Below are positions 1 to 64,000 of a stretch of DNA of 64,000 nt, one piece after another. Each line of letters opens with the position of its first letter. Position 1 is the first letter of the stretch. The position numbers and the translations under genes were made by a program. Below the pieces are notes generated by a model, which saw only the letters and a list, made by a program, of their open reading frames with translations, was not told the origin of the DNA and searched no databases. The stretch spans positions 1 through 64,000 of the forward strand of contig MDYQ01000441.1 of the NCBI GenBank assembly GCA_003024175.1, in the 5' to 3' direction. Source of the stretch: Planoprotostelium fungivorum. Its lineage: Eukaryota; Evosea; Variosea; Cavosteliida; Cavosteliaceae.

Positions 1-307
1 GGACCTTCCATCGTCCACAGAAAGTGCTTCTAAACAGCCACTCTGAATCGACATATAAAAATGTAACTCTAAGATGACTCTCGAACTTGTGTGTACTGTA
101 TGGGTAGTGATTGATGGGAATGGCGGACGCCTCGTGTGATTGTGAACTGAGGAGTGGTGCGCGGTGGTGTAGTCGCTGTTTACGAATTTGTTTGTTTCTG
201 AAAAGTCATCTTATTTACGGGTCACGTGGCAGTATAGAAACCATCGTCTCACAAAGTCGATCATCAGCTCGCATCACCAGCATCAACACAATAACTTAAA
301 GATAATC

Positions 308-1211
308 ATGTCCCTCGTACTATATGGATCGATTGTATCTCCCAACAGTGAGTTTGAGATCACATCTAATCGTCACTGAGATTTTTAACAGCCTGGCGAA
401 CAGTAATCACTCTCCATGAAAAGGGGTCAGTTCTGTCGTTTTCACGTTATGTAATCGTGATGTCGTCATCTCTGATCGAAATTCAGTCTGTCCTTTACGT
501 TAGAAATGCCGCCGGGTGGATTAAAGAGTAAAGAACACCTGTCGTTGAATAGGAGGGGACAGATACCCATATTGAAAGATGGAGACGTTGTTGTCAACGA
601 ATCCATCGCTCAGATGATCTACCTCGATGCCCACCACGAGGGAACGAAACAGCTCACACCGAAAGAGAAATCACAACATGCAATCTTTCTGGTAATGAAA
701 CGATCAAAAGAGGACAACAGATGACATTTATTACAGGCCAGGCTGATGGAAGTGAACAATCTGACGATGGCTTACGGTCCTATCATGTTCAAAGGGCTCT
801 TTGGACAAGGTCAAACGACGAGAGAGCAAGTTCTCATGTTGATGGGAGAGCTTAACATCTGGAATAGCTATGCTGAGGTGAGCTCATTTCTATCGATACA
901 TCATTCTCAGTCGATGTGTCGCAGCAATCAGAGTGGCTTGCCGGTCAAGACATATCACTCGTTGATATTGCTGCATTTCCTTCGATTGCAGGCTGCATCT
1001 TCATCGGTATTCAATTAGAAAAAACATATCCCAGGTGAGAATCAGTCCTCATCGACTTCATTCAGAAGGTGGCTGATCGTCCAACAGTCTTTACAAGTGG
1101 TACGCAAAGATGTGTGAGAGAGATTCTGTCAAGAACACATGGCCCTTTAAAGACATGTACTCTAGACCTCACAGTGTCCCTGCCATCACTTCACTGTACC
1201 AGTCTCTGTGA
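308..1211 (+). CDS. Glutathione S-transferase family protein
   Basis: Cytosolic GST of about 215 residues, expected to conjugate glutathione to electrophiles. Splicing six exons gives one frame. The thioredoxin-like N-terminal domain starts MSLVLYGS, continues with TLHEKGLSFTLE, and has the glutathione-site segment GQIPILKDGDVVVNES (cis-Pro and the Glu-Ser pair). The all-helical C-terminal domain carries DISLVDIAAFP, the N-capping and hydrophobic staple region of GSTs, and ends SLYKWYAKMCERDSVK. Introns begin GTGAG, GTCAG or GTAAT and are mostly 40-60 bases. The fourth acceptor was chosen as the cag at about 916 because only it keeps the LAGQDISLVDI frame. An AATAAA lies 2 bases after the stop. 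The class (zeta, theta or other) is not clear. Confidence 0.93.
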
Positions 1212-1309
1212 AGAATAAAATGAAATAAATTATTGGCAAGCACTCGTGGAAAATACGTTTGGGTTCCACAACATCGGCTGCCATCTTTTGGAAAAAGAAA
1301 GAGGCACAG

Positions 1310-3082
1310 ATGAAGAGGAGGGAAGAGAGGAAGAGCGTCGCTCCTGCAGAGCAGGAGGGACCACGTATACTGAAGGAGAGAGAAGTGGTAGGATTGTTTA
1401 TGTCAGCTGGTATCTTGGATTCTGTGGCGAAATCACTCATCAAGACTCACCATGGACTTCTGACTCTGAACGAAACACAAGGAGAAGATTTCAAAGCTGT
1501 TTTAAGAGAGGTGGCTCCTCGCAATGGATGTCACTTCTAACGTAATACAGGCACTGAACGTGATCGATCGAGAGGGAGTGCCCGCTTCCATCTTCGATGG
1601 TGAGTTCGTAGATCATATGACATCCAATTGGATTGCAAAGGATCTGAATTGACAACAGAATCGAGTAACAAAAATGTTACTCAGGCCGCCATTTTGGCTT
1701 CCGACATCGTCCCTGGCTCTGCTTCAAAGAAGAAGGTGGCATTGTCTCTAATCGTCCTCCTCTGACGAGATCAGGTGCAATTATGTAAAGTTTGTAGAGA
1801 TACCGGTGTGTTACACCCTTCTTATCCAGATAGAATGCAACACTACTTTTCATCAACGAAGGTGGGATGACATTGTCGCCAATTGCATGCCGTTCAGATG
1901 AGAACAGGAATTGAAAGGAACATTGAAAGAAGAAGATTGGCTGTGTCGAAACTGCTGGGCCGATTTCTATCGCGACAACCGTGAATGGATAAAGAACAAT
2001 CCACAAGATGAGCAGGTGAGACTTGAGGAATAAAGAGGACAGACATTGAATCGAAGATGCAGACTGAAGAGGAAGACGCTGCACCCGTGGAAGGCAGAAG
2101 GACGAAGATTCAATTCTTTAAATCCATCTTACCCGTTTTACTGATCATAGCTCAAAATCTACACCCTTCTGCGCTACCTCACAGAAAGATGTTGGTCAGG
2201 TGAACAACCGATCTTCATCTGAATCACTTGTCATCCTTCTTCACATCTCCATCGTCCATCGTGGAGGTGATGAAGCTGATGAGAGATAGATATGTGGCCA
2301 CTGGTGGCATTCAAATCAACCAGATCTCCACGGCTCTCTACCGTCTGAGAAAGATTGGCAGCCATCCCATCGAGACAGAAGACTTTGAAAGAGAGTGTGG
2401 AGTCGGTGAGAGGAATCATTTCATCCAATTGAATCTCTCACTACCGTTCATCTCTTCTCTTGTTGACACCAATGAAAGGTAAATATGCGGATTTATTTGT
2501 CGACTGCAGCTGGGACAAGCACCCCACAGAGAGGGACCTGCTTCACCTTCACGAGGCCGAAAGACAAAAGAAGAAGAAGGAGAGAGAAGAACAAGCCAAG
2601 AAAGAAGAGACAGAGAGACTCCAGAAGGAAGCCGACGAGAAGAGACAAGTGAGGATGCATGATGTCTGATCTCATGTGACACGATGCAGATGGAGAGGGA
2701 GGCGGACAGACAGGAACAATTAGAGAAGGTAGAGAGAGAAGCGAAAGAGAAGTCGAGGGCTACACGTCTTCAGAGAATCCAAGAGGCCAGGAAGAAACAA
2801 GATGCCGAAGACATGGAGCACCGCAAGAAGGTGGATGCCACGAAGGAGAGACAGAGAGAGAAGAAGGAGGCAGACAGAAGGGCCTCGAGAAAGGCAAGAG
2901 AGTCTGAATTGAAGGCGGCAGAGGTGAGGGATTGATGCGGAGGGGAGCTGAAAGAGAGACAGACGACGGCGAAGAATAAAGAGGGTGAATTGAAGACGAA
3001 GCAGGAGGATAGACAGAGGAGGTATAGAATGGAGGCACAACAGAGAGCCGTAGAGAAGAGAACGAAGATGATCGAGATATAA
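1310..3082 (+). CDS. Unknown protein with Cys-pair motifs and long charged coiled coil
   Basis: Not recognised. At least eight exons splice into one frame. The N-terminal third is globular and contains CKVC and, further on, CRNC, a possible zinc-binding pair set. The middle has the hydrophobic run KSILPVLLIIAQNL and a stretch ending DFERECGVG. The rest is a Lys/Glu/Arg-rich helix (EAERQKKKKEREEQ and similar heptads) to the stop, typical of a long coiled coil. DFERECGVG resembles the N-terminal domain of glutaminyl-tRNA synthetase, but no catalytic core follows, so I do not name it so. The open frame extends upstream of the first ATG at 1310 without another ATG; a missed 5' exon is possible. 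It starts about 100 bases after the GST stop, on the same strand. Confidence 0.6.
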
Positions 3083-3499
3083 ACGTTGTTGGGTGTGATG
3101 GATTGATTCATTGAAGAAGATCACGATGAGATGGTTGTTTAAAGCGTTGCTTACTTTGGAGAGAGAGCAGAGAAAGAGGCTGGATGAATAGTCAGGAGAT
3201 CAGACGGAGGAGAAAGAGGAAATGGAAGAAGGCAAGGGTGATTTCAATTTCGACACTCCCACAGTGAACGTTAGTCCATCAGTGTGTAGTGTCTATTTTT
3301 CAACATGTTGGTGTTCCTTCTAACCGGCCATATTGAACGACTACTGATGAATATACAGAGAAACACTCGTTCTAACGTAGCTCCGTTCTGAGCCACCGCT
3401 GTGGCTCCACCGATCCAAAGGCTGCGTCCCGTAAATCATCAATAGCCTCGTACCGCAGCGAGGAATAAGAAAAGGCCAGGCTCCTCTTTATCAAACATT
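3083..3499. other. Gap with no clear gene; one short hairpin
   Basis: Downstream of the coiled-coil gene I see short open stretches rich in Glu/Lys codons (3140-3240), which could be an unspliced tail exon. A 7-bp hairpin (GAGCCAC-CGCT-GTGGCTC) lies at 3390-3407. No tRNA or other RNA could be recognised here. Confidence 0.4.
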
Positions 3500-3739
3500 T
3501 TATTCAACGCAGAATCCACTTGCCTGCCCCACGCGTGGATCATCGATTTGTTTTGATAAGGAAGATAGTCGCAATTTACTTACCTCAACGCCACGGGTCC
3601 TGACTGAGCGAGGACATGATACCGATTTATAACGATGATTACCGAGCGTATCAGATATACCAACAGAATAAAGACGGTAGCTCAGTTCTGAGACGTTGTA
3701 ATTAAGAGCATCTGCAGTCGATCCTCTCCCATTGTACAT
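3500..3739 (-). CDS. Possible small gene, unknown function
   Basis: On the minus strand an ATG at 3739 opens a frame of 52 codons ending RTRGVE. There a GTAAGT donor and a cag acceptor join it to a last exon ASGFCVE followed by TAA. That stop is embedded in an AATAAA, as in several better-supported genes here. No domain was recognised. The open frame continues upstream of this ATG, so the true start may lie in 3740-4046, a 307-base stretch in which I see no other gene. Confidence 0.3.
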   Translation of the reverse strand: MYNGRGSTADALNYNVSELSYRLYSVGISDTLGNHRYKSVSCPRSVRTRGVEVSKLRLSSLSKQIDDPRVGQASGFCVE

Positions 3740-4046
3740 CAAGAGAACAGCAAGAGCTACTCTCCTCACCTCAATAGAACTTCGAAATCTTCCAGTTACA
3801 CAACCACACCCCAGGGTCGATTTTGGCTTAGATGGCTTTCTGTTCGGAATTTGTGCATCTCCGGATCGGTTTCAACAAAAACAGAGAGGGACTTCACTTT
3901 TTCGTTACACGGCAGAGGAGAGAGCAGACGGCCATTGCAACTAGAGAACCCCATAGAGGGTGCTTGGCAACAGCTGACATTCGATCACTTGAATAGGTAT
4001 CATAACTACCTGTTCTCTCATTTTCTAACATGCTCTAGACACGAAA

Positions 4047-6759
4047 ATGGATGAATCTCCCGTCCACAGACACCTTAGCAGAGCATACAAAGCAACAACC
4101 TCTGCAACATCATGTCCATCTCTTAGAACATCTTCTAATGGTATAGAATTCACCGAAGAGAGGAATAGAAACCAGCTGACGGCATCTCTACCGCATAATA
4201 GCTCTGGTTCGACCAGTCTCTTTCAGGCCGTCCGGCTACCACCACCAGCGTCTGCCCCAATGAACGCAAAACAACCTCCATATCGTTCTCTGTCGAGTCT
4301 CAGCAATGGTAGCTCTTTAGGCAGCACATCTCTGGGGTCCATACACGAGAGATTGAAAGAGGTGTGCATCGATTCGAGAGGCGCTTCTTCTTTATCGACA
4401 CAATCTATGCAGTTTCAGACGTGCAGCAGTCCAAATTGGAATGGCATACAGGGAATGAATGGTCCGATTGTGTTATCAGAGAGAGATAATCCTAATAGTC
4501 TGAGCCGCATGGGGAGTCTCAGAGATCTGAGAGAACCAAATCAACAATACGTCCCATCCAGTCTCAGCTCAAGCGTCAACAGTATGACCTCTTTGTCCGC
4601 CAGTTTCACTCCCAGCTCGGTTGGGGGTGAGATCTCCTCCATCTTCCCCAACATCTCTCCTATGCATCATTCAACGTTTGTCTGATTTCCCATTCAGATC
4701 GCATGTCCGAGTTATGCTCAGATAGCAGCACGCGATGGAAGAGAAAGATGGCGGCATGTCGATTGAGGGTGAGACCACTCATTCGATCTCCACTCATTTG
4801 GAAAGGTCCAGACGACCAGTGTCCCCGAAGATCCTTACGAACTGCAAGAGATCGAAGCCGAGTTCGATCAGATGCGACTCATCATGCGAGAGAGAGGCAT
4901 CGACCCCAAAGTCGATCCAGAAGCCTTCTTACCCGAAAATTATCAAAAAAATCGGTGCGGCTCGTTGTAGTGCGACGTCTCACCCCATCAGCTACCACGA
5001 CGTCCTGCCTTATAAGGAGACAAGGGTCAAACTGGACGGAAGTGATGACGGCATCAGCAGCTACATCAACGCCAACTATGTCTATGACAGACAGAACAAG
5101 GCACAGAAGTACATCTGCTGTCAGGCTCCCCTCCCGAAGACCTTCGACGATTTCTGGCGCATGGTGAGCCACCGTCTACACCGTTGTAGATGACCGAACC
5201 CTCAGGTCTGGGAGAAGGACTGTCCGGTGATTGTCATGCTGACCAAGCTGGAAGAGAGGAACACCATCAAGGCTCACGTCTACTGGCCAGAGCCAGGTTC
5301 TCGATTGCAGTACGGACCCTACATGGTCACACACCTTCGCACCACTACACACAAGAAGCGAGAGACTGAGGGTGGTCGGCCCCGGCATTACGGTATATTC
5401 GGTAAGAGGCTGCCTCCCAAGGGAGCCGAGGCCGGTATTGGTCCCACCAGATCTCCACACCCTACCAACCTCAACACGCCCACGAATCCGAATCCATTCG
5501 ACGACGTACCAGGTTCGTCATCTACAACCCGCCATTTCTGATCGAACGCACAGCGGGGGGGACGTTGAGCCATTTTGGTGGGAACGGACCGTTTCCGCAG
5601 TGGAACATGACTAGTGTTCCACCCTCCACTCCCATAGCTAGGTGAGATATCTCATGTACAGATCATCATGATGATCACCCACTGATGTCGTGATGTCTTA
5701 TGAGATGTCGTGAGGGAAGGTACTGATGTGGAATAGTCCCACACCGGCATTGCATAACGTGCAGAACAGCCTCATTGTTGTTCGTAAATTTACCATAGAA
5801 GACGTACGAAGACCTGGTGTCACGAAAGAGGTGAAGAACATTCCATCATCTACATCCTCATCATGTCAATCCACACATCAATTCAAACATGGCATCCATC
5901 ATCACACTCGGATCAACGACACATGCATCAAATGACGTGAATTGGACTGAAATAGAACAGGTGATACAGTTACATTACACAGAGTGGCCCGACTTTGGAG
6001 TCCCCGATACGACAGAACAGATGTCCGATTTGATCCGTGAATTAGACATCCGCAAGAAGGGTCTGGACGATCCCATCATCGTACACTGCAGGTGATTCAT
6101 CGCATCGACGATGTGTCCACTCACCATCCTCAGTGCTGGAATCGGTAGAACGGGAACATTCTTAGCCATTCACATGGCCCTGCAGCAGGTGAGAAGAGAA
6201 TGAAACAAGTCGATAGAGATATCAAAGAGAAATAGAAGAGATGAAAAGATAGAAAAGAAATAGAAGAGATGATAAGAGGAAATATCTCATTGCACAGATA
6301 GAGAGACGATAGAATGGAAGAGTGAGATACTGAAGAGAGTGCAGGTGGCGACGAGTGCCAGTCCAAGCATCGACGTGTTTGAGACCGTGTTGAATCTCCG
6401 AGTGCAGAGGACAGGTATGGTTCAGTCGAAGGACCAGTACAAGTTTGTGTACATCACCATCAAAGACATGCTCATGCGCAAGTATGATCGCATTCAGATC
6501 AAGAACTACCGCAGAGATTTTTTCAATTTGACGCACCACACGAAAACAGACCACATTCGAAATTTTATAGAGAAGGTGAGACTCAACACGATCACGTGAT
6601 CACATCGCATCACGAAACGTCCAATGATGATGGAGATCTGATGGATGATAGGTTCCTAAGAACAGACCGCGGAGAAGTGCATCGGAGCCCATTCTCCATC
6701 GAAAGTGGGAGAAACTGATCGAGGAAGAGGAATTACCCCTGAGATTAGAGGAAATGTAA
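4047..6759 (+). CDS. Protein tyrosine phosphatase, classical, with Ser-rich N-terminus
   Basis: Classical Cys-based tyrosine phosphatase, which removes phosphate from phosphotyrosine in proteins. The first exon codes about 190 Ser/Pro/Asn-rich, probably disordered residues. The catalytic domain follows in canonical order: KNRYHDVLPY (phosphotyrosine loop), YINANYV, EWPDFGVP (WPD loop with the general-acid Asp), HCSAGIGRTGT (P-loop with catalytic Cys and Arg, split by an intron after the Cys) and the Q-loop region LRVQRTGMVQSKDQY. All key residues are present, so it should be active. About 70 residues rich in Pro, Gly and Asn are inserted between YGPYMVTHL and SLIVVRKFT, where most family members have a short turn. 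The C-terminal tail is basic then acidic and ends at TAA 6757-6759. No membrane segment or signal peptide is seen. Confidence 0.95.
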
Positions 6760-7677
6760 ATAGGAAGGGCGTGTGCCAATTTCGAAGAGTTTGAGGGAGA
6801 GGAGAGGCCGAATCAAATCTGGGTTTTGATTTCAGAATACAATCCATTCTCTCCCAAACGTCGTTCATTCTCTTGCATTCTTCTCTGTTCCCCCCTTGGG
6901 CGAGCAGATCTGCATCGTCGCGGACAACAATGCTCAAACGTGTATACTCGATCAAACAGCCTCTTCACCACGAATCCAAATTGCACGCGACCAAGCACAT
7001 GAGCCAGAATGCCAAGGTGAGTCCATTCCCCCATCTCGAATCAATCATTTCGTGGATGGATTATTTGCATGATTTTTTGTCAATTCCTCTGCAACAAACT
7101 AGTTTCAACGTGTTATATAAAGATTCTCTCACTCTCAATAAGGGGATCCCAGATGCGTAGGGATGGATGGATAGATGATGTAAGTTCAAGACCTCTTCTA
7201 CTGATAAGGGGCTTTGTACAATCCCTTTTTATTACACAATACAATGATGTCCTCATGATGAGTGTTGCTTCTTCAAGGCCCCCTGAACAAACCTTCACAC
7301 TCCATCAGAGATTGAAAGAAGTTCTCACTTGCTGTCTCTGTGGATCCATAGATTCTGTTGAGAGCTCGTGGCTCCAGCTCAGGTTCCATCATCGTCACAT
7401 TGCCTCGGTGATGCAGTGAACCTGATTAGGTGAAAGATGACCTGCGGGTACACTGCACTCCCTACTTCCAATGCAGTTCTGGGTGTATCTGGCTCTAATC
7501 TACCCATATGAGCGAGACATCTCCATAGAAGGCAAGACGGCAACCTATGAGGGGCGTCAGATGACTATATAAAAACGACACTAAACAGTAGGATTCTTTA
7601 CCTCTTCAGGAGAACTTCCTGTCATACGGTGTCCATATCGCATCCCTCGTATCTTCTCAACGACTGTGCCCTCGTTA
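6760..7677. promoter_or_regulatory. Mostly gene-free stretch with a possible exon and a TATA-like box
   Basis: After the phosphatase stop there is a pyrimidine-rich acceptor (about 6870-6908), an open stretch to a GTGAG donor at 7018, and no convincing continuation. It may be an alternative or orphan exon. A TATATAAAA-like sequence at about 7566-7574 on the plus strand precedes the open frame at 7678. Nothing else is supported. Confidence 0.3.
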
Positions 7678-8013
7678 ATGCTGGTTCAGTCATTCGTGAT
7701 CTCACCAGAGTTGAGGCACGATTCTCGACAGGGATTGCATCTTACCTTTGATCGCGAGAACTGGAATGATTTTTCCAAGTTAGAAAGGAGGCAGAACGCC
7801 CCTCAGAGGAAGAGACCTCTGACCAACTTCTCTAAGGAAGCTACCCCTGCCAATGACAGGACGCACATGTTTTTTTCAAACAAAACGATCGAAGGGGTAC
7901 TGACGTGGTCCGGAGCAGTCTATTATTCGGAATTCGGACGCGGAACTACAACACAAAATATATTTTTGTGTATTTATCGTACATTTGCTCCCTACACGAT
8001 CAGGTCTCATTGA
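7678..8013 (+). CDS. Uncertain open frame, unknown function
   Basis: A 111-codon uninterrupted frame starts MLVQSFVISPE about 100 bases after a TATA-like box and ends at TGA 8011-8013. It has no signal peptide, no membrane segment and no domain I recognise, and it is fairly basic. Its 3' end overlaps that of the minus-strand gene below by about 14 bases, so the two would be convergent. It may be chance. Confidence 0.25.
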   Translation: MLVQSFVISPELRHDSRQGLHLTFDRENWNDFSKLERRQNAPQRKRPLTNFSKEATPANDRTHMFFSNKTIEGVLTWSGAVYYSEFGRGTTTQNIFLCIYRTFAPYTIRSH

Positions 8014-8388
8014 GGGCAAACTTCCTCAAGGGAACGAATCCAGGCCACCTTGAATGCCTTGGATACGTGTTGTCAAAGGTGATCTTGAGGGTCGATCCCT
8101 TCTCAATGGCGGCGTCAATGATGGCAGGCAGGTGAGAGTTTCGAGCCGTCATGTGAGGGTAGCAGCAGACGAAGCCTGACGCCTTTCCACAGCAGGTTGA
8201 ACAGAGAGGGCCGCTGAAGTTCCTGCAGTCCTTGTTGCCGGACTTGAGTTCCTCAACTCCGTCTGTTCACGATGTAAGTAGCGAGTCTCTGTATATTATC
8301 GTATGAGCTGTAAGCCTCTTCACCACAAGTGTTCACCAACAGCTGAATGGCGATCTTGACCCAAAAACAACGACAAAAGATGGAACAT
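8000..8388 (-). CDS. Small cysteine-rich protein, possibly secreted
   Basis: A minus-strand ATG at 8386-8388 opens MFHLLSLFLG, a weak signal-peptide-like start. A 73-base intron (donor gtgaac, acceptor acag) joins this to an exon with the dense Cys block CRNFSGPLCSTCCGKASGF followed by VCCYPHMTARN, ending FALNET and TGA. The total is about 108 residues with six Cys within 30 residues, which suggests disulphides or a metal site. The second exon is a clean open frame and is better supported than the first. Family not recognised. Confidence 0.45.
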
Positions 8389-8809
8389 GAACGTATCCCA
8401 TAGTCAAAACAGCCTGCCGCGTCTAGCGTTGGAAACTTTTGGCCCAAATTATTCCACGGACCCCATTTTTCAGATATTCCGAAACAGAGAGGAGATTTGT
8501 AGATCGTCTCCCGTGTCGGAATGTGAACATTTCCTCCGTTCCGACTTTCCTGAAAAGAGCGGGACCCATCGAAAAGGTAGGAATTCAAGCACCGCGGATA
8601 ATATGTTTCGAATAGAGCTCACTCTTCTGGTTGCGACCCCCAGACGTCGTGTCGGTTATATACGAGGATACTGCGGTAGGGAGACGAAGCTCCGATCGGA
8701 AATCGGGTTCACAAGAATTGTCGGAGACAGGAAGAAGTCGTTTGCTCTTTGAAGTTATAGCCCCCGCGCGGCCCGTACCCATCAACACCTCATCCTTCCT
8801 ACAATCACC

Positions 8810-9616
8810 ATGAGGCTCATCATCTTCTCTCGCAATCTGACCGGCCAGTCAGAGGAAAAGTTCTATCACGAGTTTCACGATGTCCACGCAGAGCAGACGT
8901 CGAACATTGCGGCCAATACAGGCATCCTGCACCAATACATCCAGGGCTACGCTGCAAACGTAAGAAATGCTAATCCCAATCTCTCTACTCCTCTGCCCGT
9001 CCGTGCGGAGATCGTCAGCTCCGCCTTGCTCACCTGGCCGTCCATCAAGGTGATGCGTGGCCTGTTCAGCTCCAGCGGATACCAAAAGTCGGCTGGTGCA
9101 CACCACTTTGCAGAGTCAGACATGGTCTTCGCCACCGAGAACCTTGAGCCAGAGCCAGCTGGAGTGCGAACGTCGAGCCAGGTGATGCTCCACCTCCTGC
9201 TCAAACCCTGCGGTGATTCAGCGACATTCAAATCCAAGTGGGACTCTCATGCGGACCTTGTACGCGCTCTGCCTAGCCGTCCAACCCTCTACCAGCGTCA
9301 TCTCTCCGTACCCCTCACGAGGGAGCAGGCCACGCAACTTTACCAAGGCACGCAGTTCGCCGTGGGCGAAGGCGACAGGATCGACGGGGGCGTCGAAGAG
9401 TTTGTCTTCGACTCATCGGCCCACATGAATACCTTCCTTGAAGCTTTTAGTCAAAAGCTGAAGGACTCTTACTGCAATTTTGTCGACGACTCCGCCAGCT
9501 TTGCACTCGTTTTTGAACAGACGATTGTCTATGGCCCACAGAGGGGCTTGTACCAGACCATCGTGGGAAAGGCTATTGGAACGGCTCTTTTGATCAAAGA
9601 TACTTTGGGATTGTAG
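8810..9616 (+). CDS. EthD-like (dimeric alpha-beta barrel) protein
   Basis: Single-exon gene of 268 residues. The N-terminus MRLIIFSRNLTGQSEEKF with HDVHAEQ a little further on matches the start of EthD-type stress-responsive alpha-beta barrel proteins, where a beta strand is followed by a helix and a His-containing HxxHA segment. A second related half may lie around residues 130-240 (VMLHLLLKPCGDSATFKSKW...), as expected for a tandem ferredoxin-like fold. Fungal relatives occur next to degradation or pigment genes, but nothing here points to a pathway. An AATAAA lies at 9665-9670, 49 bases after the stop. It has no introns, unlike most neighbours. Confidence 0.72.
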   Translation: MRLIIFSRNLTGQSEEKFYHEFHDVHAEQTSNIAANTGILHQYIQGYAANVRNANPNLSTPLPVRAEIVSSALLTWPSIKVMRGLFSSSGYQKSAGAHHFAESDMVFATENLEPEPAGVRTSSQVMLHLLLKPCGDSATFKSKWDSHADLVRALPSRPTLYQRHLSVPLTREQATQLYQGTQFAVGEGDRIDGGVEEFVFDSSAHMNTFLEAFSQKLKDSYCNFVDDSASFALVFEQTIVYGPQRGLYQTIVGKAIGTALLIKDTLGL

Positions 9617-9725
9617 GCGCTTAACCCTTTAACTGCTGGCACTCGTCTCCCCATACAACACAACAATAAAATTTCGACACACAACGTTTTTATGGCCAAG
9701 TTCGCGATCAGCCGTTCCACCGTTT

Positions 9726-10050
9726 TTATCTATCAACGTTGACATTCTTGAAAAGATCCTGTAGGTGTTCGATTGTGTCCACATCATCTGCATTATCATC
9801 CTCCTCATCGGCCAATTCGAGACAACCCACAAGTGCGATCACATCTGGGTCTACGTCATCTCCCCTGGTCGCTCTTGAGTATGATCTGAGGAGAGACGAT
9901 CTCCTGACGTTGCGTCAGAGTGACCTCTCAATCACAAATTACCTCCTCTCGCATTCTGCGCTGAATGTGCGCTGCCCATCTCTCTCACCGTTGTCGTGGA
10001 AACTGATGTTCCAATTCTCCAGAAAGGCAAATGACGACGTGATGCGGGGG
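9726..10050 (-). CDS. Possible small gene with acidic C-terminus
   Basis: A minus-strand frame runs from about 10050 to TAA at 9726-9728 with one intron (donor gtaattt, acceptor gtcag). Its end is strongly acidic: LADEEDDNADDVDTIEHL then QDLFKNVNVDR. A TATATAAAA box lies at 10086-10094 in the right orientation about 40 bases upstream. No in-frame ATG is visible at the start, so the 5' end is unresolved. No family recognised. Confidence 0.35.
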
Positions 10051-10237
10051 AGCGATGAATGATCTTCAGGTAATGAGGAGAGATGTTTTATATAGAGGAA
10101 ATGATTTTACAAGAACAGTCAGACGATCAACAAAAAGTCGACGATTGCACGACAATATATCGACAAATGTCAGCATCTATACGAGATTACAACGTGCCTC
10201 ATCTCTTACAATGAAGGATAGGATCGATACGAGTACT

Positions 10238-11391
10238 TTATCTCTTAAAGTAGTTGTCGTTCATGTTTCCTTGACCCTTCGGATGCTCATCCTTCCAGTC
10301 ATCCCACTCCCTCTTCTTTCTCGTCTCCTCCTCCGTCTCTTCGTCCTTATTCTTCTCCTTCTTCTTCTGTGGTGGTTGGTTCACGGTGCCCGGCCCAGGC
10401 AAGAGACCCAACTCGATCTGCTGATCGGCCCACTCCTCGATGGTCATGGTGGGGAGGTTCCAGCTGGGCTTAAAGACACCCTCTTGAAACTCTTGTCTCT
10501 TCGTCTTAGAGGGGAGTAAGGTGAAGTTTTGAAACTGGCTCTGCTGTTGAGTGGGTGGCTCTCGGATGAGTTTCCCGCCATTTTTGAGTTTCATCTCTTC
10601 GATCTGCTGCAGCATGTCGGCCTCATTGTCTATGGCGCTGATCTCTTCGACTGCCTTTGTGCAGCCCAAACCGAGGATGAGCTTGTAGATGTCTCTCTGT
10701 CTCTCTTCATCGTCGACAGTGTCATCTTCGACTGTGAGGATGTATCCGTTTCTCTGTTGTCTCTCCTTCTTTTCGTTACTTCTGTTCAACTCCTGTGCAA
10801 TTGTGAATTGAAGAACATCACGTGATAATGGATGCAATCACATCTAATCTGCGAGAAGCTTCTTTCTCTCTCTTGTATCTGGCAATCTTCTCTTCCCTCA
10901 GTTTGTCTTTCTGTGGCTTCTCTCTGTGAAAGATCTCTTTATCCTCTTCGTGGATGAGATTATACTGCTCGCATTGGTTTAAGAAGATCTGAAGGCATTT
11001 CTGTCGTATGTCGGTTCATCGTCTCTGGTATGTAATGATTCACCTTGGCCGTCTTCAAATTTGTTTGTCTGTCACCTGTAGTTCTTTTCAGAAGTAAAAG
11101 CCCAAGATAGTATTCGGATAAGATGAATCTACGAAGGCGTTAGAGATTTACATGATGATGGTGTCCCCTACCTGAGATGGGTCGTCTGTACATCTTCTAA
11201 CGTCTCATTTGTAGAGAATAATTGGGCTGAGCGTGAGTATTGTCCAACATTGACGAGAGCAGCGATGGCGGCCTCGACCCGATTCTGATATTCTTCGCTG
11301 GGAGGGGAAATGGATGTTTCTTCCAAGAAACGGAACGTGCTCTCTCCCTCTCGGTATAACTCGTTGACAGATAGACCGTCGGTGTCACTCA
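10238..11391 (-). CDS. IGBP1: IGBP1/TAP42 family PP2A-binding regulatory protein
   Basis: Homologue of alpha4/TAP42, which binds and stabilises the catalytic subunit of PP2A-type phosphatases and links them to TOR signalling. Four or five exons splice to about 330 residues. The start MSDTDGLSVNELYREGE is followed by the helical N-terminal domain (ISPPSEEYQNRVEAAI, then YYLGLLLLKRTTGDRQ and CLQIFLNQCEQYNLI), the conserved EEKIARYKREKE segment, and the C-terminal family signature EWDDWKDEHPKGQGN before the stop. The first exon is 11391-11172. The intron before ELNRSNEK removes an otherwise open stretch; I chose it because KEASRRLDELNR matches family spacing. The protein is soluble with no targeting signal. 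Confidence 0.92.
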
Positions 11392-11761
11392 TTCTTGTGC
11401 TTGAGGTGATCTGTGATCTCGAAAAATGTGGGCTCAATTGTAGTGGCGGAACATACGCACGAAGGGATTGCTCTGTTTGGCTCTCCTTTATCTTCGCTGG
11501 TGTCATTAACAAGCCTTTATAATGGTGCTGCCTTGGAGAAATTCGTGTCATCTGCCGTTTTCGTTGCACACGAAGTCATCCAAGAGTACACTGTACTACA
11601 AGAGTGGTTGAATCACTGTGACGATGAGATGGCATCAAGCCTATGTCATATATCGACAGATTGTTCACAAGGTCCTTGAGTCTAATTTAGTCCTTGATTC
11701 CGCAATTTGTCATGCTGTGAATATGACCGCATATATTCGTACCGGATTGTAGATCGTAAAA

Positions 11762-11791
11762 GGATTAAATCGAAAGGGTTCGATTTAATCC
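11762..11791. repeat. Perfect inverted repeat (hairpin), 13-bp stem
   Basis: GGATTAAATCGAA, four bases AGGG, then its exact reverse complement. It stands about 370 bases upstream of the IGBP1 start. It could form a stem-loop in RNA or be the footprint of a small mobile palindrome. No terminator or RNA gene could be tied to it. Confidence 0.75.
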
Positions 11792-12047
11792 GCTTAAAAG
11801 TTAATCCCTCTACAACGATGAACAACCTGCTATGAATAAACACTTTTAGCTTATCGTCAATCGAGCCAGTCTTATCTTACCTGTTAGAGGTGTGGATCCA
11901 TCGCCACAACGAGTGGTACCCTTAAACGAGCCCCAAAGCTTACACAACTTCTGCAAGTGTGAGAGAGACCAATACCTTCTGACTGTCACCCACCTCCTAG
12001 AATATTTATTGTTCGGTTCTTTTCGATTTCCAGATCAGTTCGAGCCT

Positions 12048-12077
12048 GTGGCTGGAGAGGAGCCCATTGATCGTCAT
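12048..12077 (-). pseudogene. Relic of the 5' end of an ankyrin-like gene
   Basis: The minus strand reads MTINGLLSSH, the same start as the two LLLADPRVDP-repeat genes in this window (MTINGILSSH at 26581, METNGLLSSH at 37233). Similarity stops after about 30 bases, with no repeats following. It is best read as a truncated duplicate of the family's first exon. Confidence 0.4.
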
Positions 12078-12603
12078 GTCGCAGTGTTGGAGTGGAGATG
12101 AGGAAGTTCACTTTTGCAGCAGATGCGATAGAAACGACGATCAAACACAATTCAATCATGTGGTCGATGCTTGATCAAACGTCTGTCCCAGGGTCATTCA
12201 GGAAGGGCCTTACTATGCACTTCTGATGGCCTCGTTATGGATCCACTCGAGAGTGAGCCAAGATTAATTGTAAGATGGATAGACTCTGATCTGGCGTTAT
12301 GTGTCTTGATCAGACAGAAGGCGATACGAGCTTACCAGCGTGTGGTGACAGGAAAATTTGAGACGATATTCCATTGGATCAACGCAGGGACGGGCAACTT
12401 CTCTTCCATCCAAAATGGAAGCTTTGTACTAACAAAACAAGTAGATATAGAGTGTTTCAAAAATGAAGTTGGATTATTAATGACACTTGGTTTAATAATA
12501 TAATATAGTATGCCCGCGTTGTAGTGTAGTGGGCCCATCCTCCTATGACACGTCAAGCTCAGTAGAGAGCATTTGTATCTCGTACACCACACGTTATATG
12601 CGG

Positions 12604-12834
12604 TCATTGAATCGTCGAACTTGTCCAGCACAATATGGACATCGGGTCCGATGAAAATATCTTTTCGAAATTTTGAGCCATCTCATCGAAACCTTGTTCA
12701 TTCGTGAGGTGAGAGTGAGAGTGAGTTCGAACGTAGAGGAGCAGTGGGTGTGACAAGGGCACGTCTATTTTTGTGCTCAGTTCCGCGAGTCTGAGCCATT
12801 TTGTATTCGGAAAAATTTCAAACTGCTCATTCAT
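12604..12834 (-). CDS. Uncertain gene divergent from the RhoGEF/GAP gene
   Basis: A 76-codon frame starts MNEQFEIFPNTKWLRLAEL, 104 bases from the start of the plus-strand RhoGEF/GAP gene. A second open frame just downstream (VHIVLDKFDDSMTAYNVW) overlaps it in another phase and might be a continuation, but I could not find a clean splice. Function unknown. Confidence 0.35.
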   Translation of the reverse strand: MNEQFEIFPNTKWLRLAELSTKIDVPLSHPLLLYVRTHSHSHLTNEQGFDEMAQNFEKIFSSDPMSILCWTSSTIQ

Positions 12835-12937
12835 CGCAGACCATCTGATTCAGGCACACGAACCGATATCGTCGTGCATCATCTGAACAACTGTCTTCTC
12901 TCGCTGGTCAATTGCCTGACAGAGTGATCTCACAAAA

Positions 12938-15900
12938 ATGAGTCAACTGTCCAACTCAGGGGGCAGAATGCGTGGTCCCACAGCCTTCGGATTCAACAAA
13001 CCGAAGCCAAAGGCGGACGTCTCTGGGAGTCAAGTCAAACGATTCAACATAACAGCAGAGGCGATAGCTAAGATTACCGATGCGAGATTCTGTGATTTCA
13101 TCAGAACGCTCAGATCCGTTCGTCTTTGGGTAGAGACGGTGAACGATCGAATGTCTGTCACACTTCTCATATCATGTTGTAGGTGCTAGACATCAAGTTG
13201 AATGACGATCTCTATATCTCCCTGAAGAGTGGTGTGATTCTGTGTTATCTCATGCTGGCCATAGAGGAGGGATCCATCCCCACGTGAGATGTTCTTTTCG
13301 TTCAATGTCACTCATTCTGTCAGAACCCAAGAGAACACAAAGCACGAGTTCAAATTGAAAGAGAACATTACCTATTTCCTCGGAGCTGTATCTGATTATG
13401 GAGTGCCTCCATTCAAACTCTTTCACCCTGCTGATCTTTGGGATAACGAATGGTGAGTGTCATCTTTGCATCTCATCACAATCGCACTCATGTGAACTAG
13501 CATGGTCACTGTCGTAGAATGTTTGGCGGAGTTGGCTCGTGTTGCAGAGAAGAAGGGTGATCTCCCTCCCTCCATAGAGTGTTCGTGACGCATGATTTTA
13601 GGTTTTCACGTGAAGATGCTGGCTGTAAACATGGAAGGAGACAATGCTGATGCCGCCATATTGAAGAAATATACACCACAAGAGGTGATGTCCCATCTAC
13701 AATACCATTGTAGATCTTGATCGTTTCTTTCTGATTATCGCACAGATCAACAAATACAAAGCCCAATTGACGAGGGTCAAAGAACCACCCAGCGCAAAAG
13801 CTCGTCCAAAGATGTCAGAGAGTATTCTGAGGAGGAAATTGGAGCTCATCACCGGTGGAAAAGGGGACAGTGAGTGTCTCGTTGTAGATGGAACGTTCGT
13901 CGAATATTCTTCCAGTCTCCAAGCTGGAAAAAGGGTTCGGTCGATTCCAAGCCTTGTTTAGAGGGCACATGGCGAGAAAAGGTTACAAGAAAATGAGTAA
14001 GTCCATCTACAACCTGCCAGCTTTTTCTGACTCGTTGTAGTCCGTGACAATGCCTTTCGAGAGAGCGTTGCCAAGGAGATCCTCAGCACGGAGGAAGTGT
14101 ACGTCAATTATCTCAAACTGACCATAGAGGTGATTGGCGCCACGTTTGAAATTCAAATGTGACCGTTATAGGTCTTCATACGGCCCCTCCGTGAGGACCT
14201 GAAGAATAAGAAGAGCATCTTATCACAGGAGCAGATTCAACACATCTTTTCGAATATGGAGATGATCTACGGATTCAATCACAAGTTATTAGAGGACATC
14301 AAACCAAGAGTCAACAATTGGGGTCCCAGTCAGTCTCTGGGAGACGTTTTCGAAAAGATAGTACGATATATTTCGAAAAAATGCAACTGACCGTTGTAGA
14401 CGGACTATCTGAAGATCTATTCGGGCTACGTGGAAAATTTTAATCACTCGTTGGAAGTCATACATTCTTTAGGAAAGAAGAAGGAATGGGAGAAATTCAT
14501 TCTGGTAAGAGACTCTTCGAAATCAATTGATTCTAAACTCTTTTAGGAAGCCAAAGAAACACCGGGGCTCAATCGATTGGACCTCCCTTCCCTCCTCATC
14601 ATGCCGGGTGAGTTGTAGATCAAGTCCCTTTTTCCTATTATTCTATCATGAATATTCATTCTTCCGTCAGTCCAGCGAGTGCCCCGCTACAGCATGCTCC
14701 TCAGCACCCTCTTAAAACACACCGAGAAATCTCATCCAGATCACAAGCACCTGACCAACGTGACCGAACGCATCGCCAAGGTGGACCAGTGATGACGTCA
14801 TCAGATGAGACTGACGCGGGCAGGTGGCAGAGTATCTGAATGAGAACAAGAGGCAGGCTGAGAATAGAACGACACTGATGTCTATCGACTCTTCCATCGA
14901 TTATGGAAAGACAACAGCCAAGGCTGCATCAGACAGACAGTGAGATGTCATATCTCTCTTCACGATATCATCTTCCTCCTATGATATCTCACTGATCTTC
15001 ATGACGTCTTCTATGCCTCTCACATGATAACGACACACTTCCATTTCTTGCGATGATATCACCACCCGTTCTCACGATATCTCAGGAGAAGATACATCCT
15101 TCACGCCTACTTCAACGACATGAAAGGACTACCTGTCACTGCTTACCTCTTCTCTGACATGGTTCTCATCGGTGAGATATATCGATGTTTATGTCTATGT
15201 CTATATCGATGTCTATGTCTATGTGTGCAACGTCTAACTCGTCCAGCGGACACCCTTGCGAAGCCTGAAGTGAAGAAGAAGAGTGCGGGATCTTTCCAAG
15301 ACGTTCCAGCTTTCCCTCAGGTTCGTCCGTCTACAGCGTTGTAGATCGATGTATTCACCGCTCATATCAGACGAAATACAGAGAGTCCGCCCTCATCAAA
15401 GACTGTCACTTCACCGCCAGCTCGGACCAAGCCGTAGAGATTTCTGTGGGAGGAAAGAAGGTGAGAGAGAGAGAAGAGACGTGTGTGTGATGTAGATCGT
15501 GCAGGTCTATCTGACGACAAAGCAACACAACGATCGTCTCAAATTCGTGCAAGAATTCAACAAATTGAAGGGATCGACGAACAGTGCGTCTACAACGGCC
15601 CCGTCTGTGGCGTCACCTACGGTAGAAGAGGTGATCTACAACGAGACATTTTTATTACAATGCGAACCTCACCATCATCACCTCCATCACCTTCATGTGT
15701 TGACGAGATGGACAGACCAAGAACTCGGAAGACGTGGAGGCGGACATCAAAGACATGGAGAAGAGATTGAGAGACAGAAAGTTGAAACAACAGACCATGT
15801 CTAACGAATCCTCTCCAGTTGAAGACAGGAGGCTTCCGAAAGGTATTCACCACCGTCTCATTCTCATCTTCTCATCTTCTCATCACGATTGCAGGAACAG

Positions 15901-18900
15901 CGTCAACCGATACGATACACGTACCTTCAGAAAGTGATGAGATGAGGTCACCTGGAGGTAGTTCAGACGGTGAGGAGGTGCTTCATCTGTTGTCTCATGT
16001 GAAAACAGATGCTAGCCGCGTCAGCGCTCTGAAGAAGACGGCGACAAAAACAAAAAGGTTCACAATTGGGAGTGTCTTAGGAGGCTTTAACAAGAAGGAG
16101 ATCCAGGCCAAGGTGTCATCCATCACATCGGGTATCGCTGATCATCAAATAGTTGGAAGCACACGAGAAGTTGGCCGCTCTATCCACGAAAGAGTTGGAG
16201 GACAAGAGGAAGAACATCCAATCACAACTCAACGAGATGAATACCATTGTCGCCGAAGAGGAAGCCAAGGTGATCTGGACGCGACATCATGAGAAAATTG
16301 AACGTTAGAAGGTAACTGAGAGGAAGAACAATAAGAAAGACAAGAGAGAGAGCGTCATCGGTGGTTCAACAGAGAAGGAAAATAAGCAGCGGTTAGATTT
16401 CGCACAAAAAATGTCCAAAGACTTGACATCAGAGCTGTCCGATGTGCGTCCATCATCTCACCTCCATCTCTCTTGACTCATGTCTAAACAGGTGGAGGCA
16501 GTCCTAAAGACCAGATGAAGCCCCTTTAGAAGTGTAACAAGAGTTGTCCTGACAATAAACGTCCCAGGAAGAAAAAAATCGCGTTTAATTCTTTTTGAGC
16601 CATTTTCCTCCTGTCAGGGCGGACATCCACAGAATAAAAGACAGCGGCAGCATGTTGAAGAAGAAGTCGCAGCGAATCAATATTTCTGAGGATGTTCCTC
16701 CACCCATCGTCGGGGGGCAGGTAAGATGGTCGCCCTTGCAGCGATCCGAGATGAGATTGATTTGCATTGCAGCTGAGTGAAAAGGCGAGAAGGATGCTGA
16801 TGGGTTCCAATGAGGAGGAGCAGAAGACGTTGAAAAAGATGGAGAAAGCTGCGAAAAAACAAGAGGAAGCATTGCAGGTACGATGACCCCATTCTATATC
16901 CTAAGAACATCGCGAGCGTCTCGACAAAGACTTTTTCCTCACGATGTGTAGGAACAAGAGAGACAAGCTGAAAAGAAGAGAGAGAAGGAAGACAGAAAGT
17001 CTAGGGGGTCGGACGATCGTCGTAGCAGAAGCAGCAAGATCAGTTCGGAGGTCATCGTATATTGTTTACGTTATCTCGAAAACTATGGATTTGACACAGA
17101 AGGCATCCTGCGTGTGAGTGGTAGCAGCGTAGAAGTCAAAGCCCTCAAACGCATGCTGGATAATGGTGATGTGCCATTCTCGATCGATCGTCATCGAATC
17201 TGAAGACCAACAGGGAAGATGAACGTCTTAGAGGATGAAACTGCAGATATTCACGTAGTCAGTGGCGTTCTCAAACAAACGTTGAAAGAGATGGAGGAAC
17301 CATTACTCACAAATCGTCATTACACTGAATTCATCGGTGTAGGAGGTACGTCACCTCACGAGATATCACAACAAGATAACTTCATCTCGACATCTCCATC
17401 ACTCGACGTGCATCACGGCTAATGCAGATCAGATTTAGAGGATCCAAAAGAAAGAATCGATAAGATATTGAGTCTAGTTGTTGATATCCCACCAACAAAT
17501 CGAGGATTGTTGTCCGTCCTCTTACACACCATGAAGAAGGTACGACCATGATGCCGATCTCACCGTCTGATGCATCATCAGATCTGCGACAACTGCGAAG
17601 TCAATAAGATGACTTCCACGAACGTCGCCACCGTTTTGGCGCCAAGTATACTACGCATGGAGAATCTCCCCATCAACCAGGTGATGCATCGTCTCATCGA
17701 CTCATCTGATCGACCTCCATCAGGTATTGTGTGACAGTTCAGCTTCCATCCGTACCGTAGAAACCATGATCGAAGAGTGCCTCACCATCAACGACGTAAC
17801 TCGAAATCTCTGCGAGTTTTCACTCATCACAATAGGTATTGGGCAAGCTGCCCGATAGTGTATCTTGTACACCACCCACACCGAGGACGATGAGGAAGAA
17901 TTCTGCCAGCCAGTCGAGGGCATTCATTGATCCAAGACTTTCACCCAGAGAGGTGAAATCCACGCGAAATTTCCGAGCTGACTGCAGCAGGGACCGAGTA
18001 CGTACGAGCAGCTGAAGAGTACGCAAGAGAAGATCGCGAAATTAGAGAACGAAATCACAGAGTTGAGAAAATACGAGATGGTAAATCTTTCATCCTTTCA
18101 TGATTCTATCTTCTCACTGTACGAAAAATTGGAAAAAAATGAAAGAAAAAAGATAGTTTAGATAGAGTTTGACGTGGAGAATTGAACACTTACAGACTCT
18201 GAGACATCAACTGATCACCGAAACCACCAATTCCATGCAGCAGAACCGAAAATCCATGCCTAATATCACGCACAAGGTACGTCTACACCGTTGTAGATGA
18301 CACTCACCCTCTCAGCCGAGTTCCTCCAGAGACGGCAGGCTGACCCTGGAGTCAAGAGTCAACAGTGCTTTTGATAGTCCGAGAAATATTCCGGGCTTAG
18401 AACTGAACGGAAAGACACTCGTGACGATGTCCGTGTCAGCGGACAACTTGCACCAACGCTCTCTGTGAGTGATCGATTTTATTTTACTTTATTGTTTTTC
18501 ATCATGGTAGATTGACGATGAGTAGATCGACAGAGGAATTGTCAATGATCGATCCTCAAGTGAAGGGCATGTATCAATCACTCATCATCGATGGTGAGAT
18601 CATCATCATCTCCCACTCGCCATCAGACGATCTGCATCTCTCATTCATCATCACCACATTCATCATCGATCACCATCGTGATGATCATCGAACGACGTCT
18701 GAACCCCTTCAGTCAAGAAGGGATTAGATCTCCTGTCACCCTCCGTAGACACACAAGCCGCGCAGACATACGAGACGATACAAGATCGCATGAGCAAGTC
18801 ACCTCTCAGCTCTTGCCTGGAGGATCTAGCCTCAGCCACTTGTGAGACCATTCCACTCTTCATCGAATCATCCTGACATGTCTCAGCCCTGCCCGACAAC

Positions 18901-19140
18901 AAAGGCTGGGTAGTGAGAGAGCTTTTGGAAGATGCACTGGCACACTCTGACCTGCAAGAGTTCTATCTGGTGGCAGAGCTGTTGTCTGAGGTGGCAAGCA
19001 ACAGCGGGGAAGATGGTCTGGCGTCTCTCATCAGGACGTGGACACCCCTCTTGTTCAATACGGAGGTTACAGAGGCACAGAAGGCAACCTCCTATCTCAT
19101 TAGGAGAGGTAAATCGATTGTGGAAGTAAAGTCAACGTAG
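12938..19140 (+). CDS. Giant Rho regulator: CH, IQ, RhoGEF (DH), PH and RhoGAP domains
   Basis: One gene of more than 20 short exons. Domains in order: a calponin-homology domain (DARFCDFIRTLRS, LKSGVILCYLML, FKLFHPADLWD), which would bind actin; an IQ-like helix (RFQALFRGHMARKGYKK); a Dbl-homology GEF domain (AKEILSTEEVYVNYL, DLPSLLIMPVQRVPRYSMLL); a PH domain (YILHAYFNDMKG, AYLFSDMVLI); a coiled coil; and a RhoGAP domain (EGILRVSGSS with the Arg finger, LKQTLKEMEEPLL, TSTNVATVLAPSIL). A Ser-rich and then acidic tail follows. It should both load and unload Rho/Rac GTPases near actin; which reaction dominates cannot be read from sequence. The last exon is uncertain: the frame may stop at 19138-19140 or continue through a GTAAAT donor to about 19400. 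Its 3' end faces the FKBP gene. Confidence 0.93.
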
Positions 19141-19433
19141 CTTAACGAGTTGGTTGTCTTCTGCTGTGTGTTGCGAGACGACAACAGTATCGTCTTACAT
19201 TCACATACATGGATATACAGATGATCTTTGTGGACACAACTCCTCCCTAAATCAAGTGGAAGCTCTATTCGATCTACCAACAACAAGGTGATGTGGTGTG
19301 ATGATGTTGAGTCCGACACGTTCCATCCACAAGAATCTATTAACAACGACACTTATGGACACGAGGACATTTCAATATTTTCACTTTTTCTCGCTGCTCT
19401 CATCATGACTTGAGACAATCCACTCGGCGAGAT

Positions 19434-20361
19434 TTATTCGATGGACAACAGCTCCACTTCGAAGATGAGGGTAGAGTTGGGAGGAACCGTAATACAGTCA
19501 AGTGTTCATGATGATGCAGTGAAATAAAAATGAATAAAAAGGATATCTTCCATCAACTCCCTTCTTTCCATAGGCCCAATGGGGCTCGATGGTGAGTACC
19601 GACACCTCACCGACGCTCATGGTCAATAGACCTTCGTCCCACTACACAGATGAGTCCTCACCCCCTCTCGTCACTCACCCCACGGATGACTTTCCCTATT
19701 CCTACTTTGAACTTGAGTGGAGGTGGTAGCTTCTTCTTGATGGCCGTCATGTTTTCATCGAAGACTTTTCCATCTTCGAATGAACCTGGGATGATTGAGA
19801 CGGATCGAAATGAGATTCTCTTCTTTCACCTTTGTATCGAACGCTCACAGTATCACCCCTCTTGGGGTATGTCTTCTTATCTCCCGCCTTCTTCACTGAC
19901 TTCTTGTATCCAATGGGCTCCTACATCGCCACGTCAGACGCACAGTGGATGAGATCGATCACATTGGCTCTCGCTTCCTCTTCTGCCTTTCTCTTCTCTT
20001 CCTCCTCTTTGGCTTGTTTGGATTCACCTTCCAACTTGACAGTTTCAGTGATGGGCGTAATTCGTATTGCTCACAAATTTGGCGTCTCCCTCTGGTCCGG
20101 TGAAGGCTTGTAATTCGTACATTCTGTTGTATGCCGTCACTGCATGATGCTTCTTGGCTCTCTTCTCTCCCTCTGCATCTGCGAGGTTGAAGTGTTTCAG
20201 CAGCTACATGATGGATTCAGTACGCTCTATCTATATAATGCTACCTCTTGAGACGCATTTTCTTTGAGGAAGGTCATCAATTGACCTTTGCTGATCAACT
20301 CTGGACCTTTTTCGATGGCTAGTCTCTCAGCGGACCACTCAGGTTGGCGTCTTTCACTCAT
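19434..20361 (-). CDS. FKBP25-like peptidyl-prolyl isomerase (BTHB + FKBP domains)
   Basis: FKBP-type prolyl isomerase with the architecture of FKBP25/FKBP3. The N-terminal helical bundle reads MTFLKENASQELLKHFNL and AVTAYNRMYELQAF. A charged linker (KQAKEEEEKRKAEEEAR) leads to the FKBP domain: YKGSFEDGKVFDEN, KVIRGWDEGLLTM, EPHWAYGKKGVDGRVPPN, TLIFEVELLSIE. The substrate-pocket Tyr, Phe-Asp, Val-Ile, Trp and Tyr are all present, so it should be active. FKBP25 proteins are nuclear and bind nucleic acid. Six GT-AG introns are accompanied by one AT-AC intron (separate entry). The TAA stop lies inside an AATAAA, giving almost no 3' untranslated region. It is divergent from the ZRSR2-like gene with 104 bases between start codons. 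Confidence 0.93.
19489..19546 (-). other. U12-type AT-AC intron in the FKBP25-like gene
   Basis: Read on the minus strand, the 58-base intron starts ATATCCTTTT, has CACTTGACTG near its end (a match to the U12 branch site, core CTTGAC) and finishes GTATTAC. The branch A lies about 10 bases from the end, the spacing usual for this class. Removing it joins GGAAG to GGTTCC and gives AYGKKGVDGRVPPNSTLIF, the conserved FKBP sequence, with no missing or extra residue. No GT...AG choice in this interval keeps the frame. The intron also contains AATAAA-like sequence on the other strand. Confidence 0.88.
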
Positions 20362-20465
20362 GATGTTCGGGTTTAATCGATGTCAATTGCGATCAGCAGA
20401 TGATCTACGGGTTGTAGAAATAGGAAAAATTTGTCCAACACGATGATCATCATCTGATCGAAGCC

Positions 20466-21794
20466 ATGCAACAACCAACCGATGAAGTCGCAGAATCGGA
20501 ACACACCACGAACGAGAATACAATGTCACGAAGAGAGAAGATGCGACAAAAGAAGAAACAGAAGAGATCTGCAAAGAGGATCTCTGTAGCGATCACACGC
20601 CCGATAGAAGAAGAAGAGATACCGTTGATCTCAGAAGAAGAACAGAATCGAATAGACGAGGAAATGCATCTCGAGGAACAGAAGGCACTCGAGGAATGGA
20701 TGAAACGAGAACAAGAGATAGAAGAAGAGAACATACGAAAACTGCAGAGAGAGAAAGAGGTGAGTCACATCGATCGACGTCATCTCACATATCGGTGATC
20801 GGATGACGGTGATCTAGGAGAGTGAAAGGAAAGAAAAAGAAAAGAAGGAGAGGAAAGAAAAACAAGAGAAGATGATGGAGGAGAGAAAGAGAATTCGAGA
20901 AGCCGCAGAAGCCGCGGCCGAGGCCAAGCTGAGAGAGGCATCCAACCCCGCCAAATTCACCATCAGCAAGGTGAAGTCTTTCTTTTTCGACATTCATTCG
21001 AATACCACACGATCCAATCGTTGAATGAGTACAGGACAGTCCATATTGTCCCTTCTTCCTCAAGACAGGCTGCTGTCGTTACGAAAATCGATGCAGTAAG
21101 ATGCATCCGCGACCGGAAAAATCGACCACTCTCTTGTTTCCCAACATGTACGAGGCCATAGGTCTGGCAGATATGCCACCAGACGAAGAAGAGACTCTTC
21201 AGGTCAGATCATCTCGAATGCATGCATGACGCATCGACACATGATGATGAGACTGATCGATGTAGGTGGACGAAAAGGAAGCAGCGAAACACTTTTTAGA
21301 TTTCTACTCTGACGTTATCGTTGAATTTGAAATCGCTGGTAAGATCAGAGTCTTCAAGGTGAGATACAAATTTGAAGTGATATTAACACACACAGGTCTC
21401 CAACAATCACACACCACAATTAAGAGGCAACGTCTACGTACAATACCACGACGAACAGGCTGCATCGTACGCCTACCAGACTCTCGTTGGAAGATTTTAC
21501 GCGGGAAGACAACTCTTCCCTCAATATGTGTGGACCGGTTGTGATCTATCCCCTGTCACAGAGTGGAGGTCGGCCATCTGTGGAGCGCACAGCAGAGGGA
21601 AATGCAGTCGAGGGCGAGATTGCAACTTCCTACACGTATACAAGAACCCGAGGGATGAGTTCAATGTCTTCTCGTCTTTCAAGAGGTGAAGAGAGTGCGA
21701 GGACGACACTGAATGATGCAGAGAAGAGAGAAGGCAAACGAACCGTGTGGACGATAGAGAGGGAGCGATAGACAAGAAGAGAATGAGAGAGTAG
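20466..21794 (+). CDS. ZRSR2/Urp-like U2AF35-related splicing factor
   Basis: Homologue of ZRSR2 (Urp), known to recognise the 3' splice site of U12-type introns and to join U2AF in major splicing. Domains in order: a charged N-terminal coiled coil of about 150 residues (SRREKMRQKKKQKRSAKR...), absent from U2AF35 but typical of ZRSR proteins; a first CCCH zinc finger (CPFFLKTGCCRYENRCSKMH); a U2AF-homology RRM (FLDFYSDVIVEFEIAGKI, LRGNVYVQYHDEQAA, YAGRQLFPQYV); a second CCCH finger (CGAHSRGKCSRGRDCNFLH); and the family segment VYKNPRDEFNVF. All eight zinc ligands are present. The tail after the last intron is Arg/Glu-rich and short. The five introns are GT-AG. Confidence 0.9.
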
Positions 21795-22552
21795 AGTTTT
21801 AAAGTGGAAGAGGTAGGGAATTCACGTGAACGAGAGATGTTGATGGTTTACAGATGGTAGCACGAGTTGGATGTAGATGATGAATAGACCGACGGGGAAA
21901 CGTTGTATCCTATGATGATCGCGATCGATGATGATTATGATCCTCTTCATTTAGACATTCATACGGAGCAGCACGTGCATCTCAGTTGGTGTGAACTGGT
22001 GAGATAGAGATCTCTGATGATAGAAGGAGATGGTGAAAAGTGAATAGAAAAGGGTGTGTCTCTTGTAAATCAAAATAAATGAGATGTGTGGGACTGCCTC
22101 ACTATCTATCGTTATGACTCCTCGGTACACTGGCATCGCAGAGACATCGGGGGTGGTCGCATCATGAACCAACTCGTATTTTTCTCAGCCTCTCAATGGA
22201 CACCACCATCTGTCATTGACCTCAACGATATCACTCTCAAGATCACATCTTAAAGAAGTCGTCTCATCCCACTGCGTCTGAAAACTGGAGTTTGAATATT
22301 ATCGTTTGTTCTATAGGATCACGTCTAATCTTCGGAACTAGTTTCGGGTCACAGCACATCCAAACTATGTCGGACCGGCACCCCGCTGCAGACATGAAGT
22401 GAGTTTACGCGTCAAACGACAAGCGGGTGCCGGTGAGACACGAGCGGATAAATATAATTTGTCCGTCACTTGTCTCCGGGTGCCGACGCACCACCAATTG
22501 CTCACCTCAATCGTCACATCATCACCGACAGCGATCGAGAACAAGTCGAAAC
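21795..22552. other. Gap with fragments of open frame only
   Basis: A 35-codon open stretch at about 21890-22000 (DGETLYPMMIAIDDDYDPL...) ends at a GTGAG donor but finds no partner, and AATAAA lies at about 22075. It could be a small gene or an unannotated 3' exon. The last 150 bases before 22553 are in frame with the hydroxylase and could extend it to an ATG at 22427. Confidence 0.35.
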
Positions 22553-23359
22553 ATGATATCGATTCGCAGCGGACACCTCGCCATCATCGCCGTTGCTACC
22601 TTCCTGGGAGGTCTCTCAGCTGCTCTCTTGTATGGTTTCATCAACATCGCCATCGGAGAATTGATCATCCACAAGTATATCTTCCACGGGCACTGGAAAT
22701 TCTGTAAAGAAGAAGTTATCCCCGATGTTGACAGTCGGAATCCTCTCGTCATCCTTCACAATCGAACGATCCAGGGCCTCCACTACATCTTCCGCCCTTT
22801 CTACGTTCAACACTGGTTGGCCCATCACAAGCACGTGACGAAGGACAACCAGCACGTGGCCGAGCACGGTGATGCATCGCCCAGGATGCAAAAGGAAACG
22901 CTTGAGAGGTATCCTCTAAATACTGCTGCCCTCTTGAACTCATCTCATGGAATGGGAGCCAACATTTATGGACTGGTCTATCAGTATCTCCTCTTAGGCT
23001 TCACACCTCTTCCTTGGTTCGGACTCCTCGCTTATTACGATCAACCACTCTGTCTCTTGGTTTACTTTCTGCCCTCCCTCATGCTGCCGCTGTCCACGGT
23101 GTATCACAAGTACCTGCACATGAGCAATGTTTCAAGACAGAAGAAGACACCTTGGTACTTCCGATGGCTACTGTCTGATCCTGGAGAGGACGTCGTGCGA
23201 AAGCATTTCATGCACCATCATGTCAATAACGATCGCAATTGGAACTTCATCTTGTTTGCCGATGCCGTCACGGACGTCTTTGGAATGAACGTAGACCCAG
23301 ATGAGAAGACGATGAGACACATGGAGAAGCTAGGACTGCAAGTGGCAGTCAAGTCATGA
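22553..23359 (+). CDS. Membrane diiron hydroxylase/desaturase-like protein
   Basis: Single exon, 268 residues. Hydrophobic segments near residues 8-35 (AIIAVATFLGGLSAALLYG) and 125-190 suggest four membrane passes. Four histidine boxes are visible: HKYIFHGH, HWLAHHKH (HX3HH), HKYLH (HX3H) and HFMHHH (HX2HH), the arrangement of membrane-bound non-heme diiron enzymes such as fatty-acid hydroxylases and sterol or carotenoid hydroxylases. The substrate cannot be told from sequence; a lipid in the endoplasmic reticulum is the likeliest. An in-frame ATG at 22427 would add 42 residues rich in Arg, Ser and His; I prefer 22553 because the hydrophobic helix follows at once. A GATAAA follows the stop directly. 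Confidence 0.8.
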   Translation: MISIRSGHLAIIAVATFLGGLSAALLYGFINIAIGELIIHKYIFHGHWKFCKEEVIPDVDSRNPLVILHNRTIQGLHYIFRPFYVQHWLAHHKHVTKDNQHVAEHGDASPRMQKETLERYPLNTAALLNSSHGMGANIYGLVYQYLLLGFTPLPWFGLLAYYDQPLCLLVYFLPSLMLPLSTVYHKYLHMSNVSRQKKTPWYFRWLLSDPGEDVVRKHFMHHHVNNDRNWNFILFADAVTDVFGMNVDPDEKTMRHMEKLGLQVAVKS

Positions 23360-23478
23360 TAAAGAATTCGCGACTAGTCTCATCCATTTTAAATCCTTTT
23401 ATTCTCCATAAATTTCTCAACAAGTTTCGATTCTGTAGATCGCATGAGATTACCCCAGAAACAGAAGAGAAACAGAGA

Positions 23479-25551
<2,073 letters not shown>

Positions 25552-25585
25552 GTCGAATAAAGAAGACAGTTCGACTTTTTCTTTA

Positions 25586-26176
25586 TCACAGGGCCACGAT
25601 GAAGGCGATGAGGAGGAGTGCGGCACTGAAAATGATGTTCGATGCAGATCCGGGGTAGCTTTGGGCTAATCCGGTGTTTCCACATTGGGTCTGGGTGAAC
25701 TGGTTGGCTCCTCCTTGGGCGGCTTGACATGTAGAATCTTGAGAGGCAGAGCAGCCGGCATCGTAATCGACGAAGGCGGCCAAGAGGGTGCCTTGTGTGC
25801 ATGAGCCGGTGAAGGTCTGGGTGACGAGATCTCCGTTTCGGGGGGTGATGGTCCAATCGACATTATTTGTGACCTTGTAGCTGTTGCGTCCTCCATTGTA
25901 GACGACGCAGTCTCCCTTCTTGTAAGAAGTGGCTGTTGAAGTGGCATCACCTCCACAAGCCGTCGTGGAGTAGTTGTTGAAGTTAAATCGAGAGCCATCG
26001 TAGTTGATTCTGAACGATGTCGTTGCCGTATCTTGGATGCAGAAACCGGTGAGATAAGCTTCGGCGCTTAAGAAGTAGCCGCTGCAAGCATTTCCTGTCC
26101 AGTAATCGATCTTGAGGGTTGTGTTGGAGGCATGGACGATGGCGAGTATTGCGAGGAGTGCGAGAATAGTTTTCAT
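25586..26176 (-). CDS. Secreted, probably GPI-anchored protein, unknown function
   Basis: Single exon, 196 residues. The N-terminus MKTILALLAILAIVHAS is a clear signal peptide. The mature part is rich in Thr, Asn, Ser and Gly with about eight Cys (for example NACSGYFLSAEAYLTGFC), a typical extracellular composition. It ends in a hydrophobic tail (IIFSAALLLIAFIVAL) after a Ser/Gly stretch, the pattern of a GPI-anchor signal. No catalytic motif is seen; a cell-coat or lectin-like role is a guess. The gene is convergent with MetAP2. Confidence 0.8.
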   Translation of the reverse strand: MKTILALLAILAIVHASNTTLKIDYWTGNACSGYFLSAEAYLTGFCIQDTATTSFRINYDGSRFNFNNYSTTACGGDATSTATSYKKGDCVVYNGGRNSYKVTNNVDWTITPRNGDLVTQTFTGSCTQGTLLAAFVDYDAGCSASQDSTCQAAQGGANQFTQTQCGNTGLAQSYPGSASNIIFSAALLLIAFIVAL

Positions 26177-26580
26177 TTCGTTAGACGTGGTTGTGTGTTG
26201 CTGTTGAGTGATGCTTTGAAGAATGAGGCTTGGGCGAGGGAGACAGCCGGAATCGAAAATTCATCTGAATTCGAGTTTTCACGTGTTTTTCCGTCGAGAT
26301 CTCTACGCACGTGTGGGCGGTAGCTGCAGATCGGAAAGCAGATGGGGTATAGACGATGAAGATTACAGGTCAATCGAGACCACATCATCGAATCATGACA
26401 GTCATTACTTCTTGTCAAATGAGATCGCGGATGAGATGTCGACTGATTACGCGTTGAGGTCACGAGTAGATCCATCATCAGGGCATTCGGCTATGTGCCA
26501 CGAGAATTTGAGGTTTGAATTAAATCTTTGGCACGTTGTTTAATCGATCAACGGTTTCAAAAGAGATCTTCCAACACGTT

Positions 26581-27828
26581 ATGACGATCAATGGTATTCT
26601 CTCCAGCCACGATGTCACGAGAAAGATCTTGCGGTTGCTGCTCAGGAAGCAGAAACAGCCAAGGGGGGATGCAAGAAGACACAGAAGAATCCAGTTTTGC
26701 ATTCTTCGTAGCACGTGCCAGCTATGGAGAGAGTTGGGTGAGAGCGACATCTCTATTGTCTTCTTCTCAACCTCTCAGTGGACTCCTTTTCTGATGTACT
26801 CTCTCACCGTGATTTGATATTGGCTGGATGCCATGGCCATCTCGAGTCAGTTCGATACCTCGTCAGCCTGCCTGTGAAACTAGTTGGCAATCCCCTACAA
26901 GATACGTACAGACGCACTCACTATCCTTGGTGCTCGCTGACGAGAGACATCTTCCAAGCTCTCTTGTCTCATCCACACATTGACCCTTCGGCTGACAACA
27001 ACTGGGCCATCTTAACGGCCATCAAGAACTTGGAACCTGAGATCGTGAAGATGCTGCTGGATCACCCCAAGATGGACGTGTCAGCGAACAATGATAAGGT
27101 GTTCCGAGAGTCCTGCAAATATCTGTACGATAAAGAGAACGACGGGCCAAAAGAGACTGCATGCATCTTACAACTGCTCTTGGCTGATCCTCGTGTGGAT
27201 CCATCGGCACAGAACAACTATGCCATCAGAATTGCATGTCAGAGGAGGATAACCACCATAGTGAGACTGGTTCATCGGTGGGGAGTATTACTGAATAGCA
27301 TGTCAGATAGGAAGAAAGGGCGTGGTAGAACTCCTCTTGGCTGATCCTCGTGTGGATCCATCAGCAGAGAACAACGAAGCCATCATAACTGCATGTGAGA
27401 GAGAGGATATAGACACAGTGAGGCAGCTCTTGGCTGATCCTCGTGTGGATCCATCAGCAGAGGACAACTATGCCATCAGATTCGCATGTCAGAGAGGGGA
27501 TATAGACACAGTGAGACTACTCTTGGCAGATCCTCGTGTGGATCCATCAGACAAGAACAACAAGGCCATCAGAAATGCATGTGAAAGAGGGGATACAGAC
27601 ATAGTGAGACTGCTCTTGGTAGACCCTCGTGTGGATCCATCAGCAAAGAACAATAAGGCGATCAGATTTGCATGTCAGGGATGGATTGACATAGTGAGAC
27701 TACTCTTGGCAGATCCTCGTGTGGATCCATCAGCAGATAACAATGCGGCCATCAGAAATGCTAGGGGGGATGAGGTGGTAGAGTTACTTTTGAGAGACTC
27801 TCGTGTGGATGCAAGTGCTAGGAAGTAG
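26581..27828 (+). CDS. Ankyrin-like repeat protein (LLLADPRVDPSA family), copy 1
   Basis: The first exon MTINGILSSHDVTRKIL resembles a short F-box-like helix pair (VTRKIL, CQLWREL). After an intron the protein is built of divergent ankyrin repeats of about 31 residues with core LLLADPRVDPSAxNNxAIR. The last five units are nearly identical at the DNA level (93-base period, with gatcctcgtgtggatccatc in each). At 27265-27320 the frame is broken unless a short intron (donor gtgag, acceptor catgtcag) is removed; splicing there restores the repeats. Such proteins usually serve as protein-binding scaffolds. A paralogue of the same architecture lies at 37233. Confidence 0.8.
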
Positions 27829-28003
27829 GCTGATTGTATGACATAAATATCCAACGCACGGGAAGCCACTGAAATGAATACAAACACTTTGATTTTTTCC
27901 GCCGCACATTACGGTTGAAAGTGAGTGATCACCAGAGATGCTGTAGCATGATTCAAATGATTGGGCACGACAACAGGAGACACTCTGTATTCATTGATAC
28001 ATG

Positions 28004-31000
28004 TTACAGCTCTAAATAGTCGGCCAGGAAGGGCGAGGCATTCAACTCCCCCAGTAACGAGTCCAATCCTATCTTCCTATCTTCCTCTTCTTTCTCCTTC
28101 TTCTCTTCCTTCTCTTCTGTTTCTTTCTTTTCTTCCTTCTCTTCTGCTTCTTTCTTCTCTTCCTTCTCTTCTGCTTCTTTCTTTTCTTCCTTCTCTTCTG
28201 CTTCTTTCTTCTCTTCTATCTCTTCCTTCTCATCCTTCTCATCCTTCTCTTCCTTCTCTTCTATCTCTTCCTTGTTTTCTCCTGCCTTCTCCTCTTCTGT
28301 TTCTCTCTTGTTCTCTTCCTCTTCTTCTCCCTTCTTCTCTACCTCTTCCTCTCTCTTCTCTTCTTCGTTCTCTCTCTTCTCTTCTTCGTTCTCTTCTTCT
28401 GTGTTTGTCTCTTCTCTCTCTTCCTCCTTCTGTGGCTTAGCCGTCAGTGGAGTCATGTTCTACCACATCCGTCAGTCTCGGCTCGTTGTAGATGGTTCAC
28501 CCCCGCCCTCGATTTGATCCAAGCGAGCATGACGTTCTCCTCTGATTCTACGGTCTGAAGAGGTCCGACTCTGTTTCAGTTTCAGCATCATCGTGATGAC
28601 ACATCGTCATCATGTTCTATCGTGATGGTGCCATGTGTGTGATGATGTCTCATCGTGATGATACATCGTGATCATGTTCTATCGTGATGGTGCATGATGT
28701 CACATCGTGATGACACGATGTGATGATATAGGATGATAGGATGATGTTTGATCATGCGACGCCACGTGTGATGATGAGAGTACGCATCACGGTGATGATG
28801 TGATGGATGAAGAAGACTCACTGTGGTGAATCGATTGTGGGTGATGTTTGTGGACTGGGATCGGTAGACTGATTGGCCATAGGTCTGTAATCGTACCTGC
28901 CCGACGTTTCAGAGAATTTTCCGCGTCGACAACTTACCCGTAGGAGGAAGAGGAGTACCCTCTGTTCAATTTGAGATCATCTGTGGAATCTGTGACGTGT
29001 AAATCGATGAAAACTCGATGAAAACTCGATGACTCACAGCCTCTAGATACAGAACGGTTGCGATCGTCGTGTTGATCGAGTGGAATGTCTTCCACCAAGT
29101 CATCGTCTTTAAATCCATAATTTTCTGATTTTTTTGGCGATCTACAACGATGAGTATGGTCGGTAGTTTTCACTCACTTTTCCACGGGTTCTTCTTCTCT
29201 CCTGCCAAATCGAGTTACGTAGATGATATCGATCATTCGGTGAACGGATTCATCCGGAGTTTTTCCGTACAGCCTGAGGATGAGTGAGATGTCACGAGAG
29301 ATGTCGTACGTACTGTAGCAGTGATTCCATTGAGGTGAGTAATTGGGCTTGTGACACTTTTTCTTCTTCACCGATGGTCAACGCGAGGCAGACTGTTCGT
29401 GTTAGAAAAATGGCGATAGAACGATGCCGATCGACTGATCGTGATCATCGATCGTGATGAACTGATCTCGATCACGTCAAACAAGCGATCACGATCAGAT
29501 CACGTCATGTGGTGATCAGATCACGATCGGATCATCAGGTGATCACGATCAGATCACGATCGTGATCGGTGATGATCCACTCACACTCCAATCGATCGGC
29601 TAATTTTCCCTTCTTGATGATCGACAGACAAGATATGATATCTCCAAAATGAATCTTATCCTCCACGCTACACTCCTAGTATGACGTCATCACTTCATGA
29701 CGTCATCAGCCTCTCACCTTCCAAATCTCTTCTTTCATCTGTACATTTTTCGACCAGGCTGGAACGACTTCATCTACAAACTTGTAGAAGCTGGTCTCGT
29801 CCATGATATCGTCCAACGATTTCTCCGGGGTAAAATTCCGAAAGGCTCTGTAGTACTCCTCGATCTCGAAGGTGGACACTGGAGGACCAATCAATTGGAT
29901 CGGCACGAAAGATTGGGCCGGCGAGAAAGATTGAGACGGGCACGAATGGTTGAGACTCACGCTCGGTGTCGTTTCGCAGTTCGCGTAATTCAGCCTTCTT
30001 GTAATTCTGCTGGATGTCTTGTACGATAGTACCGTGGTGTGACGTCTCACTGATCTGCAGAGATGTCGTCAGACGTTGTAGACGAGACATTTCACCTTGG
30101 TCGAGATGTGGTTGTCGATCTGATTGAATGCAGACTGCAGGATCTGCTTGTAATCGGCGAAACATCTGGCTCTGACGTCAGAAATAAAATGAACTAAAAT
30201 CTTTTCATTTCACTGTGATACGACGTGAACTGATGGAACAAGAATAGAGTGAAAGTGAATGAAGGTTCGAGTTAAGACAAAGAGGAGACATCTCTCACCT
30301 CTCTTCGATGGCTGTCCTCAGTTGTTTTGGGTTCTTCACCGTCAGAATCGATTGTTCTGCTGAACCAAATATAGCCATGGCAACGTGAAACAGAATGGGT
30401 CTTCCTCGGTAGAACAACGCGTCCAGTATGCGATTCGTAGCCTGAAATTTCTTCAACATTTCCCTCGATTTTCCGGGAAATTTCACCTCGATGGGTAAGT
30501 AGCCGACGAAGAGACACATGAACCAGGGTGTAGTGATGTCACCTGGAGTGATTCCTAATTTCGTCGTGTGTTTGAAGATCTACAACGCTCAGTACGTGGA
30601 ATATTTCATCCAAATGAATTTGTTACATCGAAAGAAAAGATGAGAGAATTCTATATGCAAAAAAAAGATAAGAAAATGTGATGAAAATATTTCGTATGTA
30701 AAAAGATGAGAGAATTTTATAGAAAGAAAGATGAGAGAATTTTATAGAAAGAAAGATGAGAATGTTTCATTGTAATGAGATGTTCACCCTAGGATATAGA
30801 CTTTGAACCAATTCGTCGACGATCTTCATATCTACCATGGTGCCCACCAGAACTTTCGAGTAATATTCCGGAACTATCACCAAGTTACCCCGACGTTAAA
30901 CCTTAAAACCTCACCGATGTCCTCGCAGAGTGTACACAGCAGCCAGAAGGCGGCTTCCTCGGGTACAGACAGCAAGAGGGAAGCTGCCACATTGTTCATG

Positions 31001-33800
31001 CTCTGACAGTAACCTATCCCAGGATTTCTCCACGAATAAGCCACGAGTACGCGTCTGTACGTACGTAAGTTACGCACGAGGGGGGTACCACCTCAAGCTG
31101 TCCAGATTTCCCGCCTTCTGGTATTCCGGATGCTGTGGAAAACTCCTGTGGATGTCCTGTACATTTTGATTCGTTGTAGATGAAAGAAGATCGTCATTGA
31201 AGAGTACGAAATGAATTCTCACTTTTTCGATGTCCTCGGTACAATCGGAAATATGATTTTCATATTTTCTCCTCAACTCTTCATAATAATCTGCATTGAT
31301 CATCCATTTGTACAGTGCACCAGACAGTATCATCCAAAGTGGACCTGATGACGTCATCCTACGTACGGTACGCCGGAAAAATACCCCTCGATTCTTCCGG
31401 CACACCGCTGAGGACTAATTCTTCCAGCTGAGGTTCTCTCCTGAAAGTGGAAGGACCTGGTCTGTTGCACAGTTTGAAATAATCTTCCCACTTTGCTCTC
31501 TGTTTGAATTGTTCTTCATCTACAAACGGTGTCGAAGAACTGAAGGGGATGAGTCATTCGAAATTTGAAAACAGAAATGAGCGGGAAAAATTGACGGGCG
31601 AGATGAGATTTGGTGGAAATTTCATGATACCTCTTCAAGAACTGAACGATCTTGTTGTGTGACTCTTTCGCTACCTTCAAGTCCACCTAGATTTTTCGTC
31701 GAACGTTCCATCTACAACGCTCCCACCTTCCAAAATTTGATGGCCATATTCTTCACTTGGTCCAATTGAGGCGTGGAGAACATGATCTGATCTTCTTCTG
31801 CAATGATGACGAGTAGTTCTTCCGTTGGAGACGATGGAAATCTTCCCTTATTGATACTCCTCACCACACGAAAAGGTATGACGATCTACAACGAGTTAAC
31901 GAAGATTTTCATCCGAACGAAATCGTCGCGGAATTTCCAGAAAATCAGGACAGACCACAACGGTGTAGACGGACTCACGGATAATTGTTTCAAGGTGCTG
32001 TGCTCTTTGTACGATTCGAAGCACAGATAGTGACGAGTGATGAGAATCGCACCCGGTGTAAAAAGTCCACGGTTCTTCACGGTACCCTCAAATTCTGTGA
32101 TGACGTCATCACTCATCATCGACCATCTACAACGATCACCTGCGATGATGCCTTCACTCTTTGGTAATCTCAACCTACCGTACGTCAGCTCCGGCCGCTT
32201 CACGATTTTCCCTCTTCTCACCTGTTCCTGAAATCTAGATTCTTCTTCGCATCCAGTAGAGATTGTTTCGAAGTCAAGTCTACCTGGTCTAGAGACATGC
32301 TGCTCCTGACTTGTAGGCCTCCACTGCTACCGGATGGATTGATCGACATGGACATCCTGTGTGCCCTCCTTCCAATGGTTCCACTCCTGACGCTTGTCAT
32401 CGGAAGTGCGGAAGAATGGATTCATCCGGATTCATCCGGCCCACCTGGATCGGCCGCGGTTGATGTCCTCGTCGGAAGTGCTGTCGCGGACGGGACTTTT
32501 CGTGGAAAAAGATGTGGAATTCCGTCTTTCCAACTTTTCCAACTTTTCTTTCGTGGCCTCTGCGTGGTCCAATAACTTGGATATGGATAACTTCCACAGT
32601 TGTTCGATGACGCCAAAGGAAGCGTCGAAGGAAGAGAAACTGCTGAAGAAGTACTGATGGATGTCAGATGTTGGGATGATATGATGGAGGATGAAGCCGA
32701 TGATCATGATGATCACTTCTGATGAGAACGATCACGATCATGAGAAAGTGATCATCGTCACGATCGTTCTATCTTGCGACTCATCATCGTGTTCATCACG
32801 ATGGCGATGACAATGATGTGATGGACGATGTCATCTGATGCACACACCTCTTGTCCCTTGACCTCCAAAACGGCCGATGTGGTGCCCCAGTTTGTCCTCT
32901 TCTTCATACTCACGATATCTCGAAACGATATCGTTATCGGGCTGCCCACCACCGGCGAGAACGCAAGAAAATTCTCGGAAAGGTAGAGTCGGCCGCTGCG
33001 GTACAGACCCTTCCACATCGAGCATTGGTAGTCTGATCACGTGACTTGAGATTTCTTCCACATTTCATCATACTCACGGACGAGTAGCTTCTCATCGGTG
33101 TTGAACGTTTTTTTGAATTCAATCTCCCTCTTCGACACGTGGAGCTCTGGTTTGGCCATAGATTCAAATTTCAGCACCATAAAGTCTAACACCTGGGGAG
33201 AATGAGATGATGATGATGTGACGATCGTTTCAAAGTTTCGAGATGAACAAGATAAGTCGAGTGATGTGATGAAGGGAATGCGATGGTGATGTGATGATCG
33301 ATGGATGAAAGATGATGAAAGGTGAAGACGATGTCACCTCTTCCTTTTCAGATTGATCGACACCCAATTGGAGTAATTTGTGTAAGAGATTTTTCTCGAT
33401 CCAAACCCAATCACTTCTGATCTCATCTTCCTTATCAGAGACGGCGACGACTAACCAAGTGTCTTCCGATCTAAAGAATATCTTATCAGATCGATTACAA
33501 TTGGGTGAATGACGACAGACGATGTAATGATATATGACGGATGGTGGATGGGTTGTACCTTCTGAGAAGGATCCGAAATGGTTTCTCTAAAACGAGAGAG
33601 GTGCCGACGACATTCTTCGAGTATTCTAAACGAAAGAAATTGTTTTCATTTCGAACCTGTTTTGAAGAGTGTCAGCGTGTGAGAGAAGGAACTGTCGCGA
33701 ATGACGTAGAGTTGATGGAGGAAAAAGAAAGATCTTCGATGTGATTTCTCACCTCCCACAGTAATTTACCTAAACTTGTGGGTTTAGGTTTGATCCACAT
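28004..33800 (-). CDS. TBC1D9-like Rab GTPase-activating protein (two GRAM domains + TBC)
   Basis: About 20 exons. The start [16 protein letters not shown] matches the first residues of TBC1D8/9 proteins. The first GRAM domain is [16 protein letters not shown] with [12 protein letters not shown]; the second is [14 protein letters not shown] with [11 protein letters not shown]. The TBC domain begins [13 protein letters not shown] and has both catalytic motifs: DIEKDIHRSFP (Arg finger) and [12 protein letters not shown] (Gln finger). [14 protein letters not shown] closes its core. Downstream is an EF-hand-like helical region without clear calcium loops. The C-terminus is a run of about 130 residues of almost only Glu and Lys (repeats of KKEAEEKEE), long for the family. 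It should stimulate GTP hydrolysis by a Rab on membranes. Many of its introns carry the TCTACAACG/CGTTGTAGA motif. Confidence 0.93.
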
Positions 33801-34114
33801 GAATCGTCTCTATCTTCCGTTTGATCCTGTCCAAAATCAGATCGACATCGCCGTCTGATGATATCTATGTGCCAATCTCGCTCCCACACAAAACATCATC
33901 ACATCACGATCTATAGTAACACCTTCGTCTTGATCTTCTCACCCGTCGCGTAGTATCGTACCGTATCGAGTCCGCTCTGCTTCGCAGATATGCGAATTGT
34001 CTGCCTTTGTATTGTAATATTTCAGCTTGTATATCCTCTACGGAAGGGAACAACCCAGCTACCAACCTCTGTCCTCCTACAAACCAGGTGATTTTGTCTA
34101 CTTCATCGGAAGAC

Positions 34115-36809
<2,695 letters not shown>

Positions 36810-37232
36810 AGTGTATGATAAAAAAAGTATACAGCGCGTGTTGGTGTGGACGTACGATCATTTTCGTCCTCAATTCAACGGGAAGGTGCTGTTATGTAAG
36901 AAACTGCGTGTCAGTCTGAAAATCCTGAATAAGAGAAATGAAAAATATATGAGTTGTAGTTTATCGTTGGTCGTACTGTATTGAGCAAGGCAGACCGAAA
37001 CCCACATTTCCACATCAACCTTTTTTTTCGACCAAGGCAGGAGAAAGACCATTCCTCGAAAAGTAACCAAAGGATTATTGCCATTCAGCTAACGGGAGGT
37101 CGTTCGTTCGGTGAATTGCGCACTAGGAAGTTTGGGGTTCGGTTTGCCTTGATATCAGATGATCTGGTGTTGCTCCGCATCAGTGTGCTTCACAAAGAGT
37201 CCTTCTGTTCTCTACAGCTATAACACTACGAT
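36810..37232. other. Gap without recognisable gene
   Basis: Between PFKFB and the second ankyrin-like gene there are only short frames. A 70-base stretch before 37233 probably holds that gene's promoter, but no TATA box is clear. Confidence 0.4.
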
Positions 37233-39075
37233 ATGGAAACCAACGGACTCCTCTCCAGCCACGATGTCACCAGAAAGATCTTGAAGATGATACTGTTCAA
37301 CTCCCGAGGGCAAAATGTCACAAGATCAGGAGCGAGAAGAATGAAAAAGATACGATTTGGCATCCTTCGCAGCACGTGCCAGCTGTGGAAGAACATGGGT
37401 GAGAGCATCACCTCCCTCTGCATCTTTCATCCTTCGTTTCTCTTCTGAATCTCTCAGTGGATGCCTTCACTGATGTGCTGTCCTATCGAGATCTGGTCAT
37501 AGCTGTAAACCACAGATGTGTCGAGTCAGTTCGATATATAGTCAGTCTGCCCGTGGAGTTGGGAAACTTCAACTCTTACCAAAAGCTTTGCAATGTCTAC
37601 AAACACATGAACGATATGACTTGGGACCCTCTGACGAGAGAAACTTTCCAAGCTCTCTTGGCTCATCCACATCTGGACCCTTCAGCTGAAGACAACTGGG
37701 CCATCTTAACGGCCATCGAGCAGTCGGAACCAGAGATCGTGAGGATGCTGCTGGATCACCCCAAGATGGACGTGTCGAAGAACAATAACGAGGTCATTCG
37801 AAAAGCTTGCAAGATTCTGCCCCAACAAGAAGCAGAAAAGCCGGAGCAGACTGAATGCATCTTACGAATGCTCTTGGCTGATCCTCGTATCGATCCATCA
37901 GCACAAAACAACGAGGCCGTCAGAATGGCGATCCACGCTACGAAGAAGGGCACCACCACCATAAGAATGCTTCTGGCCGACTCTCGCGTAGATCCGTCAG
38001 ACAACAACAACGAGCCATCCGAATGGCCTGTAAACTTCTTCTCACGGACGCAGTGAAACTTCTATTGAATGATCCCAGAGTGGACCCTTCAGCAGGCAAC
38101 CACTTTGCCATCAGAATGGCATCCAGGGGAAATCAGACCGGCCTAGTGCAGCTGCTCTTGGCCGATCCTCGTGTGGATCCGTCAGTCAACGATCACGAGG
38201 CCATCAGATTAGCGAACACCAACGTGGTGACGCTCCTCTTGGCTCACCCTCGCGTGGATCTGTCAGAAGAGAACAACCGTCTCCTCCTAGAAGTATGTCG
38301 GGAGGATCGTTGCGATATCGTACGTTTTCTCTTGGCAGACCCCCGTGTAGATCCATCTGCCAACAACAACGCGGCATTCAGAGCTGCATGTTCTACGACG
38401 AGCCTCTCGACCGCCAGATTGCTATTGGCCGATACTCGTGTGGATCCCACAGACAGCGACAACGAGGCCTTCAGACAAGCATATAGAGACACAAATGGGG
38501 CCATTTTCCGCCTTCTCTTGGAGGAATCTCGCATCGACCCATCTTTGGACGACAACGCGGCCTTCAGAATTGCATGTGAGAGCGCCGACACCCACGCAGT
38601 GAGGTTACTCTTGGCTGATCCTCGTGTGGATCCATCAGCACAGAACAACGAGGCCATCAAAATTGCATGTCGAGGGGGGCGCACCAATATCTTACAACTA
38701 CTCTTGGCTGATCCTCGTATCGATCCATCAGCACAGAATAACGAGGCCATCAGAATTGCATGTCATAACACAGACGCCGACACAGTGAGGCGGCTCTTGG
38801 CTGATCCTCGTGTGGATCCATCGGCACAGAACAACAAGGCCATCAGATTCGCATCACAGCAGGGGAACATCGATATCGTGAGGCAGCTCTTGGCTGATCC
38901 TCGTGTGGATCCATCAGCAGAGAACAACGAGGCCATCAGAACTGCATGTCAGAGAGGGTTGGTCAGTGTAATCCAACTCCTTTGGAGAGATCCTCGCATC
39001 AATCTGTCAGCAGAGGACAGAGAGGGCATCAGAGGAAGGTTGAAGCACCGTACGCCTCGGTCCTTTCAGTTCTAA
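37233..39075 (+). CDS. Ankyrin-like repeat protein, copy 2, with an internal frameshift
   Basis: The first exon METNGLLSSHDVTRKIL and the second exon (DAFTDVLSYRDLVIA...) match copy 1 at 26581. About 15 repeats of some 31 residues follow. At about 38013 one G is missing relative to the repeat pattern (AACGAGCCATC where the family has AACGAGGCCATC): the upstream frame runs into a stop near 38056, while the rest of the repeats continue cleanly in another frame to 39075. It is therefore either an assembly or sequencing error or a recently broken gene. Everything else is open for more than 1000 bases, which favours an error or a very young mutation. Repeat units in the last third are nearly identical to those of copy 1. 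Confidence 0.78.
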
Positions 39076-39180
39076 TAGATCTCTCTGAAGGCATAACTTT
39101 CTTAAGAGCTGAGGACACAGACACAGCAACACATAGACCTCTATAGAAGAGACACATCTACACCATCCCTTCATTGTCCT

Positions 39181-41663
39181 TCAGCTCGTAGCTCTCGTTG
39201 TAGTCGGCACGACCCTCCTCTTCTTCTCTACCTCGTGCTTCACGATCCACTCTGGATCCACGGCGTGCGGTGCGTTCTGTACGTCCTTGACTCCCACCCT
39301 CCTCTGCGCCCTCATCTACAACGAGTCAATTCTCCATCTACAACCTGCCATCTCCTCCGTCTACAACGAGCCTCACCATCTTATCGTACGTCGTTTTTAG
39401 ATCTCTGTACTCCTTCTGCTGGATGGGCGTCAAGCTAGATAGCTTCGTGTGATATTCTTGTAAGCTCTTAAGTTGAGGCTGTGTGAGGCCGCGAGGCCCA
39501 GCCGTGACTTGTGGGTCGTTGTTCATGAGGCCAACGAGGGAAACGGGCGGGAAACATTTGTCGGGGAAATTTCGGGCGAGGTCTTCGTTTTGTTCCTTAT
39601 ACAATTCATATCGGGGGTCGGATGTGATGCGATGGGGGAGCTCATCCTGATCGATGTCGGTGATCGAGATCATCATGATCATCATGACATAAGAGGTGAT
39701 GGTGATGAGATGGTATGAGAGATGATGAGCATCATGTTGAGTGATGACACATGTGATCGTCACCTTGTGGGTGTCCATGCGAGCCTTCATCACCTTGTCC
39801 AAACTGTCTATGATGTTCCTCAGATTATCCTGTGCCGCATAGCACAAGTAAGTGATGACGTCAGCCGGTATATTGTTCGTGTCGATATTGAGCTTACTGT
39901 TTCGAACTGAAAATGGGAATCAACTCTTCCATTCAACATCCAATGGAACGTACCAACTTCTTGGATCTTCAGCTTGAGTGCCTTCACGTTCAAGAAAGTT
40001 GGCTCTTGTTCCGACTCGTGCTTGACGTCGTCACCATCATCATGAGGTAGACCCGTCTGATGACGTCATCACACGTCAGGGGTTCTATTTTTAGATCACC
40101 TCTTTCGTGGGGTCGATGTTGACCATCTTCGTGATATCATTGAGGCTCTTGATGTCTTCTTTCCTGGAATGTCGTCAGCGAGGAGTGTCAAAATTAGCGG
40201 GAAAATTTGGGACTCGCTTTGGGACTAAGGGAGCGGAATTGGTGGGTTGGTTCATCATGCCTGGTTGTAGATGAGTATAAACGGAGAAAAAGAAAAATTT
40301 CACCTGGGGTACCTACGGCCGGAAATTTTCCTTTGGGAGGTACCGAAGCCTTTGAAGCTTTCTTCCTGGCTCGGCGTCATGATGTGAAGATGAGGTGATG
40401 TGTGAAGACACAACGTGATGATGATCTGAGAACACAAGGCGATGTGAAATCAGATCATGATCAGACACGTTGTGATGTGATCATGTGATGTCGATCGTGT
40501 GATGTGATCATGTGATGTCGATCGTGTGATGTGATCATGTGATGTCGATCGTGTGGATGACGAGATGATGTAAACGATCGACGACTCACGCTGGAATCAT
40601 TCCAGTGTTGTTCATGTTGTTGACGTTCAGCGTTGGAATGTTTGGATTCTGCGGCAGAGTGGACGGCAGACCGGTCTTGATGGCGTTCAGAGTCGGATTT
40701 TGTGACGGAGCTGGTGAGGGTGCCGGAGCTCCTTGTGGTTGTCCGGCAGCTGTCTGTTGGTGCAGCTGTGCCTTCTGGGTGATGATGGCGTTGATGCGGG
40801 TGATGATGGAGGACAGGTGCTCTTTACCGAAAACGATCGAGAATTCTTTGACGAGACCTTCTGGGTTCAACTGAAGGAGTGGTCAGCTGACTCTGTGATC
40901 ATGATACGATCGCGATCTCATGTGTAAAGTCGTCACCTGTTTTTCGTTGTAACGGCTGATGACGCTGGTCAGAACGGTCTGTTTATCCATGGGAAGTGTT
41001 GGAATCAATTTCTTCACGTAATCGATGAGAGGGGCCAGACGGGCAACTGCAGCTGACATGAACATAACGTCTATAAGCCGATCTCACGTTGGTTTGCACT
41101 GAGACTCTGTGACCCTTTCACGGCTGGATTTAAATTGATGACTGGATTGTTGCTGAGATTTGCAATGGCCGATCCAACGGGTGCATTGGTGCCTGGATTC
41201 ATAACATTCGTGGGTCTCAGATTATTCAACACTGGATTGGAAGGAATATTTGGCTGACCGACGGGAATGGATGGCGCGGCTGCGTTCTGGATGGAATGGA
41301 TCAGAAATGCATGATATCGGAGAGATATGAACTCACCACCATCGAATTGAACCTCTGTTGATTCGAAGCGAGAGGTAGATTCGATATCTGAGGTTGTGGT
41401 TGTCTTACATTGAGATTCACCTGATCAGACGTCGATATGGAAACAAATCTCTGATCGATAATCACATTGGATACGCCAGGAACTGGTTTCCCCATACTCG
41501 GAGGGATATTTTGTCTGATGATGGGTTGTCCAGGTGCCAGAGGTAGACCTGCTGGCCTCATCTGAGGTGACGCACCCGTCATTGGCATCAAATTTGGCGC
41601 AGGCGTGGGCTTCGCTCCAGCGTCCTGCATGAGGAGCTTCTCCATCTCGTCCAGTTCGTTCAT
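39181..41663 (-). CDS. TAF4: TFIID subunit 4 (TAF4) with RST domain
   Basis: The start MNELDEMEKLLMQDAG is followed by a Pro/Asn/Gln-rich disordered region. Then comes a segment with the pattern of the RST domain (LIPTLPMDKQTVLTSVIS, GLVKEFSIVFGKEHLSSII) and, at the end, the TAF4 domain (KDIKSLNDITKMVNID, LNVKALKLKIQEVG, VITYLCYAAQDNLRNIID), the histone-fold region that pairs with TAF12. RST plus TAF4 is known from plant and some protist TAF4. It would act in the nucleus in RNA polymerase II initiation. The last exon is uncertain: two frames are possible after the long intron at about 39270-39375, which itself carries three copies of the TCTACAAC motif. I used the frame ending at 39181. Confidence 0.8.
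40472..40552. repeat. Perfect tandem repeat, 3 copies of 27 bases
   Basis: Three exact copies of a 27-base unit (starting gtgatgtgatcatgtgatgt and ending cgatcgt) lie inside a TAF4 intron. The unit is itself made of short palindromes (TGATCA, CGATCG). Identity of the copies points to recent expansion. Confidence 0.9.
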
Positions 41664-42156
41664 GGCTGGCTCTTTTGTGAATTGGGCCGAGGGATACGTT
41701 GGGTGAATTGTAGATGATTTCAGTTTCAATTTGTTTTCTTTTTTTCGTCTTTCACCAGACAGGTTCTCACGCTTTCATGAAGCATGAGAGTGTGATAATC
41801 TGTTCATCATCTGTGAGGGAGTGGACTCTCATCTTTGTGCGTATGTGATACTATTGAGCAGAAGGGATTTCTTCAGGGATGATGTGAGGTGTTCATGTGT
41901 CATGTGATAAATCAAGTAAGTCGGCTCCGTTGATGCAGAGGCCTTCTGACAGAAGCTCAGGTGCGGTAGAACGCCTGCATCACGAGCACCCGCAACAGTC
42001 GCCACCGCGATCTCTCTTCTCTACATAACCACAACCCTCGTCATCGAGTATCACAAAAATACTCCAAAGAGTCGTACATGGCTTCTATTCTGACAGTGAT
42101 GCACCCGAAATTTCGGGATCGGAACCCCCGGAACCCGACGACAACACAAGCGGCGA
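41664..42156. other. Intergenic region between TAF4 and the isochorismatase-like gene
   Basis: A divergent promoter region. A TTG-initiated extension of the TAF4 frame reaches 41729, but the ATG at 41661-41663 is preferred. No box or RNA gene could be recognised. Confidence 0.4.
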
Positions 42157-42795
42157 ATGAACACATTCCAATCCAATACCATGTCCGAAGCCACAGCCAA
42201 CTTTGATCCTTCCGATCCTTCTTCTCCTTCTCACTACAAGTCCAATGAGACGGCGCTGCTCCTACTCGATTTCCACAACTTCATCGTGAACATGGCCGAC
42301 GCCAGCTCGGCCGTTCAAGTCAGCTCTTCTCTTCGTCAGTGGGCCATCGAGAAGCAGATCCCCGTGCTTCACTGCCTCATCGACATCAAAGAGCCTTTCT
42401 CTCCCGTCTTCAAGATGGCAGCACGATCGGCCATGGTCTCATCTCTTCCCCCTCAGATGTTATCCGAGACCGCAGACCTCAACGAACCATCCTCCGCCTT
42501 CGACCATCATTTCGTCCGGGCACCAGGCACCGTTTCAGCTCTCGAATCAAGAGGCCTGATGGAGTTTTTGCAAGCGAAGGGAATCCGCTCGCTCGTCCTG
42601 TGTGGTCTCTCCACTTCGGGTTGCACGTTCAGCACTGCCAGAGCGGCCACGGACAAGAGATTTGTCGTGACAATCATAGAAGACGGATGCAGCGATCGCT
42701 CGACTGAGGTGCACGAGGTGCTTGTGAAGCACACTCTTCCCATGACTGGCCATGTGACGACCAGCGAACAATTCAAGTCGAACATCAAGTATTAA
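42157..42795 (+). CDS. Isochorismatase-like cysteine hydrolase
   Basis: Single exon, 212 residues. The fold signature is clear: TALLLLDFHNFIVN with the catalytic Asp at the end of the first strand, QIPVLHCLIDI, and LVLCGLSTSGCTFSTARAA with the nucleophilic Cys. The Lys of the usual Asp-Lys-Cys triad normally sits in an R..K..SAF segment; here the corresponding APGTVSAL has no Lys, so the exact reaction is unclear. Related enzymes cut amides such as nicotinamide or ureidoacrylate. The TAA stop overlaps an AATAAA. A second ATG (MSEATANFD) eight codons later could be the real start. Confidence 0.88.
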   Translation: MNTFQSNTMSEATANFDPSDPSSPSHYKSNETALLLLDFHNFIVNMADASSAVQVSSSLRQWAIEKQIPVLHCLIDIKEPFSPVFKMAARSAMVSSLPPQMLSETADLNEPSSAFDHHFVRAPGTVSALESRGLMEFLQAKGIRSLVLCGLSTSGCTFSTARAATDKRFVVTIIEDGCSDRSTEVHEVLVKHTLPMTGHVTTSEQFKSNIKY

Positions 42796-43097
42796 ATAAA
42801 GATCTGTCTTTTCTGAGAAGAAGACTTTTAGTCGTTCCCGCTTCGAGAGTTGTTCACGTCATGCATTTGGGGCCTTGCTTCTTACGCTTGTATCCACACG
42901 TGAATTTTTCGACAGTAGTTCTACTCCCCATCCTGCCGTGCCTCTCTGATAGCCCATCATCGTCTGCTGACGGATCCACACGCACCATCTTCAAGATCTG
43001 TCTCGTGACATCGTACACCATTGATCGTCATGAGGACGTCGCCCTCACCCATCACTCTCCACGTCGAAGGATGACAAGATTGATAATAAAAAGAGAT

Positions 43098-43170
43098 GGT
43101 TTCGCCCGGGATCGAACCGGGGACCCTATGCGTGTTAGGCATATGTGATAACCAACTACACCACGAAACC
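43098..43170 (-). tRNA. tRNA-Val (AAC)
   Basis: The minus strand folds as a 73-base cloverleaf. The acceptor stem is GGTTTCG with CGAAACC. The anticodon stem TATGC/GCATA holds loop CTAACAC with anticodon AAC, and the T arm is CCGGGTTCGATCCCGGG-like (CCGG, TTCGATC, CCGG). There is no intron and no encoded CCA. A TTTTT run follows within a few bases, as expected for RNA polymerase III termination. Confidence 0.95.
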
Positions 43171-43429
43171 AAGGTGTCACGTGCTTCGTCTTCTCGCATG
43201 TATTAATGCGAGCAGTCTAGAACTTATTGCGAAATATCTTCCTTGAAATCACAACGGCAACTCTCCCTCCGGAAGATCCACCTCATACATGAGAGCAGAG
43301 CCTCATAAAAGATGACGTGAACTATACGCGCGGTATATGAACTTCCAGCGATCTCGTTTCAAGACTGCACAACACATCTCTCATCAGCCGCTCGGCGTCT
43401 TCATCCAAAGACGAATACCATCCCTTCTT

Positions 43430-45898
43430 TCATTGTGTAGATTTTTTCGTGCAAGAGATGACGCTCTCCTCGAAGGTCATCCCCCTGCTCTTTCGAATGG
43501 GACTCCACGGGTTCCGCGGCCTCTCGTTCTCCTTCTCGTTGGGGGAGTGCATCTTGCTGTTCTTCGACACCCCTATGCCACCCTGTTCCCGCTCAATTCA
43601 CGTTTGGGACTCCCAAATCTCACCGTCCCGCCATTTTCGAGCTCGTTGAGGAATTTTTTCTCCCACTCTGAATCGGGGGGCGAAGATTGATAGACGGACG
43701 ACCTTCTATTGCCGATGGAGGACCTCCTCTTCTGAGCTTTTAGAATGGACTCTGTCGCTGTTTTTGTTAACGACACCCTAGGTTTCTTGGACAGGGGGGA
43801 GTGGGGAGCGGCCTGCAGGGGGGTCTGGGGGGATACGTTCTGGCTCGTTGTAGATGGAGTGGTGAAGACGGTGGAAGCGGCGCGCTCGACGGTCCTCGGC
43901 GCGATCTTGAGGGCGGGTGCCGCCGTTTTCTGGCGGGAATGAGAAATATTTGAATTTTGAATTTCACCTTGACCGTCGCGGGTGCCTTCGTAACGGTGTT
44001 TGGCTTGACGATCTTACTGACCGCAGGTTTCACGGAAATTTCTTCCTTCTTAGCCACTGAGGTCACCCTGGCAACCTGTACAGGTCACGTGACTTCCCAC
44101 ACCCAGCCTCTTACCTTGAATTCTGCCGCGGACATCGTGGTTGCCATCTTTTTGGCATTCGTGGGCTTCTTCTTCTCCTCTAGATTCGATTTCTCTCTCA
44201 ATGTGGCCGTTGGGGGCGGCACATTCATTTTGGCGGGAGATCTGGCAGATATCGATCTCTTGAGGGTAGGTCGGGGTAGGGCGGATGGCATCGACGATGC
44301 CATCATCTCCTTCATCGATGGAGTGGATGACATCGACGATATCGTCTCCTTCATCGATGAAACGGATGTATTGGATCCTCTCGATGTGTCGCGACTGATT
44401 CGATCCAGTCAATGAATTGGCATCGTCGATGGAAACAACGTGATGTGATGTCGTACGATGATGTGATATCATGCTGATGTATGTATCGCTGTTATGCAAA
44501 AATGATTGATTGGATGACATCACGATGGATTGTCATCATGATGATGGATGTGTACTCACGGTGCTGATGTCATCATCTTCTTCTCCTGCGTGACCTCTGG
44601 TGGGCTCCCCGTCTTCTTATCCTCCGAATTTTCCGCTCGGTACAGTTTCGTCGGGGGTAAGAAGAGTTCGGTCAGCTGATTGCACTTGAACGGTTTGTAT
44701 GGAGAAGAGTGAGAGGAAGATTCCGGGGTGAGGGCGTGGATCTTGCTGAGGACGATCCTCTGGGAGGGTGTGAGGGAGCCTGGGCGATCGATGAGTCCCA
44801 AATTTCAAGTTGAATTGTCAAGTTGAGATTTCAAGTTGGAAGGAGGGATCACCTTTGGGAGTGATGGGTATGGACTTTTCCATGTCGATTGCCGATCTCA
44901 TCTGTTGTCCTAAGACATCCCTCTGTTCTCTCATGGAGGCAAACTTGCTCATGATACTCTCCATCTCCATGCTGTCGTTCATCCCCAGGGGCTGAGAGAC
45001 GTAAATACGTAGGTTACGTATGTAACGGATCGTACTCACCGTACCGAGGGCGGGAGAGTCGTTGCAGTCGGGTTTGGGACTGGCCTGAACGGAAGGAGTG
45101 TTGTGGAATTTTGGCGGGGTCTCAATTTCGAGAGAGAAATCCACGTCAGCCGCCGCGGCGCACAGAGAGGGTGGGGGAACTGCCGACGTGGCGGGTTGTA
45201 GATCGATGTCGGTGTAAACACCGGAAGAAGAGACGATGGGAGGTCTGTGATGGAAAGAGGCCACCGGTGCATGTGATGAGATGTCTTCTACAAACAGGTG
45301 AGGTGATGGTGATCTCTGCATGATGGTGAGAACGATATGAAAAGACGTGGAATCACCTCTACTTGAGCGATGGGTACGAACGGAGGAGGTTCGCTGATGA
45401 CATCGGGGATGGGATCGAAGATGGTGGCGGCATGGATGGAGCTGGCGCCCGACGGTCTCTTGGCTGCGGCACGAATGCGTTGTAAAACCGCCGCGATGTC
45501 TTGAGGAAGTTCGGCCTACAAAGTGATCAATCACAGGGGGAGACGATGGTGATGTTTCATCGCGATGGATGACGCACCGCTGGGGCAGGTGGCTTGGGTG
45601 GGCTCTTCTTCTTTCTCGAGCTGAGAGGAGTGGTGGGACTCTTCTTCACCGGTTCAGATACAAGATCGGCCGAAAAATTACATTGTGTGGCTGGCTTAAG
45701 AGAGAATAGAAAAGTCTTTGTCGCTTGCATCTGTGACTGTCAGATCGAAGGTGATTGTCTGTGATGGAAAGAATGTACCTGTTGTTCTACATCCATAAAA
45801 AGGCTCTCCAAGGACCTCTTCTGTCTTCGAACAGAATTTGGAGTTGTCACTCTCGTCGTAGTAGGGGAGGTGATGCCCTTATCTTCTATCAACATCAT
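43430..45898 (-). CDS. Low-complexity Ser/Pro/Lys-rich protein, unknown function
   Basis: About nine exons with no recognised domain. Pieces in order: QKRSLESLFMDVEQQ, a Pro/Lys stretch (KKKSPPKPPAPA), a short helical segment (SKFASMREQRDVLGQQMR), LTPSQRIVLSKIHALTPES, a long Ser-Met repeat region (SSMSSTPSMKEMMASSM), a basic part, and the tail NPWSPIRKSRGMTFEESV before TGA. Many SP and TP sites suggest phosphorylation by proline-directed kinases, as in cytoskeletal or chromosome-linked proteins; that is a guess. The splice of the last intron restores VSKNSKMHSPNEKENERP. The 5' end is uncertain. Confidence 0.6.
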
Positions 45899-46310
45899 GA
45901 ATTCACATGTATCGTCTCACATAATTGGCTGCATCCAAATTGATCTCAGGACTCTGAAATGCAAGGCCTACAGTCACATTAGCATTGATGGGAGGTAACG
46001 AATGGCAACACACGCGTTGATAGAGAACGAGTTATCTCTGATACGGGAGATAGAGCTTCACTGCTCATTGTGCATGTAACCTGGTGCTTTCCTCTGCTTC
46101 ACCCGAAAAATTCAAAATTAACTGCGGTTCGATTTGGCGGGAAAATGAATGTTACATTTCGCATCACATCCAAGTCGCTCAGGGTGATGTTCTATATTTT
46201 GAATACAGAGTGATACACAGACAGAACAAAATCTCACGCAGCGAGGTCTGTTGGGGAAATTTTCTGTGATAAGAATAAATGTATATGGTGAAATAAATGT
46301 AGTTGTAATT

Positions 46311-46343
46311 GGCCCAAGTGTTTTGTCTCAAAACACTTGGGCC
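46311..46343. repeat. Perfect inverted repeat (hairpin), 15-bp stem, 3-base loop
   Basis: GGCCCAAGTGTTTTG, then TCT, then the exact complement CAAAACACTTGGGCC. It ends 41 bases before the start codon of the BTB gene, so it may lie in that gene's promoter or 5' leader, where a strong stem could affect transcription or translation. The rest of 45899-46383 shows no gene; an AATAAA-rich stretch at 46270-46300 is probably part of the promoter. Confidence 0.85.
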
Positions 46344-46383
46344 TCTCAGTCTCGAAATTGCATTTCAAACAAAACCGAAACAA

Positions 46384-47120
46384 ATGGAAGCAGCCAAAAC
46401 AGAGCCTGAAATCGACCGAGTTGAATTCCTCGTTGGAGATGAGGTACTTGCCTTTTACGAAAGATGAGTGTGATTCACCTCTTCAGATCTTCAGCCTAAA
46501 TCGCGCGGATGTTCAGAAACATCAACCCAATCTACTGAGCATGCTCTTGAGCAACGAAGAGAACGATCGAATGAAGGTAGAGAAGGACAACCACGGACGC
46601 ATTATCATTCGCAGAGCGGCTACCTTCTTCCCCGCCGTGGTGACCTGGCTGGAGTCGTCTAAGGTGGAACCTCTCTCGTGACGACTTCTTGTAACGAGAT
46701 CATCAGATCGAGACACAGGTGCTCGGGTGGATCAAAGAAGAGATCCGGAAGGAGGCCGATTATTACAACCTCAGCGAAATGGTCAAAGCCATGCACATCG
46801 ACGCAGATGAATTTCCCAGGTTCGATGGAGCCTACTTCCCTTCAGATACATACTGTTCTTCCTGTGGTGGAAGGACCTGCACTCAAGGTCACGGCAGAAT
46901 TGTGTTCCAAAAGGAGCCCGCCAAGGCTTATACTAATACTGATTACAAGCGGGAGTCGTCATGGGAGAGAAGCATGGTTGGAGTGAGATTTCAGATGGAT
47001 TACAGAGACGCCGAGCTTCTCCCGTCAGGTCATCCGACTATGTACATACTACTCAAAAATGAAAATCCTCCCACTATTGTAAGCTACACTTTCGTCCATT
47101 TGAAAGACTTGAAACGATAA
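46384..47120 (+). CDS. BTB/KCTD-like (T1-type) domain protein
   Basis: Three exons, about 215 residues. The start MEAAKTEPEIDRVEFLVGDE and then IFSLNRADVQKHQPNLLS, DNHGRIIIRRAATFFPAVV and EADYYNLSEMV follow the potassium-channel tetramerisation type BTB fold found in KCTD proteins. These often act as adaptors for cullin-3 ubiquitin ligases, though the repeat of acidic residues usual at the Cul3 face cannot be judged. The C-terminal half (FDGAYFPSDTYCSSCGGRTC..., VSYTFVHLKDLKR) has four Cys that may bind zinc, and is not recognised. Confidence 0.75.
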
Positions 47121-47946
47121 ACGTGTTGGATTTGTTGTCATTCTGATCGATAAGATCAATAGTTAACTATCGATGGCTCTTACATCACTATCTCCTCCAG
47201 CGAAACCAACGTATGAGTTTTCATCTCCACGTACCAACACTGACACGCTCCCTGAACACCCTTGTGTTCGCTTCCTTCCCTCCGTAAGAGACAGCCTTTC
47301 GATGCTCCAATTGACGTTGTGACAGGAAAGCTGGGCAACTCGCAGAATGTAAGCTTCTGGAGAGATTTTCGGTTGATTGACTTCAAGATTACCATACCTG
47401 TACCAGAGGGGAATGGCTAAACTACACGTATACCAACAGGGATGGACGATCGTATGGTACCAGAGATTACACGGGCTTCTATTCTAATGCCTCTAATGCA
47501 GGTGAGACTACTATCATGCCCTCACAAGCTTAATCGAATGCAGTGGCCAGTGTAGGTGTTGTTATGATCGTTATTGCGACGTTCCTCGTATCTTGATCGC
47601 ATACAATAAACAGTCTCGATGTTTACGCCTCTCTATTGTCACTCCTAGAATCGCCGGATATCCTAAAAAGTTCTTCGCGCTTACGCATCTCTATTGGAGA
47701 TGGACAAATGACCATCGATTCATCGTCAAAAACCAAAAGTGACCCTTGAAGAAGAGAAGACGGTGATTCATACCTGCCAATCTGTCCTCCAAGCTGGAGG
47801 ATCAACCGGATGGAAGGCCCTATCAGTCCAGTGAAAAGACTGCCATCATGATGAACTCGATGACAGTCTCCCTTCTCGTTGTAGTGGGTTTCATTTCGGC
47901 CCAATAGTATTACATCATCATCTTGGGACCGATCGCGTATTCTGAG
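47121..47946. other. Unresolved region with possible small secreted or membrane proteins
   Basis: Two places look like last exons of surface proteins. At 47510-47597 an exon ends VASVGVVMIVIATFLVS and stop, a hydrophobic tail, followed by AATAAA at about 47607. At 47830-47910 another ends MTVSLLVVVGFISAQ and stop. Upstream pieces (for example IDGSYITISSSETN at about 47170) have an extracellular look but could not be joined with confidence. Confidence 0.35.
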
Positions 47947-50521
47947 ATGGCGAGCATTCGTGCTCTGTGGATTTTACGTGACGATTACCCTTCGGTCGTG
48001 ACACACCTTTATTTCTCACGGTGACATCATCTGAGCACGATGATTTTCTGATGTAGAGCGTAGGCGTTATCCCACGGTAGAAAGTCGTTGCAAACGATTA
48101 GGTGCACCAGGAATCATCCCAAATGACGATGCATCTGTGAGATGGATTTTGATGTTACCCCCTCCAACCATCATTACAGATCCTTCCTCTGTTGTGTAAA
48201 TCTTACGATGATTCCATTCGACTTCGAGACCTCGCAGCGGAGAACACCAACCGCATCCCCAACAATGCATTCCGTATAGAGGACGCCAACTTGGGTCACA
48301 TTTGGCCATTCGTATATATCTGTCGAGTGAGACGATAATTCAACCATGAATGAGATCTGTCTCATTCTGATGTCTTGAACAGGGTCAAATGATCTTCGTA
48401 GCCGTACCTTGCATAGAAGATTACACGTCAGATGCTACGACGATCACATTGTGAGTCATTGTTTTCACCAAACTAAATAGACAGACAATCACATCACGTC
48501 TGATGTTGTGAAACAGACCACACGTCACTTCCACACTCTTATTTCTAGAGGATTTTTCTTCTTTCGTCCTTCAATCTCAATTTTATCCTGAATTCGTGAG
48601 TTCATCTCCTCAAGCACATATCAACACATCACCTCATCGATCTCAACATCACTTACATGATCCGATCTACATCTTTCACGATCTCATCTGCGTCGTCACA
48701 TCGATCACCATCATCCCGACTTCACCGTCAGAACACACGACAATTGTCCGAACTGCAACTCTTCCTCTCCAAAATGGCCCCATTCGGTAGACCGAACGAC
48801 ACCCACACAGACAACATCTCAGTCATCGTCCGCAACGGTTTCGCTCCCTTTACCCCTGAGCCAGGAGAGAAGGTGACGTATAATGACGTCATCACAAGAG
48901 CGTTGTAGATCGACGTAAATCAGCGACCGGCGTGGAAACCTTTCTTGTATCAAGGAAAGCAGAAGATCGACTTCTTAATAAGAGATTACGTGCACTGTGC
49001 TCAGTATGACTCGCAGACACAGCCTGATGAGATCATCGTGTCGGGCGCCATCGTTTGCAAGGTGAGTCGTTAGACGAAACGATAGGATACATATGTGACG
49101 TGAATATTCAACTTTTCTGTACATTTCATAACAAGAAAATGGTTTAAGAAAATAAAATTTCGATTTACATATCGCGGAGGAATTAAACCCGACGTAATCT
49201 GACGTAACGATTCCCAGGGAGACTTGGAGAACATAGCGGAAGTAACTGGCTCCATCGTGGCTCCCAGCAGGGTGCCTCCTGGGAAGGGTGTAGTCACTAG
49301 CTTTTCGGTGGATCCGTGCGTGCAGACATCAGAGCAGACTGTGAAAGGAATAACGAGTCATAAGGTGAGAAGATGTGTTCTCGTCGATCAGCATGATGAT
49401 CGTGATCGAATGAGATGAGATGGGATCACCATCACGATCGTCGCGATGGAGATGTGATCGATCGTAGCGATCATCGAACGGCACGATGACGATCATGATC
49501 ATCTCGTTGATAATGTTGATGAAGAACGACAGGTCTGTTTCTCACCTCCACTGGGTAGTTTCGATTTCTGTCGCTACGCCGTCAAATATCTCGGTGAAAT
49601 GCCGATACGAGGATTCTACCAGATGAAAGTGAGATACCGCTCTACAACCTGCCACTATCGTTCTCGACATAATATAGCCTCATCATCGTCCACGGCTCAG
49701 CATCATCTCGCTCACAATCGTCATCACCTCGTTCAAGATCATCATCATCTCATTCGTCACAATCATCATCTCCTCCTTCACGATCATCTCGACGATGATG
49801 ACTTTGTGGTTCAAACGTTCCATAGGAAGTCTCAGCCTCACAAGTGACATTCCTCATCCAATTGAAACTCGGAAACAAGATGCCCAACCAATTTGCACAC
49901 TGCGACATGTACATACCCTTCCCCAGTCGGTAAATCTCCGCGAGATTTCCCACCATAATCTTCCCAGGGGGCCCATAGTGGACGTAGAGGCTATCCCCAC
50001 GGCAGGCACCATTACCGTTTCAAACGATAAGAAGTCACTCCACTGGAACATCGGTCAGAAGTTTACATCGAGGGACAAACAAGTGGCGCTGCCAGCTACA
50101 GTGACATTCGATGCATCGAGAGGTGAGGTCGAAAGAGGAAGAAGGGCTGAATGATCGTCAGCGGTTGTCATCGATCCTTTTCTGGTGGGGACGAATGCAT
50201 ACGTGTCGGTGAGTTGTCGGCCACGGATCATCATGGCCGTCGTTCACGATCGCATCACATCATCTCTTCTTTCGTCACACATCAGCGTTACCACTTCATC
50301 AGCATCATCTCTCGATCGACACCGATAGTGATTTCCTCGTTCATCTCTGATATGAATTCCAACAGCTCAGCTTCAAGATGATCGGAGACAACTTGACCAC
50401 GATCGACATTGACACGCGAAGCATCGTCGTCTATCCCAACGGAAGAGCACAAACGAATGTCATGAAAGAGATCGTCTCAGACGATTACATCATCTGGAAC
50501 TCATTGGGAGACTCTCGATGA
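47947..50521 (+). CDS. AP5M1: AP-5 complex subunit mu
   Basis: Medium subunit of the AP-5 adaptor, which works at late endosomes and lysosomes. About ten exons. The N-terminal longin-like part starts MASIRALWILRDDYPSV, with RRYPTVESRCKRLG and then GHIWPFVYICRGQMIFVAVP. The mu homology domain reads NQRPAWKPFLYQGKQKIDF, GAIVCKGDLENIAEVTGSI, FSPPLGSFDFCRY, MPIRGFYQMK, SLHWNIGQKFTSRDK and, near the C-terminus, SDDYIIWNSLG; each has a counterpart in human AP5M1 (for example YYIWNS). The introns are short, and several hold GATCATC-rich simple sequence. AATAAA lies 5 bases after the stop. No other AP-5 subunit is in the window. Confidence 0.9.
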
Positions 50522-50539
50522 TGAAAATAAAGCAGAGCT

Positions 50540-51216
50540 CATGATTGCCTCGTTGTCTTTGGCCGGTATTACCCGCTTGACCCGGGGAAACTCAACGATC
50601 TGGTGATGGTCATCTACAAGAGAGACTCGAGAGAGGAGCCAGTGGAATGGGAATACCATGATCATTTCACCGACAAGAAGCAAAATCAGCATTTTGTGCG
50701 TGCGGTCTTTGAGAAACACTGTCAGCCAGGGGGACTTCTTCATGGCTTTGACACCATCTTCCTGTGGAGCGATGGATGTAATGGTTATTTCAAGCAGCGT
50801 GAGACCTTCTATTTCATCTCCGAGATCACTGTCAAATATGGGATCAACCTTCGGTGGAATTTTTTTGGGCACAGTCATCGCAATCATCACCACCTTGTTT
50901 GTCGTTGTCGTCTGATCAACTGCTAATGACCATCATCACATCATCTGTCTCATCATCTCTTTTCACCCATTACCTTCCTCGCTTGGATGATTGACCATTG
51001 CCCGAATCTGACATTCTCATAGCTTCCAATCATGGACATAGCTTGTGTGATTCACACACGGGTACAGAAAAACAGATTCTAGCTCGAGAGGAGACGAGAG
51101 TCAACGGGAAGGTTGCTCTACATGATTTTGTACGAGTTTTTCAAAAGATGAAGAACACCACGGTACACACAAACATCCAACCACCAATCAACGAACAATT
51201 GGAGGTGATCACATGA
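50540..51216 (+). mobile_element. Transposase-like (DDE-type) fragment
   Basis: An open stretch with one intron reads WSDGCNGYFKQRETFYFISE and INLRWNFFGHTSNHGHSLCD. This follows the pattern SDG...FK......F......WNFFATSHGKG..DG found in a family of uncharacterised eukaryotic proteins thought to descend from DNA transposases; the two Asp would be catalytic. It lacks a start codon and much of the N-terminal part, begins within 20 bases of the AP5M1 stop, and shows no terminal repeats. It is probably a remnant, or a partial host gene. The family assignment is from memory of the motif. Confidence 0.4.
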
Positions 51217-51309
51217 TCTTCATGAGAAGAATCTGACGAGAAAAGGTTACCCCTATGACAAAGATCAAGGTGTACCACGAGTTCGTTCCATTGTATCTTG
51301 TAGGTTTAT

Positions 51310-53347
51310 TTGTATGTAAGGAGCAAACGGGTCACGACACTTGGTCGTACGGGAAGATTGTTTGAGCGATCCGACGGAGATTCTCGATGCGATCCTCTAT
51401 ATCAAATAACTGTCCTGTGTTTGTGTGTTTTGGGCCCTCAGGCGTTGACTGTGGTATTGACCTTCGTATCTTTTCTATTCTCCGTCAAAGTTCTCGGAAT
51501 CTCAGACAGAAACCACCCAGGCTCTCATCGTCTAAGCGAGAGGAATGTGAGAGACCTCGCATGTGGCTGTGGAGTGCTGACGATAGTTATCAGGGAAAAT
51601 GGACGCACGTCTAGCATTCCGATCGACATTTTCAAACATATAGCGTCCAATTACTTGGACATTCCAGATCTAGCGCCCCTTTATTTTACCAGCACCAATT
51701 TGTATCACATGACACACGAACTCCTCACTAAATGGTCTAAATGCAATAATCACCACATCTGTTTTCCGGTACAATCACCCCATTATTGGTTATTCCGCGA
51801 AGAAGGAGACACTCTTCGTAGAGAATATGCGACAGATCTCAACGCACCTCGATTACCGGTCCACAGCCAAGATCAAATCACGTGGTGGGCGGCTCAAATC
51901 AGACAACCTAGAATGAGAGACATGCTGGCTTCCGTCAGTGCGGGAGACGCTCACCTGGTCCGATACATGTTTCGAACATTAGGGGGTCCAGTGGATCGAT
52001 CGTTGGAATGGTTAGCAGAAGCAGCAGAGATAGCGGCGAAGAATGGTCGCACCAGTTGTCTCCCCAAGTTATCACCTCAACCAGGACTGCAACATGGAAT
52101 ATTGGCCGCCCGAAAAGGATATCTTGACACATTGCAATGGCTGCACCAGGAATCCTGCATCACCGACAGCAGCCTCCATCTGTGTGGTCATTCTGCAGCG
52201 AGGGGAGGCAAGATGCACATTTTACAGTGGCTAAGAGACAATCGAGCTGTCGACTCTAGAGTCTACGTTGGTGCTGCTGGAGGCAACCACATCGATGTGA
52301 TGAATTGGGCGGTGAGGGGAGATGATTTGATACATGAAAAATGATGACATTGGACAGTGGAGTATTGGAATTCCCTTGCCCAACAGTCCTCACGATGTCT
52401 GTGGTGAAGCCGCTGCGAAAGGACATCTTGAAGCGTTAATGTGGGCCAGAGAGGTAAGAACTTCGACATCACATCACCATCAAGTCTGAACTTTCACAGC
52501 ACGACTGCGTTTGGGGCCAGACTTTCATTCGTGCCGCTCGACACAACCAACACAAAGTGAATGACATCACATGTGAAACATCCATCGTTAACCCGTTTTA
52601 AAGGTCTTTTGTTGGGCTAGAGAGAACGGATGCCAAGGACTTCCAGAAGAAGCCATGTTTGAAGCCGTTCAGGGAGGTTCGATAGACATCATCCGTCTAC
52701 TCGTATTCGAGGGGACATCGATCACCAACATCGGTCGCATCGCCATCAACCTCTATCTGAAAGGAATCGAGCCACACACCAGAGAGGGACAGACCATCGA
52801 GATCCTCGAACTTCTCATGTCCCATCGGTTTCGCATGCCCAAAGGTGCAGCGCACCATGCGGCCAGAGGAGGAAAGATTCTGACTCTACGATGGATGTTG
52901 GATCGAGGAATCGAAGTCGAAGGGTGAGACCGTCATCATCCGAATCATATGATCTGATGTCCAATCACATCCCATCATCACAAGTGACTGATGGAGAACA
53001 GAGCCGAAAGTTGGTTGAAATCGGTTCTCAATCGTGAGATCAGCGTCGCCAAGTGTCTCACATTGGGTCATATCCAGATTGTCATCTGGATCATTTCGAG
53101 ACGATGGAACGTAAAAGAACAGGTCGTGAGAAGATGGTGCGATACCAACGACGGAGACTTCAAGAGGGCATACGAAGAGGGAGAGATTCTCTTTAAACAA
53201 GATCACATGATGATGCCATCATCGATGTCGTTATCACCCCAGAGAGAGAGGGGAAGAGAGAGCTCTCAATTGAAACGATGTGAAGGTGAGAACACGAAAG
53301 ATTTAAGATGGGATGCTGAAAGAGGACAGAGGTTATCAAGAGGATGA
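51310..53347 (+). CDS. Ankyrin-repeat protein with F-box-like N-terminus
   Basis: About six exons. An F-box-like segment (IPIDIFKHIASNYLDIPD with APLYFTSTNLY) is followed by ankyrin-type repeats of the looser protist sort: HSAARGGKMHILQWLRDN, AGGNHIDVMNWAV, EAAAKGHLEALMWARE, HHAARGGKILTLRWMLDRG. Proteins of this kind are common in amoebae and viruses of amoebae; the F-box would link targets to an SCF ubiquitin ligase. The first 90 codons from 51310 include a hydrophobic run (LCLCVLGPQALTVVLTF) that does not look native, so the real start is probably nearer 51600 in an exon I could not fix. The C-terminal 60 residues are charged and unstructured. Confidence 0.7.
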
Positions 53348-53506
53348 GGTCAGCATGAAGCGAACGTGAACAGTTTTGTTACCGGAAGGATGTATATAAA
53401 TGAGAAGAACCTTCTACTTTCGTGACCGAACGTCGTGTTGATCACCTCACATCGGTTCTCTTCACCTCTCTGTGGCTGAGGAGACAAGCAGTTTTCGATA
53501 TCCTTA

Positions 53507-53806
53507 ATGACACAGACTAGTCCGGGTGAAGATCTACACGATGAATCATCTGCCTCCCCATCAGATCTTCAGTCTATACCTCTTTCGTCCTTCATCATCC
53601 GCCCGCGAGAAGTAGTCTCCCGCTGCACCAGCCACGTGGTTACACTCGATCGTAGACAGAAATTACGACGAGTGCGAGGACAAACCTTTCAGCTCCCACC
53701 GCATACAACCAAAATTGTCACCGACAGGATTCCATCACTCGTAGATCAAACTGAGCAAGAGTTGATCATCGGTGGTGACCACGTTCTCTTGAATTTTATT
53801 TTATGA
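53507..53806 (+). CDS. Small uncharacterised protein, convergent with the peroxidase
   Basis: Single open frame of 99 codons, MTQTSPGEDLHDESSASP onward, rich in Ser, Thr and Arg, with no domain. Its stop overlaps the stop region of the minus-strand peroxidase by about six bases. Upstream (about 53390) there is a GTATATAAAT box at a distance suitable for a promoter, which supports expression. Confidence 0.45.
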   Translation: MTQTSPGEDLHDESSASPSDLQSIPLSSFIIRPREVVSRCTSHVVTLDRRQKLRRVRGQTFQLPPHTTKIVTDRIPSLVDQTEQELIIGGDHVLLNFIL

Positions 53807-54786
53807 ACGGCGGAGAACATTCGTGGTGGGTTCGTCCATCTCCCACGCGCTGAACCGAACGATCGTCTGTTTCGCGAGAACATCTACGGCTAAGATGGTG
53901 CCTTCATGTGGCTTCCATCCATCGGGCAATCTCTCATGTCGGAAGATGGACTTGACCAATGAGATGTCTACACCCTTCTCCCAATCTCCAAAGACAAGTT
54001 GGAAGAGAGCTGTCTCTCCCGCGGCTGCCCATCTCTGCTTTGCATTCCATGTGAAATGAGGATTTCGATTAAAAGAATCTTGTCTGCGAAACTGCACGTC
54101 TGCATCAGGTGGACGTGATGTTGAGATGTGATGATGGAAGATGGATGCTTCGACTCACGTAGCGAGCGATGGTCATGCGTCTCCAAGTGAGGTATTCGAG
54201 GTTGTTGGCGTAGAAGAGAAGCTTGTCGAATAGCGTCTCGTTGAAGGCGTTAGAATCTCCCAGAGAATAATCACTGCGAGTCAAAGAGGCATCATGCTCG
54301 ATCCTGAAATGGTTCGATTTTGAGGATGGAGTCTATCGATGAATCGCTTACACATTGTGTTGTTGTAAGTCCAACAGAGAAATGGACTCTTTGTAGCCAT
54401 ACATCTCGAAGGCTGCATTGGCCAGGAGAAAACCCACATCTCTTCCTGTGGTGGACGTCAACACGAAAAAACGTGACTGACTCGATCCACTTACCAACGT
54501 TGAAACCGTTGAACAGTGCATAGATGAGGTCACTCTTTGTGATGTTCTTTCCATCTCTCGGCAGATATCCATGGTTGGCCAGAATGTTTAGAGCTGCATT
54601 GATGTCAACGCCATCAATTGATCACATTCTGTGCGACATATCACCTGGGCAAGGAGAGCGGTAAGCACCGTCTGCAGGTGGCTGGAATGCGTGATCATCG
54701 TCGATCAACAGACGACCAGCAGGACCACGAGGATAAGCAGAGGCTGCTACAAAGATGGCAACGAGAACAAAGACGGTTGCTCTCAT
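53801..54786 (-). CDS. Secreted heme-thiolate peroxidase (chloroperoxidase/peroxygenase family)
   Basis: Begins with a signal peptide (MRATVFVLVAIFVAASA). The family marks are present: FQPPADGAYRSPCPALNILANHGYLPRDGK, given in parts, includes the PCP motif whose Cys is the fifth ligand of heme; IEHDASLTRSD supplies the EHD motif that binds magnesium and holds the distal Glu/His region. Later segments (YLTWRRMTIARYVS, NPHFTWNAKQRWAAAGE) fit the C-terminal helices. The family oxidises or halogenates organic substrates with hydrogen peroxide outside the cell and is best known from fungi and oomycetes. Five or six exons; the intron after PCP was placed to give CPALN. The stop runs straight into AATAAA. 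Confidence 0.87.
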
Positions 54787-55009
54787 GATGTTAAGCCTGT
54801 GTGACGGAAGAATATACTGCGAGCACGGTCCAATAAACTCTCGAAATTTTCTGTGGAACAGTTCTGATCACCACTCGAGAAGTCATCGCTAGCTGGATCA
54901 GGAAGCGATGATCTGTGAGTCTAGAGCACTATATCTAAGTACGATCATTACAGGAGAGTCGAAGTATATCGTAACAAAGACAACGATTGTAGCGATGGAA
55001 GAGATCTTT
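54787..55009. other. Short gap upstream of the peroxidase
   Basis: The peroxidase promoter is expected here; no clear TATA box or other element could be named. Confidence 0.3.
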
Positions 55010-55654
55010 CTATTCAAGTTTCGCTCGTAGTGGGCCTCTTTTTGTACGTGGGACGTAAGAAGGGAAGTTTTTGGGCTTGGCAGCGGCTCGTATCACTGTG
55101 GACACTGATCGCTTCTGTTGATTATCCAAGAAAAAGACCTCTACGAAGATCTCCAAGAAGAGAGGTTGATTCAATTGCGTGCATCCCGCCCGGAAGTATC
55201 GATACTTTGGCATCTTGCCCTTGATGGTGAGAGATCCATCTTGTAGTTGAACAGAGTAATGGAGGGTGTAATCCCTATCGTTGGCTCGCAGGGTGAACTT
55301 GAGTTGGGTTGCCTGATTTCGGAATGTGATGCGATCTGCTGAGCCGAGGGCGAAGGTGATCGTCTTTCCTCTTGTCATGTTCCGCAAGCATCTATCCCAA
55401 CATTGATCCTGCTGTAAATCCGTTCTCAAATCGTTGGAGGAGCTGGGAGCGAATTCGGTGCGGTTCTGGTCAGTGAATTGAAGATCGAACGGGTCAGCTG
55501 GATAGATGTTCATGGCTGTTGTTTGTCGACTGAGGAATGAAGGTGTGGGACATGATTGTGTGCTGCACAGGTTGGATTGGACTTTGGGCCAGCTCGTTGG
55601 GCGAGATTCAACTTGAAGTATGAAAATGAAACGGTAGGTTGTAGGCGATCTCAC
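55010..55654 (-). CDS. Unknown protein, possibly beta-rich
   Basis: An open frame of 214 codons. The first ATG in it is at 55513 (MNIYPADPFDLQFTDQN), giving 167 residues; a spliced upstream exon from an ATG at 55694 would add a segment with two Cys (SNLCSTQSCPTPS). The middle alternates hydrophobic and polar residues (KTITFALGSADRITF, YTLHYSVQLQDGSLTI), which suggests a beta sandwich, and the tail is strongly basic (PRTKRGPLRAKLE). No family recognised. Confidence 0.5.
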   Translation of the reverse strand: MRSPTTYRFIFILQVESRPTSWPKVQSNLCSTQSCPTPSFLSRQTTAMNIYPADPFDLQFTDQNRTEFAPSSSNDLRTDLQQDQCWDRCLRNMTRGKTITFALGSADRITFRNQATQLKFTLRANDRDYTLHYSVQLQDGSLTIKGKMPKYRYFRAGCTQLNQPLFLEIFVEVFFLDNQQKRSVSTVIRAAAKPKNFPSYVPRTKRGPLRAKLE

Positions 55655-55975
55655 ACGATGTCATTTGTCGAGACGTACGTCCAATGCACTCCATTCTATC
55701 ACTATATAGAGGATAAAGATACAATTGGTGATCGCGATTGAAGTCATACAGAAGCAAATTACATCTGGTGAGATGATTTCGATAAACGATAAAACAACCG
55801 CATTAGAAGGGGTGAGAGCGAGCAGTAGAAAGAATCTCTGAGAAACTGATTTCCACTGTGTGACCCGCGAGTTTGATCATCCTTGGGGTGAAAACACAAT
55901 AAAATACCCGCCCACCCACAAAGACAACAGTCACGATCACCGTTCCCTCTATACACAATTTTATTCTATGATGTT

Positions 55976-56247
55976 TCACATTCTTGTTTCCTCGACTTCT
56001 GAGATGCTGCAGAGTAAATCTCTGTCTTTCCTTCTCTTCCCCCCGTCTGCTTCTTCTTCTCGGAATGTGATCACCACATCATACACGTGATCTCTCATGA
56101 ACGGGTCAGCCAACGGCAGACGACGAGTGTCTATGGTCTTGAACAGATTCCTATGTCGGATCATCCAAGAAGGTCTCTCGGTCTCCTCCCTAGTTCTGTG
56201 ACAGATCAGCTCTCGACATATTGATCGTCACACCTCTTCAAAGACAT
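55976..56247 (-). CDS. Possible small gene of unknown function
   Basis: An ATG at 56247 gives MSLKR, then a 37-base intron (gtgtgac...cacag) leads to a clean frame TREETERPSWMIRHRNLF and KTIDTRRLPLADPFMRDH, ending SISEVEETRM. About 76 residues, very rich in charged residues. The upstream region 56248-56615 has open frames that do not join well, so it may be the last part of a longer gene. Confidence 0.35.
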
Positions 56248-56615
56248 GCTGACTCTGATGAGATGCTGTAGTTGTGTGAGCGCGCACGTCCGCATCGATT
56301 ACGTCTTTCTTCAGAAAGGATCATTGCTGTACTTTTCCCACTGGAACACTCGTTCATCGAAATATGCTCGTCCGTCAGCGATGTATCGTCCCAGCCTATA
56401 TCACAGAGCATCTCATATATCGAATTCGTCTGCAACATCGCTCGCGACTTTAACTTTGATGAAGGCGTCGCCAAGCACGCTGTAAATGATAGAAATTCGT
56501 GATATTGTTAAAATATCGCTTTACAACAGAAGCCGGCGTCGCATGAACATCATCGCCCGCCACCAATTCGAGTGCCTCTAAACGTTTCAGATTCATATGC
56601 TTTCACACAGACAGG

Positions 56616-59095
56616 ATGTTTTCTGGTGAACAGAGGCTGCGTTCAGCTTCACAAGTGTGGGACCAACCTACGGATGTATTGGATGAATGGGACGAATCGC
56701 AGTATATCGACCTTAATATCGTGAGCTGTTCACTTTTTCCACCTGTCTGAAGACATCTGATAATCATTAGTTCGTCAGTGGGTCTAGAGAGTGTAAGAAA
56801 TACGCTTTCATTTCTTATTTCATGAGCGAAGGCTGTCTGCTAGATTATATAGAAAGTAAGATTTGATATCATCGCATTAGTCGCACCCGCCTTCGTTTAC
56901 TGACGCATTATAGACACCGGAAATTCGGGCCGAGGTGTCGCTGTCGATGGTACGAATTACATCGTACAGATGAGTACAGACAGTGGTGTAGAAGATTGCT
57001 GGGGCCAATGCGATCACGTAAGGAATTAATAACTAATCTGCTCCCTTACATCTAGAAGGAGATCAGACGGAGTCACGCCTTCATCTTTCTCTACCGATTA
57101 GATCAACCGGAAACTCTCTCTCAACTGAGAAATACCAGAGATCGCATCTTGGAACACCGTCGGCAGACGGAATCCATTCCCTTTCTATTCATCGCTCAAC
57201 ACCCCACAGACAATGCTCAGGTCCACATCTCGAATGTCTCATCATCTGAACGTCATCCAGGCCCTGAATCTCAACACAATGCTGGATCGCATCAGTGAAG
57301 CGGAGGCCGAGGCGAGAACATTAGGTTGTTCATTCGCCGTGTATCGCCCAGGATCTCGTGAGATCGATGAGATCATCGTAAATTTTGTGCATTCTATTGC
57401 GTCGAATCAGATTGGCTTGGGTGGGTGTCTCCATTTTATGTCTCGACACTGAGATGAGAGAACAGGTCACGCAGACATGGGTTTGAACTGTTTGGAAATC
57501 GTGAGCCCGAATATTCATCTCATCACCTCCCGCTCACCATCTCAACAGTTGATGGTTGGTGCCAGTATGACGGGAAAGAGCTCGTTCGTTCAAAAGTTAA
57601 CCACGGGAAAGATCGATCTACATTACACGCCGACGTTAGGTGGTCATCATCATCTTCGTGATCATCATCGTCTCACGCGACCCATCAGATACGAAGATCG
57701 TGAAACACCGAGTCGTCCACCAGGGCAGACAGTATTACATCAATTTCACAGACACTCCCAGTGTATCCAACAGTTCGGGGCCGCGATTAGAATCTCTCTT
57801 GTCCCTGAACGGCTGCATCGTCCTCTTTAGCGTCCATTCGATGCAGTCTCTCATCGAAGCGGAAGATCAATCGAGGAAGATCGTAGAGAGAGGCGCGGGC
57901 AAGTTACCCACACTACTGCTGGCAACCCACACGGACTCACCTTTCAGCCGACAAGTGTCGACGCAGGAAGGAGAGTCGCTGGCTAGACGCTACGGTTGGC
58001 TCTACGCAGAAGTCTCGCTGCTGAATTGTGCCGTGGATGTCTTACTTCATCCACTCCTTCACAGTATCTCCGGTCAACACGAGGCCATAGCTCATCGTGA
58101 GCAATTCGAATCGTTCGAATTCTGACGGTGCATCAGTGCAGCAGACGGAGATGACTGGGAGATTAGTTTGGAGCACGGCGGGGAAGTTCCAACAGTGGAA
58201 ACCCTTCACATATCATTTTAAGGATGGAAATATGTGGCCCGACGACCCAAAAGATCCAAAGTCATACAAAGGAAAGGTAAGAACGATGCTGTCGATCGTG
58301 AGATCGCGATCACGCATGACACGATGATGTGTATGGTCTTCTCACACTTTCTAAGAGGAGTGTTACTGTGGAAGACATGGCTTCCATCGACTCTGGAGGC
58401 CTGCGAAATAGTGACGGAAAGTCAAAGGAGGCGATGTATTCTTTCTCGATCACGACGACGGCTGGAAAACAGCATCTTTTTGGAGCGAACACGGAAGCAG
58501 AGCGAGATCAATGGTTGGTCGTATTACGAGGAGCGAAACTGATGGATGATTATACCACACAGATGATGGATGAGGTGTGTCATCGATTTTACCTGTGACG
58601 CTGATGATGCGATCAGGTCGTGGAGGATATGTTGGCTGAGCTGGTGTTGCCTTATTGTACAGGTGCTGATACTCTCACACGAAAGCTTCAGGGCTCACAT
58701 AACGTTCGACGAACGTTTCTAGTCAAGAGAGTGAGTGAAACTTGTTCTACACATCGTGACGCCTTTAGAATTCTCTCAAAGACATCAACCTGCAGGCATC
58801 TGCATATAGTGCGCACACTAGTAGTCCAGAACCGAGTCCAAAGGCCAGCCGTAAATCGATCATACCTGGTGGTCTCAGCGATAAGACTGGCACGCTCAAA
58901 AAGGTACTCCATCATCATCATCATCATCGAACCATCTTGCGATCGAACATCATCAACATCGGACATCATCTGATGATGATCTCACAGAGAGATTCGAAGC
59001 GGAATTTGAGAGACTCTTTCAATTTGGGAACCTTGAACAAGAGACCGGAAGGCCTGCGGCTGAGCTCGAACGAAAGCATTTTCGGAGAGAAGTAA
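56616..59095 (+). CDS. Degenerate Ras-like GTPase tandem with PH domain
   Basis: About a dozen exons. The first part (residues about 35-200) has the order of a small GTPase without its nucleotide motifs (HAFIFLYRLDQPETLSQL, IPFLFIAQHPTDN). The second has a near-normal P-loop (VGASMTGKSSFVQKL), a switch-II-like FTDTPSVSN in place of DTxG, and LLLATHTDS in place of NKxD, so GTP binding is doubtful. After an intron at about 58094 comes a PH domain (GRLVWSTAGKFQQWKPFTY, MYSFSITTTAGKQHLF, AERDQWLVVLRGA), then a Ser/Lys-rich tail ending NESIFGEK. Joining of the GTPase and PH parts rests on one acceptor (gcatcag) that keeps frame; two adjacent genes remain possible. Confidence 0.72.
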
Positions 59096-59114
59096 AACGT
59101 GTGTCCACAACTCT

Positions 59115-62100
59115 TTATCCTTCGTCCCCTGATCCTTTTTCTTCCTCCCTCGGCGGCGGCCCCACACTCATCTTTCCATCACTCATCATCTCATCGTTTG
59201 TCTCTTCTTCTCTCCTCTCTTCTTCACTGCACTCGGACGTAGTGATGTCGGTCAGTGGCTGCTGCTCGCTCTCGCTGAAAGAAGGTGTGAAGCCGAAACC
59301 TGTTACGATTGGTGAAATCATCGTTAAATCGATGTAGACGTCGATCAACTCTGTCATCGAATGGATGTGACATCGATTTGATGTGACATCGACTTGATGT
59401 GATATCGATTTGATGTGATTCTCACCTTGAAAGTAAGGATGATGGAGGGCCTCGACTGCACTGATTCTCTGGTGACTCGGAAATTTCAATAAAATGTACA
59501 ACAAATCGATGGCCACTCCCGTCGCTCGGCTCGCCAGCTGCCGCCAGATTGAGTCGTTTGAATTTCGAATGTAACGGTCACCTTCCGCAGCGCCTTCTTC
59601 GGCTCCCGTCGTTTCACGGAGACTCGACCGAGTTTTCTCAAGAGTTCCACGCCTGAATCATCCATCCTGCAGTCCTCAGCCATCTTCTCTAATTCTTCCG
59701 AGCTGGGTTTGCCAACGATCTTGATCATAGAAGTGAGTGTTTCGAGTGCGTCTGTTCCGTGGAATAATTTCGTCTGTGTGATGTCATCGTCATCATCATG
59801 AACGGTGATGATGGACGATGATGAATTCGAGATGGTGTCGTGGAGGTGCGTGAGGTCATCGATGATGTACGCTTGATGGTCTCATCACGATGCATCATCG
59901 GATGATGTGTTGTCAAACTCACCGCTCGTTCTTCAGGTGTCTGTAACAGTTGAAGTAAGACGCACCCGAGGGACCAGATGTCACTGCTTCCCTTCACGGC
60001 CCGACAGAAGAGTTCGGGGGCGGCAAACGTCGTCCCTTCTTCCATGGGTTCGTCTTCGATCGCACCGTTCAGAGTTCTCATGACTCCTGTTTCTGACCGT
60101 CAACATCATCATGATGGATGATCGATCGTGATGATGAATGATTATGATGACGAATGATCGATCTATCGATCATCATGTTGATCAATCACATCACGATCGC
60201 AATCATGTGTGCGATGATCACGTGAACTCGATACGATCGATCATGACATCATGTGATCACACTCACGACACACGATCATCATGATGCACTCACCGATGTT
60301 CATCAGACGTGGTCGTTCGATCTCGTCCATGAGAATGTTCTGAGGCCGTAGATCTCTCACTACAACGCGATTGCTGTGCAAGTAGGCGAGAGATTGAAAC
60401 AACTGCAATGGTGAGCCTCTCCTCTTTGTCTTCACGCGTGATTTCTCACCGTAAATACGATGAGAGCAGCTTGGTGTGGGTGAACCATTTGGTTCGGCTG
60501 TTTTTCGATGAAATCTCGCAGGTTCTCCCTCACAAGCTTCATCACGACAAAATTGGTGCCCTCTGCCTTGCACACGTCTACTTTGTTCAGAGAATGAAAT
60601 AAAATGAAATAAAACGAAAAGCGTTCTAAAGAGGAGGAGGTAGAAAAGATGAAGAGGGGAAGATTTTTGTTTTGTGAGAAAACAAATAAAAATGGAAATA
60701 AAATTGTGATGCCATTTCTTGATTCGGTTCAATCGAGATGAGAGATAAATTCTGATCATCACATCGAGATCGATCATGACATGATGAACCAAATCGACGA
60801 TTTGAATCTCACCGATGATGGGAACGAGCGTCTCGTGGGAGAGAGAAGTATTCAACGAGATTTCAGCTGGAAGTGCCTTCATCGCCACCGGTTCCAGGGA
60901 ATTGAGGTCGATTCCGCGGAAAACGCTCGATGCGAAATCGGACACCAAATCACCTGAACGGCAGTGAGCAAAAACATTAAAATCGAATAAAATCGTCCGA
61001 ATGAAAACACGTAACCCACCGATTTGATATCTCGAGTTGATTGTGGGGAAGGATTGGACCATAAATTTTCGCAGAGAAGAAGATACATCTTTTTCCATCT
61101 GTTTCCGCAGCTGATGGTACCTCTTTCTCAAGGCGTGGATCTGTGTGGAAGCCTGCCTTCGCATGACTGGAATCTGCGACAGGAAGGCGCGACGTTTGTC
61201 TTCGGCTCTGGCCTGGATGGATGTGAGGTAGGAGGCAGGGTTCGCTCACCTCAAAATCGAGTATCTCTTGTTCGTGTTTCCTCCTCAATTCTTGTCTCTT
61301 CTTCTCTATTTTTTCTTCCATGAGCGCCTGTGGAGGGTGAGACATCGATTCATATAGAATGTAGCGTATATTAATATGATGACATTGACGTGATGATATA
61401 ATTTCACGATGATTTCGCGAGAGTGTGTCACATTCAATGGATGTAACGAGGAGATGAATGAGGTTACCTGCTCGGCCGCTGGATTGAAGGCAAACTCGTA
61501 ATTCCTCCCTACTTCTTTCTTCTGTTCTTGAAATTGATTTGAAATCTTCTCTAAAGCCTTCTGCAATCCTTCCACGGCAGAAGTAAAACCTGAAATCGTC
61601 ATTTCTTTTTTTCTTCTTTTTCTTCTTTTCTTTTCTTTCTTTTTCTTCTTTTTCTTTTTCTTCTCTTTCTTTCTTTTTCTTCTCTTTCTTTCTTTTTCTT
61701 CTTTTCATATCTCTCTCACCTGATGATAGTGCGTCTTTCCTCTTTCTATTCTCTTGTCCACTACCTTCTAATAATTCTAGATACATTTCCATGACTTTTC
61801 TCTCTTCGTTGATCATGCTCAAAGTGGAGGCTTCCACGTGTTCTAAGAACGAATCAGTTCCCGCCAAATTTCGAATTCCCACCTCGCGTGTTGATCTGTT
61901 CTACGAGTTCGTCTTCGGTCAAATCTTGCCCGAGCGATTGGACTCTCAATTTCTTTGCATTTCTGACAGCTGAAATTCGATTGAGTTTTCCACACGATGA
62001 AAGGTGAAGGGTATCGTTATTCTTAGAACATTGACTATGATGTGTACAGACGATCACATGATCACATGATCACATGATCACATGATCACATGATCACATG

Positions 62101-63716
62101 ATCACATGATCACATGATTCTATTTTCTCACCTTCTTCGTGTGGTGTGTCCGTCACTTTCGACCAGAACCCGATCCTCACGTCAGCTGAAGACGTAACCA
62201 CCGCATCTCTCTCCGAGCTGTTTCTCGTTCAGCGAAATTTCACTCGAATGCAGACCTGTACACCAGCAATTGTACGGCACCCTTGTGTGCTTGTATCTTC
62301 TTCACGATTTCGAGATGACTCTCTTCTTCCTTGTCTGTGCTGTTGATCTGGGGGGAGGTCAGGGGTGAAATTTCGCGGAAATTTCGTCACTTTGGAGATG
62401 CAGAAGGAGCCGTCGTTCTGAGCTATGAATAGAATGTCTCGGAGTGGGTCGTAGTGAATGCACTGAGAGGATATCGTGTGGATACTGCTCTGGTTCCCTG
62501 TTGACCCTTAGATTCCGTGGATGAAGTGGTTGATGCGGTTGATGTATTGATGATTTGATTCAGCTTGATGTGATTCTCGTGTGAGAGCATTTCGATTTCA
62601 TATTTTTTTGTGATCTGTTTCGATTTTTTTATCTTCTATCATTGATGATTTATCTGATGAGGTTCATCATCTATTGATTCGATTGATTTGATTGATTTGG
62701 TTGATTTGGTTGATTTGATTGATTTGATTGATTTTGATCGTTCGGCTCACCGTTGTCCACGTTCCATATTCGAACCGTATTGTCCAAACTACAACTAACC
62801 AATACGTCTGACACCTGACAATACGCAAGAGAAGAGACTCCCTCCGTGTGCCCGGAGAAATCGCGCAGCTATTTCTCCGTCACGAACGTTTTTGGCGGGA
62901 CGTTTGAAATTCGAAATTTTCACCTTCAGGCTGCCGTCCAGTATGATGCTCTGAATCCTTCCATCTGAATCACCCAGGAAGACGACCCTTCTGACGACAT
63001 CAAAGTCTATACATGTGACTGGTGCTCCCGCCGATAACGATGATACCTACACGTCTCAATCATTCGTGCCACCGGCCTCCCCACCTCCTGTCCACTCTTC
63101 ACGTCGTACTGCCTGACGAAGCCGTCTGTGCTTCCCGCCAAAATGTTCTCGCAATTTTCAGATCGTACGGTGCAGAGACATGTGATGGGCTTTCGCGATG
63201 TAGGACTCAACTCTGGAAAGAGATTGCGACCTCCCACGGCTGGACCGCAGACGTCTCGATCATCTTCCATGGGTGCCTCTTCATGAAAGTTTCGAACGAA
63301 TGTACCCGTCGATGCCTGTGGATGTGTGTGAATGAGAGGGTGAGAATCGATCCTGCGGGAAAAAAATGGTGGCGAGTGAAAATGAGATCACATGTGTGAT
63401 GGGTGAAAAAATGTGCCGATGATATGGGATGGAGATTAGAAGGTGTGATAGATCTCACTTGAAAAACTCGAACGTTTCCATCGTCTCCACCCGTTATAAT
63501 GGTCTGTCCTTCCTCCGTCGATTCCAGCACGAGTCCACAACACTGATTGACATTCTTGAACGGCGACTGATACTGTCCAATCCTGACTCCTCCCTCGTAG
63601 ACATCAAATCCTTTCTTTCCGATGGATATGATACGATTTCCATCGGCTGAACAGTGGATGACAGATACGGGAGGAGTGGATGATTTAAAGAGAGAGCTGG
63701 AGCTTGAATTGCCCAT
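59115..63716 (-). CDS. WD40 - coiled-coil - pseudokinase fusion protein
   Basis: One long gene of about 17 exons. The start MGNSSSSSLFKSS fits an N-myristoylation signal. WD40 repeats follow (TIITGGDDGNVRVFQV, NILAGSTDGFVRQYDV, DVLVSCSLDNTVRIWNV, AVVTSSADVRIGFW). Next is a helical region (FTSAVEGLQKALEKISNQF, EKIEKKRQELRRKHEQE, IHALRKRYHQLRKQMEKD) resembling a BAR-type coiled coil. The kinase domain has VAMKAL (ATP-binding Lys), VVVRDLRPQNIL (HRD changed to VRD, catalytic Asp kept), LMNIG in place of the DFG metal site, AAPELF, SDIWSLGCVLLQL and RISAVEALHHPYFQ. Loss of the DFG Asp suggests a pseudokinase close to the CMGC/MAP-kinase group. The C-terminus is acidic. An open frame without splice break links all parts. 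Confidence 0.85.
61603..61712 (-). repeat. Polypurine/polypyrimidine tract in an intron
   Basis: About 110 bases of almost pure TTCTTT on the plus strand (GAAGAAA on the minus strand) lie inside an intron of the WD40-pseudokinase gene. The minus strand reads through it as poly-Lys/Glu, but splice sites on both sides remove it. Confidence 0.8.
62053..62116. repeat. Perfect tandem repeat, 8 copies of ATCACATG
   Basis: Eight exact copies of the 8-base unit in an intron between the last WD40 exon and the coiled-coil region. The array contains overlapping CATGATC palindromes. No spacers, so it is not a CRISPR array. Confidence 0.95.
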
Positions 63717-64000
63717 GCAAGATCATGTTCTTCTCTTCGTGAGATGAGAGGAGCTGACACTCTTTTTTCTCGTTGTAACGAGACGATGTCACACAACTGC
63801 CACATCTCATGGTGAGAAGACTCACCTGCACGTCTTCAGAAACACAGGAACCGTCGCAGCACAGAAGCAGTCTTTCCTCGACTAATCGCAGCCACCGCGT
63901 CTTCTCCTCACATGATGACAGAAGACATCAGACGATCATGTTCCCTCTATATCTATTCACAATGATTCTTTAATCGTTGATCCTTGCACGTATCCAGTGT
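63717..64000 (-). other. Possible partial exon at the window edge
   Basis: At about 63832-63925 the minus strand has an open stretch (EKTRWLRLVEERLLLCCDGS) ending in a GTGAG donor. It could be a 5' exon of the WD40-pseudokinase gene, which would then start outside the window, or part of a separate gene. No acceptor in frame was found. Confidence 0.3.

Follow-up and report, generated by a model that had tools for sequence, protein, structure and literature searches.

Minor (U12-dependent) splicing differs greatly between amoebozoans. According to the parts of Larue and Roy (2023; PMC10639083) available to us, it ranges from severely reduced in Acanthamoeba to enormously expanded in Physarum, with 265 minor introns in Protostelium aurantium and 90 in Pelomyxa schiedti; these parts give intron counts and the presence of snRNAs, not snRNA sequences. 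Papers citing Larue et al. (2021) attribute to Physarum polycephalum more than 20,000 minor introns and a transformed minor splicing. Introns of the U12-type AT-AC class have an RTATCCT 5' site, a TTRAC-type branch site near the 3' end and a terminal AC; U12-type introns tend to lie outside phase 0 and to occur singly among the GT-AG introns of a gene.

Here we describe an intron that matches the class in all of these respects, without essential difference from it. Four kinds of evidence bear on it: its sequence signals, a splice that restores the protein, the presence of genes for some of the splicing machinery, and other introns that fall in its class. Together they lead us to predict, with a probability of roughly 0.94, that minus-strand 19546..19489 truly belongs to the minor (U12-dependent) class of AT-AC introns. 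That it is spliced, and by the minor machinery, is what we infer from sequence. The 5' site would be recognized by pairing with U11 and the branch site by pairing with U12, after which a tri-snRNP containing U6atac, aided by CENATAC, would displace U11, and excision would join 19547 to 19488.

The intron and its host gene

The window, by which we mean the whole 64,000-nucleotide stretch of DNA analysed, carries on its minus strand a gene with seven exons and six introns that starts with an ATG at 20361 and closes with a TAA whose last base is 19434 (Table 1). Its predicted product of 221 residues combines an N-terminal BTHB domain (37.5 bits) with a C-terminal FKBP_C domain (103.1 bits), both above the Pfam cut-offs. 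The same architecture is found in human FKBP25/FKBP3, which is also the best match among solved structures (PDB 2mph, E 1.3e-50), and the gene product is a predicted FKBP25/FKBP3-like prolyl isomerase. The other introns of the gene are all GT-AG (5/5) and 37-44 nt long. The last of the six, ATATCCTTTTT...CACTTGACTGTATTAC, had been described in the initial annotation as an AT-AC intron with a U12 5' site, a CTTGAC branch site about 10 bases from its end and a terminal AC, and its coordinates, termini and signals proved exact, the branch A lying 9 nt from the intron's final base. The further statement that the window's remaining introns are GT-AG held for the host gene, and a permissive motif scan of the examined DNA, of which 122 rows were inspected by eye, yielded no second convincing U12 intron within the window.

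Table 1. Positions of the host gene, its AT-AC intron and the snRNA genes with an upstream box
Feature	Position	Strand	Basis or remark
U12-type AT-AC intron, 58 nt, phase 2 (Arg codon split AG/G)	19489..19546	-	sole exact core-restoring splice; FKBP3 alignment
5' splice site ATATCCTTTTT, 11 nt	19536..19546	-	fits RTATCCTTT; pairs with U11 5' end
Branch site CTTGAC	19497..19502	-	branch A at 19498
Exon 1, FKBP25-like gene	20245..20361	-	starts with ATG
Exon 2, FKBP25-like gene	20075..20203	-	preceded by GT-AG intron 20244..20204
Exon 3, FKBP25-like gene	19963..20034	-	preceded by GT-AG intron 20074..20035
Exon 4, FKBP25-like gene	19830..19920	-	preceded by GT-AG intron 19962..19921
Exon 5, FKBP25-like gene	19679..19785	-	preceded by GT-AG intron 19829..19786
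Exon 6, FKBP25-like gene	19547..19641	-	preceded by GT-AG intron 19678..19642
Exon 7, FKBP25-like gene	19434..19488	-	terminates in TAA; preceded by AT-AC intron 19546..19489
U6 gene	L078		upstream box
U4 gene (one of two)	L004		upstream box
U12 gene	L001		upstream box
U6atac gene	L005, G000:C4:75292-75414	-	upstream box
U11 gene	L002		upstream box, one mismatch

We enumerated 86 GT-AG, GC-AG and AT-AC splices with donors no more than about 40 nt away from the 5' site in either direction and introns of 20-159 nt. Only the AT-AC splice 19546..19489 gave AYGKKGVDGRVPPNSTLIFEVELLSIE, an FKBP core in which no residue is added or lost and which can be aligned with human FKBP3 over the junction of exons 6 and 7 (WAYGKKGQPDAKIPPNAKLTFEVELVDI in 2mph, WAYGKKGVDGRVPPNSTLIFEVELLSI in the product). 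The assertion that removal restores the product exactly and that no GT-AG choice works was therefore borne out: the five GT-AG options all start from donor 19557, and each deletes or scrambles the conserved end. Ten further AT-AC options preserve the downstream frame but insert or replace residues, and the only in-frame alternative sharing the U12 5' site, 19546..19504, ends upstream of the branch A. If the sequence were retained, the frame would stay open for 15 codons before a stop. A retained sequence or a broken gene yielding a truncated FKBP would accommodate this open stretch, and would presumably cost the protein the last strand of its fold; the downstream exon, however, keeps this C-terminal strand in phase, and the remaining exons are free of stops. 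We regard the absence of an intron here as extremely improbable.

The window contains a single copy of the 11-nt 5' site (100 dinucleotide shuffles averaged 0.00); genome-wide there are 11 copies, compared with 2 for the reversed pattern. At two of these 11 places a TTRAC lies 38-45 nt in, at L017 one is found only at 62 nt or beyond, and eight are without TTRAY within 130 nt, so that most places with this 5' site are probably not introns. The U11 5' end pairs with the FKBP site over +4 to +10, with one G-U. The branch site lies near the 3' end, but the 5' half of its TTCCTTRAC motif is poor, and its pairing with U12 is weak (-3.0 kcal/mol, two TTCCTTAAC introns reaching -11.2 and -11.9).

Minor-spliceosome genes and further predicted introns

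The genome searched comprises 36.86 Mb in 471 contigs. U12 (67.9 bits) and U11 (72.3 bits) each gave one match over the Rfam gathering threshold, as did U6atac (RF00619; 58.5 bits, gathering 33), and all three were recovered by cmscan. In 14 control genomes, those named being bacteria and archaea, U12 matches occurred in none, U11 matches in 3 and U6atac matches in 11, none over the cut-off. Two protein families matched in 0/14 controls. CCDC84/CENATAC (PF14968) was detected in three stretches of contig C121 (best 48.3 bits, 56.4 with neighbours, cut-off 25.3), two of them with a stop inside (one TGA, one TAG). PF18036, which we take to be the SNRNP25 domain family, gave the same 34-bit match, with three TGA inside, on C81 and on C105. 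The in-frame stops in both families are taken to be introns. CENATAC has been reported to promote AT-AN minor intron splicing, according to the consulted part of PMC8280824.

U4atac was not found. A genome search with RF00618 at E up to 10 returned two matches, both ruled out as major U4 (88.9 bits). A U6atac-complementary 17-mer gave 84 matches at up to 3 mismatches, equal to the 84 of its backward control; a scan of 30 of these loci for a U4atac-like pattern gave no U4atac, one locus being U6atac itself, and the most U4atac-like locus, L026, was rejected on inspection. Scanning the examined loci for TGCTAA with an Sm-like site recovered both copies of U4 and a third, unconvincing place, again no U4atac. 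The initial annotation had called for a genome search for minor-spliceosome parts; those recovered were U11, U12, U6atac, CENATAC/CCDC84 and the PF18036 domain.

A CCCATAA box lies upstream of the genes for U6 (-64), one U4 (-59), U12 (-59) and U6atac (-62), and with one mismatch at -59 of the U11 gene. The background is 15 occurrences in 654,212 bases of examined DNA, counting both strands and including the snRNA genes. We take the letters of the box to be like those of the dictyostelid DUSE motif. In position, too, it resembles that element, which the consulted part of PMC7919456 locates some 60 nt ahead of non-coding RNA genes in dictyostelids, at Pol II and Pol III genes alike. The box would suggest, without proving, that these snRNA genes are expressed, and it may likewise fit an amoebozoan, short of proof.

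Several other small RNA genes were observed. A second U4 gene (G000:C375:96283-96403, L003) matches the other one at 96.5% identity across 144 bases, carries no CCCATAA box near the usual distance and is possibly a silent copy. A U6-like copy of 63 bits with a differing 5' part (G000:C74:56503-56602, L079) directly follows a U6 gene of 95.1 bits in tandem, and L025:2627-2728 (minus strand) resembles the box C/D snoRNA snoZ101 (35.1 bits, below the gathering threshold of 44).

Further introns were sought from the branch motif TTCCTT[A/G]ACT, taking the 16 places of TTCCTTAACT and 60 of the 106 places of TTCCTTGACT, which gave 70 distinct places (13 + 57). RTATCYT occurred up to 100 nt upstream at 18 of the 70, compared with 2 for the reverse complement and none for the backward motif, a permutation or an altered 7-mer; RTATCCT occurred at 16, compared with 0, 2, 0 and 1 for four permutations. 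Upstream 5' motifs were found at 8/13 TTCCTTAACT places (binomial P ~9e-11 against the background rate) and at 10 of the 57 sampled TTCCTTGACT places, nine of which also had a matching 3' end. It is this upstream motif, not the number of branch-motif occurrences, that provides the evidence: genome-wide, TTCCTTGACT was not enriched (106 versus 100 backward) and TTCCTTAACT was rarer than its backward control (16 versus 232). The backward sequence TCAATTCCTT, with its 232 occurrences, possibly represents small-subunit rDNA copies.

We kept 17 of the 18 places as predicted U12-type introns, excluding L128, which is of low complexity and without a 3' site; RTATC near-matches with other letters at +6/+7 (L083, L087, L093 and others) were also excluded. 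Five of the 17 are AT-AC, or 6/18 with the FKBP intron. Several of the kept introns have strong support from an uninterrupted coding sequence. In L064 a GT-AG intron joins LLTGTPIQN to NMSELFHVLNFVDP within the SNF2 domain of an SNF2 ATPase, and in L074 an AT-AC intron interrupts what we take to be a Rab7-like GTPase at LMN/QYVSKKFSTHYKATIGADFL. Long frames are kept across the predicted introns of L062, L068 and L076; coding evidence is weak for L065 and L061, and the 3' end is ambiguous for L068 and L069. A 40-kb sample of contig C90 added one possible GT-AG U12-type candidate, L057. Across the 18 introns (17 kept plus the FKBP intron) positions +8 and +9, which were free in the search whereas +1 to +7 were partly fixed by its pattern, are loose, with T in 9/18 and 11/18, respectively.

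Stretches 98-100% identical lie on different contigs in three pairs of loci (L061/L075, L062/L063 and L070/L073). Together with PF18036 on both C81 and C105, we read this as a probable sign of a duplicated or redundant assembly.

A divergent U6atac gene

The sole U6atac gene found lies outside the window. Its segment for binding the 5' site reads GAAGCCGA, compared with GAAAGGA in the Rfam consensus; in longer context this is GUGUAAUGUGAAGCCGAGAGAAGGUUAGCA versus GUGUUGUaUGAAAGGAGAGAAGGUUAGCA, and the gene has GAAGCCGAGAG where the consensus has GAAAGGAGAG (altered form GAAGCCGAGAGAAGG, canonical form AAAGGAGAGAAGG). The AAAGGA that would pair with UCCUUU of the 5' site is absent from it. In the standard register U6atac mismatches the FKBP site at +6 and +7, and the best duplex of the segment with this site reaches -0.9 kcal/mol, compared with -7.1 for the Rfam consensus, while U11 keeps -6.4. 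A register with two C's bulged out pairs the FKBP site from +4 to +9 at only -0.1 kcal/mol including the bulge cost. The energy of this register was computed for nine sites out of the 18: it was positive where +8 is A or C (four sites) and between -0.1 and -3.3 where it is T (five sites). RTATCGG, the type of 5' site that would fit the altered U6atac, gave 24 rows in the examined DNA, two of them with TTRAC downstream.

The found gene might instead be a pseudogene or mis-assembled, with a canonical U6atac missing from the assembly, a concern for the machinery and not for the intron. It is a single copy in a single assembly, and a profile and motif search of that assembly found no second U6atac gene. 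Yet it scores 58.5 bits and has conserved ends, a terminal T run and the CCCATAA box at -62 as in U6, U12 and one U4; moreover, canonical GGAGAGAAGGTTAGCA was not found in the assembly at 0 mismatches, the only 1-mismatch matches being this gene and one place reading GGAGAGAAGGTGAGCA. We think this alternative unlikely.

If the gene is functional, the lineage may splice ordinary RTATCCT introns with a rewritten U6atac segment (GAAAGGA to GAAGCCGA), a proposal that we make tentatively and rate somewhat below even odds. It would work in one of two ways. In a catalytic-stage helix with a 2-nt CC bulge, U4-A17 and C5-G16 would be followed by C6-G13, U7-A12, +8-A11 and +9-G10. Alternatively, 5'-site fidelity would rest on U11 and proteins, not on U6atac pairing. 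The loose +8 and +9 positions would fit fidelity by U11 and proteins. They are also consistent with a weaker U6atac helix, without proving it, as pairing with U11 would be relaxed to the same degree.

The poor pairing of U6atac with the 5' site and the failure to find U4atac in the genome could also be accounted for if the intron were real but excised by the major (U2) spliceosome, which removes a few AT-AC introns in other species. Against this, the 5' site has the U12 motif instead of the U1-type ATAAGT, a branch 9 nt from the end leaves no space for a pyrimidine tract, the five major introns of the gene are shorter and GT-AG, and other U12-type introns and CENATAC are present in the genome. 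We consider removal by the major spliceosome very improbable. Our preferred minor-class reading carries points against it, namely the U4atac not found, the weak 5' side of the branch site, the two U6atac mismatches and the stops in the protein matches.

Relation to amoebozoan systems

The initial annotation had valued this intron as informative about which lineages keep the minor spliceosome. Amoebozoans rich in minor introns were known before, 265 and 90 having been published for P. aurantium and Pelomyxa schiedti, and the intron is correspondingly less informative than claimed; it is ordinary in kind. Like those two amoebozoans, as the available parts of the survey describe them, this genome has many predicted minor introns and genes for minor snRNAs, and motif counts suggest far fewer than the more than 20,000 of Physarum. 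The latter, according to the citing papers, is an amoebozoan whose minor spliceosome has altered parts; unlike there, the change here affects the part of U6atac responsible for 5'-site binding. Titles and abstract openings of the literature searched on U6atac in Physarum, amoebae and protists (including PMC10639083, PMC2846911 and PMC8329584) do not describe this change, and we do not claim that it is unpublished. The putative U6atac variant is the less expected result and a lead worth following.

In an apparently amoebozoan lineage, the intron provides one more well-supported AT-AC example, accompanied by part of the machinery. A natural genome with U12-type introns and U11 but a changed U6atac segment would test how much of the helix with the 5' site is needed.
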